64,000 nt of DNA from Cliona cf. orientalis (lineage: Eukaryota > Porifera > Demospongiae > Clionaida > Clionaidae), in contig OZ005690.1 in assembly GCA_963930775.1 (NCBI GenBank), forward strand, positions 8,044,225-8,108,224. The letters run 5' to 3'. The first letter of the stretch is position 1, and every line of letters begins with the position of its first letter. The translations under genes and the position numbers were made by a program. Below the pieces are notes generated by a model, which was given only the letters and a program-made list of their open reading frames with translations, did not search any database and was not told where the DNA came from. Below, one piece after another: positions 1-64,000 of this stretch.

Positions 1-1
1 G

Positions 2-313
2 GATGGTTACATTGCTATCAAACGAACACTTGCAGGGAGGGAGAGGGAAGCTGAGGAGAGATATACTACTGCTTGTGTACCCAAACAAGCATGCCACAAT
101 GAGCGTGATACGTGGATGTTGTTTCGACTCTTATCAGCAGAATTTATCCCGTCTCGTCACCAAGATATTAAGGAAAAAAAAGAGGAACAGAAATCAGGTG
201 AGGAAGTTCCTGCAAGACAGGAAATGGGTGGAGTAGGAAGTGTGCTGAAGACATCAGCAGCAAACATGAAGACATTGAACTCCATACCATGCCATGTTAG
301 TCTGATGGGCTAA
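2..313 (+). CDS. 3' end of an unidentified protein-coding gene (partial)
   Basis: The frame starting at base 2 is open to a TAA at 311-313, about 103 codons. The predicted segment is rich in Arg, Lys and Glu, with a more hydrophobic stretch around WMLFRLLSAEF followed by a charged run containing KEKKEEQKS. I do not recognise the family. The gene must enter from beyond the left edge. A possible splice acceptor (TTGCAG at about 30-35) and a possible donor (CAGGTGAGG near 195-203) mean that part of the stretch could be intron. It converges on CMPK2, whose stop lies 434 bp downstream on the other strand. The composition looks coding, but the identity is unknown. Confidence 0.4.
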   Translation, partial: DGYIAIKRTLAGREREAEERYTTACVPKQACHNERDTWMLFRLLSAEFIPSRHQDIKEKKEEQKSGEEVPARQEMGGVGSVLKTSAANMKTLNSIPCHVSLMG

Positions 314-746
314 AGACTCTACGTATCAATGTATTATACACAAAGTAAACGAACAGTAATTCTTGTCCAGATAAGTGCGTACTTGATATAAGAATAAGTA
401 ACATCAGTGAACACACTAGATATTTTGATGTATTATAGATTCAGTTGGAAATCTATAGCTACACTTGACTAATTTTTATCGGATTAGAATTTAAAGTATT
501 AATTTTTAGTTATTGTATGATCGAATGGAAAGTGAACATGGACCGGGCAATCTATAGAAAATTAACTGGTTTAAGTGGCGCCAAACATTCAGAATGCCAA
601 ACTTAATTTCCACCAAAATTTAATTATTAAAATCGATGAGTAGCTTGCTATAGTACACTAACTGAATAGCTATCTAATTAACTACAGGAGTAGCATAATA
701 ATAATAAGCACTAGCTGTTTTAATGTACGTTGATAGTTTATAAATG
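314..746. other. Intergenic, convergent 3' ends
   Basis: AT-rich stretch between the + strand partial gene and the minus-strand CMPK2 stop. I see no further coding signal, RNA gene or inverted-repeat element here. Confidence 0.6.
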
Positions 747-3700
747 TTAGATGTTTATGTTTGGCAGTCGTTGCCTAACTTTTCCCAAAACACTCTGTAG
801 AACCTCATCAGGTGAGCCACTGGCATCAACAATATCCAAGCATGGTTCAGCCATTCTCCTGTAGCACTCCAGTAACCTGCAGCAGGCAGGTGAAGATGAT
901 CAACTAAAAGTTAACAGTTATGTGCAGTGAATATTCACACATAATCATAGCCCTGCTATGCATGTGGCTACTGCACGACAGGGTGGGTGGGACTCTTTCT
1001 AGCTGTGTGTGATTGGTGGGGGGGGGGGGGGGGGGGTGAAGGTTCATATAGTGTATATTGGTGGGTGTGACTATTGGTCATTTGTTATTGTGCAGGCTCA
1101 AACGGAACCAAAACAACGTGTACTATTCCACTATTCCGTGTGTTATACAGAACAGGGGTGTCTGCATGATATTCAAGAGGTGAGGTACTCTCACTGGTGT
1201 TATCCTTACACTCTTGGTTGTGGTAACAAGGAAATAATATTATTTGTTGGTAGTTGCTTAGCAACCAAAGTTTTTATAGCCAATTTGCCGGCTATGGGAA
1301 GGGGTTGGGTCATCATAAAGTAGGCCAATGATGAACAGAGGTCAACTACCAACAAAATAGTTATCTGCATCTCATACACCCCAATTACTGGCAGATAACT
1401 ATTATGCGGGCATGCTCAATAACATACATGACATTATGCTTATATAAGAGGAAGCATGCACTTAATCAAAGGGCTATAAATTATAAGATACAGTATTATG
1501 CAGGGCCAACAACGTGTCATGACGTTTAAATAAGAAATTATAGACTGCTCCAGTCTCTGTGAATCATACAGGCAGCTTGCTGTATGCATGTAATAAAGTC
1601 TGCACAAAACTATGCACTTAATAACGTATATTATTCTATGCACCTAACAGTGTTCTGTGCTTCATACCTAGAATACGTTAATGGCAAGTTTATCACACTT
1701 ATAGTATTACTAACCTTTCTTGAAACAGTTTGCTTTTATCCAATTTTGTTTCCTCTTCAGTGAGCTGTTCTCCTCGACCTAGCAGTCGTCGACGACGCTC
1801 CTCTGCACTCACAACCAGCAGTACAGCCATCTATAAGGTAATCAAAAAGAGAAGACCCACAATGAATCATAGCAAGCAAGTATACCATATTTATGCTAAT
1901 AGAACACAAGCTAAAAATAGTTATGATTTAAATTTTAGCGCGATTTTTTGGTAAAGGTCGTCACACTCAGTCTCTGCATTAAGAGAAGTCCTAGAACGCG
2001 AATTTTCTTGAGCTAATTAGATCTTGCATTTATTTGCATAAACACGGTAATCAGAAGCCAATGTCAATGTGTTCACCACTGGCAAAATTATGACATTGTA
2101 ATAATATCATTATACTAGTAAAACATCCACTAGGCTATACAATTTTGTATGGCCAAGGCTTAGTGAACAGTGTAAGAAAGTGGTCGTTGAAACTGCATTC
2201 TAACCTGTGGTTTTAAGAGATCTTGTGGCCACTTGTAAATATCATGTCCCAGGGGCGGAATGGCTGAAGCACCACCACATCCAACCTCTGTTGCTATCGC
2301 ATAAGCGGCTGAACTGTGCCAAAATCTGGTGGTACAATGATACAAACAATAATAATGAGCACCGTGTAACGACGCAAATGCGACCCCGACCCAATCGCGA
2401 TATGCTGGTATGTACGCCGCCATGATCGCTGGACAGTACGGATGGTTAGCAGGGTTAGTGTGGGAGGGGTGGGATAATAACCACAGAAAAGTAAATTGCT
2501 ACTGGGGATGTAAATACTTGTACTATGAATTTTGGAATTTTCAGAAACTCTAGGATTTCGCTTATCAATTATTATTTATACAATGTACCCTCAAAAATTC
2601 ATGCTGTGGTGAGGACTATGAATTTAATCTGCTGGCTCCATTGAGGCTACTGGTTAGCCTCACGCCAGGCTCTCCCATGCGAAAAATAAAGGAGGGAAGG
2701 GGGAGGGAGAGGCGGGAGAGCCTGGCGCGAGGCTAGCTACTGGTTGTTTATGATGTTTATTTAGTTATCAGAGGAATAGAGATATTGATGAGACCTGAGC
2801 GAGAAGCAATGGAGATTGTCGACTGTTTCCTTATTATAAGAACAGAAAGTATGCTAGATGATTCACTTGCGGTATTTTTTCTGAAAATTCAGCACAAAAA
2901 TTTAATAATTAAACTTAATACTCAAGCCTTGCTCACTTCTCGATAAACAGTAAGCAGTTCAATTGTGCATGTTCCTGTCTATAGCATAATTTTATATTAT
3001 GTGTGTCAATAATCCAGTAAAATTATCTGGTGCCAATTTTTAGAAGAGGATATACAGTAATAGTCATTCCATAACAGGTGGATTGGTTTACCTGTCCACC
3101 ACCACTGGTCCAGCCTGGGAAGCTGAGGCCATCTCTTGAGCAGCAATGTAGTTACCAAGGGTATAAAATGCCCGTCTGATTAGGGATGGGTAAGCATCAA
3201 ATGTTGGACGCAGACTTCGAAGGCAGCTAGGTGGAGTTCCAAGAAGACTAGCATTCAGCGACTCTGACAGCTTTTTGCAAAGTGTACTTTTTCCTAAAAA
3301 TAATAATTATTATAAGCACAATAATATTATCATTAACAGTGATCTAATAATATAATGCAGTCACTATTCTTAGCTGGTGTCTCATAAATGGCCGATTTCT
3401 CAATTACACATAATAATGGACTTTTGCCACCAACCTACTACCTACTGATCCAGCATAATATTATTACTAGCCTAAGGGTGATGTAAATCATCGAGGGGGC
3501 GAGCCTTCGCTCACAGCATAGTAAAGGGTTGCCCTTCTACTATCTTCGATCCAAAGTATATGTACATGTACAAGTAGTTATAGCTATCGTCATTAACTGA
3601 GCACAATCTATTGTAGCCATAAAGATCAAGAAAGGAAGTAAAATGTATAGTTTAATATTAAACAATTGTGTACTACATTCCCAGTATGCCGGGAGCTTTG

Positions 3701-5196
3701 GTCCCTATGAGGCTACAGAATTGTCTGGGTAACTATATATAGCTAGCTTGGATCCGCGTTCGTAGCCGATTACAGAAATTAGATCATACCTAGACTTAGA
3801 CTACATGGACTTGTTGCCATAGAAACTTTTCTTGTGTAGCTTACTGATGCCTTATCTTTGCTTGTTTTCTAGCCGTCTACTCAAGCTGGACGCGAGCTGC
3901 ATCTTTTGGTGAGCTACATTTAGTGTTAGCGCGGCTAATGTTGACAATCTTTACTGCAATGATTATGCGCATGCGCTATGAGCTAGCGAATACGTGGCCG
4001 ACATATCGCTACATACATACAAACATGTAGATACATACATACATGCATACATAAGTACAGTGATTTTCTCGTAGTACTGATTAGTGTGGGGCTCACTCAG
4101 GCTCGCCCAAATTATATCTTCATAGTAACGATAAACAGAGCTCATACATAAATGTACCCTGGGCCTTACATGCACTTAAATAATAGGTACACCGTACACA
4201 CACCTGCTGCGTCTAATCCTTCCACGACGATGATAGGGTGTTTTGGTAAGGGTGGCGAGAGATATCCTCCTTGAAGAGGAATGGAGTGCTCAGCAGCAAC
4301 AGCCATCAGCTCCTTCATACCATCCATCTCCAATGCCTTGACATAATATAATATTATAGACAAAATCAATGAGATACTAGATGTTTATGGTAAAATAAGC
4401 ATCTTCATTACTTATACATGTAATGGTAAGATTGGCTCCATTCAAAATCAATGACAAGCATCAGCCAAAATTTAAATCTGAACCTGGGAAAATGTTTCAC
4501 TATACAGTAAAGACTTTAACTCACATTCATTTCAGAGAATACTTGCTGGAACTTTCCAACACTGTGAAAGACAGAGTGGTAGTTAGAGTGAGCGAATACA
4601 GGGTGACAGGCAGGGAGGTCAACTCGAACTAGAGGAGATACCGCTTCCGTCTTCTGACTGGGAACAGCCACAAGATCCTGATAGATACTTCCATCTCTCT
4701 CGTTATATTCATAGTATCCCGCCTGACCGTACTCCACACATACGGTATTGACAAACTTTCGAGCATTTTTTACGACCTCAGAATCATCAGCGACGACAAG
4801 AGTGAGTCCTCGTTCAAAATGGCTGGAATCATCGGGAAAGAATCCATAGCACCTGTGCATGGACGAACCAGCTGGTTTTCGCTTCAATAAATCTTTCTCC
4901 AACTTATCATAATCAATTGCATTCTTTACGTCACTCTGAGAAATGTCTCCTGGATTGTAGGCTGTGAATGCAAACGAAACGGTGGAAGGGAACTTTCCAT
5001 GGAAGGTTGCGGTGAGGGTTTCTTTGTGAACTTTGACAGCATCCCGTGTGGTAGGATCAGAGAGTACTTTTTCACTGCAAAAGTACACCGGTCCGTCGTC
5101 GAGCTCTACGGCGTTCACTGCCAGGTCCCAATCTCGCTGTAGTCCGCTAGCCATCCTCTTTGGAAGAAGCCGGTAACAAACTTGCCTCAGAAACAT
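747..5196 (-). CDS. CMPK2: Mitochondrial-type UMP-CMP kinase 2, complete, six exons
   Basis: Exons on the minus strand: 5196-4525, 4336-4204, 3293-3092, 2325-2205, 1830-1715, 876-747 (stop TAA 747-749). All junctions are GT-AG and the frame is kept, giving 457 codons; human CMPK2 has 449. The kinase half shows the P-loop GLDAAGKST (about 264-272), PPSC, RRAFYTLGNYIAA, VVVDR/FWHSSAAYAIATEV, WPQDLLKP and the lid-like ERRRRLLGRG, all matching the vertebrate enzyme as I remember it. The first exon encodes the less conserved N-terminal region. It starts with MFLRQVCYRLLPKR, a basic amphipathic stretch fitting a mitochondrial targeting peptide (inference). CMPK2 phosphorylates UMP, CMP and deoxy forms. 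It is a known partner of viperin, supplying nucleotide for ddhCTP production. The ATG lies only 234 bp after the viperin stop on the same strand. Confidence 0.93.
2655..2735. mobile_element. 81-bp hairpin MITE with 9-bp target duplication
   Basis: Terminal inverted repeats begin TAGCCTC (2655-2676 against 2714-2735, with few mismatches). The element is flanked by a perfect direct repeat GCTACTGGT (2646-2654 and 2736-2744). It lies in CMPK2 intron 3. A 9-bp duplication suggests Mutator-type mobilisation (inference). The same family recurs at 62582-62661. Confidence 0.85.
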
Positions 5197-5430
5197 GCCA
5201 TCGGGTACGGGTCATCATACCATAGATAGTACACCCACCACAGATTAGCACTAATTAGCGCATGCGTGCTGCTGCTCAATAATCGGTTAATGAAGTGATC
5301 GATGGTACTATTGTATAGGTGTTGCATGCCTAGTGCTCATTTACCAAGAGTGTACTGGGTAGTGCTACGAGTGTGCAATGGTAACAACATAACTGGATTA
5401 AAATTAGGAAGAGATAGCGGCAGCTACTGT
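5197..5430 (-). promoter_or_regulatory. 234-bp viperin-to-CMPK2 gap
   Basis: This is the whole space between the viperin stop (5431-5433) and the CMPK2 ATG. Reading the minus strand, I find no AATAAA or ATTAAA here. The two genes may therefore share a transcript, or the CMPK2 promoter may sit in the viperin 3' end. No specific promoter element is recognised. Confidence 0.4.
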
Positions 5431-8400
5431 CTACCAGTCAAGTCTCATATCTCCCTTGCTCCATACATAGCGTCCTCCTCTTTTCAAGAACATAGTTTCA
5501 TCAAAACCACTAAACTTCATGGCTTCACTCACACCAACGTCGAGGATAGATTTGGACGGATCCTTTCTTCCTTTGGTGCAATCCAGAAACCTCATCTATT
5601 ATTATTTTTATGGTTATTAATAAGGTCAATGTAATAGTTAGCTAGTTATTACATATTCATCCAAAATGAGATAGGAATCCCTCATCATATTATTTGATTC
5701 CGGTACCAGCTGTGGAACGGACTGGTGTCGCTGAATGAATCTTTCAAACTGTTCATCTGTGATGATAAATGTTAGTGCATTTCTTTTAGCTTCAGGGCCA
5801 ACATTCTCCCCTTCAATAAGCAAGCACTGAAACACCTGTAGAGGGATAGTAGTTGATAGTATTCATATTTGAAATTATGGTAAATATTATTATTATCTTA
5901 TCTGCTCTTTGAGCATTTTTACATCAATGAATAATGTGAGATCCAAGAATGAGGCTCATACAAGCATAATATAGTAAACCTCTGATAATAATAGACTGCA
6001 ATTCTTGTGGAATTGTATGTACACAGGGAAGCCATGACATTGTATCATATTAATTATTATGCATGTTGTCAGCTCAAGTTTCTGGTACACATTGAATGGC
6101 CCAGATAATGGCAAGCAAATTCACTGGAGTTCCAGGTAATGTCACTCAGTGGTGTCACCATGCAGGGGGGTGCATGTGGGTTCATTACCCAATCTGTGCA
6201 CCTGTGCACCCATCCTATACAATGTCATGTGCAATTCTGTTTACCTGTAGCCTGTCACAGTATGCATGTTTCATGTCATGTATATATCACTACTTGCTTA
6301 CATAGACTGTCTAGTACCTAAGTTATTAATAGTACTACAATGTCATGTATACCATAGTACACTTCCACTAGCTTTACATATCCGCCTGTTATGTTTAGTT
6401 ACTTTCAATAACTTGCACCAGTTAGATAACTTACAGGTAGAGACACCACTGGTGTCACTTGCAACATGACATGGTTTGTGATTAGACCTGGGCCAAAATT
6501 TAATAATTTTTTGAATAATAGGCAGCTTCTTGAAGAAGTCGAATAATGGGCTTTTCAACTAGTCAAGGAAGTAGTGCGCATACACAATATGTGCTTAAAA
6601 TAGAAAACTTTGCGTCGTGTGACATGAATCTGTGATCAAATGGAGGAAGCACTTGAGCAAACAGCTCAGATAACTAGTCATCGATCATTTCTGGGAGTGC
6701 TATATAAAAAGTTCCTTTAGCCTCAGAATTTACAATATTAAAAGAGAAAAGTTTCATGTAATCCAGCACTTGCTGCCTAAAATGTATATGTACATTCTGG
6801 TCATCACGTTTCATTTGCATTTTGTCAGCGTTTTTGAATAGCTAGTAGGCAACTTTCTCTTGAATAATGGGGTAGATAAGTGAAGAATAATAATGGGCAA
6901 ATTTCATTATTAAATTTTGGCCCAGGCCTATTTGGAGCCAGCTGCCAGTCTCAACTACATGGTGCACTGAACTGAACGAGATTTCTTGTCATTGATACCC
7001 TGCACATGCATTTCTAACACGTGCATGCATGTCATGTGTGACAAACAAACAGTTATGCCTTATGCTGACAGAATTACTGGAATCAGATAACTCTTGACCA
7101 AAGTAGGTAATGTGGCTCTGCATGGTTAGATTCATGGGCTATGTGGCCGTGGTAGCTGTAGCCTATGAATGTGATCAGCTGGGGGAGACTATCAAGTTCC
7201 TCCCCCTGAGTATACATACAAAATCATGTATAGTAGTTCTGGAGAAAGCATGAATGCATGCTACTCTTGTGGACAATGAATATCATCATGAGGTGCAGTA
7301 AAACTACCAAATTCACAGGTACACGAAACCTGCTAAGACCTTCTTCTGAGTATCATCATTAATTGTAAATCTTGTAATATGAAATTCGGAATCAGAACTT
7401 ATTACACCTGACCTCAGGCAGTACAACAAGCTTTTGGTTAGGCGTTGATTGCTTGGTATAAGAGGCTAAAGAGTGCTAGGTGTGGGCAGGAGTACATCAC
7501 TAGGAGTGTGCAACCAACATAGTATAGTAGTAGTACAATCATCTCTTTCCAGATTGACATCACAGAATATCATTAATATGCAACACTAAAACCATGAAGC
7601 CTATAGCCATGAAGGTTGTATCTGCACTGTCCTATCAGTGTTTTGATGTATCTAACTGCAGCTGCAGCTATACAGAATGTAACTCAGTGATTGCAACTTA
7701 AGTACCTTATTCAGGCCCATGTGATATGTACAAGGGTGGTTGTGATGTCACATCTGGAAAGAGATGCTTGTACTATACTATTGTGTGCGTTGCACACTCC
7801 TTGTAATGTATGATCCTGGAGTAGCTAATAAAATTGATAGTAATTCTTGTGTGCATAATTCGTATGCACGAATGCAAGACCCGGTGTGTGTGTGTGTATG
7901 TGTATTGACCCCTCAGATGAGATAGCTATAGTACATTATAATACATGTACATGTAGCTTATCTTGAACTACATGTATGTATCGGTTCAAATTCAGCTGCT
8001 GATATTACGGTTATGAGTACATTAATATTACCTTCCATCGGACTGGGTTTAGCTCGATAATCTCCTGGCTCATGTCTTCCTCCAGGTTGTGAGTGTTCAC
8101 CACAGTATTGATCTTGAATGCAACCCTGTAGTCTCGACACCACTCCTGTATCCTGCACAATCCACTCAAGTGGTTTTTGTTCCCTTGGCGTCTGCCAATC
8201 TCTATGTTTGTTTCTTCGTTGAAACTATCACAGGATATGGCCAAAATATCCAGATGTTTACCTGGAAATTAGGAGATATAGCTATGCATGGACTATGTTA
8301 TAGCACTTCATTAACCGAAAGTAGACAAAGTGTCCACTTCTCAAGTTTAGGTAACTGAATTAGAAAAGCATTCCTTAATTAAACATGTTTGCCAACAGAA

Positions 8401-9849
8401 AGTATGTATTTGGCACACCTTATACCACTTTTATTGCGTTGTGAGTGTAAAGAAGACTAGTTATTAAACCAAAACCCATACAACCATGATGTTACATGTT
8501 TATAGGCGAGATTGAGCTCCCGGATACCTAGGGGTATGTATAGCTAGCTAGTTAAATATCTTGGATGCTTAATTCAAATTCTTAGGGGGGAGAGGCTAGA
8601 GAGTTTTTGGGGGGGGGGGGGGGGGAGCTTCCTCCCTGTCCACCCCACTGGATGAAAACCCTGAATGCGTACGTACCATACTCCTGAAACCACTCTTCTG
8701 TTATGAGGCTTCCATTACTGACGATGGTCACACTTGGGAGCTGCAAGTCTTCTTTGCAGTAGCGAACCAGCTCTCCAACAAATTTGCCTTTCTGATGAAT
8801 GAAGGGTTCACCTCCACTGAAATTAATCTTCTCCATGCCTTTGTTGACGATCAAGTAACCCGGGCAGTGAGAATAGTATATAATTAGTATGTATTAGAGA
8901 AAAGTACATTGATATTGTTGATTAATAGGATAGCTATAAACTAGCAGTGATAATAATTATTGTACACATAATAGGTGTCACTATAAGTTATGTTGATCGA
9001 AGTTCTAAACTCGTTACGGTGATGGTTTGTTTTCGCAAGTTGTTATGTTATCAATAGACGCATACTATTTAAGATTTTCATGTAGTATAGCTACATCAAC
9101 TGCACTTAGTGTTTACTAGCTAGCACAAGCGGCTATAGATAACATACATGTAAGTAATCGTAACACAACAACAATAACAAACTAATATTCTGAGCGCTAT
9201 ATTATACATGTACAATGTCATATCATTGACTCAATGGGCCTGGCACTCATGCAATAATCTATGACATTGTATAATATTATTATTATTATAGGTGATTCAT
9301 TGCCACGATGTCATTGTAATATTATTATTAACATGTCATGTATGTGTAAAAACATGAAATCAAGCTAATCATCTGAAAGTTTTACCACTGATCCGGTATC
9401 TGGGTATGTGACCACACCCTAAACCCTTTGTACTGGTGCAGCTAATAAAATCATTGTAGTAGAGAAACATTATTATTGCAATGCATTGACTAACCTGCCT
9501 CGGAGAGCATCTTCAGACCACGTTTAGCCTCATCTATTGGCAGCACAAAGCTCGTCTTGGCGGTATGGAAGCAGAATCCGCATTGATAGTTGCACTGCCT
9601 GGTGAAGTGATAGTTCACACTCTGTGGTTTCCGATGAGCACTAGCACTGCTGCTGCTCAGGCTAGAGTGACCACATCCGCGACGATGGCTGAGCTCGAGG
9701 GCAACAGTGCAGCGGTGGTACGCCCACCAGAGCAGTGATGTCTCCAGCAAGCTGACAAAGACAGCAAATGCAAGGTCTAGGTACCAAGCCGGAGACTCCG
9801 AGTATGATGGTCGCACGTACGCAGACCCTCTTGTCATTGATATCTCCAT
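5431..9849 (-). CDS. RSAD2: Viperin, radical SAM antiviral enzyme, complete, five exons
   Basis: Exons on the minus strand: 9849-9495, 8838-8677, 8261-8032, 5835-5653, 5595-5431. All junctions are GT-AG and the frame is kept, giving 364 codons before TAG; human viperin has 361. The 4Fe-4S motif is CNYQCGFC (Cys about 86, 90, 93, CxxxCxxC). It is followed by [11 protein letters not shown], the SAM-binding [39 protein letters not shown] and SYLILDEY. The C-terminus is [10 protein letters not shown], matching the conserved Trp-ending tail that in vertebrates recruits the Fe-S assembly machinery. The N-terminus has a hydrophobic stretch (about 22-45) for membrane association. Viperin converts CTP to ddhCTP, a chain terminator. 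The start is the first in-frame ATG after a stop; an in-frame ATG four codons later is also possible. CMPK2 follows directly. Confidence 0.95.
6484..6928. mobile_element. MITE-like element in viperin intron 4
   Basis: Ends are inverted copies of ACCTGGGCCAAAATTTAATA (left from about 6485, right ending about 6928). The interior holds sub-repeats of GAATAATGGG. No coding capacity and no clear target duplication seen. Confidence 0.65.
7487..7825. mobile_element. Fold-back element with about 80-bp arms in viperin intron 4
   Basis: The left arm (about 7487-7565) and right arm (about 7740-7825) are inverted copies. They share GGAGTGTGCAAC, ATAGTATAGTA and CATCTCTTTCCAGAT. The spacer is about 175 bp and non-coding. 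Confidence 0.75.
8584..8663. repeat. Poly-G hairpin repeat beside the viperin exon 2 donor
   Basis: A run of about 18 G is followed by a G/C-rich complement and ends at CCACTGGATGAAAACCCTG. The same end (CAGGGTTT-CATCCAGTGG on the other strand) occurs at 34208-34227. The element ends about 12 bp from the 5' splice site of viperin exon 2 (GTACGT at 8676-8671). Confidence 0.6.
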
Positions 9850-10401
9850 AGGAGTTATGTTGTGCTGCACTCACGCGCTATAGCTAGTCTATTCCGCCTA
9901 TTTTATTGTTGATAGTCTCGCGCCGCGTGAACTTTTATAGCCCAGCACAGCATGCGCTGTGTTTTGGTGCTGCCCCGTACTATTTTTGCTATTAGTTTAT
10001 ATTACGTCATGCCTTACCTAGTGTATGATAAGCTAGCTATGTGATTGTAGCCAATCAATTGAATGCCAAAGCTGCCATGCATGCCAAATCTTCCAGGCCT
10101 GATTATCTGTGACATTCAGGGCCCATGCATCAATCCCACAAATTAAAGGAGCTGAGCCACTTCTCATAAGAATAGCAGATGCAGTGCAGTAATAATAATA
10201 TTAATTATCATACAATTACTCAAATTATTAATGTCATAATAATATGATAATAATAAATTAGTATGCTTAAATGTGAACCCCACCCTCCAGTGAAAGGTAT
10301 AAAACAATCAATGGCACAGCAATACATGGGGCATGATTAAAACAATTATTATTACACAAGTAAATTAGATCGATCATAGTGAACTATTGTGAACATTGAG
10401 C
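9850..10401. other. Viperin upstream region
   Basis: Region between the viperin start and the 3' end of the SH2D5-like gene, which lies upstream in the same direction. The viperin promoter must be here. I see no convincing TATA box, ISRE or NF-kB site by eye. The part from about 10180 on is AT-rich simple sequence. Confidence 0.4.
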
Positions 10402-13400
10402 TCATGTTAGAAGGTGATAAGGGGGAAGTCCCACCCCTGCCATGAAGTCATCATCATTGTCACTGTCGCTGCCTCCCAGGCCACCCCCAACACCTCCACC
10501 ATCCAGGAATGACGGATTAGCCACGCCCAGGTTCAAAGTGCAAGGAAGAGGACCCCTGTAAAAGATTATTACCACAGGATGAGAATGACACTAAAACAAT
10601 AGACACTAAATTGTTAGTACACTGTAAACTCCCACATGAATTGAACATGCAAACCTCAATCCTCCTACTTACAATAATATTTTATTATGAACCCTTGACC
10701 ACATCCCCAGTGGCTGCATAGTTCTAATGGTGCATGTGGTAAAGGTCGTCAATACACACATCGATGCCGGGGCCTCAATCGCAGAGATGGAGTCTAAGAT
10801 CAACTTTCGACTTCGAGTTTCGATGCTTCAATCAAAGGAGATGAACTCGACAGCGCAGTACAGCTTCCGAACTTCAGATCGGTCGTGGCATGACGCGTGC
10901 TATAAATAGCGCAAGGCTAGCTTTATTTATCCACAGGATTACGTCAGCCAAGAGAACGCGTGAAGTTCGGCTGGCATTACTTGTCGGAGAAAGTAGCACT
11001 CAGCTTTTAATGTATTCGCTGGATATGTATGTAAGTTAATATACGATTCTGTGGATTTTCAGGTCTCAGAAGTGTTCTGTAAAGGCTCTGAATTTTAGCG
11101 CTATGACGACATAGGTTACATCATAATTACAACATAATTACCTTATAACCGCAAAAAAGTAAATTTATACTGGGGATGTAATGATGCTGTTATTCCTCTA
11201 TCCCCCTACTTACATGTTGTTATAGTACATCTACACATGTGCAAAGGGTAAAGTAATCAGTCGTGTTGTCGTCGTCAACACAAAATCGCCATATCCTGAG
11301 ATGTAGGCATCTGAGCGACTCATAAGCACGACGAATCAATCAAATTTGGCAAAAAATGGGTTTCAGTGTGTGTCAAATAGAGGGACATGGTCCACGATTG
11401 TCATAAATAGTGCCTTTTTGTTGACTACCACGGCCACGCCTACTGATGGTGTCTACTCAATATTATACTGTGCTTTGCAAGTTAGTTGTCCAGTGGAAAG
11501 GGTAAATAGGCAGTGGCTCTCAAGTACTTAATTCAGTTATACTATTAGTCATAAAGGCTTTCAGTTTATATAGTGACAGAGACAGGTGCCATTCCCCAAT
11601 TTCCTAGACAACTGACCTGCAAAGCACAGTATAATGCATGCCACGTTGTGCTTGTACAACTAAGTGGCCAGATGTTATAACTGAGCCTTTCTTGCGGCTG
11701 ACTATGACAGCATTTCCACTTCTTAAAATTATAACCATGCACACCTACAAAATTTAATAATTCTGTAATGCACGCGCTCTACAGAGCTCTACATGTAGTT
11801 TTATCAGGCAAGTCAGAATTCAAAAAATTGCACCTGCACACATCTGATGTTTCAGGGATCATAACTTTACTCACTACAATGTTCTATGAACACCAAACTT
11901 GCACCACAGGCTTCAGCACTACATTGCAGTACCTACTACTTCCGGCAATGCAGAGCTTCAGGGAAACTCCCTAAAATACCACATACCCGCACACAAACGT
12001 TGCTAATGGCCATGTTGCTCACCCCCAGGGGGTTTTATGCTTTTAGGGATAACTCAAGGTGCTGATTTCAAATTCATTAGTAGTTTCAACCATTTCTGCA
12101 GTATTCGGTTAATAACAGTTCAATAAACATTTTGGGTAAAACAACGTATGTATATAATATATGAGAAAATGCATTGAAAATGTGAAAAATGGGAATTCTT
12201 GGCTCAAACTACTCCTAGCTACTGACAATTTTTGTCAAAAAGTATGCCACATAGAAAGTGCACGCACTTTAAACTCTTTGTTACTCTTAAAGAACTCGGG
12301 GATCATTTGGAGCCGATTCCACTTCAGAAAATATGCGTATGCATATGTGCACATAAACGTGTGTGTACCACTATGAGAGCTTGGACGTCTGATTTCAAAA
12401 ATCATGCATGAAGCCATGCAGCTTCTGGAATTCTGAGGCAGTGGAGTGTTGCAGCCTAACAGAGTCTGATGTGCACACCAAATAAACTATTGTTATATTT
12501 ATCACTAAAATAAGGCCCCTCCAAATCAATTAGTAGTTTCTCATCCCCTCTGAGCTCAAAATTGATGCGGGTGGGTGGTGGTAATGGTCGTCAATATGTG
12601 TAATTCTTTATGGAAATGGTCGTCAAAATCGCTTGCAAAAAAGGAGGCGGTATACTTTTGCATTGTGCTCCTAATCACAAAATGCATGCGGGCGGAAATT
12701 AAGGGGGATGAGAAACTAATTGACTTGGAGTGGCCTAAGCAGAGAGGAACTTATATGCTAAATTTCAAGTTTGGAGTTAATTAGTAGTGTAGCTTTGAGT
12801 TATAATCCTCTAATTAAAGCAATCAACGTTACGTGCCATGCCCCTATTGGAATAGTACACACACGCCTGGAAGAAAATTGTGATGCTTAGAAATTTTAAA
12901 ACAGCCATACATTGTACCTCTGCAACCGCTCAATGAATCATTACAGAATATTGTATCTTGAAGCCTCCTTTATTATTTTGCATGGCAAAGAAAGTGTAGA
13001 GAACAATTGATGTAATATGCCTAGTTTTATAGTTGAATAGCGCTACAGCACATCACCAGTGTTCCCTATACATAATACCATACACTCGCGAAAGAGGGCC
13101 CATGGGCGGTGCACCTTACATTGGGCCAAGATTGGGGGATGGGCCGATATTCAAGGTATCAGTATCACGTTTATACGTGAAAAAGTGCCCAGGTAAGTTA
13201 CCCACACTAGCTTCATAATTACAATAGTAGCAGTGGCTACTATTGATTTCAACCTTATTCAAGCACAGTTACCAATCCAGAGGAAGGGCGGCCGCGATAC
13301 TTCACCGGTATTGTTGAGTGCAGCCCTATTAAGTGGGCGTGGCTACGATTGCTAGCTGTGTATGATCGTTTATTTCTGCTGAAATATGGCGTAAAGGTAC

Positions 13401-15607
13401 ATGTAGCTAGGCTAAGTTTTACAGCTGTTTAGCATGTTACTTATCGATCTTACAGAGACTATTCGAAGTTTAGTCCTCATAAGCCAGCCATTTGAGCTGT
13501 GCATTTTCAAGGGCAGCTGCACATGGGCGCATATTCGAGTAAACAGTAGACCTTAGCAGGAAATTGAGCCCAAAATGGGGGTGGGCCGACATTCCGTAGT
13601 GGGCCCTCTTTCGCAAGGGTACAGTAATAATTTTTCATGTGCATGCATTCACCTTTCAAAGCAGTGGTGATAAATGAGGTCCATCATGGATGGGAATGAC
13701 ATACCAGAACCCTGCAGCAACAAAAATTAATACAGGCTAGAGTACACCCTCAATAAATATAATATACAAGGGCAACTGGCCAAGATATGGTAAAGGTCGT
13801 CAATATACAGTGTGCATAACATACACCTTGGCCTATACAAGCAGTGGTAGTTAAATTTGATGGGCCTGGGCTGTATCTACATACCTCTGACCAAACCTTC
13901 CCGGGCGCCTTGTAGGGTCCCTGCATGATCCTAATTGCTCAATGAACAAGGGGTCTCTAGCCAGTTTTCAGCCTCCCCTCTCTTACCCTAGAACTCCTCG
14001 TTAGAGGATGATTGTTCCGGTACATTACCACTAATTTGTGATGAAATGTATGTACCTGAAGTTTGAATTCATTGCCATGTCTATCAATGAGATAGTGAGT
14101 GATCCTATCCTGTGGACCTTTCACAGAGAGGGCAAAGCTGCCGGGATTACTGCTGCTGTTCCGCACTATAAACGAACCCTCTGGCTGCTGGGAGAGAATC
14201 TCCATAGCCAGCTCACTGGAAGGAGAGTGGCCATGGAGGGAGAAGACAGAGAGAGAGGGAGAGAAAGAGAAAGTGGGAGAGAATGAGGGAGTGAGTGAGA
14301 GAGAGAATGCAATCAAGTGAGAGCTCCATACATCTAAATACAATTATCTGCCAAGTTCATGTAAGCAATAACATAATATTAGTATGGTACTGTCACACAT
14401 GTACACACACACAATGTACATGTACAAGACTAGTGTAGTACATGTACAATGTACATGTACATTGTTACAGTACTGTACCTACCGTGGTAGTCCTGCTTGA
14501 AACCATTCAGCGTCTTCCAATGACAGACTCTCAAAATCTGGTAGAAGGTCATCAGAGGCAGAGAGTCTGTTCCCTGAGAAGCCAGAGGGTGTTCCTGGGT
14601 AAGCTGGAGGCTGCACACCACCACTGGGACTACTCACTGCCATCTGCTGCAGTCTTTCATGAATGAGAGACAGTCTTTGTCTTTTCTCATCCAGCTTGTG
14701 CTGCTGGATGGACAGCTGCTCCGTCAGTTGTACAACAGCATCAGGAAATGAGGCCAGTTCTCTCATCTGTTCCTCAATCTCTCCCACTCTGCTCCGCAGC
14801 TGACCGACCTCGGATTCCAACCGACCGGCTTCATCTAGAAGCTGGTCATGGGTACGCCCCTGTAAAGATGCTGCTGGTGAAGTGGAGTGAGAGTGGGTGC
14901 TGGAGGGTGCTAGGTACGTAGGATTGGTCGGTTGTGGATGATTCTACAGAATAATCATAATATAATTATTACATGTATTATGGTCATTACAGTGATGAAG
15001 CCACACTTCAAGGAAAAACTGCCAAATGCAGGACAAAACTTGTGCCCTAAAAGTCTAGCTCATACACTACAGGGTGTACTAAAATTATGCATACCCTTGC
15101 TGCATAGTCCAACGTTTTTGTAGTGAGGAAAAACTCCTAATGTCTAGTTTGTGGCATCGTAGATGTGCATGTATGTACTATAGTTCCAAAGGTGCATGGG
15201 TTGTACCCTTCGTGTGTGTTATTCTTCGGGTTTGCCCTCAGAATACACTCAGGGAACAATACTCTTCCCCAGGCTCCCAGATCTTCATCAAGACGTGCAT
15301 GGAATCAACAGATACCATAATATGGGTCTGTTGTACCTGTACTGTCCATGGTTGTCTCTGTACTGGAGGTGCTGATGGTGAGGGAGCAGAGTTCTCTGAT
15401 GAGGTAGCTCCAGTGCTCCCTGAGCTGGAGGGCTGGGAGTGGTTGACCACCGTCCATGGTGAGCTACTGCCACTACTGCTGCTACTGCTGCCTCCTCCTG
15501 TCCCTCCACTCTTCTCTTTCTTCTTCTTCTTGTCTCTTGTTAGAGTCTGCTTGGCAAAGGTGGCCTTGAATGCCTTGCCAACTATCTCACTCAGCTCGCT
15601 GGCCTGG

Positions 15608-15649
<42 letters not shown>

Positions 15650-18636
15650 GTACGATAGAAATACACACAAAGCAGTACATGTATAATACTACACGTACAT
15701 TGCCGCCTATTGATATGCATGCTGCAGTACTAGCTAGTGTCGTATGGTTTTCTTCATTGAAGCCTCACCAACAGGAATGCTGTTTACGCACACTGATATT
15801 GTGGAAGCATGTCTCACTAATGGCACAAACAAAAGAGTGGCATTCTCAGCTATCGGAGATCATCAGGTGGATTATCATAAGGTGACTGTTATGTCTGTTT
15901 TCGTGGGTCCCCTGTTCCTCAAAAAGTGATAAGTATTGTAGATACGTTTCTGTGACTAATTTATGTTTTGTAAGTGCTAAATTTGCAAATTGCACATGGA
16001 ATGGCACAAGATGATAAAATCTAATTTTCTGTACCACAGTATTAGTGGTACAAATTTCCACCAATCTACATGTACAGAAGTTTAATATCAACCATTAGAA
16101 TTCTGGGCTAATGTTTAAATAATAACTACCCATGCACAGTTCGCTTGATGACATCATCTTCCTACGTACATGTAGTATTGTTCGTCTGACCTGTTCTTTC
16201 TTTGCTGTGAGGAAGACGTGGCTGTAGACACCCTCAGGACCGCTCTCTGGGTTCTTTGCAACAAACACAAACAAGTGCTTCTTCGCGTCAGCCGTGCAGA
16301 ATATGATCCGCTTCACAGCATGAGCCATGATCAAATCCTGTCATCATGAGTGCAGGGAAGGCACAAGACTAGTATTGCACAATGCACGGGAACCATAATT
16401 AATAATTTTTTTGGCCGTTCGGATAATTAGAGCGAGTACGGTAATATAATAACCTACCACCCCTGGTTTTCAAGTCTAGGGACCTAAAATTAATGGTGCT
16501 GAGATTAGATTTGCCTGAGCAGGCAATGGGATGGTTGCCCTTAGGTTTGGGATAGATACACGTACACGTAGGTACATGTAGTAGTAGAAATAACTCATTA
16601 TCAATGCATGTACATATACATACACTCACGTTTCCATCGGCAGAAATGACCTTGACCCCCTCCATGTTAATCATGATAGAAACCGGTAGCTGGCAGCTGG
16701 ACGGATGCTATGGGGACAACACACAGAGTATCATATGCGGCAGAGTACACAATGTGACACTTAGGTAGGTAATGACAAATCATGCTGATGCACTAATCCA
16801 AAGCACTAAACCACTTGAAAGTTTTCACATGCTGAAGATTGTAGCTATCATAAGTATAGGTAGCACAACAGAAGGCTGATTGCTTGTGTACTGAGTGTAC
16901 TCTAATTATTATGTACATATTATATACTACCAAGTATCGTGTGTACTGAAAGTTAGTGCACGTAAACGTCGTTTTTTTTTTACTGCTGCCTGATGCACTG
17001 ACCTTAGTGTTAATGCGGGCCAGCTGCTGTTTGACTGTCTTTCCCATATCCTTCTTCCAAGATGGACCCATCTCAATGGAAAATGTACCAATGTACTGCC
17101 GTGTGTGAGAGAGGAATAGAGAAGATGATTGCTTTATCCTTATGCAGGTAGGGTAATTATCACTGCAACATCTCACACATTCATTTACAAATTAGTAGTG
17201 ATTTGAGAAGAACCCAGCACTTATTGTCACTAATAATTGATTGTATATTGTCTCTACAGTATTAATTAGCAACGCTATAATATATTATACCAGTGGTATG
17301 CCACAGGTTGCCATGTTAGGATGGTATATTTTGACTCCTGTGCGTTTTGGACAAAATTATATGACTGTGCCAAAATTTATGACCTCAGCTACACACTATG
17401 TACATACAAGTGTATATTAATGCATGAACAATGGACTGGTTGCAGTCAACTTTAAAAGCTGTACCCATGGGCTTAGAAACTGCTCAGACAGTAATAGGAG
17501 TATATATTACAACCATGAAGCTTGTGATCCACCATAAAACCCGACATGATCAATAACTAAGTAAAGGATTGTATAGGTTGGGGGTGGCATGGACAACAAT
17601 CACATATTCACAGATACACACATTCACATAATGCCTACACTAGCTGTATTGTTGTATTATGCTTCACCATAAATGAAAAGCCATGACCATAGTTCCATTT
17701 GGTGTCATTTTACTATCATACATACATGTTTGACACACATACCAAAGAAGATATCTACGCTGGTATAGCTATGGATCACTAGTCCAATGGAATGCATACA
17801 TTAGCAATAATCTTCTGTGTACATCAGGATAGAGTAGACAGTGTAGAACATGAGAATGGCATTAGAGCAACAGAGCAGTGGGCTAGTCATGAGCCACTTC
17901 ACTGCCTCTCCCACTCACACCTGCTCAAACCAGGAAACTACACGAAACCATTGGATGTACACTTACACAACACTGGATTCACATACATGTACACAAGCAG
18001 TTTATCTTCTATTATCAATACTAGTAGTAATTTCTTCTCTTACAAAACACAAAAGCATGGATATGAAGTCACAGCACAATACAATGCCATTATGTGTACA
18101 CCTGTTTTTGTGGTAGTGCCTAATGTGGATATCCAGGTTAGGGATGTGTTTTAGCTTCGTACCTTCATCCCCACTTCTCTCTCTCTCTCTTTCTATCTCT
18201 ACTGTATACCGAATCAAACTTTAATAGTAACACGAGTATAGGGTGGGCATACACATGTCTACAGGATAAACTATTTTTTCCTGGTATAGCCAAAATGTAA
18301 CATTAAAGCTAGTCTTGCAGGCCAGCTGCTCCACAAGATCAATGATAATTGACATCAAAATTTAATTTACAATCATAGCTAAGGCATAGTTACAGCAATA
18401 TCTGTTTAGATAATTGCAAGGAACCCCCGAACATATATACAGACTATACTGAGCGTGCCATGAGACGGTGGCTTATGACACACCTTTGCTTCTCTCTTGG
18501 ACGTTGCTGGCTTTTTCTTGTCTCCACGATGATGCCTATCCACTTCCCTGGCCCTTGATTCAGCCCCTCTGGCCATCTCTTTGTCCAGATCCTTTTCCCT
18601 CTTGTGGAGCTTGTCACGAGCCTTCAGCGCATACAT
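10402..18636 (-). CDS. PTB - coiled coil - SH2 adaptor resembling SH2D5, nine exons
   Basis: Exons on the minus strand: 18636-18484, 17095-17003, 16707-16630, 16337-16191, 15603-15337, 14943-14483, 14215-14056, 13711-13653, 10555-10402. All junctions are GT-AG and the frame is kept, giving 523 codons. The N-terminus is highly charged. The PTB domain (about 52-180) includes YIGTFSIEM, MEGVKVISADGN and MAHAVKRIIFCT with VFVAKNPES; the last closely parallels human SH2D5 as I recall it. A Ser/Pro-rich linker and a coiled coil (about 280-345) follow. The SH2 domain (about 391-475) has WFQAGLPRELA and GSFIVRNSSSNPGSFALSVK, with the phosphotyrosine-binding Arg at about 418. The tail LPCTLNLGVANPSF also echoes SH2D5. 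It is probably a cytoplasmic phosphotyrosine adaptor without enzymatic activity. SHC-like proteins share the domain order, but the PTB sequence favours SH2D5. Intron 8 (3.1 kb) holds several MITEs. Confidence 0.85.
11461..11635. repeat. Fold-back repeat in SH2D5-like intron 8
   Basis: An arm starting TATACTGTGCTTTGCAA (about 11464-11492) is inverted near 11604-11635, with a few mismatches. The spacer is about 110 bp and non-coding. Confidence 0.6.
12514..12735. mobile_element. PIF/Harbinger-type MITE with TAA duplication
   Basis: Inverted ends of about 33 bp begin GGCC(C/A)CTCCAA and continue into TCTCATCCCC (left 12514-12547, right about 12704-12735). They are flanked by TAA at 12511-12513 and 12736-12738, the 3-bp TWA duplication typical of Harbinger elements. 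It contains two copies of AATGGTCGTCA. Confidence 0.7.
13081..13621. mobile_element. 541-bp inverted-repeat element
   Basis: Ends are inverted copies around GCGAAAGAGGGCCCA (left 13081-13102, right 13600-13621). The outermost TA on each side could be a TA target duplication. No open reading frame of note, so non-autonomous. Confidence 0.7.
15611..15650. repeat. TG dinucleotide microsatellite
   Basis: A TG run next to the acceptor of SH2D5-like exon 5 (15603), so it occupies the end of the preceding intron. Confidence 0.9.
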
Positions 18637-19729
18637 CTCTACTGTGACCACTATGATTCAGACTGAGAGGTGATGGTGATGGCACTGTCACGTCAGCTCA
18701 GATGTTGAATACATCAATGCAATGCCGTGGGTAGGAGGCGTGGCACATGAATGTTCTTGTGACCTTTGACCCTATATTATAGTGCTGTTCACACTGCTCA
18801 TGTGCTGTTCACACTGCTCATGCGCGAATATTATAGCCTACATGTGGGTAAAGGTCGTCAAGAGCACACGCATGCTGTTGCAGCTCTGCATATACATGAC
18901 ATACTAGTATCATAATGCATGCATGCACAAACACGATGATGGTGCTTCTCCAACAGAGGATGCTTAGTAAGTGCCGTATGTTATACTGGCTAGGAGAAAT
19001 GCTGACTCATGGTGGTTGGAGTGCATTTATAGTCTGGGGTACCAGCCCCTTCGTTGGTAGAGATGAGCTTGGTATTATAGTATTACGGGCTTTTCCATTT
19101 TATCCTCCAAACTCAATTTTTTGCCCCCCGCCTCCCAAAAGAATTAGGATCAATTAAATTTATCTGAAATGATCTTGGTGTTGTGATGTCCCATGACCTT
19201 TCATGGACCAGTCATCTTTCCCTAATTGCAAAACAAAATTTTGAGTTTTCAACGCGTGCAATTAAGTCTATTGTTCAGTTTCCCTCCAAATGGACAGAAT
19301 GTTTTGAGTATTTAATATATCTACAACATATGTACACACAACCCATTGTATGTACACATATAATATTATTAGTAGCCACACATTACACAATCAAAGTGAT
19401 GTACATCCACAAGAAAATAATCATAATTAATCATGATAGTTAGACTATTAGTGGAGTCAGGAGCGTATATGAGATGCCGGCAGCTCAATACTATGCTCTT
19501 GGTCGAGTTTAAAAGCAACAATGATTGTGTAGTCTACTACTTCTCTCGATATCCAATTATTAATTTTTACATGCAGACATGCATAATATTATTATTATTG
19601 TTTCAGAACAACATTAATGTATCTATCACAATGTTATGTGAACAATCAATGGCTATTGTGTACACCATATAAAGCCTAGAGTGCTTCAGTAAAATAATGT
19701 TTGCATGAACCTGCATATGCACGATCGTA
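18637..19729. other. Intergenic between two minus-strand genes
   Basis: Holds the upstream region of the SH2D5-like gene, including GTAAAGGTCGTCA at about 18848-18860. It also has a short direct repeat (TGCTGTTCACACTGCTCATG twice, about 18782-18822) and a reverse-transcriptase relic at 19171-19233. No intact gene seen. Confidence 0.5.
19171..19233 (+). pseudogene. Relic of a non-LTR reverse transcriptase C-terminus
   Basis: The frame reads DLGVVMSHDLSWTSHLSLIA, like the conserved DLGV-x-DLSW-x-xH segment after the catalytic core of LINE reverse transcriptases. Frame and sequence decay on both sides. It is a short fragment, recognised by motif only. Confidence 0.45.
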
Positions 19730-22219
19730 TTACCAGTTGGCAACAAACAAGACTACACAGAGAAGGCTAGTGCTAAGTATAATGAGAGAAGAGACTTGTG
19801 TAAAGGATGCTGCTCCGTCGGTTGGGGGTGCATCAGTGGGTGGGGCTTCCAAAGCTACTGCAGCACTGCTTTGTGCACAGACGATAGGTGATTGATCCCC
19901 ACCTGTTGGAAAAATGAAGAGATGTCCATTTCTATTCTGTTCAAAGATAGAGTCCAGTCCAGTAAGAGTGTGGAGGGGGAGGTTGGCATCAGTGTAGACT
20001 GCTCTCAGGTACCCGTTGGCAGCCTGAGGGATGAGAAGAGTACCATGCTTTGACGTAAGATCGCCAGTTACACAGGCATGTTGTGCACTTCTTGAGCATA
20101 AGGAAGGAGTACTGGAACTATAAAATGTGTGGAATGTGCAAATTATGCAGATCATGATAATTATTGTGTTATTTTCATTATTCACTATTATAGTCACTGC
20201 GACATCCACCAAAGTAGTCCATTACATCATGTAGCATGCATGTATGTATACCTGTTAAAAACGGAGAAGTCAGAGAGAGTGCTGCAGTCCTGAGCAGTTG
20301 CACCTGCAGGGTTCTGCCTATAGCTCCAGTTGAACTCCACCATACCATCACTGTTAGAAGTCAGTGGAATCATCTGCTGTACAGTAAGATCTACAATGAT
20401 TGTTGTCTCAGAATAGGGGTCGTCAGCTGGCTGCATGAAAGTTACACTGCCGGAAAAAATGTTAGTGCTGATCATAGTAGTGACCTGCACTACTCGACGG
20501 ATACGTTGGATGTTACTGCATACAAAGCGGGTACCATCAGCATCATCCTCATGGACAACAATCGATCGATCAAGAATGGAGTATGGCCCAAATAAAGGAA
20601 TGTTGAGATCAACGTACTCGCTATAGAAGTCGTTCTGTCCAGATAGGCTACCAAATTTCCCACTGAGGTCTCCCACTTCAAACTGATCACTGGTTGTGCC
20701 TGCCATTGTTATGCCCGTGGGATTCAGATGGCCACCGGCATACCTATCTGCACATCTCCCGGGGGAAGCCCCTGGGCCAACGGGGTACTCGTGGACGTGG
20801 TATCCGGCTGTTCTTGACCCAAGCCCCTTCAGATTCACAAATACCTGGGTTGGGTCATATGGAGAACGCTGGTAGAATTGAATGCTTCCTGTCACTCCGT
20901 TCTCATTGAATCTTGCAACTGCTTCAAGTGGCTGGTAGGTGGTGAGATTGGCACAACCTATTCTGGGTGCTCCTCGATTTGCACTGTGGATGACAGTTGA
21001 TCGATCGTTGATTAGAAATCCGTCAGGAGATGCAGTGCTTAGAAGTGGCAGGTCAACGTCAGAGTAGAATTGCTGGATCACACGATTGACACCAACATTG
21101 AATGGAGCTCCTTTGTTCGACAGGTCTCCAATTTCACAGCCCATTTGTAGCATTGGTGTTGTACTGCCACACTCGGTCAAATACTCCGGCCGTGTAATAT
21201 CCACGTTGCGAGGGTTGTAGTGAGGGCCAGCTACACTACAATTGACTCCGGCTAGATCTAGAGGTGCATCATGAACGTGCCAGTTGTGGCCTGTAGTATT
21301 GGCATCTCCATTGATCCTAACCAGGTTGGTGTAGACTGATGCTGTGGAGCCGCTAGCAGTGTGCTGACGGTAAAAGATATTCCCAGTGAACACATTCCTG
21401 AAAGGTGAATAGAGCAAACCAGTGCTTGGTGTAGTGTCAAGAGAATCTGGGTAGCCAATATTAGCACAGACAAATCGAGCGCCATTCTCGTAATGAATGA
21501 CAATAGAGCGTCCTATGATGCTGTACACGCCATACAAGTCGAGGAGGTCATCACTGAGCTCCTGAGTGACTGTTGCTTGGCTTTGAAAGTTACCAAACTT
21601 TCCGCTAATGTCACCAACTTCACAGCTTTGTCGATTTTGTGGGTTGCAGTCTGTGTCATAGGTGGGACTATTGGCAGCTCCAAGTGGGTCATAGTGGCCA
21701 CCAACAATGGCATTTCCACAAGGAAACACAGTTCCACCATCTTGGGGGAAAGGATACTCGTGAATGTGCCAGGGAAATGAGTTGTTACCATCAATGTTGA
21801 ATAATCCTGAAAACAATAGTAATGTATGCTTATGCAATTTGCAGGTAATCTTAAGTGCATTTTTACTGGAAAGTTAAAAGGCGAAACTAATGTAGTTCTG
21901 CTCCACTAACTTGACACTTCCTCCACATGCATACATTCATAATTAATTTATTATTGTACAACTCACGCAGAAAACAACACTTAATGTTAATTGTACCTGT
22001 CAATGAGATTTCCATCACAGTGGGAGCATTGACGTTGGCCTGAGTGAATTTAATAGTGCCCATGACCCCACTTTGATTGAAAGTAGCGGTGACAGTCAGA
22101 GCTGCTGATGTCAGCGGAAGGAGTGGCTGTACGGTGACCAACACCAGGGCCAAGGGAAGCAGCAAACCCTTACTCATTGCAAAACTCAATCTGAGGAAGT
22201 TGAAATCAGAAGAAAACAT
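19730..22219 (-). CDS. Secreted copper-only SOD-repeat protein, four domains
   Basis: Exons on the minus strand: 22219-21997, 21806-20252, 20117-19730, GT-AG and in frame, 721 codons. A second ATG at 22177 gives a cleaner signal peptide ending near LPLTSA. Four Cu/Zn-SOD-like domains follow. Domains 1-3 keep the Cu ligands: HIH or HVH near 88/90, GGH or GPH, and the late His in IVIH, TVIH and IVVH. They also keep the disulfide Cys pair and the R-x-x-C Arg. The Zn sites are lost: the HVGD of SOD1 is EVGD, EIGD and EVGD, as in copper-only SODs. Domain 4 lacks the HxH (NWSY) and the Arg, so it is probably inactive. The C-terminus is a hydrophobic tail after a small-residue stretch, fitting a GPI signal. 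The likely role is extracellular superoxide dismutation at the cell surface; activity is inferred. Confidence 0.88.
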
Positions 22220-25200
22220 GTCACTCTCTTAGATAAGAGTGTTAGTGATACTATTATAAAAATCTCCCCTCTCCCCTATCCCTTCTGAATGTCTAATGAT
22301 TGGGGCATCCTGGCACCTAATTAAGAGAGAGCCCTGAAAAATTAACGTGACCCAATAGTGTACATGTACCAATCACGTAAAAGGAAATAGTACCATGTGC
22401 CTCATGATTCTAGGCTATGCATGGAATGGAGTTCCACACATAGCTACTGCTGCAACATCAGAACTCCACAATTATTAATTGGGGCGAGCTGAAGTGAGCC
22501 CCACACAAGTGATGTTTATCGAGATTTACATTAATTTTATATGTATACCTGTCTTCTATTTCAACAAATTATGATATTTCAATGTGCATGCGTTATGGCA
22601 CACAACATAGGCAATAGTATGGAATCTCTGAGCCAAGTAAGTGTGAGAGAGTAAAGAGTTCAACGTAAGGGAGCGAGCTCATCTAGCAGCTGAAAAGGAG
22701 GAAAGACTGCAACTACAATTTTGATTTTGACCAAGCCAGTTCAAATGTGTAATTCTATGAGGAGGATAAGTATGTTTGTTTGTACTCTGTACCTTTCATA
22801 CGTGACTATGTGGTCACTGCAAATCATAATAGTATAGATTTTAGATTACATCTCAAGGATGTTGTCACAAAAATTAATAATTATTATTTTGGTGGGTGAT
22901 ATAGGAAATGAGAAACCTTTCACCTAATAATTGATTAATTAGTACTGCTAGCTAAATCAATTTCTATCTGCTATGTCAATCATGTATTTTGCTTTCAGTA
23001 TTCCTTAAATGCTCCAATATCCTGTTGACCATGAAAGTTAGTGCTAATTCTCACAATACTTGGTGCATTCTTGTGATACATGATGCATACATTGTAATGT
23101 GGGAGTGTCTTGGATTGAGTCTGCATGGCATGGTATAATAATTTTCATTCCAATATTCATGGATGACAATGCCCACAAAATGAATGTGTGGCAGACACAC
23201 CCACTCTGTGGTCAAAAAGGTCACCGTCAGTGCAGCATGTACAAATGGAATTTCTAATGCTGCAAGCATCAATGTGTAGTTTAGTCTTGATCCTCACACC
23301 TTGAATTGCTCCTCTGACTTCCCATGGCACCCGTCAGACCCACCCCTCCCCTCTCTCCATACTCAGTGATAGCTACTGTTCAATTAGTACTACAATTATT
23401 CATTATCAGTACTTTCTAGATATAATATCATGGAAAATGCGACATATCGACTACTGTAACATACTCTTAGTAACAGTAGTTCAGTATAATAATTTTAATT
23501 AAAGGTAGCGCTGTAACTTCCTGTTCAGTTAATTTGTGTTCCAGGGGAATATCCAGAGGATCGACTTGTCATACATGTGGTCACAACCAAGGAACCATAA
23601 TCTATGACCTTGTATCCAAACTTGGACACCCAATCTCAACTAATTAAGCTGTTATGTATAAGGTTACCATCATGCATGACTGAGAAAAGGCTTCCAACCT
23701 TCAACCAATTAAGATAGGTGAGCCAGGAGTGTGTCTGAAAGAGCCTTTTGTGAAGATTCTGTTATATACACTCTAAGCAAGGTGATAATGATTGATGGTA
23801 CTAGTGACATCTACACAGACACAAGAAAGCCTCACATGCACATTAATTAGCCTAGCCTATTAGTGGCTGGTACCAAGAGAGGGATTGGCATGCCATCGTG
23901 GGCCAGAGAGAGAAAGCGTATCCAATATGGGGGAGACTATATTATTATAATATTATACTACTTACCATAGCACTTGTGTGGTTAATTAACATGCAAGCAA
24001 CAATACTTGCTGTGCTAGTATCAACCAACCAGCTATCGATCCCCCACCTCACTCGTTACAACTCCAAATTCGAACCTATTTATGACTTATCTTTAATCCG
24101 GATATTAGCGATACTATATATAGTATCAGATTCTGTTGTCCCAACTACACGGAAAGTACAAAACTACACCAGAAATAAGTACACTTTTAATCAGCACATC
24201 TTAATCTGTACATTCCCAACAGTGCTCATACTATTAGACGTTCCACTGCAGTATAAGGGTATTATACTCTAGAATAGCTATCCTGATAGACCCCATAGTG
24301 AGAACCAGACCACTCCCCATTGGATGCTATGATTTCATTAAATTTTGCTTAATTCTCCTGCAATGCTCTGAAGGAACTTATTGCAAAAGTGTATTCAAAC
24401 CATCAATAGTGTTGCTGGTTAAGTTGTCAAAATTTAATGTGTTAATTTTGTGGCCGGCACCCTATTATTGTCACATTATCTGTGTCAGATAGGAAAGTGT
24501 GAGGAAAATCTCTATAGCAAACAAAACTATACAGGCTTCTCAAAAATAATCAAGGAAGAAAGGTATTATTGCATGCATGACAGACAAGCATCTAAGGCCT
24601 ACAATAATAGCTCACTGCAAAAAATATGAACCCCTAAACACAACTAGGCTTTCAAATAATTGGATACAGTACTGTACTTATTTGATACAGATCAACCAGA
24701 TCGTAGTTAGCTTGCTATAGAAAGCATAACCACGCAACTGTATGTTTGCACACAAAAGGTGTTGACCGCGCGCGCGATATATATAAACCACAATCATGCA
24801 CTAGCTGCAAGCTATTCAAGTAGTGTATAATACCAACCTAGCTTTTAATAGTACGTACCAGAAAGAGAGATTACTGCTGGAATATAAACTCGCGCCTGTC
24901 CTTTAGAGCCGCAACCTGGAAGAGCAGGAGGTGAAGCACGCCGATCGCGAGACTGGAAAATCGTTTGAGAACACGCTAAATTTAATGGCACGGACCGGGT
25001 GTATTCGCTCCACCCCATACATGGATCGCCCACGCGAAATAATTAATATTAACCTTATGACAAATTAAATTTTTGCCACCCCAGGCAGACGAGGCTAAGC
25101 TGTGTATGCAACTTGCTCTAGCTGTACCGTTGCAGTGGCTCGGACACTCTGCCATCCATCATGTATGCAACCACGGGCAAATCCATGCAGGTAACAGATC

Positions 25201-25452
25201 CAGGGATGGGAAGCTACTGACGCCATACCCTTAACTTGTCCACATGGTATATATTGTTGAAGTAACAAAAACTTTTAAAGTGAAGTAAATTAACTGTATA
25301 GTGTCATTATGACCATAATCATAATATTATTACAATTGTTTATGCCACTAGAAAACTTAATCTTGAGTGAGCTAAAAACATAATCAGAATAAAAATTAAT
25401 GTTTGTGAGAGAGTGGTCTGGAGTTAGGGCATGTTGTTCAATAGCATTGGAT
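22220..25452. other. 3.2-kb intergenic region
   Basis: Lies between the SOD-repeat gene start and the LIN7 stop. Mostly AT-rich, with short open frames lacking family resemblance or splice context. It contains the SOD-gene promoter (proximal to 22220) and a GCGCGCG patch near 24769. No gene supported. Confidence 0.5.
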
Positions 25453-28400
25453 TCAGCGTCGACTGCTAGCAGCCTTGCCTCGACGAAACGACTTGGTATT
25501 CTCAAACCGAAACTCCATCTCCTCAAGCACCTTGGGGGAGTACTTCACAACAAGCTTGATAGTGCCTGCAAGGGAATACGACATCATAATCAACACAATC
25601 AACACGTGTGTGCAGAAGTGTATAATAATACCGTATAGCGGGAAATTTTCGAGGGAGAAAACTTTCGCGGATCGGTAGGAAAGGAGCATTTCGCGGAATA
25701 ATCGCGAAATTCGTGAAAGTTTTCTCCCTCGAAAGTTTCCCGCTATACGGTATTATTATAGCTTGATTCGTTGTCCCCTCAATGCCCAGAGCCACCTCCC
25801 CCCCTCCCCCCCCCCAGCAGCTGGATTCATTTAGGAACCCCTACGCATTGTATAGCGGGAAACATTCGAGGGGGAAAATTTTCACAAATCAGTAGGAAGT
25901 GAGCATTTTACAGAGAAAAATTTTTACAGAATTAAGTGGTGGATGTGGCAAAATTAAATTTAATTTCGTGGAAAACACTTTTGTGGGTGGCTCAAAATTC
26001 GTGAGAGTTTTCTCCCTCGAGAGTTTCCCCGTTATTCAGTATGTAGCGCATTGTACACCAGCATCGATCATCACAGACTGAACACATGCATGACATGGCA
26101 TTTGAATTTGCACAAGAACTATAATATTATTATAGCACAGTGTGAGTGCAAATAATTTACATGTTCAGTAATTATTGACTCTAGGTGGTACTAATGGGGG
26201 GTGACAATTAGAACAGGATCTGGAGGTGCCAATACTACACATACACAACTATAGCTGGATTGTACTTGTAAAAACATAACATTATTATTATCATTATGAG
26301 ATGAGTTGATATAATACAATGATTACACCAAATATCTTTTTGAGAGGGCAATCAATTATTTACTTGTATATTCCAGGAGGCAAGAGTGTTTCAGGATGAT
26401 TGTCATCAATTTAGAGCACCCACAAACACGTTTGTGAATCTTACACCTACCAAGGTAGCAACATTAGGTATGTACTTGTTGACAGCCTTACTAAAAGTTA
26501 ACGATTTGTACACAAGAGCAGAAAGCACAAGGCTTTTAGGTGCTGTCGCTAGCAGTGGCCTAAGTATAATATTATACATGTAGAGTCTCTGATGTAATGC
26601 AAAATACAAGCATGCAGAACGTACAGTCAAAATGGCTTAGAAAATGAAAGAAATGGTGATAACTCCTTGAAGTAGACTATCCATGAGTTGAAATCTTGGG
26701 AAACTAGTGTAAAGCCTACTAATATTATGCAATATTTACCGTATTCAATTTGGTGTAAATTTATTTGATCTAATATTTCTGCAATATAAGCACTGGCAAA
26801 ATTTTTATCCAGCAAAATTTTTCACATATAAGGCACATTAGAATTAGAATCCGGTACTATTACAAAATATTTTGAAAATTTATCCGATCTGTCAATCAAC
26901 GTTAAATAGTCTCAAATGACAATGCTCATAGTATATCAATATCAATAGAAGCTCCCAATCAATGAATCAGAAGCAGTATAAATAGATAATTGCTAATTGC
27001 TCGCCAATTGTAGTCGAAAGATATTCAGAAAGTCAAGTAAGTTTATTGTTGGTAGTAGCTAGCAATTACTGATCAATAGCTGTTACTGGGTGGCCGTTGT
27101 GCCTGAGTGGTGGATGGGGGGGGGGGGGGGGGGGGGGTCAAGCATCCTGAGCACCCCCTGGATGCACCACTGAAACTGAAAATGTACCTGGAAATGCTTC
27201 TTTTCTCATTCATTTGGATACACAATACAGGTGGTACATGTATGTGTTTCTTTGGGGGGGGGGGGGGGAAGCTGATGAACACCCACCCTCAACAAGATAC
27301 ATGTAGTAGAGGAGATCCATCAGGGCCTGGTGGGCCTGGAGGACCTAGCCTTCTCCTAGACATAACCCTGCAAGCTTCCTGTGCCTATCTCATCAATACT
27401 TTCAAATAAGGCAAAATCGTCGACAAAAAGACAGACCAAGGCAAGCCCCCTAATACTAGCAATAATAATATGGTGTACACACCCAGTCACATTCTGCCCA
27501 TCCTGTTTATGCAGCTGTGGGAAACCCAACAACTACTGACTGACAATGGTTATATATGGATCATAATAATTACACTTACATGTAGGAGGAGTGTGGGGGC
27601 CAATCGTCAAAATGTATATACCATACATGTACATGTAAGTGGACCATGGGCCAACAAGCTAAACCTTGATTGGGGTGGATAATATTAAAAAAAATTTTGT
27701 TGTCATTTATCCGGATACAGTGTACACACATGGACATCATGACATCATGCATGTGCGTGCACTTTTCAGTTATCACTTGCACCACAGGGAATGCTATTAA
27801 AAGAGGGGGCGAGTTTGCCTCAAAAGATGGGTTGATCAAAGCCTCTAGCCAGGCTGTCAAATCTACCACATAAAATTATCAAGACACATACATGTACATG
27901 TACATGTACATACATGTGTGAAGCATGTGCTAAATTACCTATATGGAGACACAATACCATAACTGGAGGATCCACTGGGTCTAGACTGCTACCAGCATTA
28001 AAATATAATTTTGTGGTTACTAGTGTTGATGTGTACAGCATTAATTGTGTCTTCCTGCTAATGTGGCGTAGAATGCTCATTGGATAATGGTGATGTGCTG
28101 CATAACTCAACTACAGTGTACATGCACTATCAACTATAATTATTATTGGCTCACATAAATACTTACTTCCATGCATGGCAAGCGCCCAAGTAAGTGAAAT
28201 AGCACTTTCATCAAGGGATACGTTCCACAAAACATACTGTGTAGCTACACAAAACCAAAGCCGTAGTTGAGAGTTACATGTAGCTTGATCGCACATCAAC
28301 CCTATCCATACATACAGCTAACTAGTGGCAGTGGAGTCACACGTTTAAAGTAAATAGAAGAGGAAGTTGTAGAAGCTGAGAAAACTGGCTTCAAGTAACA

Positions 28401-31400
28401 TGATACCACATAATATAATAGCTGCATGACTGAATGCTGTAGACGTGCACAAAAGATTCAGGCTAGCAGAAAAACTGCTTTGCACACACTTCGTGAGGAT
28501 ACGGTACAGGTAGATGTGGTAATTATGTGGCTTCCCTTAGGATAAGGATTTGTTGTAGAAAATAAAATCTTTCATGTCTACAGATGTGTTTACACCAAGA
28601 CAAAATATGAAATGAAATTGTTCCAAAAATGGACATATACACAAGTTTTCATGCACATGTACATGTATATGTACATAATATACAAGTCAAAAGTTGTGCT
28701 TACTTTAGCTCAACCGTAGGTAAATCTTGTTCATATCATTCCCATGAATTCATGCTGTACATGGATAACATGCAGGGAGGTAGGAATCAAGCTATAAAAC
28801 TTAATGGGGATCAACTAAACAGAGAAGCCCGAAGTAGAAATACAAATCCCTATAAAGTAGAATTTGAAGCCCCAAGTGGAAATGTGTTGAATTTATACTG
28901 ATTTGCTAACTACTCCAGAACTGAGATTAAAAATTATTTTGTTGCTGACGTACTTTGTAACTGCATGCTATCAAAAATCACATGAATTTGAGTGCAGTTA
29001 CTTCCCAAAATTGCACTTAAATTCATGTGATTGTAGTTGAGGCACTTTGGAGAGCAAGGCTAATTGCAAGAATGTTGCTGTATGGTCAGCCAGGGCAATG
29101 TTGGTAAGTTATTGACAAGTTCAATAGTCAGAAGCTAGCTGAAGTTCTAACCACGCCTCACTATAGCTACATGAACTGGTAGGAGTTGGTTGACATTTCG
29201 CTTGCTTGTTCTCAGCTTTCTGACAGCAGAGACGCATAGGTACAAACATCAAAGCGAAGAGGAGGGGCACCCAAGGAAGGGTCTACAGGGTTGCATACAG
29301 GATTTTTTTCTGGGGGGGGGGGGGGGGGGGGGGGGGGAGGGGCGATCTCACGGATGACTTATGTATGTATATGCGCCGCTGCCATGCGTATATACTAGTA
29401 AATAAATCACACAATAATGCTGTGTATGTAATAATATTATTTGTGCTGTATATATTACATGTATATTATTATGGAATTCTTGGGGGGGGGGGGGGGGGGA
29501 GATCCCAGTGCGCCCCCCCCCCCCCCCCCCCCCTCTGTATGCAACCCTGGTCTAGCTCAATGACTTCCACGAAGCCTTCCCTGGCCATCTCCACAACGCC
29601 ATGGTGTGCCATGCCAGCTATCCACCATTCAAGGACTCGTTTGTTGCTGGGCTAATACTTGTTGCTATGATCCTTACATGATTGGTCCAGCGCGCGCCGC
29701 TGCCAGTCAGTAAGTGTGAAATTAGGAAAGCAATTGCACAGTTAGTCCACGGGACTTTGTATAGGAATAAAATAACTGTATAATTATTATTGCAAACATA
29801 ATGACTATCCATCTACAGCGTACATATTATAATGTACTAGCACTAGTGATAAACATACTAAACATTTCATGGGAGTTCTGAGGTTTATCTTAACTTACCA
29901 TTCCCAAACCAAGACAAGAGAAACCAATACTGTAGGTCGGGTTTTGAATGCGTAGTTAAATGATTGCTAATGGTGTTAAACAAGCTAGGTTGCGATTCTA
30001 ATGATTGTGAATGGCCAAACGAGAAAGCCACACCCTCAATCTTAGCTATAGAGGCGTGGCTTGTGAGGCTGCATGTGGGGTGGGCTATTAATAGAATACC
30101 ATACTTCTCGAACGACAGTTGCACCTAAGTGCTTGGCTGGATGTTGATAGGTTGACAGTTGGCTTGAAGAATTATTGATGAAAACTTATTCTCAGCTATA
30201 ATAAAGCTGTCGATTGATAGCTATTATGCCAGTAGATCGAACACGTGTGAAATCGAGACACTTGTACATTTGCGATCGCTAGTACCATGCTAGCTTATAA
30301 TTATTCGTCACCTTTACTGAAAATAGTCTCTAATTGTTGGAAAAAGGTCGTCACGCATATATGCTATAAATTAACTAAAAATTCGGTAAAGTTCAAGGAA
30401 TATTATTATTTTCGTGCCAAAACTTTAGACGAAATACAGTAACCATGAGAGGTACATAGCATATTATGTACACATATATGCATGTACACCTAAGGCTATG
30501 GCATAACTAACTAGACTTCTGTAGAACATGCAACAGTTGCAGCATAGCATCACTTAAGTATGTGTACCTTGGGCAGCTTTGAGCAGGTCAATGGCTCTCT
30601 CATGATTCACATCCTCCAATGACTGCAGAGTGCATGTGTGTATTCGTACATAGCTTTTTATAATCTAGTTATGACAATGAAACAATAAAATTCTACAAGA
30701 AATATCGCTATCTACGGAGTCTGGGGGCATATTCCCCAAGGAAGAGTTTGAGATCTGGAGACTGCATTCAGGGTTTTTCTTAGAAATTATCTGAAGGGGG
30801 GGGGGGGGGGGGGAGATCGATTGAAAGGCAAGAGGCACACCCTACACCTCACAAACATCAATATGGGATCACTTTGGAAAATCATACATGAACGTATATG
30901 CAGCATACAAACTCTAAAGGGGTGAAGACAACCATGAAGTCACCCCCTCCCCCTCGGCACTATGTAGAAATAAAAACCATGGCATTGCAGACCCCATTTT
31001 ATCATAAATCAGTGTTGATAGAGCAATCAATGCATATTCCTGTACATAGCACACACTATCGATTTCCAACCCACCTCTCCATTGACAGAGACAATCTGGT
31101 CACCTCTTCTCAGTTTGCCAAGCCTAGAGAATAAAATAACACAGTGATATTGTAACAGTAGTTCAACAAACTATCTGTTTATGAATTATTTATGAGACTG
31201 ATACATGGAGTGAAAGCCTGCCTGGGACACTACAGCATTCACTATGCTTGTTAAGTTGATGTAAGTGATCATACAAGGCTCAGTACGGTATTTCAAGCCT
31301 GACCTCAATGCTCTACATAATAGTTAGACACTGTTTAGGAGGTTTTAGAAGACTGAAGGGCTCTATGTAGAATCCCGAGCGAAGTGAGGGTTCTACTGAG

Positions 31401-34400
31401 CCCTGAGGTCTTCTAAATCACGTAGAAACCAACTAAACAGTGTCTAACATGTTTAGATCCTAGCAACAATGCCCAAAAGCTAGACACATAAACTGCTGCC
31501 TAGCAACAACCCTAACCACAGGCAAAATATTTACATGATTTTCTATAGAGCTTGACATGATTTTCTACAGAACTTACATGATTTTCTATGAAGATAAATA
31601 CTTCAGTTTAACCAATCAGATCACAGTATTTGTTACAAGTAGGTTCTAAACGTAGTTGTGTCAAATTGCAAATTGTAAGTTTTGCAATATGATTCGATCA
31701 CAACTATAGAGAGTGGCTTATCTTTTGTTTGTCCATGGCCATGATCATCCACTTTCATATTTGTTTGAGTATACTACTGTTGGATTGTTTCTCTTAACTA
31801 GGGAATCACAATCTACTTTGTCGATGTAAACAACTTTACAATGCTTTCGTATACATGTACGTATATGGACCATGAAAGTGAACTCTAGTGTAGCTTCAAT
31901 GTTACCTAGCATCTTGTTCTAGACAAACTGCCAGCGAGTAAGGGTGACAAAGGGATCATAGGCCAACATAAACATTTGCAAGACTTTAATCTGGGTGTCA
32001 TACATCCCAATGATACCTTGTAACTGATACATCAGTGGTGTTTTTATGTCTAATGCACGTAGGCTGCATACATATACATATACATGTATGCACACACTGC
32101 CAATGAGCCATCCGATCCAGTAAGATTTTAACGAAAGGTCACTTTTGTCATCTCCTGAGGCGCATACCATACCGACATGTACATGCCAAACCACCAGTCA
32201 AATCGATGCGCGGTGAGGTGGCACACAGCACCTTTCTGGCAGCATTAAACAAGTTTGCCACACCAGCGGCACACAGACACTATCCACAAATACATCAACT
32301 CAGAAAATAATATTATTATGGTCCAATTGTGGTCTAGTGCAGCACATCTCCAGTGGAAGTGGTTGGACTGGCCAGACCATAAGCTAACATGGTGGGTATG
32401 GAGGGCTACTGGGGCACAATGAGCTGACCTCAATAAGGCTCAGCACAATCCTACGGCGTGAATCTTGAATGTGATAATGTAAGGAGCTGGAGGGCTACTG
32501 GGTATAACCTACCACTAGACAATGATCACAGGCAGCTACTGACATTTGTACATGAATCAACCAAAATAATAGTGTGATGACTATAATAGTCGAACCTCAA
32601 TTATCCGATCCTCGATTGTCCAAACCCTTGATTATCCTAACTCGAGGTGCAAATAAATGCAGGACAAAGTACAAACTGTGACCATGTGGCCGGTTTGCGC
32701 ATGCGCAGTAAATCTACATTGTACGTGGTGTAGTTGCCTCATGAGAACCAGCTGCTGCGTGCCTACCAAGTCTAGTTCTAATGCTCAAGAAATGCAAGGT
32801 AAGCGTTCTATCAATCCAAAATGAAGATTGAAATGCTTGATAAGCCTGTGTACAGCATGATCAGTATTATTATGTACGTGCGATAAGCACTTGAGATACG
32901 AGTTGCTTGATAAGGATATGGCACACAAAATAAAAAAAACTGGTGATTTTTCAGATTGAAAATAGTGCCCTGTGAGTATGTGTACTTATTAAATTACTGA
33001 ACCATCACTGGCCGTAAAAACAACCATCATAAGGGACGAGTAAGCATATCTCTGACACAAACACAACTGTTGTTTGTACTACCACAGCCCTGTTAAATTA
33101 CAATATCAAGTATATCATCAGTCTACAGTCCTTAACAGCTAAGAACCACAATACCCTACCAGTACCATGAGTGAAGGAAATGATGATATGCTCATATATT
33201 ATTATACATGTACATACAGAATCATAACTATTATGACAGATGGCTACCAACTAATGTGAAAGTTTATTTTTTAATGTGTATAACCTTTACCAAGAAACTT
33301 TTGAAGGAGAAAATTTTCAAGAATTTCACAGTTTGAGAGCCACCCACGAAAGTTTTTTTCTCCATGAAGTTGTGGCAGGTCCATGGGGGGGGGGGGGGGG
33401 GGGGGGAGGGGTGAGTCCCCTCAGATTTCTAAATGTCTATTGTATTATTAATCAAAGAGCTCAGCCCCACACCCCCTCCCCACTTTTAATTACTCCCCCT
33501 TCTCCACTCTAAATCAAAATTGGAGAAAAACGTACCCCACCTGCTTTAAGGTACAGAAAAGGTCATCACATGTACATGTTACTACATGCATAAAATTAAT
33601 TGGAATAGAGTGCACGGTAGCTACAATGTTAAATACTTGCCTTTAAAATAGATGCAGGTAAAGCTTAGAGACCGTGTATACTATAATCATCATGTATGTT
33701 ATACATGTACATGATGCGTGACATGCAGCTTGTCTGATGAGTGAAACGAAGTGTATGACAGTACATAATTTAAACGAATACGTACACATGTAGTACATGA
33801 CATGTAATTGAGATTCACACACTTTACAGTAATTCAGTTAATGTCACAGTGTAGGAAGCTCATCACAACCAAATGTATGTTCACAACTGAAAAGTTGTAC
33901 TTACAGTAGGAATCATTATGGGATACTTGGATTTGAAGCAAAGCTTCAATGGAATGGTAAACTGGCAGGGTTTCAACATATTTTAGGGGAGAAGTGGGCA
34001 TGGCAGTTTCACGCACCGTGTCCCCCCTCCCCCATTAAGATGTGTTTTTGGATGTCACTGAGATATTATGATTTATCTAGTTACTGATCACTTGCACCGC
34101 AGTGCAATAAAAAAAAGGTGCTCCTCTCCCCCTACTACCTCTCTCCTTCCTTTTTTCTTCCTTCTCTCTTCCTTTTTTTTGGGGGGGGGGGGGGGAGCTC
34201 CCCCCCCCCTCCACTGGATGAAACCCTGACTGGGGAGGGTGGGGGGTTAACATAGGTCCTCCTACAACATGCAACTAGCTGCCCCACAAGTACTCTTCAG
34301 TGAAGATAATACAGTTTCTATTCAGAATATATTGTACCGTAAACACTGGTCGTTAAGCACATGTACTTCCGACTCGCAGCATTGTTTGTTGTTCAGATGG

Positions 34401-37400
34401 CTCTTTGTGCCTAACAAAGGAAGGTAAAGCTCGAGCTTGCACAAAACTGCGAGTACTGCTTAATAACCAGTTTCTATCTCAGATACTCCTACAACTATTA
34501 AAGCAATATTGTTTTGCCCCTCCTTAAACCAAATTGTAAACACTTACAATACATACATGTTGTAATACACTGTTAGTTATAATTACACCAAAAATTTAAT
34601 ACTCTAACTAGTTATAAGGAGGGAAGAGTGGGCGGGTGTGGAGGAGTTCTCATCCCTCCACAAAACTGTCAAACCAAATTGTTACAGCAGCCTCTTAGCA
34701 TGCTGGCTGGTAGAAGGTGGCTGAGAACTTTCATGTTCGACTAGAATGAAAACAATACATGTAGCTTGCCAAACAAATGGACACAATTGATGCAGATACA
34801 TGTAGAATATCATGATACTGTATTTGTTCTAAAAATTCGGCCCTTCTAATTATTCAGCACCCTTTACCGAATGATTGAAAATAGTCTCTACTTTTGGCAA
34901 AGGTCGTCACGCGTATATGCTATAAATGGGAATAGAATGCGCACGCAGACAGAATGTTGAATACCCTAAACACAAAAATACTGACGTGCAGAAAATTCAG
35001 CGATTCTGTCTGAAATCCGGTAGAAATTAAACAATGGTGAATCTTTAATTTGGCATTTGGGGCATTGGCCAATATCAATAACGTAATACAAAGTCCTGCG
35101 CACCTGTGTGTGCACGGCAGCCGAGGGTGTGCCACTCACTGTGCATGTGACATGATCGATGCCGCGCCGCAGCTGCCACTAGTCTACCTTGAGAAGAAAT
35201 GATGGAAGAGTACAAAGTTTCAAGCGTCGTCAGAGGGTTTCACGTATACCAACGATCGTGGTCTCCTTCACTGGAAGAATAACTTGAGTGTTTAAGGGAG
35301 GCTGACATCTCTGTTTCTCGAAGTCAGGTGTACTATTGAAATCCGGCCGCGCACACGTTATGACATAATTAATTACGTTCGTTCGCACAACATTAATATT
35401 GGCGGTTTTAAATTTGGTGCTCGATTGCCAAATTAAATGTATCGCCAATATTTATGCATTTACGGTATTAACCTCTAAACATTCGGCGAAGCTAACGCAA
35501 TACTATTATTTTCATGCCGAGTTTTTAGAAGAAATACGGTAACATAAACCGTGTCCATAGGAATATGTTGTTAAAGCTGCCATAGGCAATGAAAAACAAT
35601 TGTATACTTCCAAATTCACATATATACCCATACAGTGGTCATTGTGTAGAATACTGGAGTGCTTACTTGTCAGCGTAGCCTCCGGGAATGATCCGGGAGA
35701 TGTAGATAGGACACTTCTGCTCCTTACCACCCATCACATTGAATCCAAACCCCTCAGACGTCTATACATAATATCAAACATGATATGAACTGTACATGTA
35801 CATGTAAATCACATGCATGTGATACTTGATGATCACTAAAATTAATACTAATGGTCATCAAGCAATATCTTTCTAGCTTTAGAATATAGTTGTAACAAAT
35901 ACTGTGATCTGATTGGACACTCAGAGGTCTCTATTTCTCATAGAGACCTACAAGTTTTCATAGAGACCTACAAGTTCTCATAGAGACCTACAAGTTTCAT
36001 AGAGACCTACAAGTATAGCCAAGGGCAAAGAAAGATGCACATTGCAACAGTAGCCTAGTCCTCAGGTCAACTACCACGGTTACAGTTGCTATATTCTAAA
36101 TCAGTTAGAGACCTTGTCCAATGGTCTCTACGCTTTTAAGAGACCCTCAGGCCCTTAGTAGCACCCTCGCTTCGCTCGGGATGCTACAGCCTCGGGCCTT
36201 CGGGTCTCTTAAAATGCGTAGAGACCTTGGACTTGGTCTCTAACTATTATGTAGGGAGGGGGAGGGGCAATACAGTCTGATCTAACCAACTTTGATGCAC
36301 ACCAGACATACATGTACCCTGATGACTTCTCCTTAGCCTATACATATACATGTATGTGCTAGCATGCACAGTTTCTAGGATTCACTGGTATTATATATAA
36401 TAACGTACATGTATACACCACTGGTACGGATCATTCTTGCTGGCTTACCTTCTCTACTTCTACCACTCTTGGGTGTCCCTGGCCTTCGCTAGCGGCAAAT
36501 GCAGCCACTGTTGCCTTAGCAGTCGCAGTGGCCTGAGCTTCAGCATTACCACTGGCATCAACCGTCTTGTATACATGCTCATATACCTAGAGTGGGAGAA
36601 AAGGAGTCAGTGGAGGGAGGGAGGGAGGGAGGGAGGGAGAGGGAGAGATCACCAACACTTAAATACTATCATGACTCATATAATAATTTGTACACGTGGA
36701 GTGTACAGATGTGAGTATGTGGAGGGGGACATGTTACTTAGGCTCGATTTACAAATGTACGCTTCTACACTGTGATCACATTAGCACACATACACACTCA
36801 AGTGTCGGGTTTCAATATCTCACAGCACCCTGCCAATTAAACAATACAGCCTAGTGAACACATACCTCCTTCACAGAATTAAAGAATTGAGAAGTGAGTA
36901 CATCTCTGAGCTGAGCCATTTGCTCCTTGGGTAGGGAAACATCATCCTCTGCATGGGAGTGAATTATTCAGTATAACAATGATTGACTTGGAGAAGAGAG
37001 AAATATTCAGAATAATGATCGATTTGGCGAAAAGAGAAGAGGGAGAGGGGACAGAATGGGGAGAGGAAGAAAGAAAGCCAGCGAGAGAGAAAGAGAGGGT
37101 GAAACAATACGCAAATGTGGGTGTGTATTGGAGTACTTCATTTAATGCCCACTTCCATTCATGTAGTAAACAATATACAATACATGAACTTACTCTCTTG
37201 TAGTACAGTCAAGAGTTCCACCATGCGCTTCAAATCTGTATACATAACAAACAGGTAAGGCGTCAATTAACTTCAGTAATGAGCGCCGTGTTTTGTAACA
37301 CAACCACACCCTACCAAGGTTTACAAGTGGAATTTGATCAACAAATCCAACTATCGTTTGCTCTCCAACCGAACAGGCCTTTATACTCGACTTACCGCGG

Positions 37401-37462
37401 TCTAGCGTGTGTATAGAAGACGGTTTGGACCCTGTAGACGAAGGCACGGCGTAGGTGGCCAT
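25453..37462 (-). CDS. LIN7: LIN7/Veli/MALS L27-PDZ scaffold, complete, eight exons
   Basis: Exons on the minus strand: 37462-37396, 37235-37194, 36948-36866, 36586-36449, 35761-35667, 31123-31075, 30622-30568, 25565-25453. All junctions are GT-AG and the frame is kept, giving 213 codons; human LIN7 proteins have about 200-230. The L27 domain (about 20-80) has [12 protein letters not shown] and [12 protein letters not shown], followed by [15 protein letters not shown]. The PDZ domain (about 112-195) has the carboxylate loop GFGFNVMGG, then [23 protein letters not shown] and [11 protein letters not shown]. The tail is [24 protein letters not shown]7 partners LIN2/CASK and LIN10 in epithelial polarity and synaptic scaffolds. 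The last intron (5 kb) and intron 5 (4.5 kb) are packed with repeats. The start is close to a divergent gene, suggesting a bidirectional promoter. Confidence 0.95.
25621..25759. mobile_element. Hairpin MITE next to the last LIN7 exon
   Basis: Inverted arms of about 45 bp share TACCGTATAGCGGGAAA and GAGGGAGAAAACTTTC (left 25621-25666, right 25714-25759). The right arm has G in place of one T in AAATTTTCGA. A decayed relative lies at 25848-26040, and a fainter one near 33290-33370. Confidence 0.8.
25848..26040. mobile_element. Decayed copy of the TATAGCGGGAAA element
   Basis: Ends are TGTATAGCGGGAAACATTCG and an imperfect inverse ending near GTTTCCCCGTTATTCAGTA. Same family as 25621-25759, more diverged and with a longer interior. 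Confidence 0.6.
27106..27172. repeat. Poly-G repeat in LIN7 intron 7
   Basis: A run of about 22 G preceded by GAGTGGTGGAT and followed by CCCCTGGATGCACCACTG, so the ends are inverted (GTGGTG-ATCC). Another G run lies at about 27254-27268. They are probably short non-autonomous elements. Confidence 0.5.
28975..29032. repeat. Hairpin with 20-bp arms
   Basis: ATCACATGAATTTGAGTGCA is inverted as TGCACTTAAATTCATGTGAT after a 15-20 bp loop, with one mismatch. It sits in LIN7 intron 7. Confidence 0.75.
29286..29549. mobile_element. 264-bp poly-G/poly-C MITE with 5-bp duplication
   Basis: Fifteen-bp perfect inverted ends CAGGGTTGCATACAG (29286-29300 and 29535-29549) are flanked by GTCTA on both sides (29281-29285, 29550-29554). 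Inside are long G runs near 29313 and 29481 and a C run near 29514. It has no coding capacity. Confidence 0.85.
30301..30445. repeat. Dispersed repeat with GGTCGTCACGC core
   Basis: Shares GAAAATAGTCTCTA, AAGGTCGTCACGC and ATATGCTATAAAT with 34872-34926. Its second half (TATTATTTTC-TGCC and GAAATAC-GTAAC) matches 35500-35545. Here the two halves are adjacent, whereas at 34.9-35.5 kb they are about 550 bp apart. Confidence 0.6.
30780..30815. repeat. Poly-G repeat in LIN7 intron 6
   Basis: A run of about 18 G about 15 bp downstream of CAGGGTTTTTCTTAG (from about 30769). The CAGGG end resembles those of the poly-G elements at 8.6, 29.3 and 34.2 kb. Confidence 0.5.
31323..31448. mobile_element. 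Fold-back element, copy A
   Basis: Perfect inverted ends GTTAGACACTGTTTAG (31323-31338 and 31433-31448), with a centre containing CCCGAGCGAAG. About 170 bp downstream is the segment CCAATCAGATCACAGTATTT (from about 31620), which recurs inverted beside copy B (36104-36244). Confidence 0.75.
33383..33410. repeat. Poly-G tract in LIN7 intron 5
   Basis: A run of about 20 G following a decayed copy of the GGGAAA/GAGAAAA element family (33290-33370). Confidence 0.6.
34176..34227. repeat. Poly-G/poly-C hairpin repeat in LIN7 intron 5
   Basis: A T run and about 16 G are followed by AGCT, about 10 C and the end CCACTGGATGAAACCCTG, nearly identical to the end of the repeat at 8584-8663. Confidence 0.6.
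35930..36015. repeat. Tandem array of about four 20-bp units
   Basis: The unit is TCATAGAGACCTACAAGTT with small variations. It lies inside fold-back copy B. A looser three-unit array (GATTTTCTA-AGA-CTTACAT) lies at about 31538-31590 near copy A. Confidence 0.8.
36104..36244. mobile_element. Fold-back element, copy B (inverted relative to A)
   Basis: Inverted ends GTTAGAGACC, with arms extending through GGTCTCTACGC and TTTAAGAGACC around a centre CTCGCTTCGCTCGGG. Together with the tail at 35887-35925 it forms a mirror-image relative of copy A. Confidence 0.75.
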
Positions 37463-37804
37463 TTTCTGAGTGGAGTAGAGCTATGCTTGGTGATGGTGTT
37501 ACCACAAACGCGACTGGAATTCATGGCATGTGGGTGTGGCTCTTATGAGCCGTCTTTGTTATTGTGACGACCCGTACCGATCACGACTGGACTGGTATGG
37601 CTGCAGGCACTAGCAAGCCTGAAGGCAGACCGTTTGTAAGATGCTTCACTATGGTGACTTACACGAAACTGCTCCAAAACAAGCAGTACGAGCTGGCAAG
37701 AAAAGATAACACAAAATTAATTTGTTGGAAAAGGTGCAGTGCATGTACATCTGCATCATGATGCATGATCAACTTCATGATCTTCCTTCTTTTGCTAAAC
37801 AGAA
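37463..37804. promoter_or_regulatory. Divergent LIN7 / unknown-gene promoter and 5' leader
   Basis: LIN7 starts at 37462 on the minus strand. A likely 5' exon of the next + gene ends at TTT/GTAAGA (37636) and joins AAACAG/AAATGG (37801-37803), just before the ATG at 37805. The spliced leader contains an upstream ATG (MAAGTSKPEGRPF...) whose frame would run past the main ATG and stop after about 21 codons, so it could act as an overlapping uORF. TGACGACCC lies at 37566-37574. Confidence 0.45.
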
Positions 37805-39865
37805 ATGGCAGCTACTCAGCCTGCTATGAAGACATCAACTCCAGTGATTGAAAAAGCAGATATTAATCTCAATACAGAGAAGACATCAGAGGTGGTACCA
37901 ATGACTGCAGTAGCAGATGGTGGAGTATATCAGGATATTGATCAGTGTTCACTACTTCAACAAGCCGCACAGCTCAACAGAGCACCAGTAATTGATCGTA
38001 AGAAATCTACCCAGCTTAGCGCTAAGCGCAGGCTGAGCTATGCGGAATACTCACACGAGATCCCCACACTAAAGCCATGCAGTCACGGTGATAATGTGGC
38101 AGAGTCCAAAGAGACAAAGGATGATTTGGCACATCGAACCAACTGGGATGAACAAGCTGACTGTGATACTATTTCCTCCAATGGCTCAGAGAGCATTAAA
38201 GCCAGCAACCAGATGCAATCATCACCTAACATTACTCCTTGTAAGGAAATCACTTCACTGAATTCTTTGAAAACGGTCTCACCACTTACTAAAGCATTCA
38301 AGTCACCCCTGGCATTCCACATGCAAGGCTCACAACCATCGCTCGATCTACAGCAGCCCTCACATGCCCTGTCCACCGCTACAGCTTCTCCTCCAGTCAT
38401 GATACCAAGCTTCAGCGTGCCATGTCTGCTCAGTCCCAGCCCACACATGCATCCAATGCCACAGACATTCGTCTTAGATACGCCTCCTCTTCACAATCTA
38501 TTATCGAAATCTCCCTCTCTAGTGTCGTATCAAACTTCATTAGCTGGCACTAATGTGGGTGCCAGCTTGGAGAGGAATGGGGATGTGCCACAACATGTTA
38601 GCACAAGGGCACTGATGCGTCAACCATCTTCTTCTGGTATGCATAATAATATTATGGGAACAACCAGGAATGTTGTGCACGCAATTCCAACAACAGGCAA
38701 TACCAACTATAGCCACAGCATGATGATCAGTGATGCTACCTCACCAAGTCCTGCAGGATACTCCAAATCTGGTTGTGGCAAGTCTTCAGACAATGTAACA
38801 TTGGAGTCTATGCTTAGAGGACACAAGCATAGTGCAGATGGAATGAGCTCGAGGGGTCCTAATGGACATGTAAGAAGTCAGCCATCCCACTCGAGTGGAG
38901 GACAACTGAAGCAAGCACTCTTGCAAGGCTCTGCTCTGCAATCTGGTATGCAGCAACAGACTCCGTCATCATTTCGATGTCCTCGTTTGATACACTGCAG
39001 TAACTGTGGTCACAAGATTGATCTCAAGACCTACATAGGACACAGCCAGCAAAAGACCAAAGTCATACCACCCGCTCACAGATCAATAAAATCAAATGTG
39101 TCTAATGCTGGTTTGACTGTTTTTGACTTGGAAGTGATCTGTGATACTGGACACATTGATCAAACCTTGTCAGCATCTACTACTGGGGAGCAACAAGAGA
39201 AACAAGGCAGCAATACAATAAAATCATCCAGCTGTTTTGATAAACCGCAATATCACTGCACTGGTACTGCCAAGCCTTGCTTTCCACATAGCGATGAGTT
39301 AACCCGCTCATTTGCACCATTACTAAGTGACTATGTTAGTGACTGTATAGAGGTAGCTGAAGGCTGGGGTAAGCTCGATACTCTAGATGTGGATGAAATG
39401 CTTCAACTATTGGAGACTACTCCAGAGATACGATACTGTAGCAGTCGTAATCCCCGCATTGAGATTGCTGACAGCAAAGGATATGGCAAACCACAAATGA
39501 ACAATGAAGCAACACTGGAATTGTTAAAACCAGCAAATCACATTGTCACTCAAGGTCATGATCTATGTTATGAGTTGCATTCGTCATCCGGCAAAACCTC
39601 CCAGTCAGGAAATTTCATCAGAAAGGCTATCGGCAAGTTGACGAGATATCACAATCCTACTACTGACTGTACTAACGACAGTGAGAAAAGTGAGAGCAGT
39701 AACTCAGATGGTGAGGTAGTCCTGTCATGTGAAGATGGTGGAAGGGTTCTACGGAGTCGTGCTAAGCAACCTTCTTCAAGAATCTCTAAGAAGAGACCGA
39801 GAAAGAAGCAGATAAAGAAAGCTGGCTGCAATAAAAAGAAGGATAAGCAAAAGACAACTGCATGA
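37805..39865 (+). CDS. Unrecognised Ser-rich nuclear-type protein, 686 residues
   Basis: A single open exon from ATG 37805 to TGA 39863-39865. The ATG is 2 nt after a splice acceptor, so any 5' exon is non-coding. Most of the chain is low-complexity (Ser, Gln, Pro, His). A Cys/His patch RLIHCSNCGHKIDL (about 397-410) could be half of a zinc ribbon. A more structured stretch follows around LLSDYVSDCIEVAEGWGKLD. The C-terminus is acidic/Ser-rich, then strongly basic (KKRPRKKQIKK), a likely nuclear localisation signal. I do not recognise the family; a chromatin or transcription role is only a guess. It is divergent from LIN7. Confidence 0.75.
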   Translation: MAATQPAMKTSTPVIEKADINLNTEKTSEVVPMTAVADGGVYQDIDQCSLLQQAAQLNRAPVIDRKKSTQLSAKRRLSYAEYSHEIPTLKPCSHGDNVAESKETKDDLAHRTNWDEQADCDTISSNGSESIKASNQMQSSPNITPCKEITSLNSLKTVSPLTKAFKSPLAFHMQGSQPSLDLQQPSHALSTATASPPVMIPSFSVPCLLSPSPHMHPMPQTFVLDTPPLHNLLSKSPSLVSYQTSLAGTNVGASLERNGDVPQHVSTRALMRQPSSSGMHNNIMGTTRNVVHAIPTTGNTNYSHSMMISDATSPSPAGYSKSGCGKSSDNVTLESMLRGHKHSADGMSSRGPNGHVRSQPSHSSGGQLKQALLQGSALQSGMQQQTPSSFRCPRLIHCSNCGHKIDLKTYIGHSQQKTKVIPPAHRSIKSNVSNAGLTVFDLEVICDTGHIDQTLSASTTGEQQEKQGSNTIKSSSCFDKPQYHCTGTAKPCFPHSDELTRSFAPLLSDYVSDCIEVAEGWGKLDTLDVDEMLQLLETTPEIRYCSSRNPRIEIADSKGYGKPQMNNEATLELLKPANHIVTQGHDLCYELHSSSGKTSQSGNFIRKAIGKLTRYHNPTTDCTNDSEKSESSNSDGEVVLSCEDGGRVLRSRAKQPSSRISKKRPRKKQIKKAGCNKKKDKQKTTA

Positions 39866-40664
39866 TCAGGAGTTACAGAACATTATGACCTAGATAATAC
39901 CCTACACATTAAGTAAATTACATTGTACAATATATTATTCATGATGTTCATTATTATTATTTCTACAACCAAACATACTGGGATGTATTATACAAGGTGC
40001 ATGGACGATTAACTTGTATTGTGCCTACTTAGCCTAAACAGATAGATAATAGGGGGTGAACCCTCTGATCACACCGTGCAAATGGTGGACATTGTGAAAA
40101 TAACTATATTATGAGTTTCCCAAATATGACGATACAACAGTACAACAAGCAGCAGATCAACAATGGCACTGATTAACATGAGGCTAACACTACTATTGTC
40201 TTGGGTCCTGGAGCGAGACTGAGGAGAGTCTACTCCGTCCTTGGCCGTTTGGCCATGGCCCCCTAATTACAGAATCTGATGTATATAATCACTTCGGGGG
40301 GGTTTTACAAAGGGGATCCACTGCATATACAAAATGCATAACCTTGATCAACACTCTTGGGCTAACTAAATGTTATGTATGGTATTATTAGTACCAGTAA
40401 TACTATAACAGTCTGTGTAGATGTGGACATCCACATGCATGCCATATGGCCATGCATGGGATAGCTCCACTAGTATGCACATACAAAAGTTTAGTTATTA
40501 GGTTAAAGAGAAACATTAATTCAGTGCTTCCATTCCGTTGTATCACATGTTTTGGAGTATGATATCCAATAATCAATGAATAATTTATATATTAGCTAAT
40601 GCAGAGATCAAGCTTCAGACTCTAGCGATTACTTATGTGAAAGAGCTGGTACATTATTGCTGAA
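39866..40664. other. Intergenic, before the sulfatase cluster
   Basis: No gene seen. Contains a probable polyadenylation region for the preceding gene and the promoter of sulfatase 1. Confidence 0.5.
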
Positions 40665-42188
40665 ATGGTTAAATCTATGCTGATAGTGGCATGTGCTATG
40701 TTGGCTACTGTAGCCATGGCACAGCAATCGAAGCCAAACCTGGTGTTCATGTTAGTGGATGACTGGGGATGGGCCAATGTTGGCTATCATCGTGACCCAC
40801 CAACAAAGGAGGTCGTCACTCCAAACATTGATGGTCTGGTCAAAGAAGGACTGGAGTTAGATCAGCACTATGCCTTCAAGTTTTGCTCTCCCTCTAGATC
40901 TTGTCTGATGAGCGGTAGACTACCAATTCATGTTAATGACCTCAATGCAGCACCAGATATTTATAATCCTCAAGATCCAGTTTCTGGATTTGCTGGCATA
41001 CCTCGAAACATGACTGGACTTGCTGCAAAAATGAAGCTTGCTGGTTATGCTGCTCACCAGGTGGGCAAGTGGGATGCTGGGATGGCCACTCCAGACCACA
41101 TACCAACAGGACGAGGATTTGACAGTTCATTTGGATATTACCACCATGACAATGATTACTACACAGAGACAGTTGGAATGTGCAATAAAACAAAAATTGT
41201 AGACCTCTGGGACACAAACAAGCCAGCCCATGGTATGAATGGTACCGGACCGGACAAATATGAAGAGGGTCTCTTCAAACAAAGGTTATTGGATGTTGTT
41301 AACAATCATGATACATCTACTCCACTGTTCCTCTACTATGCTCCACACATCGTGCATACACCACTTCAAGTTCCCGATTCCTACTTGAATAAATTCAGCT
41401 TCATCAATGACAAAGATCGTCAATTCTATTATGCCATGGTTAATTATCTCGATGATGTTGTTGGTGAGCTGGTGGATGCTCTCAAGAAGAAAGGAATGTG
41501 GGAGAATACACTGTTTGCCTCCAGCAGTGATAATGGCGGTCCCGAGTATCCTGGAGGAGGAGCCAATAACTACCCACTTAAAGGAGGAAAAATGACAGAT
41601 TGGCAGGGAGGTATTCGTGTAAATGCATTTGTATCTGGTGGCTATCTTCCTGAGAAGATGCGTGGACAAAAGACGACTGGATATATCCACCTGGCAGACT
41701 GGTATGCCACCTTTTGTGCCATTGCTGGTGTTGATCCAACAGATGAGAGAGCAGCTAAAGCCAACCTCCCTCCTATTGACAGTATGAACATGTGGCCACT
41801 CATCTCTGGGGAAACAACTGAATCTCCTCGTAAAGACGTTCCAGCTAGTCATAATACGCTTATTAGTGGTGAGTACAAAATTATAACAGGAATTGCTCCT
41901 CAAGCAGGCTGGACTGGTCCTCAGTACCCCAATCAGACTAACCCAGCTGGTGGTATAAAAGCTAGTGAAAACTGTGGTGATACTGGCTGTCTCTATAACA
42001 TCATGGAAGACCCTGAGGAACGTGTGAACCTGGCTGAAAAAGAGCCAGACACCTTGAAGATGATGCAACAGAAGCTAGCAAAATATCAAGCTACCTATTT
42101 TAATCCAAACCGGGGGAAAGTGTGGCCAGGTGCTTGCAGTACAGCAGTTAACACCTATGGAGGCTACTGGGGACCCTTCCTACCTTAG
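40665..42188 (+). CDS. Arylsulfatase 1 of 4 (ARSB-like), intronless
   Basis: 507 residues with a signal peptide ending near VAMA/QQ. The formylglycine motif CSPSRSCLMSGR (Cys 74) is converted by FGE in the ER. Ca ligands are DD at 32-33 in LVDDWGW and DN in SSDNGGPEY. Other catalytic residues are the His in PHIVHTPL, the Lys in PLKGGK and Lys 135 in VGKWDAGM. In ARSA and ARSB the last motif is GKWHLG, so the His is replaced by Asp (137) here. It is probably a secreted or lysosomal sulfatase of glycosaminoglycans or sponge sulfated polysaccharides; the substrate is unknown. It lies 287 bp before the ATG of copy 2, with which it shares long near-identical stretches, so the duplication is recent. 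Confidence 0.93.
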   Translation: MVKSMLIVACAMLATVAMAQQSKPNLVFMLVDDWGWANVGYHRDPPTKEVVTPNIDGLVKEGLELDQHYAFKFCSPSRSCLMSGRLPIHVNDLNAAPDIYNPQDPVSGFAGIPRNMTGLAAKMKLAGYAAHQVGKWDAGMATPDHIPTGRGFDSSFGYYHHDNDYYTETVGMCNKTKIVDLWDTNKPAHGMNGTGPDKYEEGLFKQRLLDVVNNHDTSTPLFLYYAPHIVHTPLQVPDSYLNKFSFINDKDRQFYYAMVNYLDDVVGELVDALKKKGMWENTLFASSSDNGGPEYPGGGANNYPLKGGKMTDWQGGIRVNAFVSGGYLPEKMRGQKTTGYIHLADWYATFCAIAGVDPTDERAAKANLPPIDSMNMWPLISGETTESPRKDVPASHNTLISGEYKIITGIAPQAGWTGPQYPNQTNPAGGIKASENCGDTGCLYNIMEDPEERVNLAEKEPDTLKMMQQKLAKYQATYFNPNRGKVWPGACSTAVNTYGGYWGPFLP

Positions 42189-42475
42189 AAATACAATTGC
42201 AGAAGGTTTTTTTTAATTGTAGTACCCTGTTAACTTCAGTTGTAAGAATTTGCTATTTCTTTGTGCTACAATAACTGTAGCTAATGATTCAGTGATTAGT
42301 CTATAACTAGCAATTAGTTGAGTCAGAGGATTAAAATTTATATAATTCAGACTCTTTCCATATAAAGTATAATAACATCACATGTCACGGTACAATCATC
42401 ATGAATACTACAACTGAAGACCCAGATAAATAGTACTGTCATTGCACACACAGGTACGGCAAATTGCTCAATTCT

Positions 42476-44017
42476 ATGACAGTAATGGCAAGAGCAGTGT
42501 TTCTTCTAATAACGTTATGTGCCATGCTGGCTACTGTAGCCATGGCACAGCAACCGAAGCCAAACCTGGTGTTCATGTTAGTGGATGACTGGGGATGGGC
42601 CAATGTTGGCTATCATCGTGACCCACCAACAAAGGAGGTCGTCACACCAAACATTGATGGTCTGGTCAAAGAAGGATTGCAATTGGATCAACATTATGTC
42701 TATCAGTTTTGCTCACCTTCGCGCTCATGTTTGATGAGTGGAAGATTGCCAATTCATGTCAATGACCTCAATGCAGAACCGAATGTTCATAATCCCAATG
42801 ATCCAGTCTCTGGATTTGCTGGCATACCTCGAAACATGACTGGACTTGCTACAAAAATGAAGCTTGCTGGCTATGCAGCTCACCAGGTGGGCAAGTGGGA
42901 TGCTGGGATGGCCACTCCAGACCATATACCAACAGGACGTGGATTTGACAGTTCGTTCGGATACTACCACCATGCTAATGATTTCTACACTGAAATAGCA
43001 GGGGGAGGATGCAATGGAACGAAGATTGTTGATCTCTGGGATACCGATAAACCAGCTCATGGGGTGAATGGAACTGGGCCTGATAACTATGAAGAGGGTC
43101 TCTTTAAGGAACGGTTATTGGACATCGTAAAGAACCATGATACATCCACTCCACTGTTCCTCTACTATGCTCCACATATCGTGCACACACCACTTGAAGT
43201 CCCTGATTCGTATGCAAACAAATTCAGCTTCATTGATGACAAAGATCGTCAAATCTATCATGCCATGGTTAATTATCTTGATGATGTTGTTGGTGACCTG
43301 GTGGATGCTCTCAAGACGAAAGGAATGTGGGAGAATACGCTGTTTGCTTCCAGCAGTGACAATGGCGGTCCCGAGTATCCTGGAGGAGGGGCCAACAACT
43401 TCCCTCTTAAGGGTGGAAAGGTATCAGACTGGCAGGGAGGTGTTCGTGTAAATGCATTCGTGTCTGGTGGCTATCTTCCTGAGAAGATGCGTGGACAAAA
43501 GACGACTGGATATATCCACCTGGCAGACTGGTATGCCACCTTTTGTGCCATTGCTGGTGTTGATCCAAAAGATGAGAGAGCAGCTAAAGCCAACCTTCCT
43601 CCCATTGACAGCATGAACATGTGGCCACTCATCTCCGGGGATGCTACTGAATCTCCTCGTAAAGATGTTCCTATTAGCTACAAAACACTCATTAGTGGAG
43701 ACTATAAGATCCTAACAGGAACAGTTCCTCAAGCAGGCTGGACTGGTCCTCAGTACCCCAACCAGACTAACCCAGCTGGTGGTATAAAAGCTAGTGAAAA
43801 CTGTGGTGATACTGGCTGCCTCTACAACATCATGGAAGACCCTGAGGAACGTGTCAACTTGGCTGCAAAGGAACCAGATACATTAAAAATGATGCAACAA
43901 AAGCTTGCCAAGTATCAAGCCACTTATTTCAATCCCGATCGTGGGAAGGCATGGCCTGGTGCATGCACTACTGCTATTAACACATATGGAGGGTTCTGGG
44001 GACCATTTTTGCCCTAG
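42476..44017 (+). CDS. Arylsulfatase 2 of 4 (ARSB-like), intronless
   Basis: 513 residues from the ATG at 42476; a second in-frame ATG lies at 42485, and the upstream in-frame TTG is not a start. The signal peptide is RAVFLLITLCAMLATVAMA. The formylglycine motif is CSPSRSCLMSGR (Cys 79). The DD, SSDNGG, PHIVHTPL and LKGGK elements are all present, and KWDAG again replaces KWHLG. Compared with copy 1 there is a one-residue insertion around EIAGGGCNG. The C-terminus GGFWGPFLP is shared by the cluster. It is a tandem duplicate of copy 1, head-to-tail. A CACACAG at 42446-42452 could be an acceptor for a 5' leader intron. Confidence 0.92.
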   Translation: MTVMARAVFLLITLCAMLATVAMAQQPKPNLVFMLVDDWGWANVGYHRDPPTKEVVTPNIDGLVKEGLQLDQHYVYQFCSPSRSCLMSGRLPIHVNDLNAEPNVHNPNDPVSGFAGIPRNMTGLATKMKLAGYAAHQVGKWDAGMATPDHIPTGRGFDSSFGYYHHANDFYTEIAGGGCNGTKIVDLWDTDKPAHGVNGTGPDNYEEGLFKERLLDIVKNHDTSTPLFLYYAPHIVHTPLEVPDSYANKFSFIDDKDRQIYHAMVNYLDDVVGDLVDALKTKGMWENTLFASSSDNGGPEYPGGGANNFPLKGGKVSDWQGGVRVNAFVSGGYLPEKMRGQKTTGYIHLADWYATFCAIAGVDPKDERAAKANLPPIDSMNMWPLISGDATESPRKDVPISYKTLISGDYKILTGTVPQAGWTGPQYPNQTNPAGGIKASENCGDTGCLYNIMEDPEERVNLAAKEPDTLKMMQQKLAKYQATYFNPDRGKAWPGACTTAINTYGGFWGPFLP

Positions 44018-44396
44018 ACATCCATTATGCAATTTTACTGACTCGTATTAAGTTGAGTTATGATATTAAATTTTTTGGATAAAAGTCAGGAATTAATATT
44101 GATCGAAGCACATTCATGATGATTGGTGATGGCGGAATAATTATTATCATGCTGCCATATAGCATGCAGGGGTACAGTTGAGATGCATATCTTACTAAGT
44201 AATACATGAGTGAAATATGTAAGGAAGGAGACCAATGAATAATTTATGTCACATGCTAGAATCAATACTAATGAATATTAATCAGCCAGCTGGATTTTGT
44301 GAACTAGTGTAACAAAACTTTTATAATACTTATTATTAGTAGCAAGTAGGATCCATTTATTGTCATCAATAGTCCATACACATGGTCATGAATGTA
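44018..44396. other. Convergent intergenic gap, sulfatases 2 and 3
   Basis: AT-rich 3' flanks of two convergent genes. Nothing else recognised. Confidence 0.6.
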
Positions 44397-45956
44397 CTAC
44401 GGAAGAAACGGTCCCCAGAATCCATTATACGTATTTAGAGCTGCATCACATGCTCCTGGCCAGATATTTCCACGATTGGGATTAAAGTATGTCGCTTGAT
44501 ACTTCGCTAACTTCTGTTGCATAGATTTAAGGACCTCTGGCATTCTCGTGGCAAGATTTTCTCGCTCTTCAGCGTCTTTCCTGATGTTGTAAAGGCAGCC
44601 ACTTTCTCCGCAGTCCTGAACTGCTCTTATGCCACCATGTGGATTAGTGTTGTTAGGATACTCTGGGCCTGTCCAGCCAGCTTGCAGTTGCATTCCGGTC
44701 AGTATCTTGAACTCGCCACTGATCAAAGTATTGTAGCTGATAGGAATGTCAGCTCGTGTGGATGTGGTATTTTGACCAGATAGTAGCGGCCACATGTTAA
44801 TGCTGTCAATTGGAGGAAGATCTACTTTAGATGCCTCTTCATCAGTTGGATCTACACCAGCAAGTGCACAAAAAGTAGAAAACCAGTCTGCAATATGGAT
44901 GTACTCCTCCGTCTTTTTTCCATGCATCTTTTCAGGTAAGAAACCTCCCGATACTAACGCATTTACTCGGACACCACCTTGCCAATCTGTCAGCTTGCCA
45001 CCTTTGAGAGGATAGTTATTTGCACCACCACCGTAGTACTCCGGTCCTCCATTATCACTACTGACAATAAAGAGTGTGTCCTCCCACATGCCTCTTTTCT
45101 TTATTGTATCAACTAATTCACCTACGATATCATTGAGATAGTTCACCATTGCATGGTAGTACTTGCGATCACTGTTGTCAATGAAGCTGAACTTCATTAG
45201 ATAGCTATTGGGCACTTGGAGTGGTGTGTGCACAATGTGGGGAGCATAGTAGAGGAAAAGTGGAGTTGAAGGATCATGTTCAGTAATGATCTTCATGACG
45301 GTTGATTTGAAGAGACCCTCTTCATAGTTGCTAGGTCCTGTACCATTTAAGCCTAGTGCTGGTTTGTCAGTGTTCCACAGATCCACAATTGGAGTTCCAT
45401 TGCAGTTATTCTCCTGCTCTGTGTAGTAATCATTTGCATGGTGAAAGTAGCCAAGAGATGAATCAAATCCACGTCCTGTTGGTATGTGATCAGAAGTGGC
45501 CATCCCAGCATCCCACTTGCCCACTTGGTGAGTAGCATAGCCAGCCTGCTTCATCTTTTCACCTATACCAGTCATATTTCGAGGAATGCCGGTGAATCCG
45601 GACACCGGATCATCGGGATTGTAGTACTGCGGCTCCATATTTTTATCGTTTACATGGATTGGAAGGCGACCGGTGAGAAAACTACACCTAGAAGGTCCAC
45701 ACTGGTTAAAGGTGTAGTACTGGTCCAATTCAAGACCGTCTTTGACTAGTTTATCAAAGTTGATAGTGGCTACCTCTTTTGTTTGGTGAGTGCGATGGTA
45801 GCCAACATTAGCCCAGCCCCAGTCATCCACCAGCATGAATATTATATGTGGCTTCTTTGCAGGGACGGCAGTATGACGATTGTGCTGGTCTTGAGCAGCA
45901 GCTGACACAGCCATGGATACACAAATGGCCAACAAAAGAATTGATTTCCAGCTCAT
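44397..45956 (-). CDS. Arylsulfatase 3 of 4, inverted and most diverged
   Basis: 519 residues. The signal peptide (about 1-21) ends near VSAAAQ and is followed by a short polar insertion (DQHNRHTAVPAKKP) absent from the others. The formylglycine motif is CGPSRCSFLTGR (Cys 86). LVDDWGWANVG, VGKWDAGM, PHIVHTPL, SSDNGGPEY and PLKGGK are all retained, so the active site matches its neighbours, including the His-to-Asp change. It lies on the opposite strand and is clearly less similar than copies 1, 2 and 4 are to one another. It is either an older duplicate or under different selection. Confidence 0.92.
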   Translation of the reverse strand: MSWKSILLLAICVSMAVSAAAQDQHNRHTAVPAKKPHIIFMLVDDWGWANVGYHRTHQTKEVATINFDKLVKDGLELDQYYTFNQCGPSRCSFLTGRLPIHVNDKNMEPQYYNPDDPVSGFTGIPRNMTGIGEKMKQAGYATHQVGKWDAGMATSDHIPTGRGFDSSLGYFHHANDYYTEQENNCNGTPIVDLWNTDKPALGLNGTGPSNYEEGLFKSTVMKIITEHDPSTPLFLYYAPHIVHTPLQVPNSYLMKFSFIDNSDRKYYHAMVNYLNDIVGELVDTIKKRGMWEDTLFIVSSDNGGPEYYGGGANNYPLKGGKLTDWQGGVRVNALVSGGFLPEKMHGKKTEEYIHIADWFSTFCALAGVDPTDEEASKVDLPPIDSINMWPLLSGQNTTSTRADIPISYNTLISGEFKILTGMQLQAGWTGPEYPNNTNPHGGIRAVQDCGESGCLYNIRKDAEERENLATRMPEVLKSMQQKLAKYQATYFNPNRGNIWPGACDAALNTYNGFWGPFLP

Positions 45957-47081
45957 GGCTTCAGTTCACAGCCACTATACACCTCTCGCTCAATCAGTGA
46001 TTGTACACATGGACAATTATGTTCAGTTCAATACCTTTTTTGGATTGTACCATACATAGCTGTAGGGTACGCATAATACACAAGACTGTATAATAATGTA
46101 ACCAATCATGTGAGTGATCAATGAATGCAACATGTGACCTACGGTTAATCATTTATGATGAGTGAATACTGTTTTAGTTAAATACCAGAAGTCATAAGCC
46201 TTGCACCAATAATAATGTAACAAGAATGATATAATAATTACTTTATGGCACTATCAATTGGCTAGGCTTACATCCAAAAAGCAGCTATATAGCAATGTCA
46301 TATGACCTATACTAGCACGTAGTTAGCAGCTATCATGATAGAGTATAATAACAATATTATTATCATAGTGCCCTGGGTAAGTGCCTATGGGTGCTTAAAC
46401 ATAACTCGTGATTTTGGCCCGCATGGGCGCTTGCCCAGGACACTATGGTTTAATGATTATACTTAATGTGAACATAGTTTATAATTAGTATAATATTATA
46501 TACCATTATTGGGATGGACTGCAGCATGAGTTTATGCGTATATACACTAGATATTAAATAAGTTGCATGCATGAGATATTAAAATTATACCTATAGCCAT
46601 TACCATCTATTGGATGTCATGGTACTAGCTAGTGCACACAATAATAACTATTGTGCTCAGGTATTACTGAAACAATGTTGCTGCTTGTGCAATTCCTAAC
46701 ATGGTGCTGCTGCATTGTAAGGAATTTGCTTGATCTGTTCCACTATGATAGCAGCTGTATTCATACATAATTACTAACACTGCTATGAGTTCCTCATACA
46801 CCAGATACAACATGGTGTATTATAGTTGCAGCTGTATGTTCTTTTGGGAACAGAAATATCCTACTTAAATTTAATACGCGTATAAACATTGCAGATGTCA
46901 ATTCATACCACAACAGTTCCTCCTACATAAAGTTAATGTCATTCATGGTATCTATACACATGCACATGATACGTAGCTAATCACGTACACTGACTAGGAG
47001 CATATACCAAAGTACTACAGTCAGCTTGTGGCAACCTACAAACAATAACTATTAGTACTCTCATAGGTTCAATACTGTCAG
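45957..47081. other. Divergent intergenic region, sulfatases 3 and 4
   Basis: A 1.1-kb region holding both promoters. An 84-bp hairpin element (46364-46447) has ends CATAGTG(C/T)CCTGGG in inverted orientation. Otherwise AT-rich with no gene. Confidence 0.55.
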
Positions 47082-48608
47082 ATGTTTAAATATATAGAGC
47101 TACTCGGGTGCATTTTGCTGGCTGCTACGCTGAGTGTTGCACAGCAGTCTAAGCCAAACCTGGTGTTCATGTTAGTGGATGACTGGGGGTGGGCCAATGT
47201 TGGCTATCATCGTGATCCACCAACAAAGGAGGTAGTCACTCCAAACATTGATGGTCTGGTCAAAGAAGGATTGGAACTGGATCAACATTATGCTTATCAA
47301 TTTTGTTCGCCTTCAAGGTCAAGTCTTCTAAGTGGAAGACTACCAATCCATGTCAATGATGCCAACATCGGCCCTGACTCTTACAATCCAGAGGACCCAA
47401 TTTCTGGATTTGCTGGCATCCCTCGAAACATGACTGGACTTGCTACAAAAATGAAGCTTGCTGGCTATGCTGCTCACCAGGTGGGAAAGTGGGATGCTGG
47501 GATGGCCACTCCAGACCACATACCAACAGGACGAGGATTTGACACTTCTTTTGGGTACTACCACCATGACAATGACTATTACACGGAAACGATTGGTGAA
47601 TGTAACGGAATCAAAATTGTTGACCTCTGGAATACTAGCGAACCAGCTCATGGGGTGAATGGAACTGGACCTGATCACTATGAAGAAGGACTCTTCAAAC
47701 AAAGGGTGCTGGATGTTATCAATAACCACAATACATCTTCTCCACTGTTCCTCTACTATGCACCTCACATTGTGCATACTCCACTTCAAGTTCCTGCATC
47801 ATATTACGACAAATTTAACTTCATTAATGATGAAGATCGTCACTTCTATCATGCCATGGTTAATTATCTCGATGATGTTGTTGGTGAGCTGGTGGATGCT
47901 CTCAAGAAGAAAGGAATGTGGGATAATACGTTGTTCGTCACGAGCAGTGATAATGGAGGTCCAGAGTATCCTGGAGGAGGGGCCAACAACTACCCACTGA
48001 AAGGAGGGAAGCTTTCTGATTGGCAGGGAGGTATTCGTGTGAATGCATTTGTATCTGGTGGCTATCTTCCTGAGAAGATGCATGGACAGAAGACAACTGG
48101 ATACATCCATCTGGCAGACTGGTATGCCACCTTTTGTGCTATTGCTGGTATTGATCCAACAGATGAGAGAGCGGCTAAAGCCAACCTTCCTCCCATTGAC
48201 AGCATGAACATGTGGCCACTCATCTCCGGGGAAACAACTGAATCTCCACGTAAAGATATACCTGCAAGCCATAAAACTTTGATAAGTGGCAACTATAAAA
48301 TTCTCACTGGAATAGTCATTCAAGCAAGCTGGACTGGTCCTCAGTATCCGAATAAGACCCGGCCAGCTGGAGGAATATATGCATTCCAAGACTGTGGCAG
48401 TAAAGGCTGCCTCTATAATATCAAAGAGGATCCTGAAGAACGTGTAAACCTAGCAAAAACACAGCCTGACATACTCAAAGATATGCAGCAGAAACTTGCC
48501 AAATACCAAGCTACCTACTTCAATCCAAACCGAGGAAAACCTTGGCCAGGTGCTTGCACTACTGCTATGAATACTTATGGAGGATTTTGGGGGCCATTCT
48601 TGCCTTAA
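47082..48608 (+). CDS. Arylsulfatase 4 of 4 (ARSB-like), intronless
   Basis: 508 residues with the signal peptide LLGCILLAATLSVA/QQ. The formylglycine motif is CSPSRSSLLSGR (Cys 75). The rest of the active site matches copies 1 and 2 (VDDWGW, KWDAG, PHIVHTPL, TSSDNGGPEY, PLKGGK). The N-terminal signal sequence differs completely from copies 1 and 2, while the mature domain remains very close. It lies after the inverted copy 3, giving a + + - + order. Confidence 0.93.
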   Translation: MFKYIELLGCILLAATLSVAQQSKPNLVFMLVDDWGWANVGYHRDPPTKEVVTPNIDGLVKEGLELDQHYAYQFCSPSRSSLLSGRLPIHVNDANIGPDSYNPEDPISGFAGIPRNMTGLATKMKLAGYAAHQVGKWDAGMATPDHIPTGRGFDTSFGYYHHDNDYYTETIGECNGIKIVDLWNTSEPAHGVNGTGPDHYEEGLFKQRVLDVINNHNTSSPLFLYYAPHIVHTPLQVPASYYDKFNFINDEDRHFYHAMVNYLDDVVGELVDALKKKGMWDNTLFVTSSDNGGPEYPGGGANNYPLKGGKLSDWQGGIRVNAFVSGGYLPEKMHGQKTTGYIHLADWYATFCAIAGIDPTDERAAKANLPPIDSMNMWPLISGETTESPRKDIPASHKTLISGNYKILTGIVIQASWTGPQYPNKTRPAGGIYAFQDCGSKGCLYNIKEDPEERVNLAKTQPDILKDMQQKLAKYQATYFNPNRGKPWPGACTTAMNTYGGFWGPFLP

Positions 48609-49087
48609 CTTTGACTGATCTTGACGATGGCTTTGAAGATTGAGTGTGATGCATGAGAGTAATCATAGTGCATGTATAACTGTGAACACTATAGTCACAA
48701 TGATAATAGTATTATTATTAACTTTGGTAAAAACACTTAGTCTAATGTAAAGGCATAGCTTTCTATTGTCAATAATATTATGTTATTATTTGCATTAATA
48801 CAGTTGGTAAATACAATTTGTTGCGCTACATTCTTGATTGATGAGTACTATTCTCCATTGATTCTGTCTCTCCTGATGTATACCAATGTTGAAGCACAGG
48901 TTGAGTAATTTCTACTTCAGAGAATGTCACTTCATCATGGAAAGAATCAACTTCACTGTTATTCTCAAGAAGATTAGTCATCAAATTCATACCATTAGGC
49001 CTTGCTCCGATGACACTTAGTTTCAGGTGGCTGATCCGAAGTTTAATTGATAAATTACAGAACATAACTAGAGCTCTATAGAGCACA

Positions 49088-49472
49088 TACCCCGCGCGCC
49101 CTGTAGCCACTCTAGTGTAGTATTGCAATACTATGAGGCACACATGTAGCGGTTTCATGACGTGACGACCCTTTACAACACAGTGTTTGAGCATGCGCAG
49201 TCGCATCCGCATACTAAAAGAGTGGGTGTGGTCGATAAACCACAGGCATGCTGAACAGAAAATGCACGATTTGTAGAACTAGTAAGCTTTTTCGAGAAAT
49301 TCGAAGCGCGTACAAACCATTTTTTCACCGATATCTACCGATTGGTTGTGCTTATAGCATGCACAGACGCCTAGAACTCGAGATCTGGCGATTTTCGTGC
49401 CGACGACGACAACGACAACAACAACAGACATACAAACCGATTGCTTTACCCCGCGCGCATGCGCGCGGGGTA
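49088..49472. mobile_element. 385-bp insertion with GC-rich palindromic ends
   Basis: Ends are TACCCCGCGCGC (49088) and GCGCGCGGGGTA (to 49472), exact inverse copies. The right end is itself a palindrome (about 49446-49473). Exact removal of this interval restores the reading frame of the host gene across YHVI/VLYRALVM, with no target duplication left; assuming a TA duplication does not restore it. Non-coding. Confidence 0.65.
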
Positions 49473-49527
49473 ATAACATGGTAGACTATGACACATACAA
49501 GCATTGCTATTGTCATACTTACTGATA

Positions 49528-50000
49528 GAGTAAGCCACCAATGTTCGTCCACCATCAGATTCGGACGCGAATATCTCCAAAACTACAATAGCTAGGGACT
49601 TGGAACTTGCACCAGCGAATTCCTCGTGAAAATTTGGTACAGGGTCGCCCTGAAACAACCCCGCCCACTTAATTCGTACGCTTCCGTGACGTAAAAACGG
49701 AAGTGGACGAAAGAACTCAATAATCGGTTGATTACCATCAATTTTCGGACAGGAGCTGTAAAAACAGCCGCCGCAAGCGCTAAAGCTGCGAAACTCGTAC
49801 CCTACAAACTTCTGTCTTTGTACTTTCTGAATATGGAAACCGGACCCCAAGGCTCGTCGTATCGCTTGACACGAGGCTCTTTTCCAAGCCTGGTTCAGCG
49901 ATCAATAATCGGTCATTCGTAGTTTCAAAAACTAACGGGTTTTTTTATTTTTATTTTGGAGCGTCTCGGGCCTGGGTCTAGTTTGATACGCAACAGCACT
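49528..50000. repeat. Left terminal inverted repeat of the pogo-type element
   Basis: Inverse copy of 57629-58121 with small differences: single substitutions in the outer 350 bp, then an indel-rich stretch around 49920-49970, then agreement again through GTCTAGTTTGATA. Confidence 0.88.
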
Positions 50001-51056
50001 ATTGAGGGCGCGCCGGGGACCGTGTACCGGGCGCGCGCGGGCGCGGACAAGCTAGCTGTACTGCACGTCATCGATGCATCGCGTGCTTATCACCACGTGC
50101 GCGTTTTTCAGGAGATCTAGAGAGAGAGCTAGTGTGCAGATCGAGGATTCTGCATGTCAGTTTGGTTTAAATGTAAGCAATCCAGATCTAAACTCTAGCG
50201 GAAAATTTAAATTATTTTGTTAAAATATACAGTTTAGGGCGAAGTGTTGTTGGGAGAAAGAAAGTTAGGTGAGAAGACGGGACAAGTTATCCTTTAAGGT
50301 ATGAAGTTTTTCTAGGTGTCAGGTTAAATGCCCATGTGGGGAGGTAGACACACTGTACTTAGATTTACCACCAGGGTTAGATTTTTCACTAAAACTGATG
50401 GATCACCCTGACTGCTGTTGCAGTCCTTGATTGAAAATATAGGGGTCAAAGGTCACAGTAATTTTTAAGGTCAGGAAACCACAGCTAAAGTCTTGTGAAT
50501 AAGATAAGAGTCGATAGTCTTTTGTAAGACACAGTCTAGTATTTAGCCTGCAGACAATCACTGGAATTTTTTTTTTAATCATGCACTACTGTAAGTATCT
50601 GTAATTATGACAGACATATGGGCAAACAAATCCTCGCTCACTGCTCTAGTCGCTCCAGCTTGTCCAATACCGTAGGCCTGGTTTTAAATGCGTAACAGTC
50701 GACACAATTTATATTGTCCATTGCATTTTTTAAACCACTGAGTCTTCTTAAGCCATTGGAGTGTACGGAGGAGCTAATTAAGTGCTGCATGTAGTGTAAA
50801 CGCAATTATTAGAAATGCAATCAGCCTTGAAATGCTGTAAACGCAATTGTTTTACTATGCTTATGTCAAGTTGCATGAGTCTTAATCTTCAGCGTCTGAG
50901 TCCTTGTTTTCTTTGCTGGTTGGAGTTTTCTTGCTCTTGCAAAGCTTCTAGAACGCCAACCTTCTTAAAAACTATTGGGTTGTATATGTCTATGGACAGT
51001 GTAACTTATTATGTGTAGTAATTTAACTGTGTGTGATTTGTTTTTCAGGTGGCTAT

Positions 51057-52978
51057 ATGTACACACGTGTAACTATCACAATGCTAGCATATAACGATAG
51101 CAACAACTACCCTCCTTTAAGTCTGCGTGTGATCAGGTGTGACACAGAATCACATCGTACTCCTTACATACCACTACAACGTCCGAAATACTACAAATGT
51201 TATTCCAGTGAGACTTTCAACCTTGCAGTAAACGCTGTGGTTGAAGGTGATCTTAGCATTCGTAGGGCTGCTGAAGAGTATGCAGTTCCGAAGTCTACCC
51301 TGGGGGACCATGTTCAAGGACGTGTTTTAGCTGGTGCAATTGGAGGCCGACAGCGATATTTAAGTGCAGGTGAAGAAAAGATGTTAGTTGATTTTATCCT
51401 AAGGAGTGCAGAAATAGGGTATCCACGTAGTCGAAAAGAGATAATTTGTATGGTCCAAAATGTTTGTGACCATAAAGGCCTGCAAGTAACTGTTTCGCAT
51501 GGGTGGTGGGAGCGTTTTTGTCAACGTAATAAAGGATTTTCGCTGAGAGTACCTTCCTCCTTATCTACTGCCAGACACCAGGGCACTAATAAGAGAGTCA
51601 TGGAGGCATATTTTGATATGCTAGAAGAAACCCTTGAAGAGAACAATCTTACCGACAAGCCCTGTCAAATTTTCAATATGGACGAAACTGGCTTACCTTT
51701 ATCTCCCAAACCGCCTAAATTGTTGTGCAAGACAGGATCAAGAGCATTCAATGCGGTTACTGGAGGTGATAAATCGCAGATTACTATCGTGGGGTGCGTT
51801 AGCGCAGGGGGTTATCAAGTGCCACCTATGGTCATTTATGATAGGAAAACTCTGCATGCGGACATGGTGAAGGGGGAGGTTGGAGGGACACTGTATGGGC
51901 TCTCACAAAAGGGGTGGATTGATCAAGAGCTCTTTCGATTGTGGTTTAAGTACCACTTTCTCCGCTACATTCCGCCAGAGCGTCCTGTCATCCTGTTGAT
52001 GGATGGACACAGTACGCACTATTGTCCTGAAACCATGGTTCTGGCAGCCAAAAAGAGAGTTGTAGTGTTTGCACTACCTCCCAATACTACCCATGTGTCG
52101 CAACCCCTCGACAAGGGTTGTTTTGGCCCCCTTAAAGCGGCATGGAAAAGTGTTTGCCACGAGTACTGCGTGAAAAATCCAGGGAGAGCTGTTACTCGAT
52201 ATACCTTCTCCGAGCTTTTTTCACAAGCATGGATGCAGTCCATGAATATGAGAAACACCATCTCTGGTTTCAGATGCACTGGTATCTACCCAGTTGACCG
52301 TTCCAAGTTGATACCTCAGGATGAAGCCAACGCGTCCCTCTGCGGTGAAAACAGGGTATATGTGCCATTTCTATCTCCATCTCGCCGAAAGACAGCTGTT
52401 CAGCAGTGTGCTACGTCATTTGATCTTGATGAAATAGACTCATTCCTGAAAGAGCAAAGAAGTCCCCTGCAAGCCTCTAACAGCAAAGATATAAGACATG
52501 AGAGACGTGAAAAATTTCAGGAGATGTATTTACCACGTAGCATTGTGTCCTCCTCTACCCCTAGCCTTGACTATCCCTATGCTCATACCCCTGTGAGGAG
52601 TGACAAGCATGGAGGCCTTGTAGGGGGTTTAGCAGTTGCCGTTTGTAAACCAGTGAGCGTTCTTGAACGTGTTTTGAAGATGCCTGAAACACCAACGCAT
52701 GTTTCTGCCCAGACGTCAGAAAAAGAGCTGAAAACATCAAGAGTTCTCACCAGCGCTGAGAATCTTCAGCTACTTCAAGAAAAGGCAAGGAAAAAGGAAG
52801 AAAAACAGAAGAAGAAAGAGATTAACAAGCAGAAGAGAGAACAAAAAAGGCAACCTTCCCTGAAAAGTAAGACTATAGTTTTCCTACACCTCTATTAGCT
52901 GAAAATTATTACATACCCTACATGTAATTGCATTATTAGAGCAGAAGAAAGTACCCAAGAAAAGTGAAACCTCCCTAG
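51057..52978 (+). CDS. Pogo/Tigger-type DDE transposase (N-terminal part of a fusion)
   Basis: First coding exon 51057-52866; the ATG follows a CAG acceptor at 51047-51048. A 39-bp exon (52940-52978) continues in phase. A Pipsqueak-type helix-turn-helix lies at about 45-90 (SETFNLAVNAVVEGDLSIRR). A CENP-B-like second HTH region follows. The DDE_1 catalytic core has Asp 209 (NMDETGLPL), Asp 316 (LLMDGHSTHY) and Asp 352 (NTTHVSQPLDKG), with the usual LPPNTT before the last. No stops or frameshifts, so it may be active. The C-terminus is Lys/Glu-rich and coiled. The donor A/GTAAGA (52867) leads in phase 1 to the small exon and then to the protease exon at 53039. A separate ORF stopping at 52898 would arise if the intron were retained. 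Confidence 0.9.
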
Positions 52979-53038
52979 GTGAGTAGGATCCCATAAGTAT
53001 TGTGCATTTTCAAATAAGGTTCTGTACATTCTTCACAG

Positions 53039-53878
53039 ATCTGTCTGATATCCAACCTGACACTTCAGTTGATGACTTCTTGCACTACTTTAGCCTCTCA
53101 TCAGAGCCAGAGCCAGAACCTAATAATCCTGAGTTTCAAGCCTGGGTACCAAACCTAGCCCTTACTGAAGCTGACAAGCGTGCTCTTTGTAATGGAGACT
53201 GGCTCAATGCCAATCACATTGCAGCTGGAAACAAGCTTCTTAAAGCAAGGTTTCTGAACCAAAACGGACTGCAGGACACCTGCCTTCTTTCCAAGAAGCG
53301 GTGGAATTCCAAGCCAGAAGAGTTTATACAGATTTTGCATGTTGCAGGGAATCACTGGGTGTGCGTCAGCAATAAGCTGTCAGCTGATCACACTGTCGAA
53401 ATTTTTGACTCCCTGCATATTGAACTGAAAGAAGACGGTGAGACTGCAAGTCTAGTTTCATTCATCCTTGCTACCGACAGACCATCGTTTGACTTGGATC
53501 TTGTAAATGTCCATCGCCAACGACTCTACAATGACTGTGGCCTGTTTGCATTAGCCTTTGCTTTTGATTTGTGCTCCGGTGATGATCCTTATGAGTCATT
53601 GTATGATCAAGATGCCATGCGTAGCCACTTGGTGAAATGCTTTGAAAGGCAAGAATTCAAGCACTTCCCACGAATCACTGAAAATTCTCTGCTTCCAAAA
53701 AGAAGAGTGCGACCTACCATTACCGTGAAGGTATACTGTCACTGCAGAGAGCTAGAAAAGTGTCCAATGGCATCCTGTGACAAATGTCATGAGTGGTATC
53801 ATGACACATGTGAACAAATCCCTTTGGAAGTTTTCAGTAACCCTGATACTCCTTGGACATGCTCACTCTGTAAGAAAA
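53039..53878 (+). CDS. Ulp1-like C48 cysteine protease domain plus PHD finger
   Basis: Exon after acceptor TTCACAG (53038), phase 1, continuing the transposase frame. The Ulp1/SENP-type fold carries His in AGNHWVCVSN, Asp in EIFDSLH, Gln in VHRQRLYNDC and Cys in NDCGLFALAFA, a complete triad plus oxyanion Gln. A C4HC3 PHD finger follows: VYCHC, CDKCHEWYHDTC and WTCSLC. Two donors are possible: T/GTAAGA at 53870 matches consensus but loses the last PHD Cys; A/GTTATA at 53879 keeps it but is weak. Both are phase 1 and fit the repeat exons downstream. Proposed roles are deSUMOylation of host factors and chromatin reading for target choice (inference). Confidence 0.85.
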
Positions 53879-54071
53879 GTTATACATTACATGTACATAA
53901 TATGTGGTCTCACTCACATCTATCTAGGTTCAGAAGGCAATTCCTCATTGTTGCAAATGCATACACAGACAGAGGCAGGTCAGTTGCTTGCTTTCAAGCC
54001 CATGCTCAAGCACATGTACACATACTGTTGATTTTTGTGCCATCCCTTACATGTAAATTCCCTTCCTGCAG

Positions 54072-54647
54072 CTGTTGCCAGTGGAGATGGCGATAAGAGT
54101 GATGTGTCTCCTCTACACTCACTACCAACCCGTAGCAGAGCACAGGCTTTGAACAAGAGAGTTAAGGGTGAGTATGTGTGTGTGTGTGTGTGTGTGTGTG
54201 TACGTTGGGGGTGGGGGGATGTTTGTAGCGTGCTGTCCTGTATCTATATCTGTACACGTGCCAAGATGATTTTTGCGAATCCCCTTCCTGCAGCTGTTGC
54301 CAGTGGAGATGGAGATAAGAGTGATGTGTCTCCTCTACACTCACTACCAACCCGTAGTAGAGCACAGGCTTTGAACAAGAGAGTTAAGGGTGAGTGTATG
54401 TGTGTGTGTGTGTGTGAGTGTGTGTGTGTGTGTGTGTGTGTACGTTGGGGGTGGGGGGATGTTTGTAGCGTGCTGTCCTGTATCTATATCTGTACACGTG
54501 CCAAGATGATTTTTGCGAATCCCCTTCCTGCAGCTGTTGCCAGTGGAGATGGAGATAAGAGTGATGTGTCTCCTCTACACTCACTACCAACCCGTAGTAG
54601 AGCACAGGCTTTGAACAAGAGAGTTAAGGGTGAGTGTGTGTGTGTGT

Positions 54648-54680
<33 letters not shown>

Positions 54681-55829
54681 TTGGGGGTGTGGGGGGGGGG
54701 GTGTTTGCAGCGTGCTGTCCTGTATCTATATCTGTACACGTGCCAAGATGATTTTTGCGAATCCCCTTCCTGCAGCTGTTGCCAGTGGAGATGGAGATAA
54801 GAGTGATGTGTCTCCTCTACACTCACTACCAACCCGTAGTAGAGCACAGGCTTTGAACAAGAGAGTTAAGGGTGAGTGTGTGTGTGTGTGTGAGTGTGTG
54901 TGTGTGTGTGTGTGTGCGCGTTGGGGGTGGGGGGATGTTTGTAGCATGCTGTCCTGTATCTATATCTGTACACGTGCCAAGATGATTTTTGCGAATCCCC
55001 TTCCTGCAGCTGTTGCTAGTGGAGATGGAGATAAGAGTGATGTGTCTCCTCTACACTCACTACCAACCCGTAGTAGAGCACAGGCTTTGAACAAGAGAGT
55101 TAAGGGTGAGTGTATGTGTGTGTGTGTGAGTGTGTGTGTGTGTGTGTGTGCGCGTTGGGGGTGGGGGGATGTTTGTAGCATGCTGTCCTGTATCTATATC
55201 TGTACACGTGCCAAGATGATTTTTGCGAATCCCCTTCCTGCAGCTGTTGCTAGTGGAGATGGAGATAAGAGTGATGTGTCTCCTCTACACTCACTACCAA
55301 CCCGTAGTAGAGCACAGGCTTTGAACAAGAGAGTTAAGGGTGAGTGTATGTGTGTGTGTGTGAGTGTGTGTGTGTGTGTGTGTACGTTGGGGGTGGGGGG
55401 ATGTTTGTAGCGTGCTGTCCTGTATCTATATCTGTACACGTGCCAAGATGGTTTTTGCGAATCCCCTTCCTGCAGCTGTTGCCAGTGGAGATGGAGATAA
55501 GAGTGATGTGTCTCCTTTACGCTCACTACCAACCCGTAGTAGAGCACAGGCTTTGAACAAGAGAGTTAAGGGTGAGTGTGTGTGTGTGAGTGTGTGTGTG
55601 TGTGTGTGTGTGTTGGGGGTGTGGGGGGACGTTTACAGCGTGCTGTCCTGTATCTATATCTGTACACATGCCGAGATGATTTTTGCGAATCCCCTTCCTG
55701 CAGCTGTTGCCAGTGGAGATGGAGATAAGAGTGATGTGTCTCCTCTACGCTCACTACCAACCCGTAGTAGAGCACAGGCTTTGAACAAGAGAGTTAAAGG
55801 TGAGTGTGTGTGTGTGTGAGTGTGTGTGT

Positions 55830-55862
<33 letters not shown>

Positions 55863-56067
55863 CGTTGGGGGTGGGGGGATGTTTGTAGCATGCTGTCCTG
55901 TATCTATATCTGTACACGTGCCAAGATGATTTTTGCGAATTCCCTTCCTGCAGCTGTTGCTAGTGGAGATGGAGATAAGAGTGATGTGTCTCCTCTACAC
56001 TCACTACCAACCCATAGTAGAGCACAGGCTTTGAACAAGAGAGTTAAGGGTGAGTGTATGTGTGTGT

Positions 56068-56106
<39 letters not shown>

Positions 56107-57332
56107 TTGGGGGTGGGGGGATGTTTGTAGCGTGCTGTCCTGTATCTATATCTGTACACGTGCCAAGATGGTTTTTGCGAATCCCCTTCCTGCAGCTGTT
56201 GCCAGTGGAGATGGAGATAAGAGTGATGTGTCTCCTTTATGCTCACTACCAACCCGTAGTAGAGCACAGGTTTTGAACAAGAGAGTTAAGGGTGAGTGTG
56301 TGTGTGAGAGTGTGTGTGTGTGTGTGTGTGTTGGGGGTGTGGGGGGGGGGGGGTGTTTGCAGCGTGCTGTCCTGTATCTATATCTGTACACGTGCCAAGA
56401 TGGTTTTTGCGAATCCCCTTCCTGCAGCTGTTGCCAGTGGAGATGGAGATAAGAGTGATGTGTCTCCTTTACGCTCACTACCAACCCGTAGTAGAGCACA
56501 GGCTTTGAACAAGAGAGTTAAGGGTGAGTGTGTGTGTGTGAGTGTGTGTGTGTGTGTGTGTTGGGGGTGTGGGGGGACGTTTACAGCGTGCTGTCCTGTA
56601 TCTATATCTGTACACATGCCGAGATAATTTTTGCGAATCCCCTTCCTGCAGCTGTTGCCAGTGGAGATGGAGATAAGAGTGATGTGTCTCCTCTACACTC
56701 ACTACCAACCCGTAGTAGAACACAGGCTTTGAACAAGAGGGTTAAGGGTGAGTGTGTGTGTGTAGTCACTGACATGTGAAGATTATCCTTTGTGTTTGGT
56801 ATTGAATTCTCCTGTACATAGGAGGAGAACCCAGTGGAGTGGTGCCCGATACCAGAGGAGGACTGCTCAAGCCAGACAAATGTAAATGTGTGTTTCTGTG
56901 GTGTTCATTGCATGCTACATGGACATGTGTGTATGTATATACTTGTGCATGTACCCAAATGGTTTTTTTGTCTTCCCTTAAATCCCCTTCCTGCAGCTGT
57001 TGCCAGTGGAGATGGAGATAAGAGTGACGTGTCTCCTCTACGCTCAATACCAACCCGTAGTAGAGCACAGGCTTTGAACAAGAGAGATAAGGGTGAGTGT
57101 GTGTGTGTGTGTGTGTATGTGCACGTATGTGTGTGTGTGTTGGGGGTGTGGGGGGGGGGGGGTGTTTGCAGCGTGCTGTCCTGTATCTAGATCTGTACAT
57201 GTGCCCAGATGATTTTTACGAATCCCCTTCCTGCAGCTGTTGCCAGTGGAAATGGAGATAAGAGTGATGTGTCTCCTCTACACTCACTGTCAACCCGCAG
57301 TAGAGCACAGGCTTTGAAAAAGAGGGTTAAGG
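54072..57332 (+). repeat. Array of 14 tandem 96-bp exons in GT-rich introns
   Basis: Exon copies start at 54072, 54294, 54534, 54776, 55010, 55244, 55476, 55704, 55954, 56196, 56428, 56652, 56997 and 57237. Each is 96 bp, preceded by CCTTCCTGCAG and followed by G/GTGAGT then a GT run. All are phase 1 at both ends, so any number can be spliced in frame. Each encodes 32 residues (VASGDGDKSDVSPLHSLPTR, then SRAQALNKRVK). Periods are 222-250 bp except copy 12 to 13 (345 bp), where an extra 60-bp phase-1 exon (56822-56881) fits. A terminal exon (57409-57419, stop TGA) closes the frame. Confidence 0.88.
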
Positions 57333-57628
57333 GTGAGTGTGTGTGTGTGTGTGTGTGTGTCAAGATCGTCCTTTGTGTAAATATTCTCCTGTACGCACAC
57401 ACTTGTAGGAGGAAACTGATTTGTAACTGGCACACAAAGAAGTAGTTGTTTGAATTAAATTTTGTAATGATACATGTATCATCTCGTGTTTGAATCATTC
57501 TGTATTGTATCTTCCCGACATGGTAAACGCCGAGCGCGCATGCGTATAGGCCAGGCTGACCGGGTAGGCGTGCGCGTATGTTAGAGAATCTGATAATACA
57601 CACTGTATTATCTATGGTGCCACAGGGA

Positions 57629-58121
57629 GTGCCGTTGCCTATCAAACTAGACCCAGGGCCAGACTAGTGCCGAGGGGCTACAAAAAAAACACCGTTAGTT
57701 TTTATAGAATACCTTCAAACTTGAAACTACGGATGACCGATTATTGATCGCTGAACCAGGCTTGGAAAAGAGCCTCGTGTCAAGCGATACGACGAGCCTT
57801 GGGGTCCGGTTTCCATATTCAGAAAGTACAAAGACTGAAGTTTGTAGGGTACGAGTTTCGCAGCTTTAGCGCTTGCGGCGGCTGTTTTTACAGCTCCTGT
57901 CCGAAAATTGATGGTAATCAACCGATTATTGAGTTCTTTCGTCCACTTCCGTTTTTACGTCACGGAAGCGTACAAATTAAGTGGGCGGGGTTGATTCAGG
58001 GCGACCCTGTACCAAATTTTCACGAGGAATTCGCTGGTGCAAGTTCCAAGTCCCTAGCTATTTTAGTTTTGGAGATATTCGCGTCCGAATCTGATGGTGG
58101 ACGAACATTGGTGGCTTACTC
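57629..58121. repeat. Right terminal inverted repeat of the pogo-type element
   Basis: Inverse copy of 49528-50000; tip GAGTAAGCC at 58113-58121 on the minus strand. Open frames within it are shadows of the repeat, not genes. Confidence 0.88.
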
Positions 58122-61100
58122 TACATATGCTAGTGCAGCATGATTCCCAAGCTCATTATAAAGGATGTAAAACTTTCCAGCACTCAGTAGTATTAAGTTA
58201 ACATATAGTCCTGTTTCTAATACGTCAATGGGCCACTTTTTGTAGATGTTAAATTTGAGCATGAAAAGGCATGTGATGACAACGATGATAGCAATTAGGT
58301 TGATGCTTGGTTCTCCAGACACATTGACTGCTGATACTGTGTATAATACAACACGAGCAAAGAGTAGCAAACCAGTCCAGTAGCGACTTTTAGCCGTATA
58401 GGGAGCATGGTAAGCATCCATGAATGACGTTAGCCTTGTATTTTTTACCCAGTGAAAGATTTTAATATCTGATATAGGAAGAAGCCACTGCCAGAAAAAC
58501 AGCAAAACTGTGTAAGCTATCCCAATCAAGAGAATAAGAAGTGCCATCAAGAATAAAGGAATGTGCTTACCACTGAAGTACTTAACAGTGGCATCGGGGC
58601 GCCATACCAGTTCCTTGGAACCATCTGGATATTTCAAAATAGCAAATGCCAGAGAATTGATGATATTTTGAACAAGTTTTGTGTATGAAAATAGGATCTG
58701 TGTGGCCAATGTAGCAACTGGATTTCTCTTCCCTAAAAGGGAGGCAAATTTTTTTTGAGTATTGACAGATAAGAATCACTCCTGCAACTAGAGCAATTAA
58801 GTATACAGAAAAAAGAAAGTCTATCCATGTTTTGGTATATGCGTCCATGCCCTTGAAAAAGCAGGTGTTAAAGCCAATATCTAAATTCAACCAACTAACC
58901 ATAACAGAGAAAAAGTTTTGGTTTTGAAAAGGCAAGAAAATGCTCTTGTTAGCAATAACAACATTAGCATAAAAAATAATTCCATTTAGTGTACCAATGG
59001 CAACTGTCAAGTTTAACACCAAAATGAGACATACAAGAATGATTCCAGCCAATAGGGCACTCAGTATTATCACAATGAACAAAGCTGGCCAATACTTGGG
59101 ACAAGGAACACACTGAGAACTTCCTAATGAAAGACTGAGACCTGGCTTACACATGCTGCATAGAAGTCCGGATCGATGATGGTTACACTGAGCATCAGAT
59201 CCAGTTGGCTCATTGAGGTTGATAACAACATCGACAGTGGGAGGAAAGCAATAATCAAAGGGACAATGAGGGTGAATAAAATAGTTTGTTTTGTCTGAAT
59301 AATTTAAAGCTGTAATCCAGGCATCCCGTCTCCTGTGCACTTCTTTCGTTGACTGATTACAGCTTGTTACAAATTTCAATAATTTAGAATGACACTTGCA
59401 GCTACATGTGTACAAGTCTGTTTTTGATGGTTCAAATCCCACTGGGCAAATACAAGGGAGAAATTCAATTAAAACTGAGCGACGTGACATATTAGCATCC
59501 CTGCACGGACCATTGGGGTATACGATCATAACTTCCTTCTTTAGAACTGTGTATGCTCGAAATGTCAAAACTGAACACTTCAGTGAGTCTGTCGTTTGAG
59601 CTTTTTGTCCTTTACCGAGTCTGCTATCTTTATGTGATAAATAACTATGAATGGTGACGTGATTTAATGTGTGGTTGACATGGTCAACTGCTGCGACATA
59701 TAGGGTAAAATTTCTTCCCTTTACTATTTGGACTGGCTCAGGTTGATAACTACAGTTAACTTCAGCTTCAATTCTTTCACAAAAACAGACTCGAACTGCA
59801 TCAGATGATGTGTAGTTCAAAATACCTCGAGTGAAATTAGGCTGGCTAGAATACATGATCTTCATATATGCTTTCCGGTCAAACACATTAACAGTGCATC
59901 GATCCAATAATCCACCATAGAGAATAGCTCCAGAAGTGTTTGCAGTGTTACCAGAGAAGGAAATATGGGTCTTAATGATGTTAGAAGTTCTAGAATTGCT
60001 ACCATAAGGATTGTATCGAATTGATTGAAAGAAACAGTCAGATTCTGCAGTATTGGTTAGTGTGTATTCACTACTGGTGCAAGTACCATTATTTGTATCA
60101 TCAGATACAAAAATAGCCCCACCAAAGTCGGCTCTATTGTTAGTAAACTCAATCACAACTTTATCTGTAGTAGTGTAGAGTCTTGAGCTCTCCTCCAAAC
60201 AAACACCACCACCGAGTTTAGCCAAATTGGAACGAAAATTGATACAGCTTAGCTCTTTATTTCTTGTTACTAAAACCAATGAAGAACTAACCAAATGAAC
60301 TCCACCACCCTTATAAAATGCTCTATTATTAGCAAGAGTAGCTTCACCTCGGACAATCCATATTACACTATGGTAGACATAGATTGCCCCTCCAGTGTCT
60401 GACACACGGTTTTCAGTTAAGGATAGCTTACCAGAGACCACAATTCTGCTTGAGATTGCCAATATTCCGCCACCATTAATCGCTTTATTATGCAAGAACT
60501 TAACTTTTTCTTGTAGATAAACAGTGCTTAGAATGCTTGTTATTCCACCTCCTTCATTGACACCAGCATAATTTTCTAAGAGCTCTTCTGGAACATTATT
60601 TTTGAACTGGATATCACCACTGGCAGAAATTTCACTGTCAAATACTAAAAGAGATCCAGTGTTATTTTTGTAAGTAAATTTTCCATCAATTTTGCCACCG
60701 CTATGTAGGAATATGAATGCTCCCCAGCTGGCGTTATTGTTAATGATCAACAGCGTACAGTTACAGGTGAATAAGCTAAACTGAACTTGTATAGCACCTC
60801 CATAATGAGCTGAATTTCCAACAAACAAGTTCTTATTCGTCAAATGCAACACACTCCCTGTGTTTGAACTTACTGCCCCTCCAGCATAAGCTCTATTGGA
60901 ATAAAATTTTGTATTACAGAATTTAACAAAAGTGTTGTCGGCATAATACATAACTCCTCCCCTACCCACACCAGATGTAGCACCATTGCCGATGAAAGTA
61001 CATTCAGTGATGGAAACATTAGATTTAGATATCCGAGTAACTCCACCGAGATTATATGCTTCATTTCCATTGAAATAACTAAAATTCATTTGTACAGTTG

Positions 61101-62197
61101 AGCGTTCTGCATAAAACACCCCACCTGCTTTTTCAAATGCTTTGTTTCCTGTGAAATTACAATTCCTAACGAGTACAACTGAAGTCTTAAACAGTCCTAT
61201 TCCTCCATTAAGTTTTGCTGAGTTATGTGAGAAGCTACATTCATAAAAAGCAATGTTGGAGTGTCTTGAGTCTATCACAGCACCCATGTATGCGAAGTTC
61301 ATATGAAAGTGTCCGAACTCTATTGAGACACTACTATCAAAGCAAGCGATTACTCCACCTCTGGTTACTTGCCATGGCTGGCTGTGATTCAAAACATTTC
61401 GTAAAAATACTGAATGAGTAATGAATACATCGCTGCAGTTTAAGAATATCAACCCCCCCCAAACATCTGTTCTTACGTATACATATTGTCGAGTGATCAG
61501 TGAATATGCTGTTGCTGATAGTGATGCTGCTGTAATTTTGTGCAAAAATTATTCCTCCAAGTTCAGCACTATTGTTCTTAAAGACACAGTTAGTTATTCC
61601 AACAATGCTATTAGACAGAATCATAACTCCACCAACGGTTATTTGATCAGTATTAGTTCGAAGTTTCACTATTTCACTATTCCACAATGTACCGAAGAAG
61701 TTATAAAAAGAGCTATTTAATAATTGCAAGCTACTCGATTTTACCACCATGGCAGAGCCAGGCATACCCACTGTTTGTTTCATGACAACATTTTGAATGA
61801 TAATGTTGTGTATGTTACAAATTTCAATCTCAACACAATTAATCAAGTCAATTTCGCCAATTTGTACAAGTGAAACTGACAAAAAGGTGATTCGTACTGA
61901 TCTATGACATTTAACGGTAGCTCTACCAGTTGGGGCTACATTCATGGATGTTATTGAAAGGTAGAGGTTACCTGCAATGGATAAATTCTTATCAAGAGAA
62001 TGGTTTCCGTGAAGAAATATCAAAGAAATATTTCCAGTGATTCTTTGGTCAGAACTTGTAGCAAATGCTGCCATGGTGACACAGTTATTATTGACTGGAC
62101 AAGGTGCATCTTCGGATGACTTGATGTAATATGTCGAACATATGACGGAAGAAACGATACACATGTGCCACAAGAGAGCTCTAATGATACACAACAT

Positions 62198-64000
62198 CTT
62201 TTATTTGGTAGGAGAGGGTATGGTATATAATACCATACGGCTACTTTAAGAAACAATTAATTTTAGTCAAATTGACAACAGCTAGCTACTATCATTACAA
62301 GATTCTGCCACATAACCTATCAAATAGGGTAGGCCAACTGACGATTATCTATGAATCTACATTGACAATAACATTTACTTTCAAAACTGTATAAATATTA
62401 TTACTACAATAATAATTATTTATTTAGTCTAAGAACACTTCCCAAAACGTATACATTAGCTGTATATCCACAAGGGAATACATTGTAAAGCCCCATGTGA
62501 AAACATGCCATTATCGATTCCTGTTGATCATTTCATTGTTTATAATTAATGAATTGTCCATGCAACTGGGTAAGGATGTGCTAGCCTCATCCTCAGCCTC
62601 CCCGATCTTTTTCAACACACATGAGAGTTGAAAAAGATCGGGGAGGCTGGGGACGAGGCTAAGGATGTGCTTCTGCATTGGTAAGGCTCTCTCTTCTCCG
62701 GTTCATAAGCACTATTGAGCAAAACCCTTGGCATGCTTACAAGCTATTAAGAAGGTGACGATTCAGTTAAGGTCGACGCACAAATGCACTTGGTAGGTCA
62801 TGGCAGGATGACCATAGACTTGTGGCTACCATCTCTCTTTGTGAAAGTAGCTCACTTCGTTTGGTATCCTTGGAGTGGGCAATGGTGCTGGACTCACTAT
62901 TATATTAGCTATATAGCAAGCAAGAATGAAGCTCACAAAGAAGCTGTATAAAATTCGATTGATCCTGGGTATAAACTTCACTTCACTTGGAGATATAATT
63001 ATTATTCCCAGTAATAATTTTTTCTGCGGTTATGAGGTAATTAGCTATATGGTGCAACATATATGGTGAAATTAGAGGTAATGAAGTAATTGTGAGAAAA
63101 TTCAGAGTCCATAAGCCCTTGATAATACGTACTATTTGTCTATGATACTTCGCACTGTTAGATATGCATGCCATTTTTACATCAGATGTTATCTTTGATA
63201 AGCCAGAGGTGGGTATATACATGTAGCTAGTAACATGCTAAGCTGGTTGTGTGAGAGAGCACGGTCATGGTAGCAGACCCACAAGGTTCTGGGAGGGTCT
63301 GGCTATATATCGTAGCTAGTTTTATCATAGGTGAGAATATTCTTATCCCAAAGTGAGTGTGCAACTGCTGCAGACAGCATTCTTTCATACCGATGTCACA
63401 AATTTAATACAAGCGTTACTAAAATTAATGGCTATTAGTGGTGGTGTAGTCACGTAGCAGTGTAAACTGTAGTGAGGCTGTCCCTTTGAGCCAGACACAT
63501 TGCAGTTACTACAGCAGCAGAAAGGACCACACTAAGTAGTTAGCAACTTCTGTAACAAAAATGAAAGAATGCTAATAGAGCACTACTGGGCAAGTTGCAT
63601 ACTCTTTCTGCTACCAATGTACCCTTGGTAATCGTCAATGACAGTACTGTGCATATAGTTTGGCCAATGGGGATAAAATCAGTGGTGCTCAATAGTATAT
63701 ATATATCCTGGCGAAGTTCCTCTGCTAATCACACTGAGTATCAAACCCTTCTAAGTAGCTAGCTGATGCCTTCTCCATGGATCAGAGGCTAGTGAAAACA
63801 CATCATTAACAGTAAAATTTAATATTAGTCTTCAGTTGACAGAAAATCACACACAACAACAAGCATACTGATCATGCAGATACTGACAAAGCTAACTGAG
63901 TCATCTATGATTTGATGTAATTATTATTTATCAATATAATATGACTCAGTATGTGCATGGTAGTAGATAATAATGGCTATTGTCATGCTCATGCATGTAC
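62198..64000. other. Upstream region of the beta-helix gene, no gene seen
   Basis: Mostly AT-rich. Contains the 80-bp hairpin MITE at 62582-62661. No coding segment with family resemblance or paired splice sites was found up to the right edge. Confidence 0.5.
62582..62661. mobile_element. 80-bp hairpin MITE with 9-bp target duplication
   Basis: Inverted ends TAGCCTC, with arms through CAGCCTCCCCGATCTTTTTC, around a short loop. Flanked by perfect AGGATGTGC at 62573-62581 and 62662-62670. Same family as 2655-2735. Confidence 0.88.

Follow-up and report, generated by a model that had tools for sequence, protein, structure and literature searches.

A TA-flanked pogo transposon of the sponge Cliona cf. 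orientalis carrying a Ulp1-like protease, a PHD finger and an exon array

Boundaries, copies and insertion site of the element

Within the window, a 64,000-nucleotide stretch of contig OZ005690.1 of Cliona cf. orientalis, we confirmed an 8.6-kb TA-flanked pogo element (49528-58121; 8,594 bp) with terminal inverted repeats (TIRs), a transposase, a protease, a PHD finger and an exon array. The long TIRs and the TA duplication of the original prediction were borne out. The left TIR (49528..49928, forward strand), which starts GAGTAAGCCACC, and the right TIR (57721..58121, reverse strand) are each 401 bp long; counted together with the TA copies at 49526..49527 and 58122..58123, their 403-nt arms (49526-49928 and 57721-58123) differ by 5 mismatches. 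A genome-wide search gave 7 TIR matches, which resolved into four copies, three of them complete (including this one) and one older and damaged. The complete copies are near-identical, share identical ends and have TIRs and TA target sites in all three cases.

To the right of the element, two overlapping reverse-strand frames, 58116-58775 and 58582-61548 (Chlam_PMP repeats occur in the second), probably represent a single host gene (58116..61548), which the pogo insertion interrupts. When the flanks are joined without the element, the host frame continues across the insertion site. A single open protein with regulatory-looking domains might itself be a domesticated host gene, but the TIRs, the TA sites, the three near-identical complete copies and the interrupted host frame make this extremely improbable, and the existence of the other copies refutes it at this locus.

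Transposase, protease and PHD finger

Exon 1 (51057..52866, on the forward strand like all exons described below) encodes a pogo transposase, identified by its Pfam profile matches and Asp codons. The matches are to HTH_psq (about 51210-51326; 42.8 bits, Pfam cut-off 20.4), HTH_Tnp_Tc5 (about 51372-51545; 23.6 bits, cut-off 22.2) and DDE_1 (about 51783-52178; 76.8 bits, cut-off 22). The catalytic Asp codons lie at 51681, 52002 and 52110, the last two spaced by 35 residues (DD35D), so that the DDE core is intact, as had been predicted. Comparison of the transposase with solved structures returned no match at E 0.01. A DDE_1 core with three Asp residues, pogo-type HTH domains and TIRs with TA sites place the element in the pogo superfamily, and its domain make-up (DDE_1, HTH_psq with HTH_Tnp_Tc5, DD35D, TA sites) is Fot-like according to the available part of a survey of the superfamily (Gao et al. 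2020, PMC7386202). The ranges given there, 1.2-5.2 kb and 300-977 amino acids, which are descriptive rather than defining, are exceeded by our element (8,594 bp; a protein model of 1,364-1,367 amino acids), and long TIRs (392-856 bp) are reported there for some unclassified insect pogo elements. Ulp1, PHD and the exon array set the element apart from the pogo elements of that survey, the main text of which, as far as it was available, contains no occurrence of either PHD or Ulp1.

Exon 2 (52940..52978) is a 39-nt phase-1 exon encoding a basic linker, and exon 3 (53039..53878) encodes a C48/Ulp1-fold protease followed by a PHD finger. The protease domain (about 53122-53661) has the complete set of predicted His-Asp-Gln-Cys residues, H105, D123, Q160 and C166, with codons at 53353, 53407, 53518 and 53536, respectively. 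Likewise, the PHD finger (53737-53871) has all eight ligands of the predicted C4HC3 pattern, at exon-3 residues 233-277. In an alignment of 30 sequences, not all of them full-length, H105, Q160 and C166 are invariant and D123 is nearly so; the least similar of these sequences is about 30% identical to that of the element. The profile searches by which the original prediction was to be checked supported DDE_1, but the scores of the other two domains fell below the Pfam curated cut-offs (Peptidase_C48, 17.7 against 20.7; PHD, 23.8 against 24). The identity of both domains is nonetheless supported by the fold, by a family profile and by relatives that score above the cut-offs: for Peptidase_C48, L021 (21.4) and L022 (26.6) lie above 20.7, while L048 (20.6) and L047 (16.8) lie below it, and the PHD scores of the relatives (25.2-33) exceed the PHD cut-off.

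The best structural matches of the protease fold are SENP, Ulp1 and NEDP1, which disfavors a YopJ-type acetyltransferase (Pfam 23.2 bits, cut-off 24.4). The NEDD8 protease and the SUMO proteases tie in Z in this comparison, and the fold is as compatible with a NEDD8 protease as with a SUMO protease. The PHD region contains Y232, M243 and W252, which may correspond to the aromatic cage positions of an H3K4me3-reading PHD finger; most of the solved structures closest to it are of H3K4me3 readers.

Exon array and probable fusion into one protein

The predicted phase-1 GT-AG junctions are present at 52866/52940 and 52978/53039, and every internal exon is a multiple of 3. Exon 3 has two candidate donors: GTAAGA (53870; exon end after 53869) looks strong and removes the last Cys of the PHD finger, whereas GTTATA (53879) looks weak and retains it. 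Downstream, between 54072 and 57332, lies an array of 14 tandem exons separated by GT-rich introns; each unit is exactly 96 nt long (32 amino acids, basic) and all 14 are open in the phase-1 frame. We modeled an additional 60-nt phase-1 exon between array units 12 and 13 (56822..56881), the start of which is also found in copies C14 and C10, and a terminal exon with a stop codon (57409..57419), which would end the protein in RVKGGN. The bases of this proposed terminal exon are identical in C14 and C10 and were not found in copy C1. The modeled fusion protein has 1,367 amino acids, or 1,364 with the other exon-3 donor.

Given that the protease frame contains no in-frame ATG upstream of its catalytic Cys, the transposase, the protease and the PHD finger are very probably parts of one fused protein. 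Counter to this, translation of the protease may begin in an upstream exon that escaped notice or at a non-ATG codon, the donor that leaves the PHD finger whole is the weak-looking one, and when a database was searched with the Ulp1-PHD part under fused-length limits, none of 500 candidates matched at E 1e-3. A pair of neighboring genes, or a Ulp1-PHD fragment from a different transposon that fell into or beside a plain pogo element, would also be compatible with the unspliced exon-1 frame, which stops after the donor to give a stand-alone transposase resembling database entry P0049, and with the presence of Ulp1-PHD in other elements of the same genome. Yet the whole unit lies within one TIR pair in the three complete copies, transposase and Ulp1-PHD matches occur in all four copies, and the genome-wide TIR search yielded no copy of the element without the protease and PHD part, in line with the predicted unity of the element. 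The missing ATG and the directional pairing at other pogo loci (see below) speak against this explanation as well; we reject it on the basis of the copies, the frame and the missing ATG, and regard it as very improbable. The reading we favor as a whole, and consider likely, is that of an autonomous-looking, recently mobile pogo transposon whose transposase gene has been extended by a C48 protease, a PHD finger and the array of duplicated exons, which varies in length, to encode one protein.

The Ulp1-PHD module in pogo and other transposons

Of 70 pogo loci in the Cliona cf. orientalis genome (79 matches minus 9 second pieces), 15 are followed by Ulp1-PHD on their own strand within 8 kb, and none has it upstream or on the opposite strand. 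At the remaining 55 no Ulp1-PHD was detected within 8 kb, where absence means non-detection in genome searches that scored 138 of 364 and 71 of 302 candidates, the latter giving the pogo matches; the module thus seems unneeded for pogo transposition in general. Ulp1-PHD also occurs in Ginger1-like and MULE-like elements of this genome.

The architecture had been put forward as without precedent in pogo. We found no report of Ulp1 or PHD in pogo among the matches listed, within literature outside subscription journals, preprints, supplements and Repbase, and in this respect the claim stands. The element is not a lone chimera, however: it belongs to a set of at least 15 pogo loci followed by Ulp1-PHD, and a predicted homolog exists in Amphimedon queenslandica (LOC109581489; predicted proteins P0078-P0082 and P0084). 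Like our element, P0084 combines HTH_psq, DDE_1, tandem basic repeats, a Ulp1-like domain (without a Pfam C48 match at E 0.1) and a PHD finger in one predicted protein, but the order is pogo-array-Ulp1-PHD, with the array ahead of Ulp1, the array unit looks unrelated, and the Ulp1-PHD falls on a different tree branch.

Ulp1-like proteases were known from some large eukaryotic DNA transposons, as the original prediction stated. The available part of Bao et al. (2010, PMC2836005) reports Ulp1 with PHD in Ginger1 and Mutator transposases, including a figure legend that describes an alignment of both domains from the two groups, and cites Mutator/MULE elements with Ulp1 from hydra, lancelet and plants. 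Ginger1-9_HM of Hydra has a C-terminal Ulp1 in its transposase, PHD being listed alongside in one family, and thus resembles our element; its core, however, is the Gypsy-type integrase that characterizes Ginger1, whereas ours is DDE_1, and the Mutator/MULE elements likewise join Ulp1 to a transposase of a different superfamily (PMC2836005). Oomycete CryptonF and CryptonS elements carry a Ulp1-like C48 peptidase, for which domain shuffling between the two was offered as a possible explanation (Kojima and Jurka 2011, PMC3212892); these are tyrosine recombinase elements, and PHD does not occur in the available text. As far as these sources extend, pogo is a further superfamily with the combination already reported for Ginger1 and Mutator.

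We built trees from chosen rows rather than from all matches (41 rows; 31 for the p-AU tests of the module; 20 for the transposase). A single origin of the module was not rejected for 7 pogo rows (p-AU 0.076) and was rejected for 4 Ginger1-like rows (p-AU 0.010). A transposase clade of our element with L059, L042 and L043 was rejected (p-AU 0.009), while the modules of the same loci (our element, L015, L016 and L017) cluster with support of 99/97. This is only suggestive of module exchange, since the groups were picked after the trees had been viewed and modules may have been lost or gone undetected. Two 8.2-kb stretches holding the pogo elements L042 and L043 showed no inverted pair framing them. 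It is conceivable, and we propose it tentatively, that the unrelated pogo, Ginger1-like and MULE-like elements of this genome share the Ulp1-PHD cassette as an exchangeable accessory, which moved from one superfamily to another instead of being captured a single time by each. In pogo it would have been joined several times to arrays of basic-repeat exons that expanded independently, and in transposons of early-branching animals it would act generally against silencing.

The protease and PHD finger might be mere passengers, captured and hitch-hiking without benefit to the element, as the 55 loci without a detected module would allow. Relative to the older copy, our element shows 5 synonymous and 11 nonsynonymous changes among the 275 codons of exon 3, and 15 and 18 among the 556 of exon 1, so that strong constraint is not seen over this short span. 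Nevertheless, the (near) invariance of catalytic residues and zinc ligands in sequences as little as 30% identical, and the recurrence of the Ulp1-PHD pair beside other transposase types, render passenger status improbable.

As a working mechanism, which from the sequence we consider possible when its steps are taken jointly, the HTH domains would bind the TIRs, with the DDE core cutting at TA, while the PHD finger would keep the fusion protein on active (H3K4me3-type) chromatin. The protease would free either the transposase or nearby silencing, chromatin or repair factors of SUMO or NEDD8, which would lessen the silencing of transposition or improve its repair. The array, being basic, could act as a nuclear, DNA or chromatin tether, its length drifting via unequal exchange and perhaps being tuned by splicing. 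The original prediction had likewise put forward that the SUMO-protease and chromatin-reader modules may help the element to evade silencing or to choose its targets. A transposon-derived DNA-cutting enzyme served by an H3K4me3-reading PHD finger is known from RAG1/RAG2, although there the transposase is unrelated, the PHD finger sits on a separate protein and no protease is involved. Rather than silencing, the protease may target repair factors after cutting, the activation of which was proposed for Ginger1 in the available part of Bao et al. (2010, PMC2836005), or the element's own protein, where the modeled Gly-Gly-Asn C-terminus faintly suggests an end that can be cleaved; we hold this to be somewhat unlikely.

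What transposon-borne SUMO/ubiquitin proteases are for has been a question since their discovery in Mutator, Ginger1 and Cryptons. The pogo loci of Cliona cf. orientalis with and without detected Ulp1-PHD make a matched comparison available, in one host and with one transposase type, and Ginger1-like and MULE-like elements of this genome have the module too. Piwi-mediated transposon silencing in flies depends on SUMO. Given this dependence, a deSUMOylase carried by the element and joined to a chromatin reader would, if true, directly counter SUMO-dependent Piwi silencing.

Ends, copies and coding capacity of the element

The element at 49528–58121 (plus strand) is bounded by inverted repeats of 403 nt, TA included, with 5 mismatches between the arms; its outermost bases read GAGTAAGCCACC and are flanked by TA at both ends, in agreement with the long terminal inverted repeats and TA duplication of the original prediction. 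The window occupies C2:8044225-8108224 of an assembly of 216.8 Mb in 149 contigs. When this assembly was searched with the left repeat, 7 matches were obtained, in the window element, in complete elements on contigs C14 and C10, and in a single arm of an older C1 element. All three complete copies have identical ends with TA on both sides. The genome-wide search for repeat-bearing copies without the protease and PHD finger, proposed earlier as the refuting test, found none among the four copies; transposase and Ulp1–PHD matches are present in each. The C14 and C10 copies differ from the window element at 2 of 403 positions in the left repeat, at 4–5 of about 1,805 in exon 1 (with a 3-nt gap in one of them) and at 2–3 of 840 in exon 3. 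The older C1 copy is more divergent, lacks the end of exon 1 and its donor, and its transposase match is interrupted by one stop. Counted by pattern, the units of the exon array number 14 in the window, 12 in C14, at least 3 in C10 (a copy that is partly N) and 8 in C1. We conclude that the window element is real and recently mobile, a member of a group of pogo elements extended by a protease and PHD, and we regard its anatomy as firm.

Exon 1 (51057–52866) encodes a transposase of the pogo type (DDE_1, 76.8 bits; HTH_psq, 42.8; HTH_Tnp_Tc5, 23.6) with catalytic Asp codons at 51681, 52002 and 52110, the last two separated by 35 residues, which bears out the claim of an intact DDE core. Exons 2 and 3 are joined downstream through phase-1 GT–AG introns, as had been predicted. 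No ATG was found in the exon 3 frame between 52800 and 53540, and this frame has stops at 52900 and 52984; thus, the protease cannot use an ATG start of its own before the catalytic Cys. Splicing exon 3 to exon 1 yields an open frame. The full model has a single stop and the C-terminus ...RVKGGN. Its length is 1,367 aa if the exon 3 donor follows 53878 and 1,364 aa if it follows 53869; this second, stronger-looking donor cuts away the last PHD Cys. The terminal exon is base-for-base identical in the C14 and C10 copies. As read from the sequence, a transposase–protease fusion is very likely; the function of the protease–PHD extension is inferred.

The terminal exon (57409–57419) gives this protein, which has its own Ulp1 domain, a Gly-Gly-Asn C-terminus resembling the end of a ubiquitin-like precursor; this may be coincidence. 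Immediately 5′ of the start codon, at 51048–51049, an acceptor-like TTTTTCAG may reflect a leader exon lying further upstream.

The insertion site

Two overlapping minus-strand frames, one (58582–61548) carrying Chlam_PMP repeats at 32.6 bits against a cut-off of 20.6, the other (58116–58775) with no match in the Pfam search, look like one host gene. The latter frame enters the right repeat and terminates inside it. With the element removed and the flanks joined, it continues (...ALAYVSVSMTIAMLVCVIVYHVI) up to a repeat at about 49100–49475. Since the joined flanks keep the host frame open, the element seems to sit, with exact boundaries, within a host coding exon at this single insertion site. 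The adjacent repeat (49100–49475, about 376 bp) is probably a MITE: 40 of 2,575 candidates were scored, and of the 42 matches listed, among them the one in the window, 40 span the greater part of it at ≥93%.

Ulp1–PHD modules in pogo and other transposons

A genome search with the transposase gave at least 79 matches, or 70 loci once second pieces were merged. Fifteen of these pogo loci, four of them the window family, are followed downstream, within 8 kb and in the same orientation, by an Ulp1–PHD match; none has one within 8 kb upstream on the same strand or on the opposite strand, and none was detected within 8 kb at the other 55. The search with exon 3 scored 138 places of 364 candidates. 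Contig C1, perhaps a special or repeat-rich chromosome, holds 85 of these 138 in its part beyond 14 Mb. Amphimedon queenslandica was the only named organism among the 120 of 365 transposase database matches listed, which suggests a sponge as host.

An open frame of 1,018–1,154 aa was found at 29 of the 138 Ulp1–PHD places, two with a stop within the match. The four translated (L022, L023, L027 and L028) have a long N-terminal part in frame ahead of Ulp1–PHD, and we tentatively take them to be MULE-like from a motif. The upstream part of L022 (L046) matched no Pfam family above cut-off; its C-terminal part passed for Peptidase_C48 (26.6, cut-off 20.7) and PHD (27.1, cut-off 24). A MULE transposase in L055 (32.3, cut-off 27.6), about 5 kb upstream of the Ulp1–PHD of L052, presumably belongs to the same element. 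Upstream of Ulp1–PHD in L020/L044, L021 and L048 lie integrase-like pieces or a putative GPY/F-like tail; Pfam integrase-type scores were under cut-off (L044, 23.5 vs 26.5; L048, 19 vs 30). The sole sign in L047, which also contains an oppositely oriented pogo fragment, is an N-terminal motif that we presume to be that of Ginger1. By these features L020, L021, L047 and L048 appear Ginger1-like.

Modules of this kind have precedents. In the part of Bao et al. 2010 (PMC2836005) covered here, Ulp1 is described in Ginger1 families and Ulp1 with PHD in Ginger1-9_HM, an Ulp1 and PHD alignment of Ginger1 and Mutator transposases is named, and a role in repair after transposition is suggested. Kojima and Jurka 2011 (PMC3212892), in the portion covered, document a C48 peptidase for two Crypton groups of oomycetes, with domain shuffling as a possible cause. 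For pogo elements, the main text of Gao et al. 2020 (PMC7386202), as covered, gives 1.2–5.2 kb and 300–977 aa, HTH_psq with HTH_Tnp_Tc5 and DD35D in Fot and Fot-like elements, and 392–856-bp TIRs limited to unclassified insect elements. PHD and Ulp1 have zero occurrences in that main text and are absent from a second pogo survey (PMC7325037), PMC10027918 and PMC4007536. Within the literature searched, Ulp1–PHD in pogo thus appears not to have been reported. The single-protein architecture put forward as unknown thus stands as unreported there, but is not unique, as 15 of the 70 pogo loci pair with Ulp1–PHD.

Repeat arrays and possible module exchange

Tandem repeats lie beside Ulp1–PHD in the pogo loci L042 (218-bp units, 2.4 copies), L066 (69 bp, 5.5 copies) and L067 (169 bp, 12.6 copies), and 3′ of PHD in L017 (180 bp, 3.6 copies in the stretch examined), where related units also precede Ulp1; none was found in L043, the transposase part of the L017 element. 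Predicted Amphimedon isoforms of 1,117, 1,194, 1,218, 1,244, 1,244 and 1,370 aa have 8, 11, 12, 13, 13 and 18 units by a short pattern; their basic unit differs from that of the window and is located before Ulp1. Compared by eye, the units of different families look unrelated, which suggests that each array expanded on its own.

Other modules were seen in pogo loci. A RING finger (zf-C3HC4_3, 35.9 vs 27 bits; L042 1936–2049, minus strand, C1:30224200-30228200) is placed between the transposase and Ulp1–PHD of L042. L068 has a PHD-like exon (21.8 vs 24 bits) 3′ of its transposase, without Ulp1, and the 1,124-aa frame of L069 has a Cys-rich C-terminus and PSTSPTGGSTSKAA-type repeats.

In the Ulp1–PHD tree, the window family groups with L016/L017 (99/97), and together they adjoin three of the four Ginger1-like rows (97/90); a second pogo group comprises L066, L067, Amphimedon and two unlabelled rows (100/99). 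A single pogo clade was not rejected (p-AU 0.076); a single Ginger1 clade was rejected (p-AU 0.010). The transposase tree separates the window family from the pogo loci L042/L043, and constraining them together was rejected (p-AU 0.009). These results, for groups chosen after the trees had been seen, fit an exchange of modules between elements.
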